A stretch of 64,000 bases of DNA from contig SVGE01000005.1 of assembly GCA_015056545.1 (NCBI GenBank), positions 62,001-126,000 on the forward strand, in the 5' to 3' direction. This document shows positions 1 through 64,000 of the stretch, in pieces. Each line of letters begins with the position of its first letter. Position 1 is the stretch's first letter. The position numbers and the translations under genes are program-made. Below the pieces are notes generated by a model. It was not told the DNA's origin and did no database searches. It was given only the letters and a program-made list of their open reading frames with translations. This DNA is from Clostridiales bacterium (GTDB taxonomy: Bacteria; Bacillota; Clostridia; TANB77; SIG350).

Positions 1-51
1 GGACTGATCATCTTAAGCTTTGTAATAGCTATTGTAGTGAAGAAGAAATAA
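1..51 (+). CDS. C-terminal end of a truncated membrane protein
   Basis: The frame is open from the window edge and ends with a hydrophobic stretch followed by three lysines and a stop at 49-51. This looks like a last membrane helix with a positive cytoplasmic tail. Only 16 residues are visible, so the family cannot be named. Confidence 0.4.
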   Translation, partial: GLIILSFVIAIVVKKK

Positions 52-56
52 AAAAA

Positions 57-143
57 ATGAATAAAAATTCTTTTATTATTACAACTGTAATTTCTGTATC
101 TGTTCTTATCGTTGTATTAATAGTAGCATTTTCACTAAATTAA
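57..143 (+). CDS. possible 28-residue hydrophobic peptide
   Basis: A short frame begins with ATG 5 bases after the preceding stop. It encodes MNKNSF followed by one hydrophobic segment of about 20 residues. There is no good ribosome binding site, only an AAGAAGAAAT stretch, and a terminator follows at once. It could be a translated small membrane peptide or a chance frame. Confidence 0.2.
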   Translation: MNKNSFIITTVISVSVLIVVLIVAFSLN

Positions 144-151
144 ACAATTTT

Positions 152-189
152 AAAAAGAAACATTGAAATATTACAATGTTTCTTTTTTT
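152..189. terminator. bidirectional rho-independent terminator
   Basis: The stem AAAGAAACATTG pairs with CAATGTTTCTTT and is flanked by A and T runs on both sides. It can end the plus-strand gene at the window start and the minus-strand gene that stops at 214. Confidence 0.75.
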
Positions 190-213
190 ATTAAACAAAT
201 ACAATTATACTCA

Positions 214-750
214 CTAATTTCTATCATTCCAGACTTCATTTATATATTGGGTAAGTGCCATAATAAACGCATCTTTAGTTAAATCTATTCTATCAATTAC
301 ATCCTTTGTTAAAAAACTTATTCCACCTTTATTACTTCTTAGATCATGTTTTTGAAAAATATTATCCATTACCTTACCTAAATCAGTTTCTATTATTTCA
401 TCTACATATTTATTAGGAACAGGAAAACCTGAGCTTGTTCCCCAACTTTCATATCCGTTTTTATCTTTTATTACAGCAATATTTATAATTATCCATTTAC
501 CTAATAAATTGGTGATACCTGATTCTATGCCTAAATAGTAATCTGCTTCAATATTATTTTCTTTAGAAGACTTTATCAAATTATTTACACGGTTTCTAGC
601 TCCCTCATAAATTTCATTGTTTACTGGCTGTTCACTTACATTTGAAGGTACTGGAATACCCTCAATATCAAAATTATTAAAATAATTTTCAAATGCTTCT
701 TTTGCACCTTGTATCTTTCCTGGATTTTTAGTCCCTATTAAAATTTTCAT
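214..750 (-). CDS. yjjX: inosine/xanthosine triphosphatase (YjjX/DUF84 family)
   Basis: A 178-residue cytoplasmic house-cleaning phosphatase that hydrolyses non-canonical purine triphosphates such as ITP and XTP. The N-terminal GTKNPGK motif (residues 6-12) is the nucleotide-binding start of the ITPase/YjjX fold, and GIESG (74-78) matches the conserved YjjX core. The length is normal for the family. The start has an AGGAGAG site. It is last in a short minus-strand run with a Nudix hydrolase and peptidase E, which suggests a nucleotide and peptide clean-up unit. The family call is firm; the exact substrate is inferred. Confidence 0.85.
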   Translation of the reverse strand: MKILIGTKNPGKIQGAKEAFENYFNNFDIEGIPVPSNVSEQPVNNEIYEGARNRVNNLIKSSKENNIEADYYLGIESGITNLLGKWIIINIAVIKDKNGYESWGTSSGFPVPNKYVDEIIETDLGKVMDNIFQKHDLRSNKGGISFLTKDVIDRIDLTKDAFIMALTQYINEVWNDRN

Positions 751-765
751 TTTACTCTCTCCTTA

Positions 766-1314
766 TTAATTATTTAATTCATTATCTAATATATTAAATA
801 ATATTTTAAATTCTTCATCATGCATTAATAAATCTTTTTGTTTATTTTTTACCATTTCTTTAAATTTCTTATATGAAACAAACATTATTTCAGATATTTC
901 TTCTTTTTGATATTTCATATCATCAATTGTTTTTTCAGTTCTTAAAAGATATATGTCACTAAATTCATTATTTATAAAAGTTTCATTATAAATTTCTGTT
1001 GTTTTAATTGTTGCAATTAATTGTAATTCTTCTTCTTTTACATCAATATTTAATTCCTCTTTTATTTCCCTTATAGCACCTTCTAAAGAGTTATCACCAG
1101 CTGACAAATGACCTGCACTAGATATATCTAACATACTAGGATTACTATCTTTTTCTTTACATCTTCTTTGTAATAAAATATCACCATTTTGATTTATAAT
1201 CCAAATATGAACTGCTTTATGCCAATCACCATCACGATGAACTTCTTTTCTTAATTTTGTTTTTCCAGTTTTATTTCCATTTTCGTCTAAAATGTCAAAA
1301 TATTCTTCACTCAT
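766..1314 (-). CDS. Nudix hydrolase, YfcD/IPP-isomerase-like group
   Basis: A 182-residue Nudix protein. The Nudix box spans about residues 68-90 with the REIKEEL core at 82-88; the box has Asp where the first conserved Glu usually lies. The N-terminal EYFDILDENG and KxxVHRDGxWHKAVHIWI pattern is typical of the group related to isopentenyl-diphosphate isomerase, whose substrates are mostly unknown. An AAGGAG site lies before the ATG. It sits 4 bases from the peptidase E stop, so the two are probably cotranscribed. Confidence 0.85.
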   Translation of the reverse strand: MSEEYFDILDENGNKTGKTKLRKEVHRDGDWHKAVHIWIINQNGDILLQRRCKEKDSNPSMLDISSAGHLSAGDNSLEGAIREIKEELNIDVKEEELQLIATIKTTEIYNETFINNEFSDIYLLRTEKTIDDMKYQKEEISEIMFVSYKKFKEMVKNKQKDLLMHDEEFKILFNILDNELNN

Positions 1315-1318
1315 GTTA

Positions 1319-1942
1319 TTACTCCTTAATATAATTTATTTTTATTATTTCTCCATCATTTAGTCTAGTTATTTGTATATTATTATTTTCTTCGAAATTT
1401 TTAATTTTTTCCTTCATCTCATCACTAGCTTTATTAAAATGTGGAAATATTCTATACTCCGTAATATTTAAACCTTTATATGTATCTAATATCACGTCAT
1501 ATTTTTTCTTTGTTCCTCTTTTTAACTCATATGCCCATTTTAAATCATCACATAAAATCATTGAACCTGCACTTTCACCAATATATATTCCCTTTTTCAA
1601 AAAATCAACTAATATATCTTTAAATTTAGTTTTATGAACTAATTCAATAAGATGTGTTATGTTTCCTCCTAAGGCATATATGATATTATAATTTAATAGC
1701 TCATCAATATTTGAGTTATTTAAATCTAAAACATCTACCTTTTTAGCTCCTACACTAATAAAATTTTGTTTTACATTTTCTCTAGCAATAAAATTACCTG
1801 TTCCTTCTGGTGCAGCATTAGCTATTATTACAACTAATTTATTTTTTGATATATTCTTAAACATTTCCCTATTCTCATCTGATACATAATTATTAATGTC
1901 ATTAAATCCTGCTGACGTTAATAAGATATTGAACTGTTCCAT
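1319..1942 (-). CDS. peptidase E-like serine peptidase (family S51)
   Basis: 207 residues with the class I glutamine-amidotransferase-like fold of family S51. The nucleophile elbow GESAGS (122-127) carries the presumed catalytic Ser124, and FPHFN (His168) fits the catalytic His region. E. coli PepE cleaves Asp-X dipeptides; other members differ, so dipeptidase activity is inferred. The start ATG follows a GAGGAGG site. It is first in the run with the Nudix and YjjX genes. Confidence 0.8.
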   Translation of the reverse strand: MEQFNILLTSAGFNDINNYVSDENREMFKNISKNKLVVIIANAAPEGTGNFIARENVKQNFISVGAKKVDVLDLNNSNIDELLNYNIIYALGGNITHLIELVHKTKFKDILVDFLKKGIYIGESAGSMILCDDLKWAYELKRGTKKKYDVILDTYKGLNITEYRIFPHFNKASDEMKEKIKNFEENNNIQITRLNDGEIIKINYIKE

Positions 1943-1962
1943 ATTTTCCTCCTCTTATACAA

Positions 1963-1997
1963 AATTATCTGTCTTAAATTATTTAAGACAGATAATT
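1963..1997. terminator. long perfect hairpin downstream of yibE/F
   Basis: A 17-bp perfect inverted repeat with arms 1963-1979 and 1981-1997 lies just past the stop of the YibE/F gene. On the minus strand a TTTTG run follows, so it can work as a terminator. It separates the membrane gene from the peptidase E run. Confidence 0.65.
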
Positions 1998-2008
1998 AAT
2001 ATTTATTC

Positions 2009-3202
2009 TTATTTTGCTTCATCAATACCTTTAGTAGGTTCAACTAATAATTTACTTAATATTGCTGTTATAGGGATAACAATAATTGGATTTACCATAA
2101 CAACTATAATTTTTATTAATTCAATAAACACATTATTTTCTCCAAATAATATCATATGAATAGGATAGTTTTGGAATGCAACATAAAATACATTTGTTAA
2201 TAGCGCACCTGTTATTATTAATAATGCTCCATTTAAACATCTTACTAATTCAGCTGAAATAACTTTTATAGTATGTATTGTTCCTTCCCCTTTTGCATGC
2301 TCATTAGCTGTTTTTAATGCCATGTTTATAGAAATACCTAAAGAAGCAATAACCATTGTTCCTATAATTACATCTATATATTCAGGTTTTCCTGTCTCAC
2401 CTTCTGCATTTGTTCCAACTTCAAAAGATTCACTAATATTTGTTATGTTTATCATAAACATACATAAACTTGTAGTTAATATTGTAGCTACCATTATACC
2501 TATAATTGCTACTAAAGTTTTCTTTGAGAAATTATTAATAATAATTGTATTTGTAATTATCATTAATATAGCTGTAATTGCTAAAGTAGCTATTGCTGGA
2601 ATAGTTTTTAAATATAAGAAACCAAAAGCAAAGAATAATATTGCAATATTTAATACAATAACACCAATTATTCTAATTGATTTTGTTCTAGCTAACAATA
2701 CTATTAAAACTAATAATGCTACTATTGTTGCATATATTACTATTTCTCTTGTAGAATCAATTGGTAATACAATTTCTCCATCATATGTTACTGTTCCATC
2801 TGCTTGTGCATTTTCTGTAACATACACATATACTTTATCTCCTACTTTTAAAGGGTCTTCATATTCTGTAGCTCCTTGTTCTCCAAGAGGATAAACTAAA
2901 CTTATTTCTACACCTTTATATTTTCCTTCTTGTACTACTAACTTTAAATCTTGTCCAGTAACTGGATATTCCATTTCTTGACCATAATAACTAATCATAT
3001 ATGTTTTTTCTCCAACTTCACTAGCCTCAATTATTTTAGATTTAAAATATATTTGTTCAATCTCTTCTTCTTCAACAACATCACTAACAATTTCTGATTG
3101 ATCAACTGTTTCTGCTGCTTGAGTATCTGTTGCTTCAGTTGCAAATACACCTATACTAAATATCATTACCATAACTAATAACATTGATAAAATCTTTTTC
3201 AT
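2009..3202 (-). CDS. YibE/F family membrane protein
   Basis: About 397 residues: a signal peptide (KKILSMLLVMVMIFSIGVFA), an extracytoplasmic region of roughly 110 residues rich in acidic residues, then seven to eight hydrophobic segments typical of YibE/F. Lactococcal members have been linked to bacteriocin sensitivity, but the molecular role is unknown. I place the start at ATG 3202; a GTG 9 bases upstream lies inside the GGAG site. It follows the GGDEF gene with a 14-base gap and may be cotranscribed. Confidence 0.8.
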   Translation of the reverse strand: MKKILSMLLVMVMIFSIGVFATEATDTQAAETVDQSEIVSDVVEEEEIEQIYFKSKIIEASEVGEKTYMISYYGQEMEYPVTGQDLKLVVQEGKYKGVEISLVYPLGEQGATEYEDPLKVGDKVYVYVTENAQADGTVTYDGEIVLPIDSTREIVIYATIVALLVLIVLLARTKSIRIIGVIVLNIAILFFAFGFLYLKTIPAIATLAITAILMIITNTIIINNFSKKTLVAIIGIMVATILTTSLCMFMINITNISESFEVGTNAEGETGKPEYIDVIIGTMVIASLGISINMALKTANEHAKGEGTIHTIKVISAELVRCLNGALLIITGALLTNVFYVAFQNYPIHMILFGENNVFIELIKIIVVMVNPIIVIPITAILSKLLVEPTKGIDEAK

Positions 3203-3216
3203 TTTATACACACTCC

Positions 3217-4140
3217 TTAAATCATTCTTTTACTAACAACATAAGCACTTCCTGGTATAGTTTTTGCTTTATGTTTAACTTGTGAACCTATTTCTGCAAT
3301 TTCTAGCCTATCCAATTTTTTATTTCCTTCTACAATTACAACTCCAATTGAAATTGATGTAAGTGGATATTGCTCTATAATACCTCTTCTATTTGGAACT
3401 TCAAAGAAACCTCTTTCTCTATCTTCTTTATTTAGAAGAGTTTTTATACTATTATCAAAATCTTTAATTATACTATTACATAATTTATCTATATTATTTT
3501 CACTTGTTATAACAATAAAATCATCGCCACCAATATGTCCTATGAATTCACTCATTTTTCTATCTTTATTTATATTACGTAATATAATATCTGCTGTCAG
3601 TTTTATAACTTCATCACCTTTTAAAAAACCATATGTATCATTATATGCTTTAAAGTTATCTAAATCAAAATATAAAACTGAGAAATCTTCTTTTTTATTT
3701 AGTCTTCTTTGTAATTCATTTTCTATATGAATATTACCTGGAAGGCCTGTTAGTGGACTAACTGTTCTATTGCTATTAACTAACTTTATCATGTTCTTTA
3801 TAACATAATATACATATTGAGAATCTATAGGTTTAATTATGTAATAATCAAAACCAGTAGATAAATTTCGTATTATTTCTTCTTTATATGAATTACTTGA
3901 AAAGCTAATCATTGGCGTCATTAATACTCCATAATTTTTCACAATTTCTTCATATAAGCTAACGTTATCTTTTGTATTTAGTAATATCATATCTGGGATA
4001 TTGCACATTACTTTTTTAATAGCTTCAATATTAGGCTTACATGTTATAATGTTATAATCTATTTCTTTTTCAAATAATGCTTTAATAGTTTCAAAAACTT
4101 CATCTTTTTCTTCTATTATTAAAATATTATTTTTTAACAT
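3217..4140 (-). CDS. receiver-like domain plus GGDEF diguanylate cyclase
   Basis: 307 residues. Residues 1-120 have the shape of a response-regulator receiver, including the conserved Lys (K103 in IIKPID), but the phospho-acceptor position is Asn55 in PDMILLN and the acidic pair is replaced by Glu and Lys. Phosphorylation is therefore unlikely. Residues about 130-300 are a GGDEF domain with LTGLPG and the active-site signature GGDDF (204-208), compatible with c-di-GMP synthesis from GTP. The RxxD inhibitory site before the signature is not seen. It lies between rsmA and the YibE/F gene. Confidence 0.85.
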   Translation of the reverse strand: MLKNNILIIEEKDEVFETIKALFEKEIDYNIITCKPNIEAIKKVMCNIPDMILLNTKDNVSLYEEIVKNYGVLMTPMISFSSNSYKEEIIRNLSTGFDYYIIKPIDSQYVYYVIKNMIKLVNSNRTVSPLTGLPGNIHIENELQRRLNKKEDFSVLYFDLDNFKAYNDTYGFLKGDEVIKLTADIILRNINKDRKMSEFIGHIGGDDFIVITSENNIDKLCNSIIKDFDNSIKTLLNKEDRERGFFEVPNRRGIIEQYPLTSISIGVVIVEGNKKLDRLEIAEIGSQVKHKAKTIPGSAYVVSKRMI

Positions 4141-4154
4141 ATTAACCTCTATTC

Positions 4155-5021
4155 TTAATTTAAAATATCATATATTTCATTTGAAATATTAATAAAATCA
4201 TTCATACTTAATGTTTCTGCTCTTCTAGTTTCATCTATATCATATTTATCTAAAATTTGTTTAAATGTTTCTTTATCTATATTGTATTTTTTTAAACAAC
4301 TTTCTATAGAATTAGCAAACATTTTTCTTCTTTGTATAAAACCACCTTTTATAATATTAAACAATAATGTTTCATCTTTAATATCATATATTGGCTTTTT
4401 ATATACTTTTAATAATACAACAGTTGAATCAACTTTTGGAGCTGGTATGAACCCTTCATGTGATACTTGAACAACTATTTCTGAAGAAGCATAATAGCTT
4501 GTAGATAGTGTTAATACTCCATAATCTTTACCACCTGGTAAAGCAACTATTCTATCTGCAACCTCTTTTTGTATCATTATAGTTATTGTATCAATATTTA
4601 ATTTTTCTTCCAATAATTTCATTATTATTGGTGTTGTAATATAATATGGTAAATTAGCTACAACTCTAACATTTTCAAACTGACTATTTTCTTCTAATAG
4701 TTCTTTTAAATTGATTTTTAAAATATCTCCATAAATGATTTGTATATTATTACAATCTTTAAATCTATCTTCTAATATACTAATCATTCTTCTATCAAGT
4801 TCAATACATATTACTTTACCTGCTTTTTCTACTAATTTTTCAGTAAGTGTACCTAACCCTGGACCTATTTCAATAATCAAATCATTATTTGAAATATTTG
4901 AGCTTCTAACTATTTCAGCTATAGCGTTTTCATCTATTAAAAAATTCTGTCCTAATCTTTTTTCCGCTACAACTCCATATTTTCTCATTATCTCTCTTGT
5001 TTTATTTTCTAAATTATCCAT
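4155..5021 (-). CDS. rsmA: 16S rRNA dimethyladenosine transferase RsmA/KsgA
   Basis: 288 residues. It dimethylates two adjacent adenosines near the 3' end of 16S rRNA during small-subunit assembly, using SAM. RLGQNFL (about 22-28), the SAM-binding EIGPGLGTLT (51-60) and the catalytic NLPYY (123-127) are all intact, and the length is normal. In many Firmicutes rsmA lies next to a G5/3D protein gene, as here, although the usual rnmV between them is absent. Confidence 0.95.
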   Translation of the reverse strand: MDNLENKTREIMRKYGVVAEKRLGQNFLIDENAIAEIVRSSNISNNDLIIEIGPGLGTLTEKLVEKAGKVICIELDRRMISILEDRFKDCNNIQIIYGDILKINLKELLEENSQFENVRVVANLPYYITTPIIMKLLEEKLNIDTITIMIQKEVADRIVALPGGKDYGVLTLSTSYYASSEIVVQVSHEGFIPAPKVDSTVVLLKVYKKPIYDIKDETLLFNIIKGGFIQRRKMFANSIESCLKKYNIDKETFKQILDKYDIDETRRAETLSMNDFINISNEIYDILN

Positions 5022-5142
5022 ACAAACCTCTAAAATATATGAGTGAACTATTTACTCATACAATATATATCTTTTTAAGTAAAATGTCAATTATTAAACA
5101 CCATAAACTTGAACTTTCCGTAGATTTTTCTATAATAAAAAT

Positions 5143-5182
5143 AAAAAAATACGCATTAGAAATAATTCTAATACGTTTTTTT
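5143..5182. terminator. terminator downstream of the G5/3D gene
   Basis: The stem ACGCATTAGAA pairs with TTCTAATACGT, flanked by A7 and T7 runs, just beyond the stop at 5186. It is symmetrical and can work on both strands. Confidence 0.75.
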
Positions 5183-5185
5183 ATT

Positions 5186-6046
5186 TTATTCAAATATATA
5201 TACTTTTGCATTTCCTACAGTCCACCATTGTGTTGTACCATGTTGATCTACATAGATATCTATTTTATTTCCTTTTATTGCTCCACCTGTATCAGCTGCA
5301 ATAGCATATCCGTAGTCGCTCATTCCATTTACACCTTGAACATATACTTTTGTTCCTAGAGGTATAACTTTTGGGTCAACTGCTATAACTTTTTGGTTTT
5401 GTCCTGGTGTAATTTTATATCCTGATGCTGTAACTCCATAACCTTTATCCCCTGGTGATTTACCTGTACATTTTTTACATAAACAATATGCTGTAAATTT
5501 CATATCCATTACTTTTGTATATCCAGATACTGGAGCACTTTCATTTGCAGAAGTGCTTTCTCTTTCTGCTGTATCTCCACCCCTAGATATTGTAGTTCCT
5601 GAATATTCTACAACTTTATTAACTACTTCTTTTGTAACTTCATTACTTACTTCAACTCTTGATGTTTCTAAATCATCTTCATATCTAACTTTGTATGTTA
5701 TTTCTTTTACTCCATTTTTACCTGCAGTTAAAGTTTTTACTGTTCCTTCTTTTGAACGCCCTAATGCAATTGTTTCATATGGAATTTCTTCTGTTTGTAC
5801 TTCTAATTTTTCTAAAATAACTTTATTTTTTGTAATTATATCATCAATTGTAATTTTTCCTAAATTGTTAACTGTTTTTAATTCAATATTATTAACTAAA
5901 TTATCATTTGTACCATTACTTTCATTTTTAACATCAATACCTACAGAATATGCTAAACTACCTATAGCTACTGATATTAATACTATTAAAACTAACAAAG
6001 CATATTTCTTTGCAAATAGTATTATCTTTTTCGTGTCTACTTTCAT
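5186..6046 (-). CDS. G5 and 3D domain cell-wall protein (YabE/RpfB-like)
   Basis: 286 residues. One N-terminal membrane helix (about 10-32) anchors a secreted region. A G5 domain (roughly 70-145) has the typical KVRYEDDLETSR pattern. A C-terminal 3D domain (about 180-286) has the conserved FTAYC, VIAVDP, IPLGT, AADTGG and KIDIYV elements, including the Asp residues of the double-psi barrel. Relatives are peptidoglycan-active, often lytic transglycosylases. DUF348 repeats seen in long YabE proteins are missing, so this is a short form. The SD is GAAAGGAG. Confidence 0.85.
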   Translation of the reverse strand: MKVDTKKIILFAKKYALLVLIVLISVAIGSLAYSVGIDVKNESNGTNDNLVNNIELKTVNNLGKITIDDIITKNKVILEKLEVQTEEIPYETIALGRSKEGTVKTLTAGKNGVKEITYKVRYEDDLETSRVEVSNEVTKEVVNKVVEYSGTTISRGGDTAERESTSANESAPVSGYTKVMDMKFTAYCLCKKCTGKSPGDKGYGVTASGYKITPGQNQKVIAVDPKVIPLGTKVYVQGVNGMSDYGYAIAADTGGAIKGNKIDIYVDQHGTTQWWTVGNAKVYIFE

Positions 6047-6076
6047 AAATCTCTCCTTTCACGCAAAAGCAATAAT

Positions 6077-6105
6077 ATTTTACTATTTTTTAGAAATTTT
6101 GTCAA
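6077..6105 (-). promoter_or_regulatory. promoter of the G5/3D gene
   Basis: On the minus strand TTGACA (6100-6105) is followed after 17 bases by TAAAAT (6077-6082), about 30 bases before the start codon. A housekeeping sigma-A type promoter is likely. Confidence 0.6.
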
Positions 6106-6303
6106 ACTGTTTACCCGTATATATTGCCAGCTTATTGTTAAAATTTAATTTCATAAACTTTTATTATGCTTTTTTCTCATTATTTCTCCCTTTTACTTCG
6201 TTTTATTCATTATTACTTTGCTTTTTAAATACAAAAACAAGCATATACATTATATATATATGCCTGTTTTATATAAATATTACTTAATCTATTCCTTCAA
6301 TAC
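6106..6303. other. AT-rich intergenic region, no gene seen
   Basis: This stretch between the G5/3D promoter and the rplL terminator has no credible reading frame. A weak hairpin at about 6232-6268 (CAAGCATATACA against TATATATGCCTG) has T runs on both sides and could be a second terminator. Confidence 0.4.
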
Positions 6304-6336
6304 AAAAAGGATGCATAACTTAATATACATCCTTTT
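6304..6336 (-). terminator. terminator after rplL
   Basis: AAAAGGATG pairs with CATCCTTTT around a 14-base loop, with a TTTTTG tail on the minus strand. It closes the L10-L12 operon, so rpoB does not follow directly. Confidence 0.7.
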
Positions 6337-6354
6337 ATGTTTAATATACAATTA

Positions 6355-6723
6355 TTATTGTAATTCAACAGTTGCACCAGCTTCTGTGAATTTAGCTTTT
6401 AATTCTTCAGCTTCTTCTTTAGAAACGTTTTCTTTAATAGTTTTTGGTGCTCCATCAACTAAATCTTTAGCTTCTTTTAATCCTAATCCAGTTGCATCTC
6501 TAACAACTTTGATTACGTTAATTTTGCTTGCACCAGCATCTTTTAATACAACTGTAAATGAAGATTTTTCTTCAGCTGCTGCTCCAGCTGCTCCACCTGC
6601 TGCAGGTGCTGCAACTGCTGCTGCAGATACTCCATATTTTTCTTCGATTCCTTTAACTAAATCAGCTAATTCGATAACTGTTAAGCTATCAATTTCTTCT
6701 AATAATTTTTCAATTTTTTCCAT
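6355..6723 (-). CDS. rplL: 50S ribosomal protein L7/L12
   Basis: 122 residues, normal length. The N-terminal dimerization helices, the Ala/Gly-rich hinge (about 34-52) and the C-terminal factor-binding domain with KINVIKVVR and [16 protein letters not shown] are all clear. It forms the ribosome stalk with L10 and recruits translation GTPases. It lies 39 bases after rplJ in the same operon and is followed by a terminator. Confidence 0.97.
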
Positions 6724-6762
6724 TATAATTTCCCTCCTAAATTTTTTAAATAATATTTTTAA

Positions 6763-7266
6763 TTATTGTTCTTGTTCTTTTTTTACTTTAACTTGGTCTA
6801 AAGCAACTGCTAATTTACTGATATTAGCAAGCAATACTCCAGCAAGTTTCGCAATAAGTTCTTCTCTTGATGGTAATTTTGCAAGAGTGATGATTTCTTC
6901 AGCATCAACTACTTTTCCATCAATTATACCAGCTTTAATTTTAAAGAATTCATTTTCTTTACTAAAATTATATAATATTTTTGAAGGTGCTAAATAGTCT
7001 TCGTTACCAAATACTACTGCAACTGGTCCTTCTAAATGTGCATCTAAATCAGAAATGCTGTTTTCATTTAATGCTCTTTTAATAATATTATTTTTAACAA
7101 CTTTATATTCTGAATTAGCTGCTTTTAAGTCAGCTCTCATTTTAGTTACTTGTTCAACAGTAATTCCTCTGTATTCAACTAAAATAACTGCTTTTGCTTC
7201 TTTTACTTTTTCAGAAAGTTTAGCAACACTTTCTTGTTTCTCTTTAAGTACTTTGCTACTTGGCAT
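6763..7266 (-). CDS. rplJ: 50S ribosomal protein L10
   Basis: About 167 residues. It anchors L12 dimers to the ribosome. The conserved EYRGITVEQVTKMR and VVKNNIIKRAL segments identify it. The ATG at 7266 (MPSSKV) is preferred, because an upstream GTG lies inside the GGAGG site. The gene follows a structured leader that can form a terminator or an antiterminator, so L10-L12 can limit their own synthesis. Confidence 0.95.
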   Translation of the reverse strand: MPSSKVLKEKQESVAKLSEKVKEAKAVILVEYRGITVEQVTKMRADLKAANSEYKVVKNNIIKRALNENSISDLDAHLEGPVAVVFGNEDYLAPSKILYNFSKENEFFKIKAGIIDGKVVDAEEIITLAKLPSREELIAKLAGVLLANISKLAVALDQVKVKKEQEQ

Positions 7267-7278
7267 ATTTATTGCCAC

Positions 7279-7388
7279 CTCCTCTCAACAAAATATCTCT
7301 ATACCATGAGGCATAGAGATATTAAATCCGTATCTATGCCTCGGTAGGACTTACAAACTTGCCTACTTTCTATGGCTTATTTATTTTT
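7279..7388 (-). promoter_or_regulatory. L10 ribosomal protein leader with attenuator
   Basis: The minus-strand leader contains TCCTACCGAGG, which resembles the conserved core of the bacterial L10 leader. Two mutually exclusive 10-bp stems follow. GAGGCATAGA (7333-7342) pairs with TCTATGCCTC (7308-7317). Alternatively AATATCTCTA (7314-7323) pairs with TAGAGATATT (7292-7301) followed by TTTTG, a terminator. Binding of L10-L12 upstream would favour one fold. Confidence 0.75.
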
Positions 7389-8074
7389 TAGAATTTTGTT
7401 ACATTAACTTTTAAACCAGGTCCCATTGTTGTTGTTAATGAGATACTTCTTAAGTATTGTCCTTTAGCTGCTGCTGGTTTAGCTTTAATTATAGCTTCCA
7501 TTAAAGTTGTTAAGTTTTCTGATAATTTTTCTGCACCAAATGATACTTTACCAATTGGACAGTGAATAATATTAGTTTTATCTAATCTATATTCAATTTT
7601 ACCAGCTTTAATTTCTTGAACTGCTTTTGCAACATCCATAGTAACTGTTCCTGATTTTGGGTTTGGCATTAATCCTTTAGGTCCTAATAATTTACCTATT
7701 CTACCAACTACACCCATCATATCTGGAGTAGCAACTATAACATCATAGTCAAACCAGTTTTCTTTTTCGATTTTTGGTAATAATTCTTCACCACCAACAA
7801 AATCTGCACCAGCATTTTTAGCTTCTTCTAATTTATCACCTTTAGCAAATACTAAAACTCTTTGAGTTTTACCAGTTCCATTAGGTAATACAACAACACC
7901 TCTAACTTGTTGATCAGCATGTTTTGAATCAACACCTAATTTTACATGTAATTCAACAGATTCATCAAATTTAGCTTTTGGCATTTTTAATAATGCTTCT
8001 AATGCTTCTGCTGGATCATATATTTTAGATGTATCAACAACTTTTAAACATTCTTGATATCTTTTTCCTTTCAT
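7388..8074 (-). CDS. rplA: 50S ribosomal protein L1
   Basis: 228 residues, normal length. It forms the L1 stalk by the E site. Recognised by [31 protein letters not shown] and the C-terminal [12 protein letters not shown] strong AAAGGAGG site precedes the ATG. It lies between rplK and the L10 leader, in the usual order. Confidence 0.97.
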
Positions 8075-8120
8075 TTTTACCTCCTTTGGTTCTAACGAGC
8101 TATTTACTCTCCCATATTAA

Positions 8121-8549
8121 TTAGTCTTTTACTACAACTCCCATACTTCTGGCAGTTCCTTTAACCATACTCATTGCAGCTTCTAATGATCCTGCATTTA
8201 AGTCTGGCATTTTTTGTTCTGCAATTGCTTTTACCATATCTGTTGTAATAGTAGCAACTTTATCTTTATGTGGTTTTCCTGAACCTTTTTCGATTTTTGC
8301 TGCTTGTTTTATTAAAACAGCTACTGGTGGAACTTTTGTGATAAAACTAAATGATTTATCTGGATTTACAGTAATTACTACTGGAATTATAGTTCCTGCC
8401 ATGCTTGCAGTTCTATCATTAAATTGTTTTACAAAATCCATGATATTAATACCACTTGAACCTAATGCTGGTCCTACTGGTGGTGCTGGAGTTGCTTTTC
8501 CTCCTGGAATTTGTAATTTAATAATTTTTACACCTTGTTTTTCAGCCAT
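8121..8549 (-). CDS. rplK: 50S ribosomal protein L11
   Basis: About 142 residues. It binds the GTPase-associated centre of 23S r[23 protein letters not shown] and the C-terminal GTARSMGV are diagnostic. The start is ATG 8549 with GGAGG eight bases upstream; a GTG three codons earlier sits on the SD itself. Confidence 0.96.
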
Positions 8550-8569
8550 TTGTAACACCTCCTTCTAGG

Positions 8570-9103
8570 TTATATTTTTTGTATTTGAGAAAAGTCAAGT
8601 TCAACATTTGTTTCTCTACCAAACATTGCTACTGTAACTTTTACTTTTCTTTTTTCTTTATTTATGTCATTAACTGTTCCTTCAAAACCTTCGAATGGTC
8701 CATTAATAACTTGAACTTTATCATTAACTTCATATTCAACATTTATTGTTAAATCTATTAAGCCCATATTTTTCATTTCTTCATCTGTTAGTGGCACTGG
8801 TTTTGTTCCTGAACCAACAAAAGAAGTTACAGCATGTGTATTTCTAACAACATACCATGTTTCATCAGTCATAATCATTTTTATTAAAACATACCCTGGG
8901 AAAACTTTTCTTAAAGTAGATTTTGTTTTTCCACCTTTTATTTCAATTTGTTCTTCCATTGGAACAACAATATCAAAAATCATATCTTCTAATCCACGAT
9001 TTTCTATCATTTTTTCAAGATTTGTTTTAACATTATTTTCATAACCAGAATATGTATGTATTACATACCATCTTGGTTCTAAATTTTGATTATCTTGAGG
9101 CAT
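8570..9103 (-). CDS. nusG: transcription termination/antitermination factor NusG
   Basis: 177 residues. The NGN domain (WYVIHTYSGYENNV at 12-25, FPGYVLIKM) is followed by a C-terminal KOW domain with VNGPFEGFEGTV. It binds RNA polymerase and modulates pausing, and couples transcription to translation. The order secE-nusG-rplK is the standard one. Confidence 0.96.
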   Translation of the reverse strand: MPQDNQNLEPRWYVIHTYSGYENNVKTNLEKMIENRGLEDMIFDIVVPMEEQIEIKGGKTKSTLRKVFPGYVLIKMIMTDETWYVVRNTHAVTSFVGSGTKPVPLTDEEMKNMGLIDLTINVEYEVNDKVQVINGPFEGFEGTVNDINKEKRKVKVTVAMFGRETNVELDFSQIQKI

Positions 9104-9130
9104 TTTCTTTCCCCCTATACTTTTATTATA

Positions 9131-9553
9131 TTATTGTGCACTAGCACCTGTAGTATCATCAGTAGTTGCTTGTGTATTGCTTCCATTTAAAGCACTTTCA
9201 ATACTAGCTTTTAATGTTGCTGAATCAATCATTCCATAAGCAGCTTGTATATATAATGAATTAAATGTTGTTTCATCTATTTTACCTTGCTCATGTAATT
9301 CAACTAATCTTTCTAATTCTTTAGATAAATTTTTAGTTTCTGAAATTTGTCCACCTGTTACTTTATCAACAACAAAATTATTAGCAGTTATAAATATTTC
9401 ATCTAATGCAATAACTGTAACTGCTACTAATAATACTATAAATATTACTGCAAATGTATTTTTTATTGTTTGTTTTTTAGTTGGCCATATTACTTTTGCT
9501 AATTCTTTTTTCATATCTTTAAAAAAGTGTTTTTTAACTTTTTCTTCTGCCAT
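9131..9553 (-). CDS. secE: preprotein translocase subunit SecE with C-terminal extension
   Basis: 140 residues. The first ~72 are a normal Gram-positive SecE: KKHFFKDMKKELAKVIWPTKKQ followed by one membrane helix. A further ~65 residues follow, with LERLVELHEQGKIDETTFNSLY, which resembles a SHOCT-type short helical motif, and then a Ser/Thr/Gln tail. Single-span SecE proteins here are usually about 60-80 residues. With the usual topology the tail would be outside the cell. Location before nusG confirms the identity. Confidence 0.92.
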   Translation of the reverse strand: MAEEKVKKHFFKDMKKELAKVIWPTKKQTIKNTFAVIFIVLLVAVTVIALDEIFITANNFVVDKVTGGQISETKNLSKELERLVELHEQGKIDETTFNSLYIQAAYGMIDSATLKASIESALNGSNTQATTDDTTGASAQ

Positions 9554-9581
9554 TATAATTACCTCCTTAAGAGTTTACTTC

Positions 9582-9731
9582 CTATTTTGTTTCTTTATGA
9601 GTAGTATGTTTTTTGCAGAACTTGCAATATTTACTCATTTCGATTCTATCAGGAGTATTCTTTTTATTCTTTTTACTATCATAATTTCTATTTTTACATT
9701 CTGTGCATTCTAATGTAATTTTATCTCTCAC
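9582..9731 (-). CDS. rpmG: 50S ribosomal protein L33
   Basis: 49 residues from a GTG start with GGAGG eight bases upstream; it begins [12 protein letters not shown]. Two zinc-binding pairs, CTEC (9-12) and CKFC (36-39), show the zinc-dependent form. [14 protein letters not shown] is diagnostic. First gene of the rpmG-secE-nusG operon. Confidence 0.93.
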
Positions 9732-9816
9732 TTTTGACACCTCCAACTAAACTTTGTTTATATTATATCTATTTTTCTTCAAAAAAAAAATAGACACCGA
9801 ATATATATGCTATAAT

Positions 9817-9845
9817 AATTTAACATATTTTTTCGTTATTGTCAA
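9817..9845 (-). promoter_or_regulatory. candidate promoter of the rpmG-secE-nusG operon
   Basis: On the minus strand TTGACA (9840-9845) is followed after 17 bases by TAAATT (9817-9822). The -10 is imperfect. The remaining ~180 bases to the plus-strand gene at 10030 are AT-rich with no other gene seen. Confidence 0.45.
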
Positions 9846-10029
9846 CCAATTTTAGTATACTTTTTGCTAGTTTTTTCATTTTTATTTATATTTTTCTTTT
9901 ATTTTTAATTTTTAGATTAAATAATAAAATAAATTATACTATAAAATATATCTATTTCTTCTATTATTTCCATTGATTTTATATCTATTTTTTAGTATTA
10001 TATATATGTAAATACTACGGAGGTGTACA

Positions 10030-10767
10030 ATGCAAAAAATTTTAGGAAAAATGAGAAAAGCAATTCAAGATTACAATATGATTCAGGAAAATGACAAAAT
10101 AGCAATTGGTCTTTCTGGTGGAAAAGATAGCATGGCCCTACTTTATTGTTTAGCTAGACTTCAAAAATTTTCAGATATCAAATTTGATATTGTTGCAATT
10201 ACAATTCATCCAGGAATGACTGAATTTGATACAAGTTATTTAGAAAAAACATGTGAAGAGCTTGGGGTTAAATATGTTATATATAAATCAGATATAAAAG
10301 AAATAGTTTTTGATATTAGAAATGAAAAAAATCCATGTTCTTTATGTGCTAATTTGCGTAGAGGTATGCTTACAAGTGTTGCAATTGAAAATGGCTGTAA
10401 CAAAATTGCTTTAGGCCATCATTATGATGATGTTATTGAAACATTCTTTTTATCATTATTATATGAAGGACATATACATACATTTTCACCAGTAACATAT
10501 TTAAGTAGAAATAATATATATACAATTCGTCCATTCATATATGTTGAAGAAAAGAATATTATTAAATGGGTAAAAAAAGATAATATACAAATTATGAATA
10601 AATGTTGCAAAATAGATGGACATACTAAACGTGAATATATGAAAGACTTAGTAAAAAAATTAGTTTTAGATATTCCACATGTTAGAGCAAACATCTTTGG
10701 TGCTATAAAACGCTCTAATATTAGAGGTTGGAATATTGAAGGAGGTACAAATGAAAAAAAAGATTAG
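10030..10767 (+). CDS. TtcA-like tRNA thiolation ATPase
   Basis: 245 residues of the PP-loop ATPase family. SGGKDS (29-34) is the PP-loop, CSLC (103-106) supplies two Cys, and Cys192/Cys193 could provide the third iron-sulfur ligand seen in TtcA. TtcA makes 2-thiocytidine at position 32 of some tRNAs through a [4Fe-4S] cluster. Its length and CxxC fit TtcA rather than TilS. The last 17 bases overlap the next gene. Confidence 0.8.
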   Translation: MQKILGKMRKAIQDYNMIQENDKIAIGLSGGKDSMALLYCLARLQKFSDIKFDIVAITIHPGMTEFDTSYLEKTCEELGVKYVIYKSDIKEIVFDIRNEKNPCSLCANLRRGMLTSVAIENGCNKIALGHHYDDVIETFFLSLLYEGHIHTFSPVTYLSRNNIYTIRPFIYVEEKNIIKWVKKDNIQIMNKCCKIDGHTKREYMKDLVKKLVLDIPHVRANIFGAIKRSNIRGWNIEGGTNEKKD

Positions 10768-13072
10768 TATACTGACAATAATTTTGTGTTTTGCTATACA
10801 TATATATTGTTTTGCATATTATGAAAAGATAGATAAGCAAACTATAACTAGTGGAGCAATATTAAATAATATAACTAGATTTACTTCAGATGGATGGACA
10901 TATATTAATATGTTAGAAGTTGATATGACAAATGATAATATTAAATTAGATGTTATTTATTCTGAAAATGGTATTACTAGTTTATCTAATATAAAAAATA
11001 TGGCTAAATCATCAAATGTGGTTGCAGGTATAAATGCAGATTATTTTGCAAAAAGAACAGATTTAACAAATAGAGGTCAAGCCATCGGCTTTACCGCTTC
11101 TGATGGTAAAATATTAACATCAGGTAGTGATGAAAATCATAAGAAAGATGAATTTGCTACATATATTTTAAATAAAGATAATGAAATTATTTATTCATAT
11201 TTAAAAGACACAATTACTCTACATTCACCTTCAACTAATCAGTCTATATATGTTGCTGATATAAATAAATTCTTACCTTTAGAAGCTCCATGCTGTATCT
11301 TTACTCCTGCTATGAAAACATCAATTGGTAATTCAAAAGGAGACCATATGATAGAACTTGTTGTAAAAAATAATAAAGTAGTAGAAATTAGAGAAAATAA
11401 AGAAGGAATAGAAATACCTGAAAATGGCTATATTGTTTCTGCATATGGAGATAAATATGGTAAGTTTCTTTTAGATAATTTTAAAGTAGGTTCTAAAATA
11501 GAATATACTATAGATATAGATGTTGATATAGATAAAATTAAAACTGCTGTTAGTGGTGGTAGTATTTTAGTTAGTAATGGTGTAGTATCACCAAAGTTAT
11601 CTCATACTATATATGGAAAGCATGAATTTACTGTGATTGGTTCTTCTAAAGATAGTTCTAAATCATATTTATTAACAATAACTAGAAAAGATGGTTCTAA
11701 AACAGACGGAATAACTCAAACTGAGCTAGCTAATATATGTCAAGAATTAGGAATGTATAATGCTTTATGTCTAGATGGTGGTGGTTCTACTACAATGGTA
11801 GCTAGAGAGCAAGGCAATCAAAACATTACAAGTATTAATATAAAAGATGGTAATTATTTAAGACCTGTTATTAACGGCATTGGAATATACACAACAGAAG
11901 AAGTAGGGAAATTAAACTCAATTTATTTTAAATTAGATAATGAAAATATATTTGTAAATAATTCAACAGGATTTAAAATTATGGGTTATGATGCAAACTT
12001 AAACCCAATTGAAATGAATACAGATGATATCAAATTTAGTTTTAGTAATAATAATGTTAAATATTCAAATGGTAAAATTTTAGGATTAAAAGAAGGTAAA
12101 ACAACTATTACAATTGAATATAAAAAAGTTAAAACAACTCAAGATATAAATATTTTAGGTGATATATATAGATTAGAAATATCTCCTAAAAAAGTAAGTA
12201 TGGCTGAAAATAAAACTCAATTTTTCACATTAATTGGCTATGATAAAGATGGAAAATTTGCTCCTGTAGATAATAGTTTAGTAAAATGGTCAGTAAATGG
12301 AAATGGCTCTATTTCTACTAAAGGTCTTTATTCTGCAAAAGAAAAAGGAATTACATTTGTATGTGCTTCAATTAATAATGTAAAAACATATGCTAAATTA
12401 GCTGTTGGTGATGTTACTTCATATTCATATATTCCAGAAGATGTATATAGACAAGATGAATTAAATTATACAAACGAAAATGCTAAATTTAAAATAGGAA
12501 TAATTGAAGAAATTTATACACCTTCAACATTATTTGATTCAATAAAAAATAATAGAGTAATTACTGAATTAAATAATTCAGATTTAGTTGTATTAAATAA
12601 AGGAAGTAATGATAGTAATTTACTTAAACAATTTAGAACTACATATATACAAAATAGCGATTATATAAAGAAAGATATTGAGAATTGCACTATTATTACA
12701 ATAAATAGTAACACAAGTATTAGAAAAACTAATTTTAATCAATGGGAAAAGCTTTTTAAAGATATAACTAATACTAAACAAAATGTTTTTATTGTTCTTA
12801 ATTCTAATTTAGATGACTTTACAGATGCAGATGAAAAACAATTATTATTAGATACAATAGCTACTCAAAAAACAAAAACAGGATATAATTATTTTATTAT
12901 AAATAAAGGGATTACAAATAACTGTATAACATATAATGGAATTAAAATTTTAACAATTGGAAATTCAGTAATTTCTAGAACAGATATAAATGATAATTTA
13001 GATAATTATTGCTATATTCAAATATATGTTGATGGAAATGAAGTTTCTTATGAAATAAAAAATATTTTTTAA
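10751..13072 (+). CDS. secreted phosphodiester glycosidase (NAGPA/DUF2233) with Ig-like domain
   Basis: About 773 residues from ATG 10751, which has GGAGG seven bases upstream; the frame opens earlier only at a TTG. A signal peptide (KKKISILTIILCFAIHIYCFA) is followed by a NAGPA-type domain (about 60-380) with GINADYF and CLDGGGSTTMV. Then comes a region like bacterial Ig-like BIG2 (about 385-540), and a C-terminal domain of unknown type with phosphatase-like VIVLNSNLDD stretches. NAGPA-type enzymes cleave phosphodiester-linked sugars, so a role on surface polymers is inferred. Confidence 0.75.
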   Translation: MKKKISILTIILCFAIHIYCFAYYEKIDKQTITSGAILNNITRFTSDGWTYINMLEVDMTNDNIKLDVIYSENGITSLSNIKNMAKSSNVVAGINADYFAKRTDLTNRGQAIGFTASDGKILTSGSDENHKKDEFATYILNKDNEIIYSYLKDTITLHSPSTNQSIYVADINKFLPLEAPCCIFTPAMKTSIGNSKGDHMIELVVKNNKVVEIRENKEGIEIPENGYIVSAYGDKYGKFLLDNFKVGSKIEYTIDIDVDIDKIKTAVSGGSILVSNGVVSPKLSHTIYGKHEFTVIGSSKDSSKSYLLTITRKDGSKTDGITQTELANICQELGMYNALCLDGGGSTTMVAREQGNQNITSINIKDGNYLRPVINGIGIYTTEEVGKLNSIYFKLDNENIFVNNSTGFKIMGYDANLNPIEMNTDDIKFSFSNNNVKYSNGKILGLKEGKTTITIEYKKVKTTQDINILGDIYRLEISPKKVSMAENKTQFFTLIGYDKDGKFAPVDNSLVKWSVNGNGSISTKGLYSAKEKGITFVCASINNVKTYAKLAVGDVTSYSYIPEDVYRQDELNYTNENAKFKIGIIEEIYTPSTLFDSIKNNRVITELNNSDLVVLNKGSNDSNLLKQFRTTYIQNSDYIKKDIENCTIITINSNTSIRKTNFNQWEKLFKDITNTKQNVFIVLNSNLDDFTDADEKQLLLDTIATQKTKTGYNYFIINKGITNNCITYNGIKILTIGNSVISRTDINDNLDNYCYIQIYVDGNEVSYEIKNIF

Positions 13073-13086
13073 AATAAATTAGCATC

Positions 13087-13128
13087 TAAAAAAGTAAAGA
13101 GAATTAATATAAACTCTTTACTTTTTTA
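13087..13128. terminator. bidirectional terminator
   Basis: AAAAAAGTAAAGAG pairs with CTCTTTACTTTTTT around a 12-base loop just after the glycosidase stop. The end of the small minus-strand frame at 13104 runs through this stem. Confidence 0.8.
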
Positions 13129-13289
13129 CTTATTATAATATTATTCATTTTTTTAATATCTTGTATTTTACCATTTCCAATAATTTGTACCTTTTTTTCT
13201 TTAACCATTTTACCTAATATAGCTTCAACAGTTGTAGGACTTACATCTGGAAGAATTCTACATATTTCACTTTTAGGAATCTGTATCAA
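13104..13289 (-). pseudogene. remnant of a Fic-type C-terminal winged helix
   Basis: 61 codons from a TTG with no ribosome binding site. The sequence SEICRILPDVSPTTVEAILGKMVKEKKVQIIGNGK closely resembles the winged-helix tail of Fic/DUF4172-type proteins, normally preceded by a catalytic HPFxxGNGR domain that is not present. The reading frame ends inside a terminator stem. I take it as a decayed gene end; a free-standing small DNA-binding protein is less likely. Confidence 0.45.
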
Positions 13290-13394
13290 ACTATTAAAAA
13301 ATATTCTAATAAATATTGTTAAAATGCAATTTATTATAAAATATAAAAAGAATGTATTAAATCATATAAAATCTATTCATTCTTCTTTTATTTT

Positions 13395-13889
13395 CTATTT
13401 TCTTGTATATTCAATGTAATCAAATTTAATATTTTTTTCTTTTTTCTCATCTAATACTTTAGTTTCCCATTCATTTTCATCTATTTGAGGAAAAAATGCA
13501 TCTGCATTTATATCTTCTGCTTGTATTTCAGTTATATACATTTTATCAGCATAATCAATAAATAAATTATACATTGATTCACCACCAATAATATATACAT
13601 CCTTTTTTTCACTTAATTCTCTACATTTTTTTATTAATGTTAATACATTATCTACTGCTAAAATTTCAGTACCTATTGGTTTATTAAACTTTTTAGTTTT
13701 AGATAAAACAATATGTTTTCTATTAGGAAGAATATCTGGAAGTGCATTAAATGTATTTCTACCCATTACAACTACATTTCCTTCTGTTTTTTCTTCATAT
13801 TTTTTATTACTATATTCTAAATTCCAAATTAATTCATTTTCTTTTCCTATTTCATTATGTTTGCCTTTTGACGCTAATAATATTATCAT
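13395..13889 (-). CDS. folA: dihydrofolate reductase
   Basis: 164 residues. Reduces dihydrofolate with NADPH for thymidylate and purine synthesis. IILLASKGKHNEIGKENELIWNL, VVMGRNTFNALP, HIVLSK and YIIGGESMYNLF match the family; the usual catalytic acidic residue region is at E20-L21. The SD is GGTGGAAG. No thymidylate synthase is visible nearby. Confidence 0.93.
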   Translation of the reverse strand: MIILLASKGKHNEIGKENELIWNLEYSNKKYEEKTEGNVVVMGRNTFNALPDILPNRKHIVLSKTKKFNKPIGTEILAVDNVLTLIKKCRELSEKKDVYIIGGESMYNLFIDYADKMYITEIQAEDINADAFFPQIDENEWETKVLDEKKEKNIKFDYIEYTRK

Positions 13890-13954
13890 TTCACTTCCAC
13901 CTCACTATAATATATTAGAATTATATATTATACTTTTTTTAATTTCAATACTTT

Positions 13955-15169
13955 TTATTCTTTTCCTATAAGTTTAGTAATATCTGTTTCCAAAAGAGAA
14001 GCTCTTTTTATAATATTATTTCCAAATTTACTTCTTGTATTATCTAATACTTTATCCATTTTCTTCCTTTTTTCATTTTCTTGCATATTACTAAATAAAT
14101 TAATTTGTTCATTTTCTTTTTTAGTTAATTTATCTAACCTAACACCAAAACTTCTAAGTTTTTGTCCTTTCCAGATTTCATTAAATAACTCTACTGCTAT
14201 TATATATATTTCTTTAGTTATATCTGTTGGAATAGATAATTTTCTTTGATGAGAAATCGTTTCAAAATTATTTGTTTTAATACTAACACTTATACATTGA
14301 GTATACATACCTTCTTTTCTAAGTCTTCTACAAACATATTCACAAAGAGATAAAATATTTTTATGTGCAATATCTTTATTATCTATATCTGTAACAGTTG
14401 TAATTGAATTTCCTATACCTTTATATTCTCTTTCCTCTCCATTTATTTCAGTATCATCTATTCCATTTGCATATTCCCACATTTGAATACCAAATTTTTT
14501 GAATGTATTTATTAAAATTTGTTTATCAAAAGTTGCTAACTCCCCTATTTTATATATACCTAAACTATGTAGCTTTCCTACACTATGTCTACCTACCATA
14601 AATAATTCATTAACTGGCAAATTCCACATTTTTTCTTTTATTTCATTTGAATATATAGTATTTATTTTATTTGGTTTCTCAAGTTCAGATGCCATTTTTG
14701 CAAGTAATCTATTATTTCCTATACCAATATTTACTGTAAAACCTAATTCATTATATATTCTATTTTGAATTAATTTTGCTGTATCTAATGGATTACCATA
14801 TAATTTTTGCATATATGTATAATCTAAAAAACATTCGTCAATACTATATCTTTCAATTTTATCTGAATATTCAGAAAGTATTTTATACATATTATCTGAA
14901 TATTTTTTATATACTTTATAATCTGGTTTAAAAAATTGAATATTTTTGCATTTTCTTTTTGCATCACCAATAGTTTCTGCTGTTTTTACACCACACTTTT
15001 TAGCAAGTTCTGATTTAGCAAGTATTATTCCACTTCTTTGAGCTTTATCTCCTGCAATAGCACTAGCAATATTTCGTATATCTATATCACAACCATTTTC
15101 AAGCATATCACATGCTGTCCAAGATAAAAAAGCATTATTTGCATCAATATGAAATATTATTCTTTCCAC
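13955..15169 (-). CDS. dinB: DNA polymerase IV (Y-family, DinB)
   Basis: About 404 residues. An error-prone translesion polymerase. IIFHIDANNAFLSW contains the first catalytic Asp, and YSIDECFLDYT the SIDE motif with the second Asp/Glu pair. The helix-hairpin-helix and little-finger regions follow. I prefer the GTG at 15169, eight bases after GGAGATGG, over the ATG at 15187 that lacks a site. NLFS near the C-terminus could be part of a beta-clamp peptide (QINLFS). Confidence 0.92.
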   Translation of the reverse strand: MERIIFHIDANNAFLSWTACDMLENGCDIDIRNIASAIAGDKAQRSGIILAKSELAKKCGVKTAETIGDAKRKCKNIQFFKPDYKVYKKYSDNMYKILSEYSDKIERYSIDECFLDYTYMQKLYGNPLDTAKLIQNRIYNELGFTVNIGIGNNRLLAKMASELEKPNKINTIYSNEIKEKMWNLPVNELFMVGRHSVGKLHSLGIYKIGELATFDKQILINTFKKFGIQMWEYANGIDDTEINGEEREYKGIGNSITTVTDIDNKDIAHKNILSLCEYVCRRLRKEGMYTQCISVSIKTNNFETISHQRKLSIPTDITKEIYIIAVELFNEIWKGQKLRSFGVRLDKLTKKENEQINLFSNMQENEKRKKMDKVLDNTRSKFGNNIIKRASLLETDITKLIGKE

Positions 15170-15254
15170 AAAACCATCTCCAAACATTTGTTTGTATTAT
15201 TTTATCATATGATACTTTTAATTGCAATATTTTTTATATTATTTAACTATATAT

Positions 15255-15286
15255 AAAAAGAAATGAATTTTTGTTCATTTCTTTTT
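15255..15286 (-). terminator. terminator after the metallophosphatase gene
   Basis: AAAAAGAAATGAA pairs with TTCATTTCTTTTT around a short loop. It separates this gene from dinB. Confidence 0.75.
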
Positions 15287-15314
15287 ACTCTTATAATTTT
15301 AATATACAAATAAA

Positions 15315-15851
15315 TTATATTTGCATCTGCTCTATAATATTACCATCTAAATCTTTTAATATTATATTATTATCTTCAATTATTATATATCCTCTTTCAG
15401 TATTATTTTTAGGTAAAGATATTGAACCTGGACTACCTATAATTTTATCATTTTGTTTTTCAAGAAAACTTAAGTGAAAATGGCCATATAATAAAATATC
15501 TCCACAATTATCTGGCATATTATCTTTATTAAACTTATGTCCATGTGTTAATGTAATTATTTTCCCATTACTTTCGATATTTAATATATCTTTAAATTCC
15601 ATTTCAGAAATCATTTCATCAACTTGTGCATCACAATTTCCTCTTATTGCTATTATTTTATCTTTCATACTTCTTACCATTTCAGATACCTTCATGGGGT
15701 CATATTCTTCTGTTAAAGGATTTCTTGGACCATGATAATAGAAATCTCCTAATATTATTAATTTATCACAATTTTCTTTTTCAAATTGCTCAATAGCTTT
15801 TTTAAAATAATATACTGAACCATGTATATCTGATATTACAAAATATTTCAT
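15315..15851 (-). CDS. YfcE/MJ0936-type metallophosphodiesterase
   Basis: About 178 residues. The calcineurin-like motifs are in order: SDIHG (7-11), GDFYYHG, GNCD, THGH and GHFH, giving a two-metal centre. Family members cleave small phosphodiesters in vitro; the real substrate is unknown. ATG 15851 has AAAGGTGG before it, so the 16 codons upstream are not used. Confidence 0.88.
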   Translation of the reverse strand: MKYFVISDIHGSVYYFKKAIEQFEKENCDKLIILGDFYYHGPRNPLTEEYDPMKVSEMVRSMKDKIIAIRGNCDAQVDEMISEMEFKDILNIESNGKIITLTHGHKFNKDNMPDNCGDILLYGHFHLSFLEKQNDKIIGSPGSISLPKNNTERGYIIIEDNNIILKDLDGNIIEQMQI

Positions 15852-15946
15852 AACATTCACCACCTTTAAAATAATACTATAAATTATAGTTATGTTCAAG
15901 TTTTAAAAAAATATTTTATAATAAGAGATTTATCTGTAAATATAAA

Positions 15947-15977
15947 ACACTTGCTATTATTTCTAATAACAAGTGTA
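15947..15977 (-). terminator. isolated hairpin with terminator shape
   Basis: ACACTTG pairs with CAAGTGT, with extra pairing inside, followed on the minus strand by TTTTATATTT. No gene precedes it within 100 bases; see the finding on a possible small RNA. Confidence 0.5.
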
Positions 15978-16089
15978 AAAAAAGCAGGAATAAGTTTAGT
16001 AATTAATACTAACTTAATTTACAGTTATATTCTACAACTAAAACTGTAATTTTGCAATAGCTTTTTATAATTTTTTTAATTTTATTATA

Positions 16090-16121
16090 AAAATACTTGT
16101 TACCTAAGTAACAAGTATTTT
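16090..16121 (-). terminator. terminator after ftsZ
   Basis: AAAATACTTGTTAC pairs with GTAACAAGTATTTT around a 4-base loop and a T run follows on the minus strand. It lies 13 bases past the ftsZ stop. Confidence 0.85.
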
Positions 16122-16133
16122 GTCTTTTATATA

Positions 16134-17231
16134 TTATAATCTATTTCTTTTATTTTTTAAGAATGGTGGAATATCAACTATGTCTGATTGAGCTTCTGGT
16201 TCTTGCGCTGGTTTTTGAGTTAATTTTGATTCACCAAATCTTCCTAATACAGCATTTTGTTTTACACCATTTAATACATCTTTTTCAAAACCTGTTGCAA
16301 CTATAGTTATTACTATTTCATCACCTAATTTTTCATCTATTACTGCACCAAATATGATATTTGCTTCTGGATCAACACATTTTTGAATTAATTCAGCTGC
16401 TACATTAACTTCATATAATCCCATATCTGGTCCACCAGTGATATTTAATAATACTCCTCTTGCTCCTTCAATTGAAGTTTCTAATAATGGACTTTGAATT
16501 GCTTGTTTAGCAGCGTCTTCTGCTCTGTTTTCACCACTAGCTCTACCAATACCCATATGAGCCATTCCTGTATCTAACATAACTGTTTTTACGTCAGCAA
16601 AGTCTAAGTTTACTAATCCAGGAATTGCTATTAAATCAGATATACCTTGTACACCTTGTTTTAATATGTCATCTGCCATTTTAAATGCATCAACTATTGA
16701 AGCTTTTCTATCAACTATATCTAATAATTTGCTATTTGGTATTACAACTAATGTATCAACATTTTGTTTTAATTCAGCTAAACCTCTTTCAGCTGATTGC
16801 ATTCTTTTATTTCCTTCAAATACAAATGGTTTAGTAACAACACCAACTGTTAAAATTCCCATTTCTTTAGCAATTTGAGCAACAACTGGTGCACCACCTG
16901 TACCTGTTCCGCCTCCCATACCAGCAGTAACAAATACCATATCTGCTCCTTTTAACATTTCAGCAATTTCTTCTCTTGATTCTTCAGCTGCTTCTGCACC
17001 AATGTCAGGGTTTGCACCTGCACCTAAACCTTTAGTAATTTTTTCTCCAATTTGCATTTTTTTTGTTGCTTTTGAAAGATTTAATGCTTGTCTATCTGTA
17101 TTTATTGATATAAATTCTACACCTTTTAATCCTTCTTCAACCATTCTGTTAACAGCGTTATTTCCACCGCCACCAACACCTATAACTTTAATATTAGCTA
17201 TTCCATTTTCATTGAATTCCATTTCACTCAT
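16134..17231 (-). CDS. ftsZ: cell division protein FtsZ
   Basis: 365 residues. Tubulin-like GTPase that forms the division ring. The GTP-binding GGGTGTG loop is at 106-112, [10 protein letters not shown] at 21-30 and the catalytic T7 loop [11 protein letters not shown] is intact. A linker follows and the C-terminal peptide [16 protein letters not shown] should bind FtsA. Last gene of the division cluster, 49 bases after ftsA, with a good GGAGG site and its own terminator. Confidence 0.97.
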
Positions 17232-17280
17232 TTTAATTCCTCCTTAAAAAACTATAATATATTTTATAACATATTTTTTA

Positions 17281-18519
17281 CTATGTATATAGAAAATCTT
17301 GAATTTTTTCAACAATTTTAGAAATAAATCCACTCTTTTCTTTTTCATCTACCTCTTTAACTGTAGATAACTTATTATTAACTCTACTATCTCCAGATAA
17401 TACATATTCTTGCATTGCATATGCTGTTGTATTAATTGGTTTTAGTTGATTAGTTTGTTTAAAATTAACTAAACTAACTGGTAGATTAAAAATTTGATTT
17501 GCCAAAATATCTATTTTAGATACAGTATTAAATCCAGAACCTATAAGTACTACTTCGCGTACATATTGTTTTGCTTCTATTTCTTCTAATTTGCTATTTA
17601 TTAATTCTAATATTTGTTCACATCTTGCTTCCATTATTTCTACAACTTCTGAACAATTAACTTTTTTAACTTTATTATCTTTATCTAAAATACTAATAGG
17701 ATAATCATTTTCAACATATTTACTCATAGCTAATGAGTATTGTCTTTTTACTTTTTCTGCTTCTTCTAAACTAGTTTCTAATACAATAGATAAATCACTT
17801 GTTAAAGTTTGCCCACCTAATTCAATATTATCTATATATATTATTCTATCATTTGTATATATAGATATATCTGTCAAATTAGCTCCTACATCTATTAATA
17901 AAACTCCTCTTTGTTTTTGTTCTGGAGTTAACACTAGATTAGCATCAGATATACATTGAAGTATTAAGCCATCTAACTTTAATCCTGCATATTGGAATAT
18001 TGACTGAATTTTTTCAACATATTCTCTTTGTGCTATAACAATTTGAGCCTTTAGAGATAATTTTGACGTTTTAGCATTTTCAAGGTTAGTAATAATATTT
18101 TTATTTTCATCATAATATTCTAATGGTACAATATCTATAACCTTTTTATCACTTGCAACTTGTGTATCTTTCATCTTATTTAGCAACTTATCTACATCGT
18201 ATTGTTGTACAAAACCAAAAGTTTGGTCAACTTCAATACTTTGTATTGTTTCGTCAATATCAATATATCTATTATTGATATTAGCATAACTAGATTTAAT
18301 TCTTATGCCATATCTTGACTCTATTTGTGTGATACTATTTTTTAATATTTCTGCAATTTTATATGGTTCTTTTATTTCACCTTTTACTACTGCATCACAC
18401 TTTTTAGTTTCAACATGGACAACCTCTAATTTATTGAATTTGTTTACTTTTGTAACTATTAGAACTACTTTATTAGTTCCAATATCTATTGTAACAATAG
18501 TTCCTCCGATTTTATCCAT
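17281..18519 (-). CDS. ftsA: cell division protein FtsA
   Basis: About 412 residues. Actin-like ATPase that tethers FtsZ to the membrane. TIDIGTNKVV begins the fold, GVLLIDVGANLTDISIY is the phosphate-2 loop and VVLIGSGF the adenosine motif. The C-terminus ends in an amphipathic helix (FISKIVEKIQDFLYT), which fits membrane attachment. I start at ATG 18519, six bases after AGGAGG, rather than at 18543. Confidence 0.93.
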   Translation of the reverse strand: MDKIGGTIVTIDIGTNKVVLIVTKVNKFNKLEVVHVETKKCDAVVKGEIKEPYKIAEILKNSITQIESRYGIRIKSSYANINNRYIDIDETIQSIEVDQTFGFVQQYDVDKLLNKMKDTQVASDKKVIDIVPLEYYDENKNIITNLENAKTSKLSLKAQIVIAQREYVEKIQSIFQYAGLKLDGLILQCISDANLVLTPEQKQRGVLLIDVGANLTDISIYTNDRIIYIDNIELGGQTLTSDLSIVLETSLEEAEKVKRQYSLAMSKYVENDYPISILDKDNKVKKVNCSEVVEIMEARCEQILELINSKLEEIEAKQYVREVVLIGSGFNTVSKIDILANQIFNLPVSLVNFKQTNQLKPINTTAYAMQEYVLSGDSRVNNKLSTVKEVDEKEKSGFISKIVEKIQDFLYT

Positions 18520-18632
18520 ATCTGCCCTCCTATTTTCTGACATAAGAATATATTATATTTCAAAAAAAGTCAATAGAATATTACAGATTTGTTACAAAAA
18601 TATTACAAAAATATTACGTTCAAAATGAAGAA

Positions 18633-18659
18633 CCCCTAAATATCAATGATATCTAGGGA
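18633..18659 (-). terminator. hairpin downstream of dtd, weak terminator
   Basis: CCCTAAATATCA pairs with TGATATCTAGGG. The tail on the minus strand (GTTCTTCATTTT) is not a clean T run, so transcription may partly continue into ftsA. Confidence 0.4.
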
Positions 18660-18676
18660 ATTCTATATCCAGGTAA

Positions 18677-19117
18677 CTATTTACTTTGTAACATAATTGT
18701 AACCGGACCATCATTTTCGAAATTAATTTTCATATGTGCACCAAATTTTCCAGTTTCAACTTTTATGCCTTCTTTTCTTATTTCATTTATCATCTTTTCA
18801 TAAATTTCGTTGGCTCTTTCTGGCTTTTCTGCATTAATAAAACTTGGTCTATTTCCTTGAGATGTATCTGCACATAAAGTAAATTGGGAAACTAACATTA
18901 TTTCACCATTTACTTGTTTAATATTTAAATTCATTTTTTCATTTTCATCTTCAAAAATTCTTAAATTAATTATCTTCTTTTTTATATAGTCAAAATCTTT
19001 TTCTGTATCTCCTGCTTCTACGCCCAATAAAACTAAAAAGCCTTTTGATATTTCGGAATATATTTCTTCATCTATTTGCATTTTAGAAAAATTAACTCTT
19101 TGAATTAATGCTTTCAT
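18677..19117 (-). CDS. dtd: D-aminoacyl-tRNA deacylase
   Basis: 146 residues, normal length. Removes D-amino acids (and Gly from tRNA-Ala) charged on tRNA by mistake. MKALIQRVNFSKM, LVSQFTLCADTSQGNRPSF and the C-terminal cross-subunit GAHMKINFENDGPVT motif are intact. Its position between sbp and ftsA is unusual but the spacing suggests cotranscription with the division cluster. Confidence 0.94.
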   Translation of the reverse strand: MKALIQRVNFSKMQIDEEIYSEISKGFLVLLGVEAGDTEKDFDYIKKKIINLRIFEDENEKMNLNIKQVNGEIMLVSQFTLCADTSQGNRPSFINAEKPERANEIYEKMINEIRKEGIKVETGKFGAHMKINFENDGPVTIMLQSK

Positions 19118-19492
19118 TTATATTAACTCCTTTTCTTCGTTCCTTTTACTTGGTTTATTTAATAATACATTTCTAATTATAGAGAAATTCACTAACATTC
19201 TTTGTACAAATACAATTATTGCTGCTAAATAAATATCTACACCTAATCTAACACCTAGGGCAACAATTGCAATAGCTATTAATGCATTTCCAAAAAAGCC
19301 TGAAATAAATACTTTCATATTAAATTTTCCTTGCAGACTTGATGATAAACCTCCAAAAACAGAATCTAATGCAGCTATAATTGCAACAGCTGTATATTTT
19401 GAATATGTATATGGTATTATTGGAGCAATATATCCTAATATTCCTCCTAATACTCCAAATAATATTATTGCTAAATATTTAAAGTTCTTCAT
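19118..19492 (-). CDS. sbp: small basic protein, DUF1290 (Sbp)
   Basis: About 124 residues with three to four hydrophobic segments. YLAIILFGVLGGILGYIAP and ALDSVFGGLSSSLQGKF are typical of DUF1290, a small membrane protein found next to division genes in Firmicutes; its function is unknown. ATG 19492 overlaps closely with the stop of the DUF881 gene, so they are translated together. Confidence 0.85.
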   Translation of the reverse strand: MKNFKYLAIILFGVLGGILGYIAPIIPYTYSKYTAVAIIAALDSVFGGLSSSLQGKFNMKVFISGFFGNALIAIAIVALGVRLGVDIYLAAIIVFVQRMLVNFSIIRNVLLNKPSKRNEEKELI

Positions 19493-19493
19493 T

Positions 19494-20225
19494 TTATTCA
19501 CCATCACTTCCTTTTGCATATTTAAGTGTTAATGCTCCTTCATATTTTGGTATTTCTACTTCTTCACTTTGTTTTATATCTACTTGTATATTATATTTTT
19601 TCAAAGTATATACTATACCTCCTGTTAAATTCATTCCACTGTACAATGTATCTGAATTTCCAATAGCTTTAATAACAAAAGGAGCACCAATTTTAACATC
19701 ATTTACTAAAATAGTAGGACCAACACATCTTATTGCTGTTGTATTAATTACTCTTTGTTCATTAATTGAAATAGCTTCTGCACCACTAGCTCTTAATTCA
19801 TTTACTATTTTTAGTATATCTGTATCATGCACAATTTGATCTTCTGCTAAAAAATTAGGATCTAGTATTTCAGCATCTTTTAAAGTTATTGTTATTCCTT
19901 CTCCTTTAATATCTGTTATACCACTAATTGCATTTACTTGTTCTAATTCTTTTTTTAATAATTCAGATGTTTTATCACCTTGTATAGCATTATCTCTATA
20001 TTCTTGCAAAGTTGCTTCAGTTACATTTAAATTTTCACTAACATTTTCATACATTTGTTTCCATTTTAAAACTTCATCTCTTAATTCATCTTCCCTTTGA
20101 AGTTTTAAAACATCTTCACTATTTACTTTTACAGTTTTTATTTGCCAACAAATTAGAAATGTAAGCAAAAATACCATTAATGAAAGTATAAATACTATTC
20201 CTCTTTTTGTTCTTCCTTCTTTCAT
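19494..20225 (-). CDS. DUF881 family protein
   Basis: 243 residues: an N-terminal membrane helix (about 8-28), a coiled-coil stretch (about 40-95, EDELRDEVLKWKQMYENV) and an extracytoplasmic DUF881 domain with GITITLKDAEI and LRASGAEAISINEQRV. DUF881 proteins flank sbp near divIB and ftsZ in many Firmicutes and are assumed to act in division or envelope assembly; no activity is known. It has GGAGG and starts 11 bases after divIB. Confidence 0.85.
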   Translation of the reverse strand: MKEGRTKRGIVFILSLMVFLLTFLICWQIKTVKVNSEDVLKLQREDELRDEVLKWKQMYENVSENLNVTEATLQEYRDNAIQGDKTSELLKKELEQVNAISGITDIKGEGITITLKDAEILDPNFLAEDQIVHDTDILKIVNELRASGAEAISINEQRVINTTAIRCVGPTILVNDVKIGAPFVIKAIGNSDTLYSGMNLTGGIVYTLKKYNIQVDIKQSEEVEIPKYEGALTLKYAKGSDGE

Positions 20226-20235
20226 TTTGTTCCTC

Positions 20236-21273
20236 CTATTCTATTATTTCTGAAAATATTGGTTGTATATCATCCGAGTCTGAATTCATGTTTATTATTC
20301 CTTTTTTCCCTTGTTTATCTTCTAATATTTTAGGTAAAAACGGTATTTTAATATTCATATTACTCATATCTCCAAAATTAATCTTTATATCCCCATTATT
20401 AATTACAATCGTTACATTCTCTTTATCTGTAACATCTATTTCTAATATTTGCATATCTAATTCATTCTTTTCTATTAGATTTAATAAATTTGATACTCTT
20501 TGCACTTTTATATTATCATCTGCATTTAATATTTCTCCAACAGCAAAGCCCTGAGTCGTATCAACTGGATTAATTCCTCTAACTATTGGAATATTATCTT
20601 GTTTGTCATCTTTTTTTATTGAATCAACACAATAACCTGTTTCATCAATGCACATATATGCACCTATATAATCTACATAAGCTTTGATTTCTCTTTCTTC
20701 TACTTCTATTTTTATAGTTGAAGGTAAAACTCTTTTTACAACTACACTTTTAATATATGGCGCTTTTTCAATATTTTTTTCTATATTACCAATACTCATT
20801 TGAAATATATTTGTTCCCATAACTATCTCAGCCATATCTATTATTTCTTGTTTAGAATAATGATTTGTTTTAATATGTACTTCACCATTTTCTATTATAT
20901 CTTTTGTTATATCTGTATTCTGACCATCTTCATCAATAGATATTTCCGAATTAATTGGATCAATATATTCTGTTCCATTTATACCTTGTATTAATACAGA
21001 ATTAACATTAAAACTTGGGGTAAACAAACAAAAACAGCATACTGCAATTATTATTAATATGAAAAGAATAAACTTACCACTTATTCTTATTCTTGGTTTG
21101 TTTTTTCGTTGTTTCTTATCTTCTTTTATATTATTTTTTGTATATTTTTTTCTCGTTCCTTTATCTTGATTTTTATTGTTATTTTTTTTCTCATCATTTG
21201 AAATATTCTTACTTAAGGAATATCCCGAATATGCTGAAAAGTCTATTATTTTTGCTGTTTTCTTTTTACCCAT
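20236..21273 (-). CDS. divIB: cell division protein DivIB/FtsQ
   Basis: About 345 residues. A long basic cytoplasmic N-terminus (about 1-70), one membrane helix (IRISGKFILFILIIIAVCCF region), then a POTRA domain with an insertion rich in acidic residues, and a beta domain with SVVVKRVLPSTIKIEVEEREIKAYV. It is part of the FtsQ-FtsL-FtsB divisome complex. ATG 21273 lies directly after the murA stop, showing translational coupling to murA. Confidence 0.88.
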   Translation of the reverse strand: MGKKKTAKIIDFSAYSGYSLSKNISNDEKKNNNKNQDKGTRKKYTKNNIKEDKKQRKNKPRIRISGKFILFILIIIAVCCFCLFTPSFNVNSVLIQGINGTEYIDPINSEISIDEDGQNTDITKDIIENGEVHIKTNHYSKQEIIDMAEIVMGTNIFQMSIGNIEKNIEKAPYIKSVVVKRVLPSTIKIEVEEREIKAYVDYIGAYMCIDETGYCVDSIKKDDKQDNIPIVRGINPVDTTQGFAVGEILNADDNIKVQRVSNLLNLIEKNELDMQILEIDVTDKENVTIVINNGDIKINFGDMSNMNIKIPFLPKILEDKQGKKGIINMNSDSDDIQPIFSEIIE

Positions 21274-21274
21274 T

Positions 21275-22192
21275 TTATTCACTCCTTATTATACTTCCTC
21301 CAAGAGTTTTTATCTTTTTATCTATATTTTCATATCCTCTCAAAATATGTTTTATTCCAATTACTTTTGTTTTTCCATTAGCAATTAATCCTGCAATTAT
21401 TAAAGCTGCTCCTCCTCTTAAATCATGTGCTTCGATAATTGTTCCTCTTAACCTCTTTACACCTTTAATAACTGCTGTTCTTCCTTCAATTGTTATTTTC
21501 GCTCCCATTCTTGTTAATTCACTTATATATTTAAATCTATTTTCAAATATATTTTCTATCATTATTGATGTCCCTTTTGCAACAGATAACATACTTACAA
21601 ATTGTGACTGCATATCTGTTGGAAAACCAGGATAAGGCATTGTTTTTATTGTATCAACACTATTTAATCTTTTATCTGATATTAACTCAATAGTATTTTC
21701 ATTAGTATATATTGTTACCCCTGTTTCTCTTATTTTTGAAATTATACTACTAATATGCTCAACATTTACATTATTTAAAATTATATGTCCTTTAGTTACT
21801 GCTCCTGCACACAAGAAAGTTCCGGCCTCTATTCTATCTGGCATTACACTATATGTAGTATCATGTAAGTTTTTTACACCATGAATAGTTATAATATTAC
21901 TGCCAGCACCATGAACCTTTGCTCCCATTTTATTTAATATATTTTGCAAATCAATTATTTCTGGTTCTCTTGCCGCATTTTTTATTGTTGTTACACCTTC
22001 TCCCAATACACTTACTAGCATTATATTTTCTGTTGCACCAACACTAGGAAAATCTAACTCAACTTCTGTATTTTGAAGTTTCCCAGTTTCGCAATATATG
22101 TCTCCCGCTTCTTCCCTAATGTTTATACCTAATTTTCTAAATGAATTAAGATGCAAATCAATTGGCCTCGTACCTATTTCACAACCACCTGG
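21275..22192 (-). pseudogene. murA: murA 3' part, interrupted UDP-GlcNAc enolpyruvyl transferase
   Basis: This part carries residues from the catalytic GGCE motif to the C-terminus, about 300 codons after GGCE. It begins in the repeat CCAGGTGGTTGTGAA (22178-22192) and continues IGTRPIDLHLNSFRKLG, the normal sequence after the active-site Cys. MPDRIEAGTF and EAHDLRGGAALI are intact. It has no promoter or SD of its own at the junction; the first possible start is a TTG at 22154. Joined to the 5' part at 25399 it gives a 417-residue MurA. On its own it should not be active. Confidence 0.85.
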
Positions 22193-22198
22193 TTGTGA
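22179..22198. repeat. palindromic attachment-like site at the left junction
   Basis: TCACAACCA and TGGTTGTGA form a perfect 9-bp inverted repeat separated by CC. Half of it is murA sequence (the GGC codons) and half is element. Such an inverted core fits a recombinase dimer site. Confidence 0.65.
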
Positions 22199-22369
22199 TT
22201 TTTAATTAATACATTATTTAGGTAAAATACTTTTCCGCCTTTCTCATATAGGTTATTATATAACATATTATTTATGTTGTACAAGTCTTTTTCTCCATTT
22301 GTTATTTCTTTTGGTTCAAATATTAAAATTTTGTCAAATATTTTTCTATGAATTTATCCTAGTTATAAA
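22199..22369. other. non-coding end of the element
   Basis: About 170 AT-rich bases between the recombinase stop and the left junction. I see no reading frame or clear hairpin. The region is where recombinase accessory sites would be expected. Confidence 0.3.
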
Positions 22370-23230
22370 TTATCTTTTCTTTTCCATAATTTTTTGGACT
22401 TTATCAAATAACTCTTTTTCAATTATCTTATCATGATGATTAGGAATTATTATCCATTTATCTTTTTCTTTAATTCTTATTTTTTTAGATTTAAAACTTA
22501 CTTTTTCTGTATACCCACCTATATATGTTCCAATATATCTTTCATCCTTTAAAATTCTTCTAATATGCTGATAATTCCATTTATCTGTTTTTTTACTATT
22601 TAAATAATTTCTTGCTTTTGAAGGAGTCGATATATTATTTTTATTTAAATAATCTACTATTTCTTCAAAACCCCAATTATTAGAAAACTTTTCAAAAATA
22701 TCTTTTACCACATTTGAAGTACTTTGATTTATAATTAAATTATCCCCTTTTTTCTCATAGCCATAAATAGGCCTGATAATCAAATTACCTTCTTCCATTT
22801 TATGTCTTAGATTTCTCCTAATATTTTTACTATCATCTCTTGCTCTTCTTTCATTAAACCATGCATATAATCCAAACATTTCTTCATCATATTGTTCATC
22901 TTCAAATATTATCTCAATATTATTTTCTTCTAAATATTCAACAAACGCTAATGCTTCTTTTTGGTTTCTTCCTAGTCTTGCAGAATTTTTAAAAACTATA
23001 ACATCTATTTCTTTATTTTTTACTTTATTGCGTATATCTTTAAATCTAGAAAAATCTGTCCCTGATTTATCATCATCCATAATAATTTCAACTATATTAG
23101 TATAACCATTATTTATACAATATTTAATTAATAAATCTCTTTGTGTTTCTATTCTTTGATAATTCTCTCCATAGTCATCTCTACTTTCTCTACAATATAT
23201 AACAACTCTTTTTTTATTATTTTCTTTCAT
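22370..23230 (-). CDS. short serine recombinase (resolvase plus recombinase domains)
   Basis: 286 residues. The catalytic resolvase domain (about 7-145) has the nucleophile Ser16 in YCRES and ARLGR (84-88) with the catalytic Arg residues. The Recombinase domain (about 155-285) has RPIYGYEK and WNYQHIRRILKDERYIGTYIGG. It stops right after this domain and lacks the zinc ribbon and coiled coil of most large serine recombinases (450-550 residues). It could be a naturally small excisionase/integrase or a truncated one. It sits 178 bases from the left repeat in murA and is preceded by the rubrerythrin terminator. Confidence 0.85.
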   Translation of the reverse strand: MKENNKKRVVIYCRESRDDYGENYQRIETQRDLLIKYCINNGYTNIVEIIMDDDKSGTDFSRFKDIRNKVKNKEIDVIVFKNSARLGRNQKEALAFVEYLEENNIEIIFEDEQYDEEMFGLYAWFNERRARDDSKNIRRNLRHKMEEGNLIIRPIYGYEKKGDNLIINQSTSNVVKDIFEKFSNNWGFEEIVDYLNKNNISTPSKARNYLNSKKTDKWNYQHIRRILKDERYIGTYIGGYTEKVSFKSKKIRIKEKDKWIIIPNHHDKIIEKELFDKVQKIMEKKR

Positions 23231-23264
23231 AATATATCACCAATATATATTATTTTAAAACAAC

Positions 23265-23294
23265 AAAAAAGAGAACTTAATTTGTTCTCTTTTT
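23265..23294 (-). terminator. terminator after rubrerythrin
   Basis: AAAAAGAGAAC pairs with GTTCTCTTTTT. It isolates the perR-rbr operon from the recombinase gene. Confidence 0.8.
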
Positions 23295-23305
23295 ATTTAT
23301 TTATA

Positions 23306-23845
23306 TTAATAATTTTCAGCTTTGATTTCAAAATATGCTTTTGGATGTGTACATACTGGGCAAACTTCTGGAGCTGCTTTACCTATAACGATATGTCCAC
23401 AATTTCTACATTTCCAAATTTTATCTCCATCTCTGCTAAATACTATTCCATCTTCAATATTAGCTAATAATTTTTTATATCTTTCTTCATGTTCTTTTTC
23501 TATTTTAGCTACTTCTTCAAATAAGAAAGCTATATGGTCAAAACCTTCTTCTTTAGCTTCTTTAGCCATTCTATCATACATATCTGTCCATTCATAGTTT
23601 TCACCTTCAGCTGCTGCTTTTAAATTATCCATAGTTGTTGGAACTTCTCCACCATGTAATAATTTGAACCATAATTTAGCATGCTCTTTTTCATTATCTG
23701 CAGTTTCTTGGAATATCGCTGCTATTTGTTCATATCCTTCTTTTTTAGCTTTGCTTGCAAAATATGTGTATTTATTTCTTGCTTGTGATTCCCCAGCAAA
23801 TGCCTCCATTAAATTTTTTTCTGTTTTACTTCCTTTTAGTTCCAT
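23306..23845 (-). CDS. rbr: rubrerythrin
   Basis: 179 residues. The N-terminal ferritin-like diiron domain has the paired ExxH ligands ([23 protein letters not shown] and [14 protein letters not shown]). The C-terminal rubredoxin domain has CRNC and CPVC. It reduces hydrogen peroxide to water in the cytoplasm of anaerobes. It lies 21 bases after a PerR-like repressor and shares its operon. Its presence inside a murA-interrupting segment is odd. Confidence 0.95.
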
Positions 23846-23866
23846 AAAAAATACCTCCTTGAATTT

Positions 23867-24256
23867 TTAAAGTTTATTATTTTTACATTCATCACAAATA
23901 CAATATATACTTATTGTTTGGATTTCTGCATTAATACCTGTTTTTTGAATAATATCATTTTCAATAATATTATTATCTAAAAGACAATCAATGTCAATTA
24001 TTTTTCCACATTTTATACAAATTACATGATTATGTTCTTTCTTAGGATAATCATATTTATATTGACTATCATTTATTGAAATCTTCCATATAACTTTTTC
24101 ATCAACAAGTTCTTTTAGATTTCTATAAACTGTACTCTTACTTGCAGTTGAATTATTTTGTATTACTCTTTCATATATTTCTTCTGCTGTAAGATGTGTA
24201 TTCATTTGCTTTAATACAGATAATATCTCTTCTCTTTGTTTTGAATAATTTCTCAT
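23867..24256 (-). CDS. Fur-family regulator, probably PerR
   Basis: 129 residues. Winged-helix N-terminus (MNTHLTAEEIYERV, SKSTVYRNLKEL) and dimerization domain with HNHVICIKCGKIIDID and the second pair CDEC, the structural zinc site. The downstream rubrerythrin gene and the length fit a peroxide-sensing PerR. Fur or Zur is possible but less likely. A palindrome overlaps the likely transcription start, suggesting autorepression. Confidence 0.85.
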   Translation of the reverse strand: MRNYSKQREEILSVLKQMNTHLTAEEIYERVIQNNSTASKSTVYRNLKELVDEKVIWKISINDSQYKYDYPKKEHNHVICIKCGKIIDIDCLLDNNIIENDIIQKTGINAEIQTISIYCICDECKNNKL

Positions 24257-24270
24257 AAACTACCTCTTTT

Positions 24271-24293
24271 AAAATAGGAATTATTCCTATTTT
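24271..24293. promoter_or_regulatory. operator-like perfect palindrome before perR
   Basis: AAAATAGGAAT and ATTCCTATTTT form an 11-bp inverted repeat with one central base, sitting between the promoter and the perR start codon. It is a likely binding site for the regulator itself. Confidence 0.6.
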
Positions 24294-24300
24294 CTCTTAT

Positions 24301-24329
24301 AATATACTATTTTATTGGTATTTTGTCAA
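24301..24329 (-). promoter_or_regulatory. perR-rbr promoter
   Basis: TTGACA (24324-24329) and TATATT (24301-24306) on the minus strand, 17 bases apart. Transcription should start about where the palindrome begins. Confidence 0.65.
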
Positions 24330-24344
24330 GTAGTTTTTAGAATT

Positions 24345-25328
24345 TTATAACATATTTTTCAATAAATCTTCATATGTTTTATTAATAAGAAATGATGGTG
24401 GAATGTCTAAAACTGTCTTACATCCTGTTTCATTCTTTTCAGCCAGTTTATATATAGCTCTAGCATATGCTAATAATACACTAGCTGTAAATTCTGGATT
24501 TGATTCAAGTTTTAGAGAATATTCTATTATTTGATTAGTTTCTTCATCAACACCAGTTTTTCCACTTCTAATAACAAAACCCCCATGTGGCATTTTTGAA
24601 TGATTTTGTTTTAATTCAGCTTCTGTAATAAAATGCACTATTGTATCATAATCTGCAAAATAGTTAGGCATATTTTTAATTTCATTTTCTATTTTTTTCG
24701 CATTAGCATTTTCTTCTAATACAACAAAACATTCTCTTAAATGTTTTTCTTTTATACTTAACTGTGGGTTCTCTCCGCTTCTTACTCTATCTATAGCTTT
24801 ATCTATTGGTATAGTATATTGAACAGCATTTTTTACACCATCTATTCTTCTTAATGCATCAGAATGTCCTTGACTTACACCTATTCCCCAAAAAGTATAT
24901 GTATTACCATTAGGAAGAAAACTTTCTGCCATTAATCTATTTAAAGAAAAAGCTCCTGGATCCCATCCACAAGATATTAAAGCAACTTTTCCATTTTCTT
25001 TTGCTACTTTATCTACCTTATTATAATGTTCATATATTTTTGCATGTGTATCAAAACTATCTATTACATTAAACATGCTTGCATATTTTGGTGTTTGAAT
25101 AGGAAGATCTGTTGCAGAACCACCACATAAAATCATTACATCAATTTTATCTTTCCAATCTTGTATTTCATCAATTGAAACAATCTTAGTATTAGTTACT
25201 GTTTTTAATTCATTTGGATTTCTTCTTGTAAATATTGCAACTAACTCCATATCTTCATTATATTTAATAGAAGTTTCTACCCCTTTACCTAAATTTCCAT
25301 AACCTAAAATTCCTATTTTTATACTCAT
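24345..25328 (-). CDS. ddh: meso-diaminopimelate D-dehydrogenase
   Basis: About 327 residues. NADP-dependent one-step synthesis of meso-DAP from tetrahydrodipicolinate, for lysine and peptidoglycan. IGILGYGNLGKGVE is the nucleotide fold; ISCGWDPGAFSLNRLM and WGIGVSQGHSDALRRIDGV are diagnostic. The start is ATG 25328 with GAGGTGA upstream. It lies 71 bases inside the right junction and is read in the same direction as the murA 5' part, so the murA promoter may drive it. Confidence 0.92.
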   Translation of the reverse strand: MSIKIGILGYGNLGKGVETSIKYNEDMELVAIFTRRNPNELKTVTNTKIVSIDEIQDWKDKIDVMILCGGSATDLPIQTPKYASMFNVIDSFDTHAKIYEHYNKVDKVAKENGKVALISCGWDPGAFSLNRLMAESFLPNGNTYTFWGIGVSQGHSDALRRIDGVKNAVQYTIPIDKAIDRVRSGENPQLSIKEKHLRECFVVLEENANAKKIENEIKNMPNYFADYDTIVHFITEAELKQNHSKMPHGGFVIRSGKTGVDEETNQIIEYSLKLESNPEFTASVLLAYARAIYKLAEKNETGCKTVLDIPPSFLINKTYEDLLKNML

Positions 25329-25368
25329 ATCAATCACCTCACCTATTTATTTTTATATCATAAATATA

Positions 25369-25749
25369 TTATTTTTTCAATAATTGTATCAATAGAAATT
25401 CACAACCTCCTGGATATGAAAAAACAGCTTTTTTACACCTACCAATAATTGCACCAACAAGCATAACAGAAGAACGCATTTGTCTCATTAATATTTCTGG
25501 TATATTGTTATTAATAATATCTTTTGAATTTATAACTAACTTATCTTTATTTCTATATATTTTACACCCCAGATGTTCCAATATATTTTCCATTATTTTA
25601 ACATCATAAATATCTGGAACATTTGTAAGAGTTGTTGTCCCTTCATTTAAAATACATGCTGCCATAATAGGTAAAGTAGCATTTTTTGAACCTGATATAT
25701 CTATACTTCCTTCTAAACGATTACCTCCTTCAATTATATAACTTTCCAT
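25369..25749 (-). pseudogene. murA: murA 5' part, interrupted
   Basis: 126 codons. Residues 1-117 are a normal MurA N-terminus: GGNRLEGSIDISGSKNATLP with the conserved Lys, LMRQMRSSVMLVGA, and YPGGCE holding the catalytic Cys. After GGCE the frame continues into the inserted DNA for nine foreign residues (FLLIQLLKK) and stops. The SD is AGGAGGTGAT. The 3' part is at 21275-22192, 3.2 kb away in the same orientation. Confidence 0.88.
25399..25413. repeat. right junction repeat
   Basis: TTCACAACCTCCTGG, a direct copy of 22178-22192 with one change. A reversed 9-base copy, AGGTTGTGA, is at 25799-25807 upstream of murA. Confidence 0.65.
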
Positions 25750-25911
25750 CCAATTATCACCTCCTATAAAATATATTATATCTTATGCCTATTTTTTTAG
25801 GTTGTGAGTGGAAATTCAGTATAAAAATAATATAGTATATTTTTATTATACTTAAATATTTCTAGAAAAAATTAACTATACAAATTTTGTACAGCTAATT
25901 ATATAGTTCTA

Positions 25912-26757
25912 TTATTCTATCAGTTTGGATGATTTTTCGTTTCTCAATTTTTTAGCATTTTTACTAGATATAATCTTTCTACCAGAAGCTTTTTCAATTT
26001 GTTCTTTTGCATTTTTTGCTATTGTTCCTCCTTTTATTACTGTATTTTTGGTTTCTTCAAAACCTGTAGGATTTATTCCTTTAAAAATCTCAGTAGAAGA
26101 AGTTTCAGCAAGCATATTTAGTACAACTTCCATATTAGTCATATTATCTCTTAAATTTTCTTTTTTTAATCCTTTCAAATTTTTATATTCTTTAATAGAA
26201 TAACCACTCCAAGTTTGAGTTAAAATATTAGTTAAAATAGCAAAATCTTTTTGTGAATTAATTCCACTTCTTTGTAATTCATCTGTAAACTCTTTTCTTA
26301 CATCTATTGTTTTAAGTCTTTGGTTTATCCATTCTTCAGAATATCCCTTTCTTCTATATGTTTCTAATGCTCTATTAATTGTAATTTCAGGGTCATATGT
26401 TTCATCAATTCTTTCTTTACCAACTTTTGCAAGCCATAATTTAAAGGGTTCAGCTTTTTTAGAAGGAATTGATTGGATTAATCTTAGTATTTGTTGAGTA
26501 TCCATTACATCAGTCTTATAATATTTCCCATCGGATGCTTTCATTTTCAGTTGGTTACAATTTGTAACCGTCTCATTTCCTTCTTCTATCAATCTCAATT
26601 TTAATACCTTCCAGTAGTTCCTTGCTTTTTGATAATCATTATCTGTTAAAATACTAACAATATCTACTACTGAAAAATACCACTTCTCTTGTTCTTCATT
26701 CCATATACTTCTCACACTTTTATTTTCAAATATCATTATATTATTTTCATTATTCAT
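25912..26757 (-). CDS. Bro-N domain protein, phage antirepressor-like
   Basis: 281 residues. The N-terminal ~110 residues are a Bro-N domain (IMIFENKSVRSIWNEEQEKWYFSVVDIVSILT, KLKMKASDGKYYKTDVMDTQQILRLIQSIPS). The C-terminal region (FTDELQRSGINSQKDFAILTN) is found in chromosomal DinD-like proteins, often seen outside prophages. DNA binding is likely; the target is unknown. A GGAGG site precedes the ATG. It lies directly upstream of the split murA. Confidence 0.8.
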   Translation of the reverse strand: MNNENNIMIFENKSVRSIWNEEQEKWYFSVVDIVSILTDNDYQKARNYWKVLKLRLIEEGNETVTNCNQLKMKASDGKYYKTDVMDTQQILRLIQSIPSKKAEPFKLWLAKVGKERIDETYDPEITINRALETYRRKGYSEEWINQRLKTIDVRKEFTDELQRSGINSQKDFAILTNILTQTWSGYSIKEYKNLKGLKKENLRDNMTNMEVVLNMLAETSSTEIFKGINPTGFEETKNTVIKGGTIAKNAKEQIEKASGRKIISSKNAKKLRNEKSSKLIE

Positions 26758-26875
26758 AATTTTAACCTCCTTTATATTATTAAAACAATTATATAAAACA
26801 TTTGTTCTGTTGTCAATATGTCATATTTGATTTGTAAAAAAACACAGTAGTTATAAAAAAACTACTGCAATACTT

Positions 26876-28060
26876 TTATATATTCTTCTTTTTTCTAGTT
26901 ATTTCCATAAGATTTAAACTAGTATATCCTTTTATATTAATTTTGCTTCTATCTTTTAAAGCTTCTTGTTTTAAAATTTCTAATAATTCAGCTTTATTTT
27001 GTTCATTCTTCATATCAATAAAGTCTACAATTATTATTCCACCAATATTTCTAAGTCTCATTTGTCTAACTACTTCAATTGCCGCTTCTTTGTTTACTTT
27101 AAATATTGTTGTTTCAAAATTTTTATTTCCTGTATATTTACCTGAGTTAACATCAATTGCTGTTAATGCTTCTGTTTTATTTATAACTAAATATCCCCCA
27201 CAATTTAACCAAACTCTTTTTTGTATATCTTTATTTAATTTTTTTCTTAAATAATACTCTTCTAATAAATCATTTGTTTTTATATATTCAACTTTATCTA
27301 CATATTTTTCATCAAGCACTTGAGCTAGTTGCTTAATATCTTTTTCAATTTTTCTATTATTAACAAAAATTTTATCTAAATCTTTATTCATAATATCTTT
27401 TAAAGTTTTGTATAAAATATCTTCTTCCTGATAAACTAATTTTATTTTTCCTTCTTTATTAGTATTATATTCGCTTTCAATTTTTCTCCATCTTAAAACT
27501 AATTCATCAATTTCTCTTTTTATTTCATCATCACTAGCTTCTAAAATATTAGTACGAATAATTCCACCATATTCCTTTGGCAAATATTCTTGAACTATTC
27601 TTACATATTCTTCTCTAATTTTTCTGTCTTTCATTTTTTTAGTAACAGCTATAAAATGTGAATTTGGAGTTAATACAAAATATCTTCCAGTTAAAGAAAT
27701 ATTTGTAGTAAGTTTAGCGCCTTTATTATCTATAGCATCTTTTTTAACTTGCAATAATACTTTATCTCCAATTCTATATATTTCTTTATTTTTTATATTT
27801 TCTATTTGTGGTTTTCCAAATTGTTCATCAAATTTTTCTTCTGCATCTGATAAATTTAGAAAACAATTTTTTTCTTCTCCTATATCTACAAAGAATGATT
27901 GCATACCTTGCAGAGAACTTTTTATTTCTCCTATATATATATTTCCTTCAATAGAACTATTTTTCTTATTTTCTAAATTATAATACTCAACTATTTTCTT
28001 ATCTTCTGTTATCATTAATTCAATACTTTTTCTAGTATTATTAATATATACTTGCCTCAT
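26876..28060 (-). CDS. rng: Rne/Rng family ribonuclease, short form
   Basis: 394 residues. The S1-like RNA-binding region (about 35-120, GNIYIGEIKSSLQGMQSFFVDIG) is followed by the catalytic domain. The metal-binding Asp residues lie in LTAIDVNSGK and IIIVDFIDM. The protein ends at LMEITRKKK, just where the CxxC zinc-link normally begins, so the Zn-link and small domain of E. coli RNase E/G are missing. It processes rRNA and mRNA 5' ends. It lies 18 bases after pth. Confidence 0.88.
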   Translation of the reverse strand: MRQVYINNTRKSIELMITEDKKIVEYYNLENKKNSSIEGNIYIGEIKSSLQGMQSFFVDIGEEKNCFLNLSDAEEKFDEQFGKPQIENIKNKEIYRIGDKVLLQVKKDAIDNKGAKLTTNISLTGRYFVLTPNSHFIAVTKKMKDRKIREEYVRIVQEYLPKEYGGIIRTNILEASDDEIKREIDELVLRWRKIESEYNTNKEGKIKLVYQEEDILYKTLKDIMNKDLDKIFVNNRKIEKDIKQLAQVLDEKYVDKVEYIKTNDLLEEYYLRKKLNKDIQKRVWLNCGGYLVINKTEALTAIDVNSGKYTGNKNFETTIFKVNKEAAIEVVRQMRLRNIGGIIIVDFIDMKNEQNKAELLEILKQEALKDRSKINIKGYTSLNLMEITRKKKNI

Positions 28061-28078
28061 CTTTCTACTTCCCCTATC

Positions 28079-28636
28079 TTAATTATATTTGTTCATTGCC
28101 TTTTGTATATTTCCTTTTACAGTATCTGATAATATTTTTAATACATCGTCACTTAACTTATGTATATTATCTAATTGTTCTTTACTAAAATTACTTAATA
28201 CATAATCTATTGTATCTATATTTTCATTATCTTTTTTAGTCCCTATTCTTATTCTAGGAAAATTTGTTGTTCCTAAATGCTGAACTATTGACTTCATCCC
28301 ATTGTGTGAGCCTGCTGTTCCTCTTTCTCTTATACGAATTTTGCACATATCTATATCTAAATCATCATAAATTACTATAACATTTTCCTTAGGTATCTTG
28401 AAAAAATTCACTACTTCAATAATACTTTCACCACTTAAATTCATATATGTTTGTGGTTTTAAAAAAATTATCTTTTCACCATTTAATTCACTTTGACACC
28501 ATAAGCCTTTGAATTTAGATTTATTTATATTAATATTTAATTTTTTTGCAATATCATCTATTATTAAAAAACCTGCATTATGTTTTGTATATTCATATTC
28601 TTTTCCCGGATTTCCTAATCCAACTATTAAATACAT
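28079..28636 (-). CDS. pth: peptidyl-tRNA hydrolase
   Basis: 185 residues, normal length. Releases tRNA from prematurely dropped peptidyl-tRNA. GLGNPGKEYEYTKHNAGF holds the catalytic His; IFLKPQTYMNLSG, IVIYDDLDI and GSAGSHNG-like TAGSHNGMKSI are intact. The SD is GAGGTAAG. Confidence 0.96.
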   Translation of the reverse strand: MYLIVGLGNPGKEYEYTKHNAGFLIIDDIAKKLNININKSKFKGLWCQSELNGEKIIFLKPQTYMNLSGESIIEVVNFFKIPKENVIVIYDDLDIDMCKIRIRERGTAGSHNGMKSIVQHLGTTNFPRIRIGTKKDNENIDTIDYVLSNFSKEQLDNIHKLSDDVLKILSDTVKGNIQKAMNKYN

Positions 28637-28723
28637 ATATCTTACCTCATTTCCATAACATTATACAATAATTTTTCAGTCATGTAAACATTTCATATAC
28701 TAATTTTGCACTTTTTCATAAAC

Positions 28724-28754
28724 AAAAGCACCTGTGATAAACACAAGTGCTTTT
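28724..28754 (-). terminator. terminator after the membrane protein operon
   Basis: AAAAGCACCTGTG pairs with CACAAGTGCTTTT, with TTTTTG on the minus strand side; it closes the three-gene operon 28771-30159. Confidence 0.75.
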
Positions 28755-28770
28755 TGCTTCTTTTAATAAT

Positions 28771-29202
28771 TTAAGACTTTATAATTAGTATTATTCCAAT
28801 TATAAATTTCAGTAAACTTATTATTCCGAATATCATATACATGCATGCTACTACGCTAATACTTGTAATTACATTAAACCAAGATAACACTACTCCAATT
28901 AATGTAATAATGTATGCTATTAGTATAATAATTATCATATATTTTATGATATTCCGATATATCTCTTTTCCAGTATAACTTTGAAGTCCAAATACAATTG
29001 ATGTAACAAAACCAAAACCATATGAATAGATAGCTACAAATATTTCAAGAAATGCAAGAATATTTACAGTTATTGCTTTTCCTGTTACTAAACTATTTGT
29101 TCCTTTAGTAATAAGCAATATATCTGCAACTACAAAAGCAATTAACAGTCCAAGAATAAATATTGTTTTTAAGTTCTCTCTTGTTTTTTTACTAACTTTC
29201 AT
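28771..29202 (-). CDS. small integral membrane protein, unknown
   Basis: About 143 residues with four hydrophobic segments and a basic N-terminus (KVSKKTRENLK). No family recognised. I start at ATG 29202, eight bases after GGAGG. Last of three closely packed membrane protein genes. Confidence 0.65.
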   Translation of the reverse strand: MKVSKKTRENLKTIFILGLLIAFVVADILLITKGTNSLVTGKAITVNILAFLEIFVAIYSYGFGFVTSIVFGLQSYTGKEIYRNIIKYMIIIILIAYIITLIGVVLSWFNVITSISVVACMYMIFGIISLLKFIIGIILIIKS

Positions 29203-29216
29203 TTTATATTCCTCCA

Positions 29217-29687
29217 CTAAAGCATTTTTTCTACTTTTCTTTTTGAATATGATTTTGTTACAATTAGTAACAATATATTAAACAAAACAATTTCAATTAT
29301 AAATAGAAAAGTAGATACAATAGGCAAAATAATCTCTGTTGAAACTATATAGTAATATGCAAATATAACTAAAAGTAAAACAGAAAAAACAGCTAATATG
29401 CCTAAAAGCTTTTTTCTAGTTTGTTTTCTTTTAGACTTTTCGTTAATTTTACTTAAAATATAATTGTAAATAAAATAACATACTACTGATATTGTTCCTA
29501 CAGTTCCTGATATTCCAGCTATAATCCATGTTATATCATATCTAGCTTCTAATGTCATTTTAATTGATTCCCAAATTCCTAATATAGGGAAAACAAAAGC
29601 TACACATGTCCACCCTAGTATTAAAAAAGAAAGTACAAAAATTATGATTACAGATATAACTTTTTCTAAATTACTTGTTTCAGTCAT
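29217..29687 (-). CDS. small integral membrane protein, unknown, paralog of 31979
   Basis: 156 residues, four hydrophobic segments with a basic loop (EKSKRKQTRKK) in the middle. FPILGIWES and the KKLLGILAV region align with FPIIGIKES and KKLGVLSLV in the protein at 31979-32476, so the two are paralogs on either side of the prepilin gene. Function unknown. Confidence 0.65.
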   Translation of the reverse strand: MTETSNLEKVISVIIIFVLSFLILGWTCVAFVFPILGIWESIKMTLEARYDITWIIAGISGTVGTISVVCYFIYNYILSKINEKSKRKQTRKKLLGILAVFSVLLLVIFAYYYIVSTEIILPIVSTFLFIIEIVLFNILLLIVTKSYSKRKVEKML

Positions 29688-30159
29688 CGTTTTTCACCTC
29701 TGAAGACTTATTTTCCTTAGGAAATATAGTTTGTTTTAAGTAAACTATATTTATAATGTTTAACATAATAAAAACTATTCCAGATATAACAGGCAAAAAT
29801 TTAATAGTTGCTATTACTATTAAAGTAAGAACAAGATATTTTTTAGCAATTACCCATGATGTTTTGTATGCTTCATCCCATAACTTACGTAAATGTTCTT
29901 TGCTGTCATATTGTTCATAAATCACTATTACATTAACTTCTTGTTCTTTCAATGCATGAATTAAAGCTAATGAAATGCCAATAACTCCAAAAACTATAAG
30001 CATTTTATTAAAATTATATACTCCTGTTTTTACTATATTTATTCCTTCAAAAATTCCTACTATAGAGCCGATTGCAAACATTAAGAATATTATTCTATAT
30101 GCTATAAAATCAGTTAACTCATCTATTTTATTGACAACCTTCTTGATCATTTCTTTCAT
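29680..30159 (-). CDS. small integral membrane protein, unknown
   Basis: 159 residues, three to four hydrophobic segments and a charged soluble loop (YEQYDSKEHLRKLWDEAYKT). It overlaps the next gene by 8 bases, so translation is coupled. First gene of the run, with AGGAGG. No family recognised. Confidence 0.65.
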   Translation of the reverse strand: MKEMIKKVVNKIDELTDFIAYRIIFLMFAIGSIVGIFEGINIVKTGVYNFNKMLIVFGVIGISLALIHALKEQEVNVIVIYEQYDSKEHLRKLWDEAYKTSWVIAKKYLVLTLIVIATIKFLPVISGIVFIMLNIINIVYLKQTIFPKENKSSEVKNDD

Positions 30160-30346
30160 TTTTAATTCCTCCTAAAATATAATATTTTTAGATTTATAAT
30201 ATAAAATTGTTTAAGTATTATATCACGATATTTTCCTTTTTTCTATAGTTTTGGTGTATAAAGTGTAAATACCCTGTATTTCTCCTACGTAATAAGGATA
30301 CAGACTAAACTGTATCCTCTTGTTTTCATTAATATGTATTTTTATT

Positions 30347-31555
30347 CTATTTTAATTGCCATGGGTTATCTGCACTACTTCCATCACCTGTTACATTTGC
30401 TATTTGCGTACTAGAGCTTAGTGTTACTACAGGACGAATGGCAAAACACTCACCTGTCCCACCTCCACTAGCAAAACCTAAATTAAATGAATTTAAATAG
30501 TTATTACCCACATAGTATGTATTAAAATAAGCCTCGCCAGAGTTGAAATATACATCAGCACAAGTAGAAGCCAACCAATATTCCGTATCTCTAAATATTA
30601 ATTCTTTTTCTATTTCACTTACATTTATACAGTCTGATTTTCCGTAAGAATAAGCTAAATCTAATTTTTCATCATCACTTGTGAAATACCATTCTCTTAC
30701 ATCATAACCTGTTTCTATTATCACATCTCCAAATGTTGTTCCTAACTCTTTATTTACTTTTGTTCCCTCAATATTATAGTAATATGGTACTGGTTTCATT
30801 TTTAATACTTCATTTACATCTTCTACTTTTAAGTTCCTTCCCCCGTATACTTTTGCACATATTTCATTTAATATATCTGGTCCATATGTATATCCGTTTG
30901 CTTCATAAAAGTTTATCTTCTCTACTGGATTTGTACTCACTAATGTTACTTTCGTTCCATCATTTTTTAATACTCTCCACATTATATCTTGGTATTCTAT
31001 TATGTCTTCACCTTCATCATATGAATAGTCTTCATCTATATCATTGAATATCCAATATGTTTCTTCTTCTGCTATTTTATATACTTCTCTATCAGCTTCT
31101 GGTATATTATAATCTACATAATCTCCTACTTTAAATAATGCTACTGCTGATGTTTTTGCTACTCCTATCCCTAATTCTGTAAGCCATATACTATATGGGT
31201 CATCAGTTCTTGTTCCTAATACTATTTCTCCATTACTTATTCCTACTAAATCCTTATATTCTTCTTTAAATTCGGGGATTATTTTTTTGATTTTTTCATA
31301 TTCTGTTTCATTTATTACCCCACCTTCTCCATTTCCGGTTGCTAATTCTATTTGTTTTTCTGCATTTTTTACTGCTAGTATTTCTTGATATGTTCTTATA
31401 TCACTTTTAAATACTGCTTCTTTTGCCTTTTCTATTATACCACCTTCCATAAACGTAACTATAACTGCTGCTGTTAATATTATTAGCACAATTATTGTTA
31501 CTATTAGTGCAACTAGTGATATACCTGATGTTTTACTATTCTTTAAATTTCTCAT
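30347..31555 (-). CDS. prepilin-like protein with DUF6273 domain
   Basis: 402 residues. The N-terminus NSKTSGISLVALIVTIIVLIILTAAVI is a type IV prepilin-like signal with Gly before the cleavage point and a hydrophobic helix, though Ile-Ser replaces the usual Phe-Thr. The body ends with WLAST...GECFAIRPVVTL, the DUF6273 pattern common in surface proteins of gut Clostridia. It is likely exported and anchored or assembled as a pseudopilin. No pilus machinery lies nearby. A structured leader lies upstream. Confidence 0.75.
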   Translation of the reverse strand: MRNLKNSKTSGISLVALIVTIIVLIILTAAVIVTFMEGGIIEKAKEAVFKSDIRTYQEILAVKNAEKQIELATGNGEGGVINETEYEKIKKIIPEFKEEYKDLVGISNGEIVLGTRTDDPYSIWLTELGIGVAKTSAVALFKVGDYVDYNIPEADREVYKIAEEETYWIFNDIDEDYSYDEGEDIIEYQDIMWRVLKNDGTKVTLVSTNPVEKINFYEANGYTYGPDILNEICAKVYGGRNLKVEDVNEVLKMKPVPYYYNIEGTKVNKELGTTFGDVIIETGYDVREWYFTSDDEKLDLAYSYGKSDCINVSEIEKELIFRDTEYWLASTCADVYFNSGEAYFNTYYVGNNYLNSFNLGFASGGGTGECFAIRPVVTLSSSTQIANVTGDGSSADNPWQLK

Positions 31556-31723
31556 AATCTTTTCTCCCTTCGTATTTTATTTTTACTTTATACAATTTTA
31601 TTGTATAACACTTTTAGTTTAAGCTAAGTTGTTTTTTATTGTAGTTTTTTTATTTTTATTACCTCCTTTCTCGGCTCTTTATTATATTATTGCAAAATAT
31701 ATTTTTATATAATTTGGCAAATT

Positions 31724-31776
31724 AAAAGAACCTAAGACTACATTACTTTTTATCGTAATATATTCTTAAGTTCTTT
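31724..31776 (-). terminator. terminator-like hairpin in the prepilin leader
   Basis: AAAGAACTTAAGA pairs with TCTTAGGTTCTTT around an inner stem-loop, followed by TTTTAATTT on the minus strand. It follows the structured segment at 31789-31876 and precedes the gene by 170 bases, an attenuator layout. Confidence 0.55.
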
Positions 31777-31788
31777 GCAAAAATTGGC

Positions 31789-31876
31789 ATGTCAATTAAA
31801 GATGTTTTTATACTATAAACATCCCCCCCCTAGTATTTAGCACTTTCTGGCAGTTTCGCTTAGGTCTATTTGACAT
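31789..31876 (-). ncRNA. structured RNA leader of unknown class
   Basis: On the minus strand ATGTCAA (31870-31876) pairs with TTGACAT (31789-31795). Inside are nested short stems (CCTA/TAGG, AGC/GCT, ACT/AGT) with a GCCAGAA loop, a run of eight G, and the hairpin GATGTTT/AAACATC (31801-31823). It does not match the c-di-GMP-I or -II consensus I know. A riboswitch is inferred from the following terminator only. Confidence 0.4.
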
Positions 31877-31946
31877 TTTTCTCACCTCTTGTTTGTAATA
31901 TATCATATGTGGTTTAACTTATCAATAGTTTTAGTATATAAAGTGT

Positions 31947-31976
31947 AAAAAGCTTGTGCATAAGCACAAGCCTTTT
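31947..31976 (-). terminator. terminator after the gene at 31979
   Basis: AAAGGCTTGTGC pairs with GCACAAGCTTTTT around TTAT on the minus strand. The rest of 31556-31978 outside the leader holds no gene. Confidence 0.8.
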
Positions 31977-31978
31977 AT

Positions 31979-32476
31979 TTAAAACATATTTACATTAATT
32001 TCTTTTTTATCCTTTAGTTTTTTATCTACATAGTTACTAATCATAAATAAGCTTCCAATAGCTATATATATGAATTCAATTAAACATAATGCAATACCTA
32101 TTACTGCATATAGTAATACTGCCTCATTATAACTTAATACTATGCTTAACAGTATTATCGCTGTTATTAGTACTAAACTTAGAACTCCTAACTTTTTATT
32201 TATTGCTTTATTCCGTCCATCTTTTGAAGTTGCTTCTTCATATTGTTTGCTTGCACTGCGATACATATAAAACACAGTTAAAGATATTCCTGCAATAGAA
32301 CATAATATTCCATAAACCAAGTCAAACATATCGCATTTACCATTTAAAACTAATAACAAGCTTTCTTTTATCCCAATAATAGGAAAAATAAAAAACATTG
32401 CTATACCACCAAATACTATTACCAGTAACGAGAAAATTCCTGCAAATAATTCTTTTCTTTCTTGATTAATCATCAT
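31979..32476 (-). CDS. small integral membrane protein, unknown, paralog of 29217
   Basis: 165 residues with four hydrophobic segments and a charged middle loop (EEATSKDGRNKAINKK). Related to the protein at 29217-29687. AGGAGG precedes two adjacent ATG codons. Function unknown; its place beside the prepilin gene may be meaningful. Confidence 0.65.
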   Translation of the reverse strand: MMINQERKELFAGIFSLLVIVFGGIAMFFIFPIIGIKESLLLVLNGKCDMFDLVYGILCSIAGISLTVFYMYRSASKQYEEATSKDGRNKAINKKLGVLSLVLITAIILLSIVLSYNEAVLLYAVIGIALCLIEFIYIAIGSLFMISNYVDKKLKDKKEINVNMF

Positions 32477-32561
32477 ATTAAATTCCTCCTAAAATATAAT
32501 ATTTTTGAATAAATTATATATTAAACTGTTTTATTATTATATCACAATTTTATAGTATTTT

Positions 32562-33245
32562 CTACTGTTTTCTCATTTTTCTAATGGTATCTTTTTCATC
32601 TTTACTTACTCTATATGATTCTATTATCTTTTGAAGTGATTTGTTATATGTAAATTTATCTAATTTTGATATATTTAAATACTCCATAGTTTGTTTAGGG
32701 AATTTTACATATGTGCAAGATACAAGCCATGCAATTGCCATTTGTATATAATATTTTTCTTGCTTGTTTTTATCTATTATTTTTAAAATATGCTGTAGAT
32801 AATCTTCATTTATATAATAATTTAACATCATAACATATGAAAACCTAATTAAATATTCTTTTTTTGTATTTAGTTTTTGCATTATATATTCCCACATAGT
32901 ACTTGTGTTATTTTTTGTTATTTTTAAGTTGCTACACATACTATCACAAATTGCCCAATTATCTATTTTAGTTAAAATTATATCTAAATATTTTTTAATT
33001 TCTTCAATATCTGTTTTTACATAACCAATAACTAAAGCTTGTATCATTACTTCTTCATATACTTCATCTTTTGATTTTAATATATACCCTTGCCAATCCT
33101 GTTTTGCTAATCTTTTAGCTATATCTCTTAATATTGGTAATCTTACACCTAATATTTCATATTTTGTATTACACAATTTTTTATGAAAATCTCTATATTT
33201 TTCATCTGCTAGTTTCTCTAATTCCTTTTTTATTTCTTTGTTCAT
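32562..33245 (-). CDS. DNA alkylation repair protein (AlkD-like HEAT repeats)
   Basis: About 227 residues of helical HEAT-like repeats. LGVRLPILRDIAKRLAK at the start and WAICDSMCSNLK in the middle are typical of the AlkD/YhaZ family (alkylpurine glycosylases and relatives), with Trp and Asp that line the DNA pocket. ATG 33245 has AAAGGT before it. Substrate inferred from family. Confidence 0.82.
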   Translation of the reverse strand: MNKEIKKELEKLADEKYRDFHKKLCNTKYEILGVRLPILRDIAKRLAKQDWQGYILKSKDEVYEEVMIQALVIGYVKTDIEEIKKYLDIILTKIDNWAICDSMCSNLKITKNNTSTMWEYIMQKLNTKKEYLIRFSYVMMLNYYINEDYLQHILKIIDKNKQEKYYIQMAIAWLVSCTYVKFPKQTMEYLNISKLDKFTYNKSLQKIIESYRVSKDEKDTIRKMRKQ

Positions 33246-33302
33246 ATTTTTACCTTTCATGTATTTTAAAGGACGATTTAAAATCGCCCTTTGTATTTTT
33301 TA

Positions 33303-33815
33303 TTATCTACAATAATTATTTTTTGGATGTTGAACACATGGATAATTACATTGCTTATCTTCTTTTTCGTCTTTATCACATTTCTTATCTTCATATTCTT
33401 TGTCATCAAATTTCTTTTCACATTTTTTCTCACAATGTTTATCACATTTATCCATTTTTACACCTTTTAAACATTTTTCTTCTATTTCACATTTTGCACA
33501 TACTTTAACATGTTTAACTTTATTAACCCATATTTGAACCTCATATTCTTTATTTCCACATAGTGGTCCAAATACAAATTGTCCATATTCATCTGTGAAA
33601 GTATGAGAAACTGGTTTTCTTTCATCTGAGTGGCAATCAACTTCGATTAATTTAACAACTGCATCTTTTACTGGGTCTCTATGACAATCTTTTACAACTC
33701 CATATATTACGTCTCTACCATCTTCAGGAACAATTATTTCTAAATCAAATTGTTTACCTCCTGCAACTTGACCTTGAATATCTACAACAGGACAAACATT
33801 TTTATCAAATTCCAT
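33303..33815 (-). CDS. carboxypeptidase-regulatory-like domain with Cys/Lys/Asp-rich tail
   Basis: 170 residues. Residues about 35-105 form a Cna-B or carboxypeptidase-regulatory-like beta fold (GVVKDCHRDPVKDAVVKLIEV, HTFTDEYGQFVFGPL). The last ~60 residues are packed with Cys, Lys, Asp and Glu (KCDKHCEKKCEKKF), like metal-binding or cross-linked coat proteins. No signal peptide, so a spore-coat-type role is possible but not shown. Confidence 0.6.
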   Translation of the reverse strand: MEFDKNVCPVVDIQGQVAGGKQFDLEIIVPEDGRDVIYGVVKDCHRDPVKDAVVKLIEVDCHSDERKPVSHTFTDEYGQFVFGPLCGNKEYEVQIWVNKVKHVKVCAKCEIEEKCLKGVKMDKCDKHCEKKCEKKFDDKEYEDKKCDKDEKEDKQCNYPCVQHPKNNYCR

Positions 33816-33889
33816 AATCTTTATCTCCTTTATATATATTCGGCTTGTCGCCTAATATATATTATGAAATCTGAATAAATTTGTTACAA

Positions 33890-35014
33890 TTATTTCTTTT
33901 CACTTAAAATTTGTTTATATACATTAAAATTATCTGAAACCATTCTTTCTAATGAATAATATTTCATTACAACTTCTCTATTATATATACCCATTTTTTC
34001 TGATGTTTCTTTATCTTGTGATAATAGTTCTTTAATATCTCTTTCTAATATTTCTTCTGTTGAATCAATAGTATCTCTACAACAAAAATTAGTATTTATA
34101 CCTACATCTAATTTACTTTCATCAAATATTCCTATATATCCTTCATTACCAGCAATTATTATTGGTTTTTCACAAGCCATAGCCTCTAATGCGGAACGGC
34201 TAACACCTATAAACATATCCCCTAAATTTGCGAATTTATATATATCTGATCTAGGTCCTACCATAGTTATTAATTTTTTACCTACTTTAGCATTAACTTC
34301 ATTTGCTTTTTGATTTAGTTCATCAAAAACATCTCCACCACCAACAATAACAATTTCTAAATTATTATCAAATTCATTTAATTTTTCTGAAATATTTATT
34401 AATTGTCTAGCAACTAGTGCTCTTGATTCATCTAATCTACTAATATATACTATTTTCTTTTTATTATTATCAATATTAAATTCATTCAATATATCTTCAT
34501 ATTTTGCATTAGTAGAAAACTTATCTGTATCAATACCATTAACTGTTACAGTAATGTTTTCTGCTTTAACTTTTTTATAGTTATCTAAAAGATATGTTTT
34601 TATATCATCTGAAACTGCAATTGTTTTTTCTCCCCAATTTGTTAAATATTTTAATCCATTTTTAGTATTAAATGTCCAATGTGCTGTTGTTACAAATGGA
34701 AACTTCATTTTCTTATGCAATGCACCACAAATAAATGATGGTATTCTTGCATGTCCATGTACAACATCAATTTTCTCATTTTCAATTATTTGTTTTAATA
34801 TTTTATATGATTTTCTCATATTATTTAATTTCTTATTATTTAATGGAGCATTGTAATGTTTAATATTCGCTTCTTCTAATTCTTTTACATAATCTCCACC
34901 ATTTGATACAACTATCACATTTACTTGTTTTTTCTTTAAACCTTTTGCAAGTTCAACAATATGTGTTTCAGCTCCACCTATTCCTAATCCCATTGTTACT
35001 AGTAATACATTCAT
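33890..35014 (-). CDS. GT4-family glycosyltransferase
   Basis: 374 residues. GT-B fold with GLGIGGAETHIVELAKGL at the N-terminus, VVHGHARIPSF, and the C-terminal nucleotide-sugar region VSRSALEAMACEKPII. It transfers a sugar from a nucleotide donor at the cytoplasmic face. Last gene of the polysaccharide cluster 33890-38630. Confidence 0.88.
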   Translation of the reverse strand: MNVLLVTMGLGIGGAETHIVELAKGLKKKQVNVIVVSNGGDYVKELEEANIKHYNAPLNNKKLNNMRKSYKILKQIIENEKIDVVHGHARIPSFICGALHKKMKFPFVTTAHWTFNTKNGLKYLTNWGEKTIAVSDDIKTYLLDNYKKVKAENITVTVNGIDTDKFSTNAKYEDILNEFNIDNNKKKIVYISRLDESRALVARQLINISEKLNEFDNNLEIVIVGGGDVFDELNQKANEVNAKVGKKLITMVGPRSDIYKFANLGDMFIGVSRSALEAMACEKPIIIAGNEGYIGIFDESKLDVGINTNFCCRDTIDSTEEILERDIKELLSQDKETSEKMGIYNREVVMKYYSLERMVSDNFNVYKQILSEKK

Positions 35015-35015
35015 A

Positions 35016-35528
35016 TTATTCCTCCATTATATATACATCTAAAACTTTTGAAGAAACAGAAACATATTTTGTTTCAAATTGTCTTGTTTCTCCTGCCAAA
35101 ATATCTATTGTATAATTTGCTAAATATTTACCATCTTTAATATTTCCTAAACTTTTAACTCTTACAATTATATCTATTTTTTCTTTAATCTCTGTTTCAA
35201 TTATTTTGCCTTCATTTGTTGAAAACTCTACTTTTGCTGAATTTGTTTTTACATCAACTACTTCACCAATTTCCGTTCCTGATGTTTTATCATAAACTTT
35301 ATCACCTTGTTTAATCATTGAACCAGTTTCTGGTATTACATTTTTTATTTCAATATCATAGTAAAATTCTTGTACATTACTATTAGTCGTATTATTATTT
35401 TGTGGCATTATATCATTTGCAAATCTACTATATACTCCATATATCAATACTATTACAATAATTACAACTAATATATCTACCATGCTTATTTTCCCAAACA
35501 ACTTTCCATTTTCATGAAGTATTTTCAT
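35016..35528 (-). CDS. DUF4330 family protein
   Basis: About 170 residues. One N-terminal membrane helix (ILVVIIVIVLIYGVYSRF) after GKISMVDI, then an extracytoplasmic beta-rich part. GKxxxxD before the helix is the DUF4330 hallmark. Paralog of the next gene upstream; both sit between two glycosyltransferases. Role in polysaccharide export is inferred from position only. I start at the second ATG (35528) because of SD spacing. Confidence 0.78.
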   Translation of the reverse strand: MKILHENGKLFGKISMVDILVVIIVIVLIYGVYSRFANDIMPQNNNTTNSNVQEFYYDIEIKNVIPETGSMIKQGDKVYDKTSGTEIGEVVDVKTNSAKVEFSTNEGKIIETEIKEKIDIIVRVKSLGNIKDGKYLANYTIDILAGETRQFETKYVSVSSKVLDVYIMEE

Positions 35529-35535
35529 TTTCATC

Positions 35536-36030
35536 CTACCTTTCTATTAATATTATATATCCTTTTCCTGCATAATTATTTCCTCGAATAGCAACCTGTT
35601 TTCCAACTTTAACTTTATATTCTTCATTTGTTACTAAGTTATTTCCTTTATCTTGAAGATTGTTTTTAACAGTTATATTAATATTAATATACTTGTCATT
35701 TGTAGCATATACTTTTTTATTATTTTTATAATCATCTACTAATTCTCTATATTCATTTTTCTCTTTTGAAACAACTTCTCCTAAATATGAATTGTTTTCA
35801 TTATCATAAATTTTGTCCCCAATATTTATTTTATCAAAAATATTTTTTTCAGATTTTTGTATTTGAATCGTAAAATTATATTCATTTTGAGTTGAAGTAG
35901 TTAAACTTGGTGTATCTCCTTTTAAGAAAGCATAAGCTATTATTGCAACTACAATTACTAATATAATAATTAATAAATCAATAATATTTAGCTTTCCAAA
36001 TAATTTTTTGTCTTTAAATATTTTACTCAA
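35536..36030 (-). CDS. DUF4330 family protein, second copy
   Basis: 164 residues from a TTG start with GGTGA upstream. LFGKLNIIDLLIIILVIVVAIIAYAF at the N-terminus and an extracytoplasmic domain similar to the neighbour. Shares the layout of the gene at 35016. Function unknown. Confidence 0.78.
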   Translation of the reverse strand: MSKIFKDKKLFGKLNIIDLLIIILVIVVAIIAYAFLKGDTPSLTTSTQNEYNFTIQIQKSEKNIFDKINIGDKIYDNENNSYLGEVVSKEKNEYRELVDDYKNNKKVYATNDKYININITVKNNLQDKGNNLVTNEEYKVKVGKQVAIRGNNYAGKGYIILIER

Positions 36031-36031
36031 T

Positions 36032-37147
36032 TTAATTCACCATACTTTCATAAACTTTTTCTATATTTTCAGCATAAATTTTTGAAGTAAATTTCTCATT
36101 AAAAATCTTTATGCTAGTTTTTTTCATGTACTCATATTTCTCTTTATCTGATAATACATTTTTTATTCCATCTGCAATAGCTTTTCCACTTTCAGTTTCA
36201 ACAAGCATTCCATTTTCATTTGATATAATTACAAATGGGGTTCCTCCACAATTTGTTGCTACTGCTGGAAGACCTATACTCATTCCTTCTAATAAAGATA
36301 AACAAGTAGTTTCAGATACATATGACGCATTTACTTGAACATCTAATATATTTAGCATTTCTTCCACATTAGATATAAAGCCTGTAAATATTACATTATC
36401 TTCTATTCCTAATTCTTTTACTTGTTTTTTAGCTTGCTGTTCATAATTACCTGTTCCCATAATTAGGAATTTATAATTACTTCCCCATTCATCAATTATT
36501 ATTTTAGCTGCGTCAATAAAATATTTATGTCCTTTATATTCTTCTACTCTTGCAAGTAATCCTATTACTTTATCTTCTTCAGTTAAATTGTATCTTTTTC
36601 TTATTTCTTTTTTCTTATTTTCATCTAATATATTAAGTGATGTAGTTCCATTTAATATAACTTCTATTTTATTTTCTGATACTCCTTGATATATTAAATC
36701 TTCTTTAGCTTTTTGTGCTGTTGCAATTATTTTATGTGATAAACTTTCTGTTACAAACTTATATGCAAGTTTAAATATTTTGTATTTGTATTTTGAACTA
36801 GGTGGAAAAACACAATGCTTTGTATATACTATTTTAATATTTTTAAAGCTTTTTGCTGCTATTTTAGCAGACAAACTTGAATGTGTATGCACTATATCTG
36901 GTTTTTCTTCTTTAATAATTTTCTTTAATATTTTTATAGCTTTTATATCAAAAGATTTATCTTTTAAGCCATCTATTTCTATTATTTTTACACCTGTTTT
37001 TTCTATTTCAGGTTTAAGTAAACTATCTTTTGGCATAACTACAACTATTTCATATTTTTCTTTGTTATAATTACTGCAATAAGTTATAACACATTTTCCT
37101 GCTCCACCTATATTGGTATCACTTATAACATTTAAAACTTTAATCAT
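36032..37147 (-). CDS. GT4-family glycosyltransferase
   Basis: About 371 residues. VISDTNIGGAGKCVI, DIVHTHSSLSAKIAAK, and ETTCLSLLEGMSIGLPAVATNCGG with the conserved Glu that contacts the donor sugar. I start at ATG 37147, nine bases after GAGGTGG. It overlaps the end of the ligase gene by 8 bases, so the two are coupled. Confidence 0.9.
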   Translation of the reverse strand: MIKVLNVISDTNIGGAGKCVITYCSNYNKEKYEIVVVMPKDSLLKPEIEKTGVKIIEIDGLKDKSFDIKAIKILKKIIKEEKPDIVHTHSSLSAKIAAKSFKNIKIVYTKHCVFPPSSKYKYKIFKLAYKFVTESLSHKIIATAQKAKEDLIYQGVSENKIEVILNGTTSLNILDENKKKEIRKRYNLTEEDKVIGLLARVEEYKGHKYFIDAAKIIIDEWGSNYKFLIMGTGNYEQQAKKQVKELGIEDNVIFTGFISNVEEMLNILDVQVNASYVSETTCLSLLEGMSIGLPAVATNCGGTPFVIISNENGMLVETESGKAIADGIKNVLSDKEKYEYMKKTSIKIFNEKFTSKIYAENIEKVYESMVN

Positions 37148-38630
37148 TAGATGTATCCACCTCATTTACCATATATTTTCTATAACTTACTGCTAACCCT
37201 ATAAATGCCCAGAATATTAATACAACTCTATAATTATACCAACTATTATCAAAAATACTTTGAATTAAAAAGCCTGACATTGCTGATACAAAACCTATTA
37301 AATACACTTTATTACTAAAATTCATTGTATTTTTTATACCATTAAATATATATTGATAAAATCTATATATCATAAACACAAATGTTAAAATTCCACAAAT
37401 TCCTGTTTCAATTATTATTTGCAGATATAAATTATGCGAATGTTCTGCCATTGATTCATTATATGCAAACATTGGATATATTCTATTAAATACATCTTTT
37501 CCTTGTCCTAATGAAGCTAATTTGCATCCTTCAATCATATCTATACATGCTTTCCAAATATTTACTCTATATGATGTTGATGAGTCTTTCATATCCCCTA
37601 TACTTGTAAATCTATCTAATATTGCTTTTGGAAGTACAAAAGGAAGTGCTAATATCCCTGCAAAAAATAATATTATAAATTTAAAATTAAGTAATATTAC
37701 AAACACACTAGCTGCAAATAATATTCCTAAATAACACCCTCTTGAAAACGTTAATGCTAAACATAACATCATAATGCTAACAAATATAAAAGCTATTGCC
37801 TTTTTAAAAATTCCTTTTTCTGCAAAAAACATACTAACTGCTACTGGTATAACTAGCAATAAATATTCACCTAATACATTTGGATTTTCAAATGTAGAAT
37901 ATACCCTTGTATTTAAATCTTCAAACATTTCACTATCTACCCATGAAGATGTTGAATTGGCTATAAATATATATTGATATATTCCATATATTGAAACAAG
38001 TACACCTGCAATTATAAATATTGTAACAACTGTTTTTACTTGTTTTTCATTTTCAAAGCTATTCACTATAACAAAATAAAATAATATAAAACTTCCAACT
38101 AATAATGCAATTTTTATACTACTCATAACATTTATTGAAGTAATAGCTGAAAACATATATACTATAAAAAATAACATTACACTAAAATTAACTGGTGTAT
38201 ATTTAAGTTTAAAATTTTCAGTTATACCAATTTTTAAAGCAAATGATAATATACAAGCAAGCACCATAGCAAGCATAATCATAGTTGGTAGAAATGGTGC
38301 TAATGCTATTGTAAAGCCTACCCATATATATGTTTTAGCAAATATACTATCTTTAAAAAGTTTATCTATCTTTAAAAAACTAAATATTTTTTTATATATA
38401 CTTACTAGTTTATATATTAATTTAACAAATATACTTTCATCCATTTGTTTCTCTTTATCTATCTCTTTTGTAAATTTATTAAATACAAAACTTTTCTTTA
38501 TACTATTTTCAATAATATTTACAAAACCAATAATCAATTTATATATATAACTGTTTTTTATCCATACATTTAGTATAGTATAAATTTTCATTACTCCTTT
38601 ATATAAAAAACTTTGTTTTACTAGTTCCAT
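37140..38630 (-). CDS. O-antigen ligase/Wzy-like membrane protein
   Basis: 496 residues. After a ~100-residue basic N-terminal part come about 10-11 membrane segments. A large extracytoplasmic loop has SSTSYRVNIWKACIDMI and GQGKDVF...AEHSHNLYLQIIIETGI, the signature of the O-antigen ligase family. It likely polymerizes or transfers a surface polysaccharide. First gene of the cluster, with AAGGAGG. Confidence 0.85.
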   Translation of the reverse strand: MELVKQSFLYKGVMKIYTILNVWIKNSYIYKLIIGFVNIIENSIKKSFVFNKFTKEIDKEKQMDESIFVKLIYKLVSIYKKIFSFLKIDKLFKDSIFAKTYIWVGFTIALAPFLPTMIMLAMVLACILSFALKIGITENFKLKYTPVNFSVMLFFIVYMFSAITSINVMSSIKIALLVGSFILFYFVIVNSFENEKQVKTVVTIFIIAGVLVSIYGIYQYIFIANSTSSWVDSEMFEDLNTRVYSTFENPNVLGEYLLLVIPVAVSMFFAEKGIFKKAIAFIFVSIMMLCLALTFSRGCYLGILFAASVFVILLNFKFIILFFAGILALPFVLPKAILDRFTSIGDMKDSSTSYRVNIWKACIDMIEGCKLASLGQGKDVFNRIYPMFAYNESMAEHSHNLYLQIIIETGICGILTFVFMIYRFYQYIFNGIKNTMNFSNKVYLIGFVSAMSGFLIQSIFDNSWYNYRVVLIFWAFIGLAVSYRKYMVNEVDTSND

Positions 38631-38732
38631 ATTTCCTCCTTAAGCTTGAGTATATTCTATCAAAAGTATACGGATTTAACAAGTGTATATATAAAATTAA
38701 TAAAAAAAATTAATTAAAGTTAGATTTATTAA

Positions 38733-38761
38733 TTGACATTTCCAAAATATAGTAATATAAT
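38733..38761 (+). promoter_or_regulatory. promoter of antitoxin RNA 1
   Basis: A perfect consensus pair, TTGACA and TATAAT with 17 bases between, pointing at the 3' end of the toxin 1 gene. The same 29 bases occur at 39221-39249. Confidence 0.75.
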
Positions 38762-38767
38762 ATATTT

Positions 38768-38830
38768 AGATAAATAATAAAAATGCGCAAATAATTATAT
38801 AAAAAAGAGTGGCTGCAACCACTCTTTTTT
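38768..38830 (+). ncRNA. antitoxin-like small RNA 1
   Basis: Expected from about 38768 to the hairpin at 38801-38830, about 63 nt. It contains AAAAATGCGCA (38779-38789), identical to plus-strand 38892-38902, so it can pair with the start codon region of toxin 1. With a G-U pair the duplex extends to about 16 bp. It also shares the terminator hairpin in antisense. Confidence 0.6.
38801..38830. terminator. shared bidirectional terminator of toxin 1 and RNA 1
   Basis: AAAAAAGAGTGG pairs with CCACTCTTTTTT around CTGCAA. It ends both convergent transcripts, which are therefore complementary over 30 bases. Confidence 0.85.
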
Positions 38831-38837
38831 ATGTATC

Positions 38838-38903
38838 TTACAATTTTACTGCTAATATTATTAAGCAAAGTAAGAACATAACATATATAACAAAAATGCG
38901 CAT
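38838..38903 (-). CDS. type I toxin-like hydrophobic peptide 1
   Basis: 21 residues: MRIFVIYVMFLLCLIILAVKL, one continuous hydrophobic segment with a basic end. The site AAAGGAGGTGAT is almost fully complementary to the 16S rRNA end, stronger than at most genes here. The mRNA should start near 39140, giving a 5' leader of about 235 nt. These are features of type I toxins such as those of Clostridioides and Bacillus. No homolog is named from memory. Confidence 0.65.
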   Translation of the reverse strand: MRIFVIYVMFLLCLIILAVKL

Positions 38904-39146
38904 ATCATCACCTCCTTTCACGAGGTTTATTATCGCTATATTAGTTTAAAATTTTTGCTCATTACATATTGATAAATACATTGTATAAAAAATATATATA
39001 ATAAAGCATAAAAGCACTATACAAAACTAAAGACAAAGGATAAAAAACATCTCATATAATGCTCCTCATTTTTCTCTCATCATATTTAATTGTATCTCTT
39101 TGAAATATTGGAATGAATTTATTCCATAGAATTTTTTGATATATTA

Positions 39147-39175
39147 TATATAACATTATTTCCATTTTTTGTCAA
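39147..39175 (-). promoter_or_regulatory. toxin 1 mRNA promoter
   Basis: TTGACA (39170-39175) and TATATA (39147-39152), 17 bases apart on the minus strand; conserved with the copy at 39677-39705. Confidence 0.6.
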
Positions 39176-39220
39176 TGTTTTTATTTTATTTTTTTATTTT
39201 TTATTTTTTTGTTTTATAGA

Positions 39221-39249
39221 TTGACATTTCCAAAATATAGTAATATAAT
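39221..39249 (+). promoter_or_regulatory. promoter of antitoxin RNA 2
   Basis: TTGACA and TATAAT with 17 bases between, identical to the copy at 38733. Confidence 0.75.
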
Positions 39250-39255
39250 ATAATT

Positions 39256-39321
39256 AGAATAAAAGATTTCAAGAAAGAAAAATTTTTATATAAAAAAGAG
39301 TGGCTGCTACCACTCTTTTTT
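39256..39321 (+). ncRNA. antitoxin-like small RNA 2
   Basis: About 66 nt, from the -10 at 39244 to the hairpin. It contains AATAAAAGATTTCA (39258-39271), identical to plus-strand 39387-39400 and so complementary to the start codon region of toxin 2. This seed is absent from RNA 1. Confidence 0.6.
39292..39321. terminator. shared bidirectional terminator of toxin 2 and RNA 2
   Basis: AAAAAAGAGTGG pairs with CCACTCTTTTTT around CTGCTA. Confidence 0.85.
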
Positions 39322-39335
39322 AATAGCTTTATGTA

Positions 39336-39401
39336 TTAGAATTTTGAAACTATAAGTATCAATAATAATAACAACATAAAGTCTATAATAAAAGATTTCA
39401 T
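39336..39401 (-). CDS. type I toxin-like hydrophobic peptide 2
   Basis: 21 residues beginning MKSFIIDFMLLLLLILIV and ending SKF. Same length and SD (AAAGGAGGTGAT) as toxin 1, but only loosely similar in sequence. The leader is about 270 nt from the promoter at 39677-39705. Confidence 0.65.
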   Translation of the reverse strand: MKSFIIDFMLLLLLILIVSKF

Positions 39402-39676
39402 ATCATCACCTCCTTTCATGAGGTTTAATATGTTATCTTTTTGCATAATATATGAGGGTATAAAAGCCCTCATATATTATTTTGGAATTTTCATTCCTTG
39501 CATATTGACAAATGCATTGTGTAAAATAAAAGAAAGGGGCGAAGCAGTATACAAAACCAAAGACAAAGGATAAAAAAACATCTCATATAATGCTTCTCAT
39601 TTTTCTCTCATCATATTTAATTGTATTTCTTGAAATATTGGAATGATTTTATTCCATAGAATTTTTTGATATATTA

Positions 39677-39705
39677 TTTATAGCATTATTTCCATATTTT
39701 GTCAA
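39677..39705 (-). promoter_or_regulatory. toxin 2 mRNA promoter
   Basis: TTGACA (39700-39705) and TATAAA (39677-39682) on the minus strand with 17 bases between. Confidence 0.6.
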
Positions 39706-39721
39706 TGTTTTTTTGAAAAAT

Positions 39722-39755
39722 AAAGCAAATAGAATATTAATTTCTACTTGCTTTT
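39722..39755 (-). terminator. terminator after the HD-domain gene
   Basis: AAAGCAA with TAGAA pairs with TTCTA and TTGCTTT; the minus strand tail is TATTTTTC. It shields the toxin promoter from upstream reading. Confidence 0.65.
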
Positions 39756-39758
39756 ATG

Positions 39759-40313
39759 CTATATTATCATTAATTTTACTCCCATTAACATTGTCATATA
39801 TATAGTTGCAGTAATAAATGGGTATCCTACATCACGTTTGGCTGTAAGTTCATTTAATCTATTAAATATGTATCTAATAACTTCTGCTGTTGCACAAGTT
39901 TTATCCATTAAACTAACTATCATACTTTCTAAAAACATAGGTGGTTTTATTGTTAGTGGAAACATATGCTTTAATATAATATCTTTTTCTATTTTATTAA
40001 GTTCAAATTTTTCACTAGCATTTCTATATGCAATCATTGGATGAACAAATCCATGAAGTCCTTCTTCTGGTACAACTTTTCTCCAATTATATAAAAAGAA
40101 ATCATGTAACATACCACCTCTCGCTGCTGATTTATAATCTAATCCTAATTTTCTAGTAATTTTATATGAAGCATATGCAACATCAACAGAATGATCAAAT
40201 ATTGTTGATTCAAAATGATGATTTATCTCTTTTATTTTTAAAAATTTTTCATAATCCATTATATCTTCAATATATGGCATTATCTCTTGTAATTTTTCTT
40301 CTCTTGTTTTCAA
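39759..40313 (-). CDS. HD-domain phosphohydrolase
   Basis: 184 residues from TTG with GGAGGAG upstream. The HD metal site is spread over FDHSVDVA, LHDFF, HGFVHP and KHMFPL. HD proteins of this size in Clostridia are common and their substrate is not known; nucleotides are likely. Confidence 0.78.
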   Translation of the reverse strand: MKTREEKLQEIMPYIEDIMDYEKFLKIKEINHHFESTIFDHSVDVAYASYKITRKLGLDYKSAARGGMLHDFFLYNWRKVVPEEGLHGFVHPMIAYRNASEKFELNKIEKDIILKHMFPLTIKPPMFLESMIVSLMDKTCATAEVIRYIFNRLNELTAKRDVGYPFITATIYMTMLMGVKLMII

Positions 40314-40409
40314 GTTTTCTCCTCCAAATCTTTTACATTCTCATTATAGCAGACTTAATATATTTAAACAATATAAATAATATAATTTATATTATTTTCT
40401 ATATTTTCG

Positions 40410-41099
40410 TTATTCTACCAGTCTTGACATAGGAAAAACTTTTTTCAAATATTCATCTGTATATTTATTATCTAAATATATTTCAAAACTATTACTTGGT
40501 CCAATACCTTGTCTTCTTTCATACTGCCTTCTTGATGCTGCAATTGAAATAAAACAATTATATGACATGAATATGAATAACATAACTGTTAATATTACAC
40601 CAATTTTTTTAGGTAAATTCATTATATTTTCAATAAATTTATCTAAGATTGGATATGCAGTTTTTATCCAAAAAACACCTAATGTGCCCCAAAAAACTGA
40701 ATATGCAAAATTAGTTCTACCTTGCAAGTTTAAAAATGTATTACTATATTCCCATGTAATTGTACCAAAAGCTAATTCTTGGAATAAACTACAAATATAT
40801 TCAAATCCTGCACCAACAACCATTGTTATAAGGAATATATATAATTTCTTTTTATCTCTAAAATTATGCAAAAGAATAGTAATAAGTAATGCACCAAACC
40901 CATATACTGGATTAAAAGGACCATATATTACTCCTGCTCTTGTCATAATCCTATTTTCAATAATAAAACAAAATATCATTTCTATAACTGTTCCTAAAAA
41001 ACAAGCTATAAAAAATATCCAAAACATTTTTACTACAGTTATTTTTTTATCAATTGCTTCTACATTATTTACTTCATCTATTTTTACATTTGATTTCAT
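40410..41099 (-). CDS. CmpB-type putative ABC transporter permease
   Basis: About 229 residues with five to six membrane segments. FWIFFIACFLGTVIEMIFCFI and RAGVIYGPFNPVYGFGAL are typical of the ABC_trans_CmpB family. No ATPase partner is nearby, so the transport role is not proven. ATG 41099 with GGAGTGA is preferred. Confidence 0.78.
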   Translation of the reverse strand: MKSNVKIDEVNNVEAIDKKITVVKMFWIFFIACFLGTVIEMIFCFIIENRIMTRAGVIYGPFNPVYGFGALLITILLHNFRDKKKLYIFLITMVVGAGFEYICSLFQELAFGTITWEYSNTFLNLQGRTNFAYSVFWGTLGVFWIKTAYPILDKFIENIMNLPKKIGVILTVMLFIFMSYNCFISIAASRRQYERRQGIGPSNSFEIYLDNKYTDEYLKKVFPMSRLVE

Positions 41100-41117
41100 A
41101 TTTATCACTCCAATTAA

Positions 41118-41876
41118 TTACCCTTTACATTTTCTCATTTGCATTTTATATGATATATTACTTAATATTTTGCTTGGTATAATTTTACTAAAAAACCTAA
41201 TACATTTAATACTAAAACCTGGTACTATTTCTAATTTATTTTTAAACATTTTCTTAACTGTATATTTCGCAACATAACTGCTACTAAGTGGTTTTATTTG
41301 AAACTTCACATTGGCTACATCATTAAAATCTGTATCTACTGGACCCGGACATAAAACACTTATTTTTACATTAGACCTCATTTTTTTTAGTTCTATATCT
41401 ATTCCTCTTGTTAAACTTAATACATATGCTTTTGATGCATAATATGTTGACATCATTGGCCCTGATGGCATCATTCCTGCAATTGATGAAACATTTAATA
41501 TTCTTCCACTATCCCTTTTAACCATATCTTTTAAAAATAGTTTTGTAAGAATATGTAATGCTTTAATATTTACTTCTATTAAATTTAATTCTCTATGAAG
41601 CTCTGTATCAGTAAATTTCCCGAATACACCAAATCCAGCATCATTAACTAAAATATCTATATTTTCATTTTTTACTTGTTCATATAACTTAAAAACATTT
41701 TCTTCTTCACTTAAATCCATAGGTATAATTATTACATTTGTTTTGCATTTATTTCTTAAGTTTTCTAATTTCTCTTTATTTCGTGCTACTGCGATTATAT
41801 CATAACCTCTATTACTTAACTCAATTGCTATATCATAACCTATACCAGACGATGCACCTGTTACTAATGCTTTCAT
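41118..41876 (-). CDS. short-chain dehydrogenase/reductase
   Basis: 252 residues. TGASSGIGYDIA (6-17) binds the NAD(P) cofactor; NDAGFG replaces NNAG; the catalytic Ser is in VSSIAGM and YYASK gives Tyr and Lys. The C-terminus is basic with a hydrophobic stretch. Substrate unknown. AGGAGG precedes the ATG. Confidence 0.88.
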   Translation of the reverse strand: MKALVTGASSGIGYDIAIELSNRGYDIIAVARNKEKLENLRNKCKTNVIIIPMDLSEEENVFKLYEQVKNENIDILVNDAGFGVFGKFTDTELHRELNLIEVNIKALHILTKLFLKDMVKRDSGRILNVSSIAGMMPSGPMMSTYYASKAYVLSLTRGIDIELKKMRSNVKISVLCPGPVDTDFNDVANVKFQIKPLSSSYVAKYTVKKMFKNKLEIVPGFSIKCIRFFSKIIPSKILSNISYKMQMRKCKG

Positions 41877-41885
41877 ATTCTCCTC

Positions 41886-42413
41886 CTATTTCATATATTT
41901 TAGATAATAATGTAATAATGCAATATTTGCACTTGCTGTTTTAAACTCATTATTTTTTACCATTTCAATACATTTTTCTGCCGGTATTTTTATTACTTCT
42001 GTAATAGTTTCATCTTCATCTAATTGTTGTTTATCTAATACTAAATCTTTAGCCACATAATAATATAATTTTTCATTAGTAAAACCACATGAAGCGTATG
42101 CCTCTGTTAAAAATTCAATACTATTAGCAATATATCCTGTTTCTTCTTTTAGTTCTCTTAGCCCTGCTACTTTATTATCTTCTCCTTCTTCAATTATCCC
42201 AGCTGGAAGTTCTAATGTTTCCTCACCCACTACTTCACGTGTTTGCTTTACAAAAATTATTTCATTATTTTCTGTAATTGGAATCACAACAACTGCATCT
42301 TTTGTTTGTGCTATATCTCTAATATATTCAATTTTTTCATTTTTAAATATTTTTCTAACAACATCAAATCTTGGTCCTTGATATTTTATTTCTTCTCCTA
42401 TTAATTCGCTCAT
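41886..42413 (-). CDS. ADP-ribose pyrophosphatase-like Nudix hydrolase
   Basis: 175 residues. ELPAGIIEEGED...LRELKEETGY is a full Nudix box with the AGxxE lead typical of ADP-ribose pyrophosphatases (NudF/YqkG). The Pro or SC residues 15 or so after the box (YASCGFTNEKLYYY) support this. Four bases after the HD gene, so cotranscribed. Confidence 0.88.
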   Translation of the reverse strand: MSELIGEEIKYQGPRFDVVRKIFKNEKIEYIRDIAQTKDAVVVIPITENNEIIFVKQTREVVGEETLELPAGIIEEGEDNKVAGLRELKEETGYIANSIEFLTEAYASCGFTNEKLYYYVAKDLVLDKQQLDEDETITEVIKIPAEKCIEMVKNNEFKTASANIALLHYYLKYMK

Positions 42414-42417
42414 ACTT

Positions 42418-43059
42418 TTATTCTCCTTTAATAATATTATTATCTTTAATATATTCAGCTATTTGCTTAAATTCTTCTTTTATATATATTGGCATATCAA
42501 ATCCAACAAATAAATCAGAAAGCTTATTTGCACCATTATTCATTAATTTAATAATTCTTTCATCTTGTAATAAATTTTCACATTCAATTTTATGTATATC
42601 TGCTTCTCCTCTTTCTGTATATATCTTGCATTGAAGGTCTGCCTCTAATTTATCACACATCCTTGCAAATATAGCTTCATTTGTATTGCAATCATCAAAT
42701 TCTTGAATAAGATTATAGTATTCTTCTTCTTTTACTAAACCATTTAAAATTTCTTTAACAGCTTTTTTACCCATTTCTCTTTTTTGCTCTGGTGTTACTC
42801 TATCAAATGGTGTTAAATCACCAATTTTAATTTCTTCTATTTCATGCATTGTAAGCATTAAAACCACTTTTCGTATATCTATATCCAAATCATATTCAGA
42901 ATCAATTGCAATAGCAAGCATACATGTTCCATAAATATGTTCAGCAACGCTTTCTAGTCTTTCCGCACTAATATTCCAACTTTTCCACCCACTACGTATT
43001 TTTTCTTTTAAACTATTTGTTAATACATAAAAAGATATTATTTTTTTAATTTTATTCAT
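42418..43059 (-). CDS. HD-domain hydrolase (YfbR/HDDC2-like)
   Basis: 213 residues. ESVAEHIYGTCMLAIAI, TMHEIEEIKIGDLTPFD and the later CDKLEADLQC match the YfbR/HDDC2 type, usually 5'-deoxynucleotidases. The HD pair reads His-Glu here. It overlaps the HAD gene by 8 bases; both may act on nucleoside monophosphates. Confidence 0.8.
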   Translation of the reverse strand: MNKIKKIISFYVLTNSLKEKIRSGWKSWNISAERLESVAEHIYGTCMLAIAIDSEYDLDIDIRKVVLMLTMHEIEEIKIGDLTPFDRVTPEQKREMGKKAVKEILNGLVKEEEYYNLIQEFDDCNTNEAIFARMCDKLEADLQCKIYTERGEADIHKIECENLLQDERIIKLMNNGANKLSDLFVGFDMPIYIKEEFKQIAEYIKDNNIIKGE

Positions 43060-43639
43060 TTTCCTTCTCCATTTCTTTGAAAAATCTATATATTTCTCCC
43101 CAATTGGTAACTTGTTTTAAATATTCATTTTTTTCTAAATCTCTTGTTGCAACAGATTTAAAATATATTGTTTTTATTTTATTATTAGATAATCTTTCAC
43201 ATGTAGTAGAATTATCATCTATCATATAATCTACTTTTTCTTCAACACAAGCCTTAAGTTTATCTTTTTGTTTCCATATATATTTATCAAAAACAAATTC
43301 ATTTTTATCTAATATATTTTTTGCTAAATTAATCATATTAGGCAGACTTGTTCCTCTCGCAGATATTATAACTAGTTCATGACCACATTTTTTTAAATAA
43401 TATATAACTTCTTTTGCACCAGGCAAAACTGGTATATCTTGAGATAATTTTTCAAAATAATTATCCATAAAATACTTGTTTTGTTCATCACTCCAACCAT
43501 ATGCTTCTTGAAATAAATCTGAATTTTTATTTATTATTCCTTTTCCTTTTAATTCTAACACATCATACATTTCAGCATATACTCTAAGTTTAGCCTCATA
43601 ATCTAATATTACACCATCTATATCTATCCCTATTTTCAT
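43052..43639 (-). CDS. HAD-family 5'-nucleotidase-like protein
   Basis: 195 residues. The DxD nucleophile is at D5-D7 (GIDIDGVI), followed by IISARG and DYMIDDN with the metal-binding Asp. Similar to NT5C/YqfW-type 5'(3')-deoxyribonucleotidases. First gene of the nucleotide-related run 41886-43639; AAGGATG before the ATG. Confidence 0.8.
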   Translation of the reverse strand: MKIGIDIDGVILDYEAKLRVYAEMYDVLELKGKGIINKNSDLFQEAYGWSDEQNKYFMDNYFEKLSQDIPVLPGAKEVIYYLKKCGHELVIISARGTSLPNMINLAKNILDKNEFVFDKYIWKQKDKLKACVEEKVDYMIDDNSTTCERLSNNKIKTIYFKSVATRDLEKNEYLKQVTNWGEIYRFFKEMEKENE

Positions 43640-43710
43640 ATATTCACATCCTTCTTAGGCAAAGTATATCATATTTATTAATTTATTGAAATATATTTTA
43701 TTTAAAATCA

Positions 43711-43772
43711 AAAAGATTACAAAAAGTCCTTTGAGTTTCTGTAATCTTTTACATTTTTTCAAAGGACTTTTT
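43711..43772 (-). terminator. two interlocked terminator hairpins
   Basis: AAAAGATTACA (43711-43721) pairs with TGTAATCTTTT (43740-43750), and AAAAAGTCCTTTGA (43721-43734) pairs with TCAAAGGACTTTTT (43759-43772). The stems alternate, so only one can form unless as a pseudoknot. They lie downstream of the Rieske part. Confidence 0.7.
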
Positions 43773-43805
43773 GTAGTAACTATACACTTTTCTGAACGAC
43801 TTTTT

Positions 43806-44282
43806 CTATTCAAATTCAATTTTATCTAAATCTTCAACTGTTGGAGAATAAATTACATGTCCTAAATAATCATACTTAGAACCATGACAAGGGCAATCCC
43901 ATGTTTTATCTAAATTATTCCATGTAAGTAGACATCCTAAATGTTTACATTGTGGTTTAACTGCATATATCTTACCTTCTTTATCTTTATATATACCAAC
44001 TTTGTCTCCATTATGTTCAATTACTCCACCTTGCTCTTTTCCTATATCTTCAATAGTATAATTACTCCCTTTAATATTATTAGCAATTAATGAATTATAT
44101 GTTTCTTTTAATATATTTCCCATTTCCCCACTATTTTTAATTGGTGAAAATCTAGTTGCTGAATATACTTCCTCATATTTGTTTTCTTTTCCTAATATTT
44201 TGTCTGCTAGTATATTTGCTGCAACATGCGAGCTAGTCATCCCCCATTTGTTATATCCTGTCGCAACATATATTTTTGGCAT
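43806..44282 (-). CDS. C-terminal Rieske part of a frameshifted FAD oxidoreductase
   Basis: 158 residues from an internal ATG. The Rieske [2Fe-2S] motif reads CKHLGC and CPCHGS. The first part, KIYVATGYNKWGMTSSHVAANILADKI, is the end of the FAD domain of the neighbouring gene. In the same frame GEFSKL precedes the ATG, so the two parts were one protein (about 500 residues) and one extra base near 44305 breaks it. Confidence 0.75.
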   Translation of the reverse strand: MPKIYVATGYNKWGMTSSHVAANILADKILGKENKYEEVYSATRFSPIKNSGEMGNILKETYNSLIANNIKGSNYTIEDIGKEQGGVIEHNGDKVGIYKDKEGKIYAVKPQCKHLGCLLTWNNLDKTWDCPCHGSKYDYLGHVIYSPTVEDLDKIEFE

Positions 44283-45294
44283 TAATTTTGAAAATTCTCC
44301 GTATATATGGAACTTTATCTAATGTTATACAATCCTGGTTTTCCCAATAAAATTTAAGATTGCAACCAGGAAATATTTCATCTGCAAAATTAGTAAGATT
44401 TGTGTAAACAGCTTCTACATTAAAAGAATTATCTCCTGTTTTGTGTCCTTCTCCACCAATAAAAATTGTATTCTTATCTATTGGTCTAAATGATGTTTCA
44501 TTTTCTGCACATAAATACATTCCATTAATATTATGCTTTTTAGCTTCAACACAAACAACATGACTAGCATCTTGATACATTTTCAAAAAATACATTCCTG
44601 GAAAATTTTTTATTGGATAATGAGTAGCTAACACTACATGTTCAGCACTTATTACATTACTTTCACTTTTAACTTCATATTTTCCATCTTTAACAATATC
44701 TATAATTCGTGTATTTTCAAAAATTAATACACCATTTTTCTCTAAAACTTTTACAATACCTTCCAAATACTTTACAGGATTAAAACTAGCTTGATTAGTC
44801 GTTTTTATACCTGCTAAAATATCAAAAGGAAGTTCACTTTTAGTGACAAACTCTGCTTTTTTACCTAAATTATCTAATGCTAAAACTTCATCACGTATTT
44901 TTTGAACGTATTCCTCTTTGCATGTATATATATAGTTATCTCTAAATGTAAAATCACAATCAATTTTTTCTTTCTCAGATATTTCTTTAACCTCTAGTAT
45001 TGCTTTTTCATTAGACTCTAAATACTTCATTGCAAATTCTTCATCATAACTATCTATAAGGTATTTGTATATAAGTCCATGCATACTTGTAAGTTTTGCA
45101 GTTGTATTTACTGTTACACCATCACATATTTTTCCACTATCTACTAAACTAACTTTTAATCCACTTCCAATTAATTTATATGCAGTCATAATTCCTGTAA
45201 TACCTGCACCAATAATACATACATCTACATCAATATCTTTATCTAAAGATATATACTCTTTAAAATTATATTCATTTTTCCAATAAGATAACAT
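44251..45294 (-). CDS. FAD-dependent oxidoreductase part, frameshifted
   Basis: 347 residues. VCIIGAGITGIMTAYKL is the FAD dinucleotide fold; the DAO fold continues to DKVPYI. After that the frame diverges (RRIFKINAKNICCDRI) and stops. The normal continuation GEFSKLMPKIYVATGYNKWG is in the next frame, where the Rieske part lies. Family members (YhfW-like) are single FAD-Rieske proteins. Either a real pseudogene or a sequencing error. Confidence 0.8.
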   Translation of the reverse strand: MLSYWKNEYNFKEYISLDKDIDVDVCIIGAGITGIMTAYKLIGSGLKVSLVDSGKICDGVTVNTTAKLTSMHGLIYKYLIDSYDEEFAMKYLESNEKAILEVKEISEKEKIDCDFTFRDNYIYTCKEEYVQKIRDEVLALDNLGKKAEFVTKSELPFDILAGIKTTNQASFNPVKYLEGIVKVLEKNGVLIFENTRIIDIVKDGKYEVKSESNVISAEHVVLATHYPIKNFPGMYFLKMYQDASHVVCVEAKKHNINGMYLCAENETSFRPIDKNTIFIGGEGHKTGDNSFNVEAVYTNLTNFADEIFPGCNLKFYWENQDCITLDKVPYIRRIFKINAKNICCDRI

Positions 45295-45385
45295 TTCTCT
45301 TTCCTCCTAAAAATATTATTAACAAAACAAGAAAATTAATACATAAAATATATTTTAAGGAAGATACTAAAAAAGAGGTGAAACA

Positions 45386-46090
45386 ATGGAAGTATTTGAG
45401 GTAATAATTGTAGCTGCAATATCTTTTGTAGTACTTTTTATATTAACTAAAATATCTGGAACAAAAGAATTATCTGAAGCAACTATGTTTGACTATATTA
45501 TGGGAATAACAATAGGGTCAATAGCCGCTGAAATGACTATGAACCCTGAAAAAGCAATAGGTGGAATTGCTGGAATGATTGTATATACACTTATAAGCTT
45601 AATCCTTGCTATTGGAACAAATAAATCTCAAAAATTTAGAAGACTTATTTATGGTAATTCATATATTCTTTTAGAAAACGGAAAATTATATAGAGAAAAT
45701 TTTAAGAAATGTAGAATGGATTTAAACGAATTTTTAATGAAATGTAGAATTAAAGGATATTATAATATTGCAGATATACAAACAGTTATACTAGAAACAA
45801 ATGGTAATATTAGTATTATACCAAAAGAAATAAAAAGACCTGCTACGCCTGAAGATTTAAACCTAACTCCAACTCAAGAAACACTTATTTATTCAGTAAT
45901 ATTAGATGGTAAAATATTACCTGAAAATTTAAAATACTCAGGCAAAGATATAAATTGGCTTAATAAAGAAATGAAAAAACAAGGTTATACAAAAATAAAA
46001 GATATTTTTTTAGCAACCTGTGATAAAAATAATAACTTAACAATTTATCCTAAGAACTCTAAAAAAATATCTCATGATGTTTTTAAATAA
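45386..46090 (+). CDS. DUF421/YetF-like membrane protein
   Basis: 234 residues. Three N-terminal membrane segments (about 5-80), then two soluble YetF repeats ([30 protein letters not shown]). [17 protein letters not shown] is the DUF421 hallmark. Related proteins appear around sporulation and stress genes; activity unknown. GAGGTGAAACA before the ATG. Its end overlaps the mntP end by 8 bases. Confidence 0.85.
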
Positions 46091-46643
46091 TACCTAAATG
46101 TTCTAATAATATCTTTAAACCAATAAATATTAAAACTATCCCTCCAAATATTTCAGCTTTAGCTTTATATTTACATCCAAATATATTTCCTATTTTTACA
46201 CCAATAACAGATAATATATATGTTATTCCTGCTATTAAACTTACTGCAAATAATATATTAACATTTAGAAATGCAAATGTTATACCAATAGCTAAGGCAT
46301 CTATACTTGTAGCTATTGCAAGAATAATCATTTCTTTAAAAGACGTATCACAAGAAATATCATCATCTTCTCCTTTAATAGCTTCATATATCATTTTACC
46401 ACCAATAATAGTAAGTAAACCAAACGCTATAAAGTGGTCTATACTTTCTATACTCTGTTGAAATTTATATCCAAGCAAATATCCCAAAAGGGGCATACCA
46501 CCTTGAAATAATCCAAAATATATTCCACATATATTTGCTTTTTTAAAACTCATCTTACACATTGCTAGTCCTTTACATATAGATACTGCAAATGCATCCA
46601 TTGCTAACCCAATTGCTATTAGTATTAATTCAAATATTCCCAT
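46083..46643 (-). CDS. mntP: MntP manganese efflux pump
   Basis: About 186 residues with six membrane segments in two halves. [15 protein letters not shown] and [17 protein letters not shown] hold the Asp residues required for Mn export. ATG 46643 has GGAGGAATT. I do not see a yybP-ykoY manganese riboswitch upstream, which often accompanies mntP. Confidence 0.92.
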
Positions 46644-46701
46644 AATTCCTCCAATATAATATATATTCAAACATGTATATTATATAACAAATTATATAAA
46701 A

Positions 46702-46733
46702 GAAAAAGGCCTAGATTAAATCTAGACCTTTTG
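46702..46733 (-). terminator. S-layer gene terminator
   Basis: AAAAGGTCTAGATT pairs with AATCTAGGCCTTTT, followed by TCTTTT on the minus strand. Confidence 0.85.
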
Positions 46734-46755
46734 TTAGTAGTTTGTTTAGAAACTA

Positions 46756-49380
46756 TTATTCAAAATCATAACCTTTTATGATAACAATAATTTCTTGGTC
46801 AGCTCTTATAGCTATACCATCTTTATCAGTAACTTTAACTGCATTTAATTCAACTTCTTCGAATGAAGTGAAGTATGGAGCATCATCTTTATCTAATGCA
46901 ACTTCTAATTCAAATACTTTGAAGTCTTCGAATACTAAATCACTAATAGCTACATCAGAACCGTTAACATCTTTAACTGTTGCACTTGCTGCAGTACCAC
47001 CGATTACAGCTTTATTATCTGTTGGTAATAAATCTAAATCGATTATTATATCATCAGTTCCAGTTGCTGTTCCGTTAGCATCAAGTTTAACTATTGAACC
47101 AGTTACATCAATAACTGTAGAAGCTTTATAAGTTGTTCCGTTTACTTGATCTCCAGAGTAAACAAATTGAACTGTTATTTTTTCTTCATCAACTGTATAG
47201 ATGATAGCATCACCAGCTTCAGCAGTTGTTAAAGAAGCTGTACTTCTTTCATATTTAGTACCATTTACAGTGATATAGTTTTTATCAGCTGTTGTATCAA
47301 TAGCTTCAACTATACCATATACTTTATCTGTTGAAGATGGTTTACCTTCTACAAATACATATTTAGCTAAAATTGTATTATCTTCATCATAAGCAACTGT
47401 TATTTTATTTGCAGCAGCACCTTTTAATGCTTCTCCACCAGTTGTTACAACTAATTCGTATTCAGCTGGGTTAGTTAATTCACCTTCTTTATCTTTTAAT
47501 TGTTTTGAAGTAAATACAACTGTAGAATCTGTAACTTTATATTCAGCATTAATGTATGCTGTATCTTTGTTATATCCTTCTGCTACAGTATCTAATTTGT
47601 AGTCAGCATCAGTTGTAATAGTTCCTGTTTGACCAGTAACTGTTACAGCTTTTTCAATTTCATTATCATCATTGAATTCAACATATACAACTTTACCTGC
47701 TACTAAAACATTTTCTAAAGCTGTTCTTTCACCAGCTGGTAAGTTAGCTATAACATATGATTTTTCACCTTCTGCATTAGCTAATTTGATATAATCAACT
47801 GAACCATTAGCATCAGCAACATCCCAGATTTTACCTGTAGTTACTAAATAGAAGCTTCCTGATTTAGCTATATCTTCTACTTCACCAAATACTACTCTTA
47901 ATAAATCTCCAACAGCGTTGAAGTAATAAGTAGCTGTTTCACCTAAGAATTTGTTATCTTTTTCTTTTTCTTTAGCAAATTCAGCTTCTTTATCTACTAC
48001 TTCTACAAGATCACCATCTTCATCAGTTTCATATACTTTAAATCCAGCATTTGTTGAAACATCATAATCTTCTCCAGCTATAGTAATTACAGTAGTATCT
48101 TTTTCTACAGTACTATTAACATATAAACCATCATAGCTTCCAGTAATAGTGTTTTCAACTACTAGATATATATCACCAATTTTTGTTATTATATCTCCTT
48201 CTTCTAAAGATAATGCTGTAACTCTTTCGTCACCTTTTATGAACATTCCTTTTTCTGGAGCTTCATCTGCATTATTAATAGTTATAGGAGTACTTCCATT
48301 ATTTGTGTATATTTTTGTAACTTTATTTACTACTTTTACTTCTGTTACAACAGCACTTTCAGAAGCTTTTACTGATACTCTGTTTTCTACATTTGTAGAA
48401 TTAGCTTCTTTTTTAGCTGATTTTAATAATAAGTATTCGTATGTAACACCTGTATCATATGAATAATCTCTATATTCATCATCTAATTCTACTATTGAAC
48501 CACTTGCTAAGTAGTTATCATCTGTAGCAAATATAGTAACTATTTCGTCACCATCTTTTGCATCATAAACAACTGCTTCGAATTCAGTTCCTTTTACAAA
48601 TGTATAGAAATCATTTTCATTGTAAATATAGCTAACATCACCATCAAAAGTTAATGTTACTACATATTCACCATCTTTAAAAGAAGCTTCTGCTTTATCA
48701 AATACTAATGAAGATTTGAAAGCATAATCAGCAAATTTAACTTCCATCATAGTTCTGTTAGCAGTTGAAGTTAAACCATTGTTTTCGTTTTCTTGAACTA
48801 CTTCCCACATTTTAGTGTTTAACATATTCCATAAGATTTGAGCTACTTCTCCTCTTTTTGCTCCTTCAGAAGCTTTGAATTCAGCTACATCTTTGAATAA
48901 TCTTAATTCATTAGCTTTGTTTAAGTAGTTAGTTGGCCATACACCAGCTTTTTCAACTACTGAAGTGTAGTTTAAAGCTCTTAAAGCCATAGTTGCAGCT
49001 TCTGCATAATTTACAGTATCATCTGGTCTGAAGTTTCCATCTCCATCACCTTTGATTAAACCATAAGAAGTTGCTACGTTTATAAAACCAATTGCCCAGT
49101 GATTAGCGTCAACATCAGCGAATTCGCTTTCACCAGTTAATATATCAGCACCTGCATCTAAATCTAATGCAACTACTAATAATTTAGCCATTTCTGCTCT
49201 AGTTACTACTTTAGCTGGTTGGAAAGAACCATCTTCGTAACCATTGATTACACCTAATCCACTTAAGTGTGCGATAGCTGCTTCATAATCATTTCCTTCA
49301 GTATCTGTATAAGCGAATACAGGTAATACCATAGAGATTGTCATAGCCACAGCTACTAAGATTGATAAAAATCTCTTCAT
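46756..49380 (-). CDS. S-layer protein with three SLH domains
   Basis: 874 residues. Signal peptide (KRFLSILVAVAMTISMVLPVFA), then three SLH domains (about 25-85, 86-150, 151-210; YEDGSFQPAKVVTRAEMAKLL, GDGNFRPDDTVNYAEAATMAL, then a weaker third), which bind pyruvylated wall polymer. The rest is Val/Thr/Asp/Glu-rich beta structure, nearly Cys-free, as in S-layer proteins. Codon use is more GC-rich and regular than its neighbours, which fits high expression. A long leader and strong promoter support abundance. Confidence 0.9.
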   Translation of the reverse strand: MKRFLSILVAVAMTISMVLPVFAYTDTEGNDYEAAIAHLSGLGVINGYEDGSFQPAKVVTRAEMAKLLVVALDLDAGADILTGESEFADVDANHWAIGFINVATSYGLIKGDGDGNFRPDDTVNYAEAATMALRALNYTSVVEKAGVWPTNYLNKANELRLFKDVAEFKASEGAKRGEVAQILWNMLNTKMWEVVQENENNGLTSTANRTMMEVKFADYAFKSSLVFDKAEASFKDGEYVVTLTFDGDVSYIYNENDFYTFVKGTEFEAVVYDAKDGDEIVTIFATDDNYLASGSIVELDDEYRDYSYDTGVTYEYLLLKSAKKEANSTNVENRVSVKASESAVVTEVKVVNKVTKIYTNNGSTPITINNADEAPEKGMFIKGDERVTALSLEEGDIITKIGDIYLVVENTITGSYDGLYVNSTVEKDTTVITIAGEDYDVSTNAGFKVYETDEDGDLVEVVDKEAEFAKEKEKDNKFLGETATYYFNAVGDLLRVVFGEVEDIAKSGSFYLVTTGKIWDVADANGSVDYIKLANAEGEKSYVIANLPAGERTALENVLVAGKVVYVEFNDDNEIEKAVTVTGQTGTITTDADYKLDTVAEGYNKDTAYINAEYKVTDSTVVFTSKQLKDKEGELTNPAEYELVVTTGGEALKGAAANKITVAYDEDNTILAKYVFVEGKPSSTDKVYGIVEAIDTTADKNYITVNGTKYERSTASLTTAEAGDAIIYTVDEEKITVQFVYSGDQVNGTTYKASTVIDVTGSIVKLDANGTATGTDDIIIDLDLLPTDNKAVIGGTAASATVKDVNGSDVAISDLVFEDFKVFELEVALDKDDAPYFTSFEEVELNAVKVTDKDGIAIRADQEIIVIIKGYDFE

Positions 49381-49530
49381 AAAAAATTCCTCCTTAAAAT
49401 CTATCGAAAGAAAGTTTAAATATTGTAAGTTAATTGTTCCCTTTCTTTCTTATATTTTTAAAACAATCAACTTTTATTATAAAGTCAAGAAATTAATATT
49501 TCTTGAATTCTATAAACTAATTAAATTTTC

Positions 49531-49549
49531 AATGTACATTATGTACATT
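49531..49549. promoter_or_regulatory. palindrome at the start of the S-layer leader
   Basis: AATGTACAT and ATGTACATT with one base between, 19 bases, just inside the transcript. It may be an operator or a stabilising 5' stem of the mRNA. Confidence 0.5.
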
Positions 49550-49567
49550 TTTTAATTTTACAATAAC

Positions 49568-49595
49568 ATTATATCTGTTTCATTTTTTAAGTCAA
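49568..49595 (-). promoter_or_regulatory. S-layer gene promoter
   Basis: TTGACT (49590-49595) and TATAAT (49568-49573), 16 bases apart on the minus strand, about 190 bases before the start codon. The region 49381-49682 contains only this leader. Confidence 0.7.
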
Positions 49596-49682
49596 GCGAT
49601 TTTTTTCGAATTTACATTTTGTTTACATTTTTAACAAATGTTAACATTTTCTTACGGAATAGTTAACATTTGAGATTTGTAA

Positions 49683-50069
49683 TTAACAAATTACCTCAAC
49701 TTTTACTATATTATGTGCACTATTTATATCATATTCTAGATTTATTGTTATTTTATCGTTTTGGGCTTGTATTTTTATGCTTTTTGTTTGTATCTCAATC
49801 TCTAAACTGTAGTTTTCCGTAGTAATTTGAGATTTATTTATTTTATTTTCTTCAAATATTAATTTAGAATTATATATATTACTTCCTATTCCCTTTTTTT
49901 CTATTGTAACTTTGTTTTCTTCCTTTATATATATAATCTCTGTAAGAGTTTTATCTTGCATATACTTTATTATATACTCTTTTTCTGTTTCTTCAGTTTT
50001 TGCTTCTGCTTTTACAATAGGTAATTGTTCGTTGTTTTGAATAGTAGTTATTTTAATTGTTGAGTTCAT
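49683..50069 (-). CDS. hypothetical protein, possibly DUF1934 (YwiB-like)
   Basis: 128 residues, almost all beta-strand pattern with alternate Ile and Lys/Glu. The order EIIYI..NKVTIEKKG...ITTENYSLEIEIQTKSIKI..ITINLEYDI resembles the calycin-like DUF1934 domain, but the match is by pattern only. Cytoplasmic. AGAGGG before the ATG. Confidence 0.5.
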   Translation of the reverse strand: MNSTIKITTIQNNEQLPIVKAEAKTEETEKEYIIKYMQDKTLTEIIYIKEENKVTIEKKGIGSNIYNSKLIFEENKINKSQITTENYSLEIEIQTKSIKIQAQNDKITINLEYDINSAHNIVKVEVIC

Positions 50070-50180
50070 TTTATCCCTCTCTTTCTTTATTTTCCGTAAT
50101 ATTATACATTATTTTTTTATTTTTTTCAAATTTTGTTTCTTTTTTTCTTCTATTAATATATACTATATTGGGTGATTAAA

Positions 50181-50942
50181 TTGTTATTTGAATATAATGG
50201 AATAAAAATGAATTATGAAATATTTGGTGATGGTGATCCTTTATTACTACTTCATGGTTGGGGTGGAGAGATAAATAGTATGTTACCTATTATTAATACA
50301 TATAAAGAAAGATATAAAGTAATCGTTGTAGATTTTCCTGGACATGGGAAATCTGATTTAGCTTCTTCATGGAATGTTACAGATTATATGGAATATATCC
50401 ACAGCTTTATAAACAGTTTGGGAATAAATGATTTAATTGTATTAGGACATTCTTTTGGAGGAAGAGTTGGAATACTTTTATCTGCTACATTTCCTGAATT
50501 AGTAAAAAAACTTATACTAGTAGATAGTGGTGGTATAATTCCAAAAAGAAGCTTAAAATACTACTTTAGATTATATAGTTATAAGTTTGCTAAGCATTTT
50601 ATGAAACTTATAATTAGAGATAAAGAAAAGTATGATGAGTATATAGAAGAAAAAAGAAGAAAAAGAAGTTCAAATGATTTTAATGCATTAAAGCCTGAAA
50701 TGAGATCTACATTTATTAAAGTAGTAAATCAAAATCTTAAACCATATTTAAAGAAAATATCTTGCCCTACTTTAATTATATTTGGTGAATTTGATGAAGA
50801 CACACCTGTATACATGGGTAAAATATTACATAAGGGAATAAAGAATAGCGAGTTCTATGTATTTGAAAATTGTGGACACTTTGCTTACTTAGATGATTTT
50901 GCTGAATTTAAAAAGAAAACGGATAGTTTCTTGGATAAATAG
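50181..50942 (+). CDS. alpha/beta hydrolase
   Basis: About 253 residues. LLLLHGWGGE is the oxyanion loop, GHSFGGRVG the nucleophile elbow with the catalytic Ser, FGEFDEDTP the Asp region and NCGHFAYLD the His. Substrate unknown; esterase or lipase-like. The TTG at 50181 with GGGTGA five bases upstream is preferred over the GTG at 50172. Confidence 0.85.
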   Translation: MLFEYNGIKMNYEIFGDGDPLLLLHGWGGEINSMLPIINTYKERYKVIVVDFPGHGKSDLASSWNVTDYMEYIHSFINSLGINDLIVLGHSFGGRVGILLSATFPELVKKLILVDSGGIIPKRSLKYYFRLYSYKFAKHFMKLIIRDKEKYDEYIEEKRRKRSSNDFNALKPEMRSTFIKVVNQNLKPYLKKISCPTLIIFGEFDEDTPVYMGKILHKGIKNSEFYVFENCGHFAYLDDFAEFKKKTDSFLDK

Positions 50943-50986
50943 AAAAAGAAGTTTTTGGGTTAATAATAACCTAAAAACTTCTTTTT
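50943..50986. terminator. bidirectional terminator
   Basis: AAAAAGAAGTTTTT with GGTTA pairs with TAACC and AAAAACTTCTTTTT. It separates the hydrolase from the convergent gene, whose last codons it contains. Confidence 0.85.
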
Positions 50987-51328
50987 ATTTATTCTCATTC
51001 TTGTTTGAATTAAACCGATAAATATTAATATAACTAGTACAATATATATGGCAACGATTTTATTAATACTTGTACATAACTTATTTAAATTTATTAATAT
51101 AAATATATTGGTACTATAAAAAAACATATACAATATACTACCTATAATTGGTTCTTCTCTATCATATAAAATTTTACACATCCAAAAAGATATTAAAAAT
51201 AAAATCGGTTCTCCTATAAAAAAAGTAAAACCTTCTACAATATTTGGATTAGTAGATATAAATCCAAATGGATTTGGTAACACTTCATTTCTAATCAAAT
51301 AAAAAATATTTTTTACAATTTGATACAT
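50960..51328 (-). CDS. small membrane protein, unknown
   Basis: About 122 residues with three hydrophobic segments. LPNPFGFISTNPNIVEGFTFFIGEPILFLISF is distinctive but I do not recognise the family. ATG 51328 has GGGGAA. It lies 41 bases after the Panacea-domain antitoxin gene and may belong to that operon. Confidence 0.55.
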   Translation of the reverse strand: MYQIVKNIFYLIRNEVLPNPFGFISTNPNIVEGFTFFIGEPILFLISFWMCKILYDREEPIIGSILYMFFYSTNIFILINLNKLCTSINKIVAIYIVLVILIFIGLIQTRMRINKKKFLGYY

Positions 51329-51369
51329 CTTTATACTTCCCCTTTCTAGCACATATATTAATACTTCTT

Positions 51370-52389
51370 CTATTCCTTTACTATATTTAACTTCATAGCA
51401 TAATCAAATGATATATTTTCATATTGTTTTGTTTTTTTCCATCCATCTTCTTTATGTGATAGTTCTGAAATTTCACTTACATTTTTATCTTTTAATAGTT
51501 TAATTATATTATTTATTATTTCTATCTCACTTTTTTGTAATTTATTTAAATTATAATTTTTATTGCTTGTTATAATAGTTTTTGTTCCTGTTTCATCTTC
51601 GTAATCATTTCTTTTATATTTATTATTAAGCATTGATATATCTTCATAAAGTTTATTACTTATTGTAGGGCCATACTGCTGTTTTTGATATGTTAATCCA
51701 GTTATCCCTATTCCTCTTTGATTAAAAGATAGATTATCTATAAACCATAAATATTTATTCATACTAGTAATTGTTAAGTTTTTAACTTTACTTGCTATAT
51801 ATGAAATTATATTTTCTACTAATTCTAAATCAAATACTTTATATCCATTATATATATCCGGATTTCTAGTTAGTTCATTTGATATATATTTTCTATATAG
51901 TTCTTGTATATCTTCTTTTTTAATATTAGCATCTAAATCATTAACAATGATTTTGTCATATGTCTTTTGTGTTATATTATTATTAGAATATGCCTCTTTT
52001 ACTTTTTTTATAAACTCATTTTCATTTTCTATTAAAAGTTTTATATAATCACTTTGTGATTTTGTAGGAATTCCACCATTTTCATATCTATTTATAGTCA
52101 TCTTTCCAAAACCTAATATGCTTGTTAATTCTCTTTGAGATATAGAATATTTTTTTCTTAAATTTATAATATCTTCTGGTTTTATTATATCTGTTTTTTC
52201 ACTATATGCTTTATATATTCTTTTATTATTTTCTTCTTCAAGTTCATTTATATATAAATCGTTTTTACATATATTGCATATCCCTACTTTTTCATAAGTA
52301 TCTAATTTAATTCCTCTAAAGTTTTCAATTTTTCTTTTCTCAATATTATACTCTACTTCTTTTGTGCAATATGGACAATAAACTTTCAT
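51370..52389 (-). CDS. MqsA-like zinc-ribbon, XRE helix-turn-helix and Panacea antitoxin
   Basis: 339 residues. Two Cys pairs (CPYC at 4-7 and CNIC at about 38-41) form a YgiT-type zinc ribbon, then an XRE helix-turn-helix (YSISQRELTSILGFGKMTINRYENG, about 80-110), then a Panacea/SocA-like domain (about 190-330, MNKYLWFIDNLSFNQRG, GLTYQKQQYGP). Panacea domains neutralise many kinds of toxin. It is one base after the MqsR-like gene. Confidence 0.8.
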   Translation of the reverse strand: MKVYCPYCTKEVEYNIEKRKIENFRGIKLDTYEKVGICNICKNDLYINELEEENNKRIYKAYSEKTDIIKPEDIINLRKKYSISQRELTSILGFGKMTINRYENGGIPTKSQSDYIKLLIENENEFIKKVKEAYSNNNITQKTYDKIIVNDLDANIKKEDIQELYRKYISNELTRNPDIYNGYKVFDLELVENIISYIASKVKNLTITSMNKYLWFIDNLSFNQRGIGITGLTYQKQQYGPTISNKLYEDISMLNNKYKRNDYEDETGTKTIITSNKNYNLNKLQKSEIEIINNIIKLLKDKNVSEISELSHKEDGWKKTKQYENISFDYAMKLNIVKE

Positions 52390-52390
52390 T

Positions 52391-52741
52391 TTAATTCACC
52401 TCATCATATTTACCAAATTCATGTACAGATATACAAACTGCTTTACCTATATTCTCAATCCTTATTTTTATATATAATTTAACATTTTCAAACATTGGAC
52501 TAAATTTAAAAATCCAACCATTATATATAGGATTTCTATCAAACTCTGGACCAGCAAAGCAATCATCAACTGACATTTCCCTAATTATATTTTTAACATC
52601 TTTATTTGTTAATCCATATTCTCGCATAAACTCTATATTTTTATCTGTTCTAACAATAATAAATTTATTACCATTAATATCATCATCTAATATTTTCTTA
52701 ATTTCTATTAATTTATTTAATCTAGTTCTACGTCCTAACAT
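52391..52741 (-). CDS. MqsR-like mRNA interferase toxin
   Basis: 116 residues. VKNIIREMSVDDCFAGPEFD, WIFKF and YIKIRIENIGKAVCISVHEFGK fit the MqsR family, ribosome-independent RNases. It forms an operon with the zinc-ribbon/Panacea antitoxin. The order toxin then antitoxin matches mqsRA. The SD is weak and distant (GGGAG), which would keep toxin synthesis low. Confidence 0.7.
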   Translation of the reverse strand: MLGRRTRLNKLIEIKKILDDDINGNKFIIVRTDKNIEFMREYGLTNKDVKNIIREMSVDDCFAGPEFDRNPIYNGWIFKFSPMFENVKLYIKIRIENIGKAVCISVHEFGKYDEVN

Positions 52742-52823
52742 AATTATATGTAATCTCCCGAAAAATATTTGCCACTTTTTGATGGCATTTTTATTTTACA
52801 ATAATTATTTGTATATGTCAATA

Positions 52824-52856
52824 TAAAAAGATTAGTTAATTAATAAAACTAATCTT
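52824..52856 (-). terminator. terminator after the alcohol dehydrogenase gene
   Basis: AAGATTAGTT pairs with AACTAATCTT, followed by TTTATA on the minus strand. Confidence 0.7.
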
Positions 52857-52865
52857 ATATATTAT

Positions 52866-53993
52866 TTACGGCTTTAATATAACTTTTATACAATTATCTT
52901 CTTTTGCATCAAATATTTCATAAGCATGTCTTCCTTGTTCTAAGGATAATTTATGTGTAATTATATCTGTAGCATCAAATTCACCATTTTGTATTTTTTC
53001 TAAAATAGGTTTTACATATCTTGTTGCTGGACATTGTCCCATTTTTAAAGTAACATTTCTGCTAAAAAAATTACCTAATGGAAAATTGTTATACTTATTT
53101 CCATATACACCAACCATTGATACATGACCACATTTCCTTACAGCTTGTGAAGATATTTCTATTGCAGATTTTGATGCTCCTTGAAGTTTTAGTGCTGTTT
53201 CTACTTTTTCTACTAAAGACATCTTTCCGTCTAATCCTACACAATCAATAACTGCATCTGCTCCACCTGATGTTATTTCTTTTAAATATTTTCCAACTTC
53301 ATCAAATTCTTCAAAATTAACCACTTCTGCACCATAGCTTTTTGCATGCTCTAGTCTATATCCTACTCTATCTACTGCAATTACTCTTTTTGCACCTTTT
53401 AACATACACCATTTTATAGTAAGCAAGCCTACTGGTCCACAACCTAAAACTACAACTGTATCATTATTTTTTACATTTGCAATTTCTGTCCCCCAAAGTG
53501 AAGTTGGTAAAATATCTGTTAAAAATAAAACTTGTTCATCAGTTAACTCTTCTGGAACTTTAACTGGACCAACATTAGCATAAGGAACTCTTAAATATTC
53601 AGCTTGTCCTCCTGCATAATCTCCATAGGATTTACTATATCCAAATAATCCTCCCGCTTCTCCATTAGGATTAGAATTATCACATTGGCTAAATTCATTA
53701 TGTTCACAATAAAAACAATGTCCACATGATATAGGAAATGGTACTATAACCCTATCTCCTTTTTTTAGGCTTGTTACACCTTTTCCAACTTCTTCAACTA
53801 TCCCCATAGTTTCATGTCCTAATATAAATCCATCATACATTCCTTTTACTAATCCATGAACTAAATGCAGATCTGAACCACATATAGCAGTTGAAGTCAC
53901 TTTAACTATAATATCATCATCTTTTTCTATTTTAGGATCTGGTACATTTCTACATTGTACTTTTTGTATTCCATCATATACTATTGCTTTCAT
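52866..53993 (-). CDS. zinc-dependent alcohol dehydrogenase
   Basis: 375 residues of the MDR family. AICGSDLHLVHG holds the catalytic zinc ligand Cys and GHETMGIVEEVG the His-Glu; the structural zinc site is CGHCFYCEHNEFSQC. VVVLGCGPVGLLTI binds NAD(P). It is similar to the glutathione-independent formaldehyde dehydrogenase group. GGAGGTATTAT before the ATG. Confidence 0.9.
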   Translation of the reverse strand: MKAIVYDGIQKVQCRNVPDPKIEKDDDIIVKVTSTAICGSDLHLVHGLVKGMYDGFILGHETMGIVEEVGKGVTSLKKGDRVIVPFPISCGHCFYCEHNEFSQCDNSNPNGEAGGLFGYSKSYGDYAGGQAEYLRVPYANVGPVKVPEELTDEQVLFLTDILPTSLWGTEIANVKNNDTVVVLGCGPVGLLTIKWCMLKGAKRVIAVDRVGYRLEHAKSYGAEVVNFEEFDEVGKYLKEITSGGADAVIDCVGLDGKMSLVEKVETALKLQGASKSAIEISSQAVRKCGHVSMVGVYGNKYNNFPLGNFFSRNVTLKMGQCPATRYVKPILEKIQNGEFDATDIITHKLSLEQGRHAYEIFDAKEDNCIKVILKP

Positions 53994-54080
53994 ATAATAC
54001 CTCCAAATTATTATGATATTATTATTTGCAATATTTAAAATGTTTATGTATTATTTTCTCTCTTCTTTTCTATTTTATTA

Positions 54081-54109
54081 TTGCACCGAATATACTTTAA
54101 TAGTATAAT
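54081..54109 (+). promoter_or_regulatory. promoter of the MurF-like/ddl operon
   Basis: TTGCAC (54081-54086) and TATAAT (54104-54109) with 17 bases between, 30 bases before the TTG start. Confidence 0.65.
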
Positions 54110-54138
54110 ATGCATAGAATATAAAAGGAGGCGTTATT

Positions 54139-55728
54139 TTGAATATACTAATTATATTATTAACTTTTATAGCATACATTTTTTACTTTTCGCGATTTTT
54201 ACATATGTTTCAATTAGAAGGATATAAAACAAAAAATTTTATTGAATGGGTTGCTAATAACACAAAAAAATTTATAATTCCTTCTACATTCTTAATGATT
54301 GGTATAATATTAATCCCAATTTTATTAAAACTAAATGTGCAACATATATATTTCTATTTAATTGCTGTACCACAACTTGTATTTTACATATATGATATTC
54401 TTAAATTCAAAAAAACTGAATTTAAAAAGCCTTTAGTATATACTTGGAGAGCAAAAAGAATATTAATTGTTGGAATTATACTTTTTTTACTTTATGAAAT
54501 ATTAGCATATATTATATCTAATATATTTAATTTTGAATTCACATATTTAATATTATTTTTATTAACATATGGTATAACTGGGGATGCAGTTATTTATTCT
54601 AATTTTATATTAAAACCAGTAGAAAAAATGTGTGGAAATAAATATATAAATGAAGCTAAAAAAATTATTGATTCAAGAAATGATTTAATTGTAATAGGTA
54701 TTACAGGAAGTTATGGTAAAACAAGTACAAAATTTATTTTGCAAACAATTCTCTCTGAAAAATATAACACATATGCTACACCAGATAGCTATAATACTAC
54801 TATGGGAAATGTTAAAGTAATTAGAGAAGATTTAACTAATCTACATCAAGTATATATTTCTGAAATGGGTGCTAGAAATATTGGAGATATTAAAGAAATT
54901 TGTGATATTGTTAAACCTAAATATGGACTTATTACTTCAATTGGTAATCAGCATTTAGAAACATTTAAAACAGTAGATAATATTATTAAAACTAAATATG
55001 AATTAATGGATAGTCTTCCTAATGATGGAATAGCCTTTTTCCCAGATGATAATAGTCACTGTAAAAAGTTATATGATAAAGAAAAAAGAGAAAAAGTTTT
55101 ATTTGGAACAGATGCTTCAGATATATATGCAACAAATATTGAAGTAAGTCATCAAGGAAGTAAATTTACAGTTGTCTGTAAATTAGACCATACTGAATTT
55201 AATTGCCTGACTAAATTATTAGGAATACATAATATACAAAATATTTTAGGTTGTATATCTATTGCTAAAAAATTAGGATTAACTAATGAAGAAATTGCTC
55301 GTGGTGTTGCAAAAATATCTTCTATTCCACATAGATTAGAATTAATACCTAATACTAATGGAATAACTATTGTTGATGATGCCTTTAACTCAAACCCTTG
55401 GGGAGCTAAAGCTGCATTAGATGTAATATCTAAATTTTCTGGAAATAAGATAATTATTACACCTGGTATGATAGAACTAGGAAAAGATGAATATTTAGCA
55501 AACTATAATTTTGGAAAACAGATTGCTGAAGTATGTACTTATGCAATATTAGTTGGAAAAAATATAACTAAACCTATACAAGAAGGTTTAAAAGATGCTA
55601 ATTTTAATCTAGATAATATGTTTGTTGTTTCTTCACTTAATGAAGCAACTCAAATGTTAACTAAAATAGGTAAAGTCGGTGATACAGTTTTATTTGAAAA
55701 TGACTTGCCAGATAATTTTAATGAATAA
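54139..55728 (+). CDS. murF: membrane-anchored Mur ligase, probably MurF
   Basis: 529 residues from TTG, five bases after GGAGGCG. About 170 N-terminal residues hold four to five membrane segments. The Mur ligase domain follows with GITGSYGKTSTK (ATP loop, about 190-201), YISEMGARNIGDI, GNQHLETF and IVDDAFNSNPWGAKAAL. MurF adds D-Ala-D-Ala to the UDP-MurNAc-tripeptide. The ddl gene directly after it supports this. The membrane part is not found in classical MurF. Confidence 0.85.
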   Translation: MNILIILLTFIAYIFYFSRFLHMFQLEGYKTKNFIEWVANNTKKFIIPSTFLMIGIILIPILLKLNVQHIYFYLIAVPQLVFYIYDILKFKKTEFKKPLVYTWRAKRILIVGIILFLLYEILAYIISNIFNFEFTYLILFLLTYGITGDAVIYSNFILKPVEKMCGNKYINEAKKIIDSRNDLIVIGITGSYGKTSTKFILQTILSEKYNTYATPDSYNTTMGNVKVIREDLTNLHQVYISEMGARNIGDIKEICDIVKPKYGLITSIGNQHLETFKTVDNIIKTKYELMDSLPNDGIAFFPDDNSHCKKLYDKEKREKVLFGTDASDIYATNIEVSHQGSKFTVVCKLDHTEFNCLTKLLGIHNIQNILGCISIAKKLGLTNEEIARGVAKISSIPHRLELIPNTNGITIVDDAFNSNPWGAKAALDVISKFSGNKIIITPGMIELGKDEYLANYNFGKQIAEVCTYAILVGKNITKPIQEGLKDANFNLDNMFVVSSLNEATQMLTKIGKVGDTVLFENDLPDNFNE

Positions 55729-55742
55729 GGAGTTGATATATA

Positions 55743-56957
55743 ATGAGTAAGAAAAATATTGCTGTTATTTTTGGTAGTAGAAGCTGTGAACATGAAGTTT
55801 CAATTATTACTGCTATTCAGTTTATGGAAAATATGGATAAGGAAAAATATAACATTATACCTGTATATATAACTGAAAAAGGTATATGGTATACAGGTGA
55901 TGCTTTAATGAAATATGGTACATATAAGTTTTTTGATAAAAACTTACCTAAATTAAAACAAGTTATTCTTCCACCAGACCCAACTGTAAAGGGATTATTA
56001 TCACTTCCAACAAAATTATTTCAAAAAGTAGAAAAAATACCTCTTGATGTAGTAGTAATATCTGTACATGGTATGAATGGTGAAGATGGAACTGTACAAG
56101 GTTTGCTTGAACTTGCAGATATTCCATATGTTAGTTCAGGTGTTTTAGGAAGTTCAGTTGGTATGGATAAAATAGTTATGAAATCTGTTTTTGCAGCACA
56201 TAATTTACCTATAACTAAATATGAATATTTTTTAAGAAATGAATGGTATGATAATAAAGATACTATTATTAAAGATTTAGAAGGAAAATTAAATTATCCT
56301 ATGTTTGTTAAACCAGCAAATTTAGGTTCAAGTATAGGTATTTCTAAAGCTAAAAATACTAATGACTTAATTAATGCAATTGAAATAGCCGTGCAATATG
56401 ATAAAAGAATTATTGTTGAAGAAGGAATAGATAATTTAATAGAAATAAACTGTGCAGCTATGGGATATGATAAATTTGTAGAAGCATCTGTCTGTGAGCA
56501 ACCTACTTCTTGGGAAGAATTTTTAACATTTGATGATAAATATCTTAAAGGTATAAATAAAGATGCTGCTAAAAAGAATCAAAATAATGAACCTGGAAGT
56601 ATGAATACAATGGATAGAAAAATTCCAGCAGATATTCCAAATGATTTAACAATAAAAATTCAGGAATTAGCAATTGAAACATTTAAAGCATTAAGTTGCA
56701 GTGGAACTGCTAGAATAGATTTTTTAGTAGATAAAAACACTATGACACCATTTATAAATGAAATAAATACTATACCAGGTTGTTTTAGCTACTATATTTG
56801 GGAATATGATAATAAATACCCATATCCAAAACTAATAGATAAACTAATTGATATAGCTATAAAAGTTAATATTGAGAAAAACAAAAATAATTATACATAC
56901 CAAGCTAAAATAATTAATAATCTTGGAAAAGGTGGAAAACTTGGTGGAAAAATGTAG
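55743..56957 (+). CDS. ddl: D-alanine-D-alanine ligase
   Basis: 404 residues, longer than the usual ~350 because of an N-terminal loop and a basic Gly-rich C-terminus (NLGKGGKLGG). ATP-grasp fold; FGSRSCEHEVSIITA, HGMNGEDGTVQGLLEL, GSSVGMDK, KPANLGSSIGISK and EINTIPG are diagnostic. The SRSCEHE form suggests the D-Ala-D-Ala type. 14 bases after the MurF-like gene. Confidence 0.93.
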   Translation: MSKKNIAVIFGSRSCEHEVSIITAIQFMENMDKEKYNIIPVYITEKGIWYTGDALMKYGTYKFFDKNLPKLKQVILPPDPTVKGLLSLPTKLFQKVEKIPLDVVVISVHGMNGEDGTVQGLLELADIPYVSSGVLGSSVGMDKIVMKSVFAAHNLPITKYEYFLRNEWYDNKDTIIKDLEGKLNYPMFVKPANLGSSIGISKAKNTNDLINAIEIAVQYDKRIIVEEGIDNLIEINCAAMGYDKFVEASVCEQPTSWEEFLTFDDKYLKGINKDAAKKNQNNEPGSMNTMDRKIPADIPNDLTIKIQELAIETFKALSCSGTARIDFLVDKNTMTPFINEINTIPGCFSYYIWEYDNKYPYPKLIDKLIDIAIKVNIEKNKNNYTYQAKIINNLGKGGKLGGKM

Positions 56958-56973
56958 ATATTAAATAAGCAAA

Positions 56974-57000
56974 AAAATCACTCTTTTAAAGGGTGATTTT
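56974..57000 (+). terminator. terminator after ddl
   Basis: AAAATCACTCTTT pairs with AAAGGGTGATTTT. It is followed by AGTTTATT. Confidence 0.75.
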
Positions 57001-57080
57001 AGTTTATTCTTGGTTTAGTCTATTAGACTAATTAATGTCGAATTTTGCGATGAAAAGTAGAAAAATATTATAACAATCTA

Positions 57081-57109
57081 TTTACAAATAATATTTTTAC
57101 ATATATAAT
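57081..57109 (+). promoter_or_regulatory. promoter of type I toxin-like locus 3
   Basis: TTTACA (57081-57086) and TATAAT (57104-57109), 17 bases apart. The transcript should begin near 57116 with CAGATAAAGGAAT. Confidence 0.65.
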
Positions 57110-57203
57110 TGTGGCAGATAAAGGAATTAAGCAGAGCGGTTAGCCACCAAGACATAAAAAATACCTTATTGCATAAGGTATTACATCGAGAGGAGGTGGT
57201 TTT

Positions 57204-57293
57204 ATGGTAGTATTAGCTTATGATTATTTTATACTTATAATTATTATTCTAGCTATTATCATAAAGCTAGTTATAAAATACATAAAAAAATAA
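57204..57293 (+). CDS. type I toxin-like hydrophobic peptide 3
   Basis: 29 residues: MVVLAYDYFILIIIILAI continues hydrophobic to KLVIKYIKK, a single helix with basic end, the form of Fst, TxpA and BsrE peptides. The SD GAGGAGGTGG is strong but may be hidden: CCACC at 57144-57148 can pair with it, and a perfect hairpin (AATACCTTA/TAAGGTATT) lies between. Its sequence differs from toxins 1 and 2. Confidence 0.65.
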   Translation: MVVLAYDYFILIIIILAIIIKLVIKYIKK

Positions 57294-57373
57294 TCGCATC
57301 TGTATTTTAGCCAATTTACATGCGATTATCAACCCAAATTAAAGGTTAACCGCTTATGCGGTATTCCTTTATC
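57284..57373 (-). ncRNA. antisense RNA of locus 3
   Basis: On the minus strand TTGACA (57404-57409) and TAAAAT (57381-57386), 17 bases apart, should start an RNA near 57373. It ends at the hairpin TAATCGCAT/ATGCGATTA (57291-57328) followed by T7, about 90 nt, fully antisense to the 3' end of the toxin mRNA and its last codons. Confidence 0.65.
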
Positions 57374-57436
57374 TATTTATATTTTAATATATTTTATGCT
57401 ATATGTCAATTAAATATTCATTTATTGTCTTATTTA

Positions 57437-57847
57437 TTATTTTATTAATTCCAAATTTCCATTAATAACTATTGGTGAAAAACCACATATCTCATCATAT
57501 AACATCCCTTCTGGAATATCATTATATAAATATATTTTTTTGTTATTCATAAATACTTCATACATCTCAAGAAATGTTGCTCCACCTATATAATTTTCCT
57601 TTCCATTTTTCTCGAAATTAAGTACTAAAGCACCATCCATTTGTTTTGCTCTCTCTTTACTTAGTTTAAACATTTTTTTCTTAAAGTTAGCATGTTCCGT
57701 ATCTCCTAAACTCCAACTTTCCTTTTCTACACTTGGATTATCATATGAATTAGGTAATTCAACTATATGTCCTATCTCTTCTAATTTTGCTTTTATTGGC
57801 TGAATATCTTTATAAAATACTTTACTACAAATTATCCATATTTTCAT
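57437..57847 (-). CDS. nucleoside 2-deoxyribosyltransferase-like protein
   Basis: 136 residues. IWIICSKVFYKDIQPIKAKLEEIGHIVELP, KMDGALVLN-like KQMDGALVLNFEKNG and YIGGATFLEMYEVFM resemble the nucleoside deoxyribosyltransferase-like fold, including the Glu of GxxxE. It sits beside dCMP deaminase, so nucleotide salvage is likely. The start has only a distant GGAG. Confidence 0.65.
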   Translation of the reverse strand: MKIWIICSKVFYKDIQPIKAKLEEIGHIVELPNSYDNPSVEKESWSLGDTEHANFKKKMFKLSKERAKQMDGALVLNFEKNGKENYIGGATFLEMYEVFMNNKKIYLYNDIPEGMLYDEICGFSPIVINGNLELIK

Positions 57848-57858
57848 AATGTTTTTTA

Positions 57859-58347
57859 CTACTCCTCTATTTCAAAATCTTCCATTGTATCATCATTTTC
57901 TATCCATTCTTCTACTTCTACAATTCTGTATTTTTCTTTTGTATCTCTCATTACAACATTTTTTATACCAGAATTAATAATCATTCTTTTACAAAATGTA
58001 CATGGTTCATTATCTGTTACATATTCACCATTACGTGCATTTACACCTACTAAATAAAGTGTAGCATCTAACATATCTCTTCTACTAGCACTAATTATTG
58101 CATTTTGTTCACTATGTACACTTCTACAATATTCAAATCCTTTTCCGCTTCCAGTCTTATATACATGTCTTTTACATATACCTATTTCATTACAATTTTC
58201 TCTACCACGTGGTGCACCAGTATAACCAGTAGATATTATTTCATCATTTTTTACAATAACACTACCATAATTATTTCTAAGACATGTTCCTCTTTCACAT
58301 ACAATTTCAGCAATATCCAAATAATAATTTATTTTATCTCTTCTCAT
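57859..58347 (-). CDS. deoxycytidylate deaminase (ComEB-like)
   Basis: About 162 residues. Zinc motif HSEQNAI (His and catalytic Glu) and EPCTFCKRMI. RGTCLRNNYGSVIV and GYTGAPRG are typical of dCMP deaminases, which make dUMP for thymidylate. The ATG at 58347 with AGAGGGG is used, not the frame start 108 bases upstream. Confidence 0.9.
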   Translation of the reverse strand: MRRDKINYYLDIAEIVCERGTCLRNNYGSVIVKNDEIISTGYTGAPRGRENCNEIGICKRHVYKTGSGKGFEYCRSVHSEQNAIISASRRDMLDATLYLVGVNARNGEYVTDNEPCTFCKRMIINSGIKNVVMRDTKEKYRIVEVEEWIENDDTMEDFEIEE

Positions 58348-58453
58348 AATTCCCCTCTTTTCATCATATTTTTTAAGAAGTATATCATATAATTTTATTT
58401 TATTCAATTGACAGTTGCAAAAGTTTAATATATACTTACTTCGAGGTGATATC

Positions 58454-59023
58454 ATGTTAGATATTTTTTACTATGTTAAAACAAATGAATTAGATGATAT
58501 ACTAAATTATGGTATTAAATTGTCTGAAAGCTATACAAGAAAATTACATTTAAATGGAACAGAAAAACTTTTTCTTACAGGATTATTAAATCCAAAAGAT
58601 GAAATAGAAAAGTTTAATAGTGATGATTATACTTGTCTTAAATTAAATTTGAATATTGCTACATTGAAAGTCGCTGATTCTGCTTTATATGGTAGTAAGT
58701 ATTATGAAAACACAATAATACCATATGCAGAATATGAATTAGGTAAATATATGCAACCAGAAGTATTAATTTCTATGTCTATTTTGCCAGAAATAATTGA
58801 AGAAATTAATTATTATATAGACTCACCTTTACTTTATGATAATTCCAAAGAACTATATGTAAATAATTTGATAGAAAAAATATCTAATCAGTTAGATAAT
58901 AGTCAAGATGTAATGTTAAATGCTTTATTAAAAGAATACTCAATTAAAAATAATCTTAATAAAGATACAGCTAATAATATAAATGTGTATTATTCAGATA
59001 ATGAATTTTACATTTCAAAATAA
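58454..59023 (+). CDS. hypothetical protein, 189 residues
   Basis: No family recognised. ATG 58454 has GAGGTGATATC. The start, LDIFYYVKTNELDDILNYGIKLSE, has the look of domains that begin with a Tyr or His before xxNLxxIxxxGL, as in some ADP-ribosyltransferase folds, but no catalytic triad can be placed. Acidic, soluble, Asn-rich. Confidence 0.5.
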   Translation: MLDIFYYVKTNELDDILNYGIKLSESYTRKLHLNGTEKLFLTGLLNPKDEIEKFNSDDYTCLKLNLNIATLKVADSALYGSKYYENTIIPYAEYELGKYMQPEVLISMSILPEIIEEINYYIDSPLLYDNSKELYVNNLIEKISNQLDNSQDVMLNALLKEYSIKNNLNKDTANNINVYYSDNEFYISK

Positions 59024-59030
59024 AAGAACA

Positions 59031-59057
59031 AAAGATTTTCATTTAGAAAGTCTTTTT
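59031..59057. terminator. terminator between convergent genes
   Basis: AAAGATTTTC pairs with GAAAGTCTTT, followed by TTTTATTT on the plus strand. Confidence 0.6.
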
Positions 59058-59060
59058 TAT

Positions 59061-59300
59061 TTATCCTGAAACAAGTGGAGTTATATCTCCTTCAGTTGTT
59101 CCCATATTATTTCCATTATTATTATTGCCTTCTTCATCTAACAATGCTTGTTGCGCAAGTTGCACACTTAAATTTGAGACTAGAAGTGATAAAAAATTAT
59201 TAATTGCATTTACTTCTTCATTATTAACTGTTGAAAATATATAATAGCTTACAACTGCTGCTAGCATTGTAACTTGTGCAGGTGTTAAATCTGATAGCAT
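59061..59300 (-). CDS. small hypothetical protein, 79 residues
   Basis: LTPAQVTMLAAVVSYYIFSTVNNEEVNAINNFLSLLVSNL and a polar Asn/Gly-rich tail. This pattern is common among short Clostridia proteins (DUF6774-like); function unknown. GGAGGAAAG precedes the ATG. Confidence 0.6.
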   Translation of the reverse strand: MLSDLTPAQVTMLAAVVSYYIFSTVNNEEVNAINNFLSLLVSNLSVQLAQQALLDEEGNNNNGNNMGTTEGDITPLVSG

Positions 59301-59360
59301 ATCTTTCCTCCATTAATACATTTTATTCACTAATATATTAATTAATACAAATATACCTTT

Positions 59361-59555
59361 CTAAAATAAGTTTCCTATATCTTCTTCTAAAACACTAGCT
59401 ATCTTTAATATAGTTCCTAATGATGGATTGCTTCTCCCTCCTGTTTCTAGATGAGATAAATATCCCTTAGATAATTCTGTTTTCTTAGCTAGTTCATCTA
59501 ATGTCATTCCTTTTTTTATTCTATAATATCTTATTTTATTAAAATTAATTTCCAT
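59361..59555 (-). CDS. XRE-family transcriptional regulator
   Basis: 64 residues, a single helix-turn-helix: KIRYYRIKKGMTLDELAKKTELSKGYLSHLETGG. Divergent from the XRE gene at 59683. A regulator pair beside tRNAs may belong to an old integrated element. Confidence 0.85.
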   Translation of the reverse strand: MEINFNKIRYYRIKKGMTLDELAKKTELSKGYLSHLETGGRSNPSLGTILKIASVLEEDIGNLF

Positions 59556-59682
59556 ATTAATATTCCCCCAGACAACTTATATTTATGCATTTTATAGTGT
59601 ATCTTAATATTAGCTATTAAAAACATTGTACTACAATAAAATATAACTGTCAATTATAATAGTCTATAGAGAGGTGAAGTAT

Positions 59683-59886
59683 ATGGTTATTTTTAAATTA
59701 AAAGAATTATTAGAAAAAAATAATATGTCTAGATATAAACTAAGACAATATACAAATTTCAGTTATTCAAGAGTAAATGATTACTACTTTGGTAGAGTTA
59801 AAGATATAAAAGCATCTGAAATAAATACTTTGTGTAAATTATTCAAATGTAATATACAAGATATAATTGAATATAAAAAGGATTAA
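59683..59886 (+). CDS. XRE/Cro-like regulator
   Basis: 67 residues: LKELLEKNNMSRYKLRQYTNFSYSRVNDYYFGR...SEINTLCKLFKCNIQDIIEY, a compact Cro-type domain. ATG 59683 has GAGGTGA five bases upstream. A TATAAT at 59655-59660 may be its -10. Confidence 0.8.
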   Translation: MVIFKLKELLEKNNMSRYKLRQYTNFSYSRVNDYYFGRVKDIKASEINTLCKLFKCNIQDIIEYKKD

Positions 59887-59949
59887 AATAAAAAATAAAT
59901 AGCAAGTCAATTAAGGCTTGCTATTTCTATTTTCTCATATATAAAAAAA

Positions 59950-60025
59950 TGGAGCGGGAAACGGGGCTCAAACCCGCGACCTTCGCCTTGGCAAGGCGAC
60001 GCTCTATCAACTGAGCTATTCCCGC
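59950..60025 (-). tRNA. tRNA-Gly (GCC)
   Basis: 76 nt with encoded CCA. Acceptor GCGGGAA/TTCCCGC, anticodon loop TTGCCAA. Last of four tRNAs read on the minus strand. Confidence 0.97.
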
Positions 60026-60035
60026 ATATTTATTT

Positions 60036-60111
60036 TGGTGCCCAGAGGTGGAATCGAACCGCCGACACAGGGATTTTCAGTCCCTTGCTCTACCGACTGA
60101 GCTATCTGGGC
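60036..60111 (-). tRNA. tRNA-Phe (GAA)
   Basis: 76 nt with encoded CCA. Acceptor GCCCAGA/TCTGGGC, anticodon loop CTGAAAA. Confidence 0.97.
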
Positions 60112-60124
60112 ATAAAATAAAAAA

Positions 60125-60201
60125 TGGCGACCTGGATGGGGCTCGAACCCACGACCTCTAGCGTGACAGGCTAGCGTTCTAACCAACTGAACTACCAGGC
60201 C
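60125..60201 (-). tRNA. tRNA-Asp (GTC)
   Basis: 77 nt with encoded CCA. Acceptor GGCCTGG/CCAGGTC, anticodon loop CTGTCAC. Confidence 0.97.
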
Positions 60202-60217
60202 ACATTAATAAAAAAAA

Positions 60218-60293
60218 TGGTGGGCACAATAGGGCTCGAACCTATGACCCCCTGCTTGTAAGGCAGATGCTCTCCCAGCTGAGCTATGCGCCC
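60218..60293 (-). tRNA. tRNA-Val (TAC)
   Basis: 76 nt with encoded CCA. Acceptor GGGCGCA/TGTGCCC, anticodon loop CTTACAA. First of the cluster. Confidence 0.97.
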
Positions 60294-60403
60294 ATCTTTT
60301 CTATCACTCTCTGTGACGTATGTTAGTATACTAAAATTTAATTCGATTGTCAATACATTTTTTTAATTTTTTTTATTTTTTTTATATTTTTAGTTATTTC
60401 AAT

Positions 60404-60440
60404 AAAAAAGTCCTCTATTTTTAATAGTTAGAGGACTTTA
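60404..60440 (-). terminator. terminator after the DUF1858 gene
   Basis: AAGTCCTCTA pairs with TAGAGGACTT, with TTTTTTA on the minus strand. Confidence 0.8.
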
Positions 60441-60443
60441 ATT

Positions 60444-60644
60444 TTAACCTGCATTATAAAAATTTAATCTTTCTATTAATTCATCTGGATCTATTCCATG
60501 AACCTGACAAGCTTGTTCAATTGTTTCACCATGTGCAGCTGCACATCCTAAACAATGCATACCTGCTTCCATTAAAACTTCTCCTAAATCTTCATTTATT
60601 TCTAATAATTCGATAATTTTCATGTCTTTAGTTATTTCTTTCAT
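60444..60644 (-). CDS. DUF1858 redox disulfide domain protein
   Basis: 66 residues. ITKDMKIIELLEINEDLGEVLMEAGMHCLGCAAAHGETIEQAC is DUF1858 with the CxxC pair (residues 31 and 34). These small proteins accompany hybrid cluster proteins and other redox systems in anaerobes. Partner not seen here. Confidence 0.88.
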   Translation of the reverse strand: MKEITKDMKIIELLEINEDLGEVLMEAGMHCLGCAAAHGETIEQACQVHGIDPDELIERLNFYNAG

Positions 60645-60698
60645 TATTTTTCACCACCTTTTTACATAAATAATATACAATATTTTTTCAATTTTGTC

Positions 60699-60727
60699 TA
60701 GACATTTTATATTTTTAATGATATACT
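60699..60727 (+). promoter_or_regulatory. promoter of the secretion gene cluster
   Basis: TAGACA and TATACT with 17 bases between, about 27 bases before the start at 60754. Confidence 0.5.
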
Positions 60728-60753
60728 GTGGTAAATTATGGAAGGAGGCATAA

Positions 60754-60990
60754 ATGTTTCTTAAATCAATTATTTTTATTAGTATATACTCTGCTTTGTT
60801 CTATATACTAAATTCATTAGAATTTTTATCAAATAATTTTAATATTTTTTTACTTATATTATCTTTAACTATATTTCAAATAATTCTAATTTTTGTATTT
60901 ATATCTGATATATTTTCAAGTAAATTTTTCTTAAATAAACAAGGTTCAAAATTAAATAATATAAAAAACAATATTTTTAAGGGTGATTAA
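60754..60990 (+). CDS. small membrane protein in T4SS cluster
   Basis: 78 residues, two hydrophobic segments and a basic C-terminus. Unknown. GAAGGAGG before the ATG. The last bases hold the SD (GGGTGA) of the coupling protein, so they are cotranscribed. Confidence 0.55.
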   Translation: MFLKSIIFISIYSALFYILNSLEFLSNNFNIFLLILSLTIFQIILIFVFISDIFSSKFFLNKQGSKLNNIKNNIFKGD

Positions 60991-62715
60991 ATGAAAAATA
61001 CAATTATTAATATATTAAAAACATTTATTATTATTTCAATTATATCTATATATTTTTCATTTATTTGTTTAAAAACTTGTTCGAATTTTTTCTTACCCAA
61101 TTTCTATATTGAATTTCCAGAATTACTTGATTTAGATTTTAGCTTAATTATTAAATACTTAAAAATAATATTTCCTATTACCACTATTATTTCTAGCTAT
61201 ATACTAGTATTTTCTTTTTATATATCTAATATTCAAAATGTGAACAAAAGAAAAAGTAATAAAAAAAATAATTTGTTAAATTTGAATAATACTTCACCTA
61301 ATAATATATTAAATAATGGTGAGCTTAAATTATTAATAGGAAATAATTGCAAAACAAATGAACAAATATATATATCAGATAAAGCATTATATCAAAATAT
61401 ATTAGTTACAGGCTCAATTGGAAGTGGAAAAACAAGTGGGGTTATTTACCCTATATTAAATCAACTTCTTTCATATAATATATCTGGTTTAATATTAGAT
61501 GTTAAAGGAAATATGACAAATACTATAACAAATGTTTTAGAAAAATATAACAAAACGGATAAACTTAGAATTATTGAATTAAATGGAAAGTATAAATATA
61601 ACCCTCTTCATAAACCAAACTTAAAGGCTTATGTATTAGCAAATAGACTTATTACAATTTTATCTCTTTTTTCTAATAAACAAAACAATGATACATATTG
61701 GTTCGATAAGGCAGAAAATTTACTTACACAAGTAATTAAATTAATAAGGTTATACAATAATGAATATGTTACATTTATCGAAATACATAAAATTGTTAAT
61801 GATAATGAATATTTAAAAAATAAATTAGATATTGTAAAAAATATGTTTATTCAAAATAAACTTTCAGCTATTAATCAATTTGATTTTAATACTATTTTAT
61901 CTTATTTCAAAAACGAATATGTAAACTTAGATAATAGAGTTTCATCAATTATAATATCTGAAATTACACGTCTTACATCAATATTCTTATCAGATATAGA
62001 TATTCAAAATACATTTTGTCCAAATATAAATGAAATTAATTTTAATGGTTTTGATAGTATTTTTGAAAATAAAGAAATTGTTCTCCTGCAAATGAACATT
62101 GCCCAGTATCAGAATTTATCTAAAATAATATCAGCATATTTAAAACTAGATTTTCAAACAGAAATATTAAAGCAAAATACAGATAACATCTCACCTTCGT
62201 TTTTTGTTTGTGATGAATATCAAGAATATGTAACTGAAAATGATACAAACTTTTTCTCTTTGGCAAGAGAATATAAATGTATAAATATTATTTCCTCACA
62301 AAGCTATTCATCAATACTTAATACATTAAATAATCAAAATGCTACCAATGTGTTACTTCAAAGTTTTATTAACAAAATATTTCTACGTACAGATGATATT
62401 TATACAATTGAGCAAACACAAAAGTTATTTGGCAAACAAGATAAAATAAAATACACAAATAGCATTTCTGAAAATGCACAAGAAACTAACTATAACCATT
62501 TGCTTAATATTATGCAATCCAAAAAATCTAATATTTCTGAAAGTATTTCAACATATATTACAAAAGAAGATGTTTTTGATAGTAAAGACTTTTCTCAAAA
62601 TTTAAAATTATTTGAAGCAATAGTATATATCTCTAATGGTATAAATATGTTACCTCCTTCTGTAATTAAACTTAATCCATTTTTTGAAAGGAGAAATAAA
62701 ATTGAAAAAATATAA
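60991..62715 (+). CDS. VirD4/TraG-type coupling protein
   Basis: 574 residues. Two N-terminal membrane segments, then the ATPase: TGSIGSGKTSG is Walker A, SGLILDVKGN the conserved VirD4 strand, FFVCDEYQEYV Walker B and INIISSQSYSSI a motor motif. It links DNA or protein substrates to the type IV channel. The following VirB2- and VirB6-like genes support this. Confidence 0.85.
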   Translation: MKNTIINILKTFIIISIISIYFSFICLKTCSNFFLPNFYIEFPELLDLDFSLIIKYLKIIFPITTIISSYILVFSFYISNIQNVNKRKSNKKNNLLNLNNTSPNNILNNGELKLLIGNNCKTNEQIYISDKALYQNILVTGSIGSGKTSGVIYPILNQLLSYNISGLILDVKGNMTNTITNVLEKYNKTDKLRIIELNGKYKYNPLHKPNLKAYVLANRLITILSLFSNKQNNDTYWFDKAENLLTQVIKLIRLYNNEYVTFIEIHKIVNDNEYLKNKLDIVKNMFIQNKLSAINQFDFNTILSYFKNEYVNLDNRVSSIIISEITRLTSIFLSDIDIQNTFCPNINEINFNGFDSIFENKEIVLLQMNIAQYQNLSKIISAYLKLDFQTEILKQNTDNISPSFFVCDEYQEYVTENDTNFFSLAREYKCINIISSQSYSSILNTLNNQNATNVLLQSFINKIFLRTDDIYTIEQTQKLFGKQDKIKYTNSISENAQETNYNHLLNIMQSKKSNISESISTYITKEDVFDSKDFSQNLKLFEAIVYISNGINMLPPSVIKLNPFFERRNKIEKI

Positions 62716-63046
62716 ACTTAAATATCGAAAAAAAATAATTATTACAATATTCTTTTTATCAGTACTCTGCCCTTTAATATTTTCAACAGTATGTTTTTGC
62801 GTAGCACAACCTCAAATTGTAAAAAAATTAAATACTGCTTTTGAAAACATTAGAGACTGGATGATAAAACTTGCAACACCTGCTGCAGCTGTCGCTGTTG
62901 GAACAGGTATATTTATAACTAAATTTAGTTTTGGTGATGATGATAAAATCATGAAAGGTAAAAGATTAGTTCGAACTTCACTTTATTCTTATGGTTTTAT
63001 AATTGCTGTTGAGCTAATCTTAAAAGCTATAGATAGTCTACTTTAA
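62702..63046 (+). CDS. VirB2/TrbC-like small membrane protein
   Basis: About 114 residues from TTG with AGGAGAAAT upstream; overlaps the coupling gene by 14 bases. A signal-like segment, a polar part (LNTAFENIRDWMIKLATPAAAVAVGTGIF) and two hydrophobic segments match the VirB2/TrbC layout common in Gram-positive conjugation systems. Identity by layout and position. Confidence 0.6.
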   Translation: MKKYKLKYRKKIIITIFFLSVLCPLIFSTVCFCVAQPQIVKKLNTAFENIRDWMIKLATPAAAVAVGTGIFITKFSFGDDDKIMKGKRLVRTSLYSYGFIIAVELILKAIDSLL

Positions 63047-63047
63047 T

Positions 63048-63950
63048 ATGGAAGAACAAGCAGTAAACACAATTTCTGAAACAGAAATAATTAACCTTAT
63101 TTTTTCAGTTATAAATAACCTTTTTTCAACTCTTTTTTCCTCAATAGATAATACTCTATATCCTCTTTTAGATGAAACTGTTTTTATTAATTCTGAAAAT
63201 ATCTTTACAGATAAATTTAATCTACTTTTTTCTTCAGATAAGTTTAATTTACTTATACTGGCAAATATATTAGTTACAGGAATTGTCCTTTATCGTATTG
63301 GTAAAATAATTGTTTCAATATATACAGGTATTGAAACCCAATTTCCTTATCTTTATGCAATAAAAACTGCTATTTATGTAATAATTCTCAACTTTTCTCC
63401 ATATATATGTCAGCAAATTATTAATTTAAATAGCCTGTTTACTGAATATTTATCTGAACTTGGAAAATATCTTTTTGATAGAGATATGAACTTTATATCT
63501 CTATATAATACAATTAATAATATTGTTTCAGAATCTAATACCTTTGAACTATTTTCTATTGATGGAATTATACATTCAATAACAACTTTTGGATTTATAT
63601 CACTTCTCATAACATATATTATCCGATTTATCTTAATAAAAATACTCATCCTTGTTTCACCTTTTGCCTTTCTTTGCTTAATAGAAGACAATTTAAAACC
63701 ATATTTTTTCAACTGGCTAAAATATTACATTATACTCCTTTTAGCTCAAAATATAGTCGTTTTTGTGCTTTATATACCTAATATATTAGATAATTCAAAT
63801 GATATTTATTATAAAATATTAATTGTTGGAGTTATATATACACTTTATCAGATAAATGCATATATAAAAGAAATGCTTGGTGGTTTTAGTATTAGTAACA
63901 ATTTAAATATAGGATTATCTAATATGAAATCAATGTTTATGAATAAATAA
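63048..63950 (+). CDS. VirB6/TrbL-like membrane protein
   Basis: 300 residues with about five to six hydrophobic segments after a long N-terminal part. LILVSPFAFLCLIEDNLKPYFFNWLKYYIILLLAQ is typical of TrbL/VirB6 channel proteins of Gram-positive conjugative elements. Two bases after the preceding gene. Confidence 0.65.
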   Translation: MEEQAVNTISETEIINLIFSVINNLFSTLFSSIDNTLYPLLDETVFINSENIFTDKFNLLFSSDKFNLLILANILVTGIVLYRIGKIIVSIYTGIETQFPYLYAIKTAIYVIILNFSPYICQQIINLNSLFTEYLSELGKYLFDRDMNFISLYNTINNIVSESNTFELFSIDGIIHSITTFGFISLLITYIIRFILIKILILVSPFAFLCLIEDNLKPYFFNWLKYYIILLLAQNIVVFVLYIPNILDNSNDIYYKILIVGVIYTLYQINAYIKEMLGGFSISNNLNIGLSNMKSMFMNK

Positions 63951-63959
63951 GGAGGGAAA

Positions 63960-64000
63960 ATGGAAAATAGTTTAAAATATGTCATACATCAAAATTATGA
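63960..64000 (+). CDS. start of the next secretion-cluster gene, cut by the window
   Basis: MENSLKYVIHQNY follows GGAGGG. Too short to name; VirB3/PrgI- or VirB4-like genes usually follow here. Confidence 0.4.
   Translation, partial: MENSLKYVIHQNY

Follow-up and report, generated by a model that had tools for sequence, protein, structure and literature searches.

The window, the whole stretch of 64,000 nucleotides analysed here, carries ahead of a prepilin-like gene a leader that is very probably one copy of a genome-wide, phase-variable, translation-coupled transcription attenuator, and the copy in the window is predicted to be OFF. In this leader a short open reading frame (ORF) runs into a poly-G tract, and its reading frame behind the tract would decide whether a translating ribosome reaches a premature terminator (Table 1).

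Table 1. Features predicted from the sequence at the leader locus, all on the minus strand; coordinates are positions in the window.
Feature	Position	Strand	Description
Predicted promoter	31897..31925	-	Sigma-A-like; TTGATA -35, 17-nt spacer, TGA-TATATT extended -10
Shine-Dalgarno site GAGGTG of the leader ORF	31883..31888	-	In the 30 aligned copies, GGTG or GGGTG located 7-10 nt upstream of the start codon
Leader ORF with the assembled tract of 8 G, MSNRPKRNCQKVLNTRGGMFIV	31808..31876	-	22 codons, ending 34 nt ahead of the terminator; predicted OFF
Poly-G tract, 8 G	31823..31830	-	Putative slippage site; 7-13 G among copies
Small hairpin directly behind the tract	31800..31824	-	Contains the stops of both short frames; forms in 30/30 copies
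Remainder of the long frame (9 G)	31743..31822	-	44-codon ORF; TAA at 31743-31745 within the terminator hairpin; predicted ON
Premature intrinsic terminator	31724..31776	-	21-bp hairpin at 31725-31776, then TTCTTTT ending at 31724
5' UTR, terminator to gene	31556..31723	-	168 nt; long type
Prepilin-like gene	30347..31555	-	402 aa; downstream of the leader; C-terminal domain resembles the target domain of the diversity-generating retroelement (DGR) in paralogues

The leader unit occurs about 34 times in the 1.45-Mb genome, with 82-93% identity, as found by a search of the window's own genome. The analysis of the copies was based on the stretches around them, and 30 copies were aligned and scored. 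Wherever the sequence behind a copy is long enough (29 copies), a prepilin-like gene follows, with the first ~70 residues of the encoded proteins nearly identical, and the remaining copies run off contig ends. The C-terminal parts of these proteins differ and, judged by eye from the translations, consist of lectin-like variable domains, a second related domain or leucine-rich repeats. The genes upstream of the copies are unrelated and the homology starts at the promoter, where a TTGAAA...TATGATATATTACA-like block is common to nearly all aligned copies, and sigma-A-like promoter matches were not enriched relative to shuffles. Prepilin-like cassettes were also seen inserted between unrelated housekeeping genes (e.g., L016 on contig C3), and no match to the leader was found in the viral contigs searched. 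For the window's own prepilin-like protein, no useful family was obtained from Pfam, NCBIfam or PDB sequences, and the DUF6273 label given to it in the initial annotation found no support in Pfam or NCBIfam.

The start codon of the leader ORF lies exactly at 31876, the edge of the segment noted earlier, and is followed by 15 codons and then by the G tract. The 46 nt before the tract show no length change in 30 copies, with indels in both flanks, and the start codon is ATG in 26 copies and TTG in four. This pre-tract segment has seven variable codons and no in-frame stop in the 30 copies, and the other two frames each contain one to three stops in every copy. Considering that the segment is invariant in length, that its start is conserved and that one frame is open, the stems described in the initial annotation are better read as codons. 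Within the ORF, AAAGTGCTAAATACTAGGGG (31827-31846, minus strand) is invariant or nearly so in the 30 copies, even at third codon positions; an RNA motif, a nascent-peptide effect or recent gene conversion are candidate reasons, and the attenuator model leaves this invariance unexplained.

The C8/G8 run at the tract is the only G or C run of at least six in the window, and its length varies among the paralogous copies of this one assembly. From these differences between copies, we infer that the tract probably slips within a population. G runs of at least nine are expected 0.15 times per genome by chance, and those among the runs listed for this genome are located in these leaders. In a few copies, the small hairpin directly behind the tract has TTC/GGA replacing TTT/AAA.

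The terminator hairpin is strongly supported (-23 kcal/mol, z -8.05; not matched by any of 200 shuffles), and its T-tract is interrupted. The initial annotation, which had placed this hairpin 170 nt before the gene, was right about it, the distance to the start codon being 168 nt. Across 30 copies, 99.7% of cells are paired and nearly all substitutions are pair-keeping G-U/A-U interchanges, with no double compensatory changes in these copies, which is constraint without true covariation. The UTR behind the terminator measures 154-236 nt in most copies and 61-68 nt in eight. In the long-UTR copies, a perfect Shine-Dalgarno-like AAGGAGGT (31661-31668, minus strand, in the window) is kept between terminator and gene, with no start codon close behind. 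The eight short-UTR copies (e.g., L036, L023, L031) have in place of the long UTR AAGAACTT(A)GG, which repeats part of the 5' arm of the terminator, and then a CCATTA...TAATGG hairpin.

The reading frames are arranged such that a single tract length out of every three, mostly 9 G, gives an ORF of 42-51 codons that stops 24-51 nt into the terminator hairpin (hairpin length 47-51 nt) in the 30 scored copies, while the other two frames stop 34-40 nt before the terminator, or 22 nt in one copy. Linker indels in several copies shift the downstream frame, yet one frame is still open to the terminator. Two copies fit the attenuator reading less well: in L036 the long frame slightly overruns the hairpin, and in L021 the frames are shifted by a 1-nt loop deletion. 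Four of the 30 scored copies (L020, L025, L027 and L036) are in the long, predicted ON frame in the assembly. When one such linker was shuffled by dinucleotides, ~27% of the shuffles had the same one-in-three geometry, which is therefore weak evidence at a single locus; the geometry counts only because it is recurrent in diverged loci with different repeats. An effect of the tract on nothing but the stability of the mRNA or the translation of the gene, or variation of the repeat without function, would agree with this frequency among shuffles and with the general instability of G runs. However, chance would produce homopolymers of this length far more rarely, yet they are kept in ~34 copies, and the terminator and the frame geometry are conserved together with the tract, making this explanation very improbable.

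The same layout was observed with other repeats in relatives. A DNA-level search of the order beyond the own genus gave weak AT-rich matches only, and G9 runs in relatives are sporadic, with no equivalent poly-G leader recognised among them. In two genomes from another family of the order (L096 in G007 and L097 in G003), G9 runs lie near the ends of short ORFs and are followed by terminator-like hairpins; these are possible further switches. The genome G030, from another family of the order, has prepilin-like genes behind a different leader with the same plan in about 26 copies, in which a Shine-Dalgarno site and an ATG precede (N)ETVAxLHTHTHT, encoded by (AC)8-12, and then a large hairpin. 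Two frames of this leader stop 10-14 nt behind the repeat and one stops at 33 nt, at the foot of the hairpin, where the long frame usually ends rather than inside it. The (AC)n leader pattern was found in 11 of 287 genomes of the order, belonging to eight genera, and a control pattern in none. L171 has its three stops at 70, 14 and 6 nt past the repeat and a hairpin covering about 47-98 nt, and L174, L205 and L170 are similar. In L173 (genome G039) and L203 (genome G140), the long (AC)n frame stays open across the terminator region and continues into the surface or prepilin-like gene behind it, so that here the repeat may directly switch a translational fusion. Besides, an uncultured Clostridia metagenome-assembled genome (L066) has one copy with (AG)16 and one with (AG)11; in both, a hairpin immediately follows the repeat, the frames stop 81, 19 and 11 nt downstream of the repeat, and the terminator is at about 54-95 nt. 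The genes behind the (AC)n and (AG)n leaders are mostly prepilin-like. In the prepilin leaders of G001, G017, G006, G022 and G032, no repeat-bearing leader ORF was recognised.

These variants also bear on two explanations in which the repeat would be sensed by other means. In his and thr leaders, repeated codons stand in a leader ORF ahead of a terminator, and an amino-acid attenuator in which starvation arrests the ribosome at the Gly codons of the G run, or at the His/Thr codons of the CA repeat, would share this layout. Such stalling would also affect the terminator. Nevertheless, the repeat lengths do not preserve one reading frame, which differs downstream of the repeat from copy to copy, the codons differ by lineage (Gly; His-Thr; Arg-Glu) while the repeat character persists, and the controlled genes encode surface proteins rather than biosynthetic functions, so that we give this explanation very little credence. 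The tract could also be the length-dependent target of a trans-acting C/U-rich small RNA, as in Helicobacter pylori, where a variable G tract in the 5' leader of tlpB sets expression and the small RNA RepG pairs with the untranslated tract for gradual control (PMC8295292). The variable homopolymeric G tract is common to both systems, but only here does it lie inside an ORF with a Shine-Dalgarno site and ahead of a terminator, and relatives have CA and AG repeats at the same place; a role as small RNA target is thus highly unlikely.

A phase-variable, translation-coupled attenuator has a close precedent in Streptococcus gallolyticus, in which GCAGA repeats in a leader peptide gene alter its length (Danne et al. 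2014, PMC3894217). Expression of pil1 is low if the leader stops 39-49 nt before a premature terminator and high if it stops in or next to the hairpin, and start-codon and terminator mutants confirmed this (PMC3894217). The mechanism and the ON/OFF direction proposed here are based on this precedent, in which the distances are nearly the same (PMC3894217). As in pil1 and pil3, a short repeat lies in a leader-peptide ORF with a ribosome-binding site, followed by a predicted premature terminator and a pilus gene; the short frames mostly stop 28 nt or more ahead of the terminator, with a single copy at 22 nt, the usual distance being about 34-40 nt against the 39-49 nt in S. gallolyticus, and the long frame ends in or just before the hairpin. 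In contrast to S. gallolyticus, the repeat is poly-G here (AC or AG in relatives) instead of GCAGA, an extra hairpin lies directly behind it, ~34 dispersed copies are present instead of two loci, the bacterial order is different, and prepilin-like type IV proteins take the place of sortase pili, with several targets here also under a DGR. In Escherichia coli pyrBI, a 44-codon leader ORF extends into the terminator and coupled translation prevents termination, with UTP being sensed via polymerase pausing. The window's long frame likewise is a 44-codon ORF that reaches the terminator, but its frame would be set by DNA slippage.

Based on these comparisons, we propose the following scheme. Transcription would start near 31890, a ribosome would load on the leader ORF at 31876, and poly-G slippage at replication would shift the reading frame. 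With 8 or 10 G, the stop would fall about 34-39 nt ahead of the terminator, within the small hairpin, and the ribosome would leave, the terminator would fold and transcription would end (OFF). With 9 (or 12) G, the ribosome would enter the 5' arm and stop in the loop or the 3' arm, the terminator would be blocked, and the polymerase would continue into the prepilin-like gene (ON). The independent switching of ~34 copies would then give a population mosaic of pilus-like proteins.

The initial annotation had seen a closed multi-stem segment in front of the terminator and a riboswitch-like layout, for which it proposed an Rfam covariance search and a covariation test as checks. Folded alone, 31785-31880 reaches -17.0, where shuffles average -14.7 (z -0.82) and 42 of 200 do at least as well, and no covariation above shuffles was found in the 5' stems of the 30 paralogous leaders. 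The leader segment as a whole folds better than shuffles (z -4.64) because of the terminator. The Rfam search gave no family match for the leader at gathering or loose thresholds, with chance matches only, and the covariance model of the c-di-GMP riboswitch (GEMM) did not match in the leader. The same database identified elsewhere in the window, at 7281-7393 on the minus strand, a ribosomal protein L10 leader (RF00557, 50.8 bits, above the cut-off). An antiterminator pairing of the ORF's CCTAAG with the terminator's CTTAGG was also considered and rejected, as inspection of the alignment showed it in some copies only and not co-varying. A ligand-sensing riboswitch, for c-di-GMP or another ligand, whose 5' stems control the terminator would account for a leader and terminator before a pilus-like gene and for the folding of the leader segment as a whole, but with a 5' part no better than shuffles, no covariation, no Rfam match, variable positions that follow codons in a fixed frame and a repeat whose length differs among copies, it is very improbable. 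The regulatory leader with a premature terminator thus stands, its riboswitch character does not, and sensing is more likely done by a ribosome that translates a phase-variable short ORF. This ORF, its G tract and the repetition of the unit in the genome had escaped the initial annotation.

Besides the leaders, the genome encodes one reverse transcriptase, adjoined by Avd-like and MutS-I-like proteins and a template repeat (contig C1; L036 497-2622, minus strand), with the bAvd match (36.9 bits) just below the cut-off. The 3' ends of nine or more dispersed prepilin-like genes match the template repeat, and part of the poly-G-controlled genes are therefore DGR targets. In the three closest variable repeats, 77 of 82 mismatches are at template adenines and five elsewhere, so that reverse transcriptase, Avd-like protein and a template/variable repeat pair with adenine-directed mismatches are all present in this genome, as in other DGRs with remote targets; the difference is that the targets here also lie behind phase-variable leaders. 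The window's own gene matches the template repeat weakly and may be a degenerate target.

Our search of open PMC papers yielded no report of DGR targets behind phase-variable leaders, nor of such attenuators with poly-G or dinucleotide repeats, and the papers found describe this attenuator type for two pilus loci of one Streptococcus species. We consider it reasonably likely that surface diversity in this bacterium has two layers, in which ~34 phase-switching attenuators pick members of the prepilin-like family and one DGR rewrites the tips of some of them, and that repeat-driven attenuators with interchangeable repeats (G, AC, AG) are recurrent across an order of small-genome uncultured bacteria. 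The attenuator reading predicts ON and OFF from tract length modulo 3. Overall, the ~34 occurrences in 1.45 Mb and the other repeats in further genera suggest a general, regulator-free bet-hedging of surface structures in small-genome bacteria, and the coupling to DGR targets would pair gene choice with targeted hypermutation.
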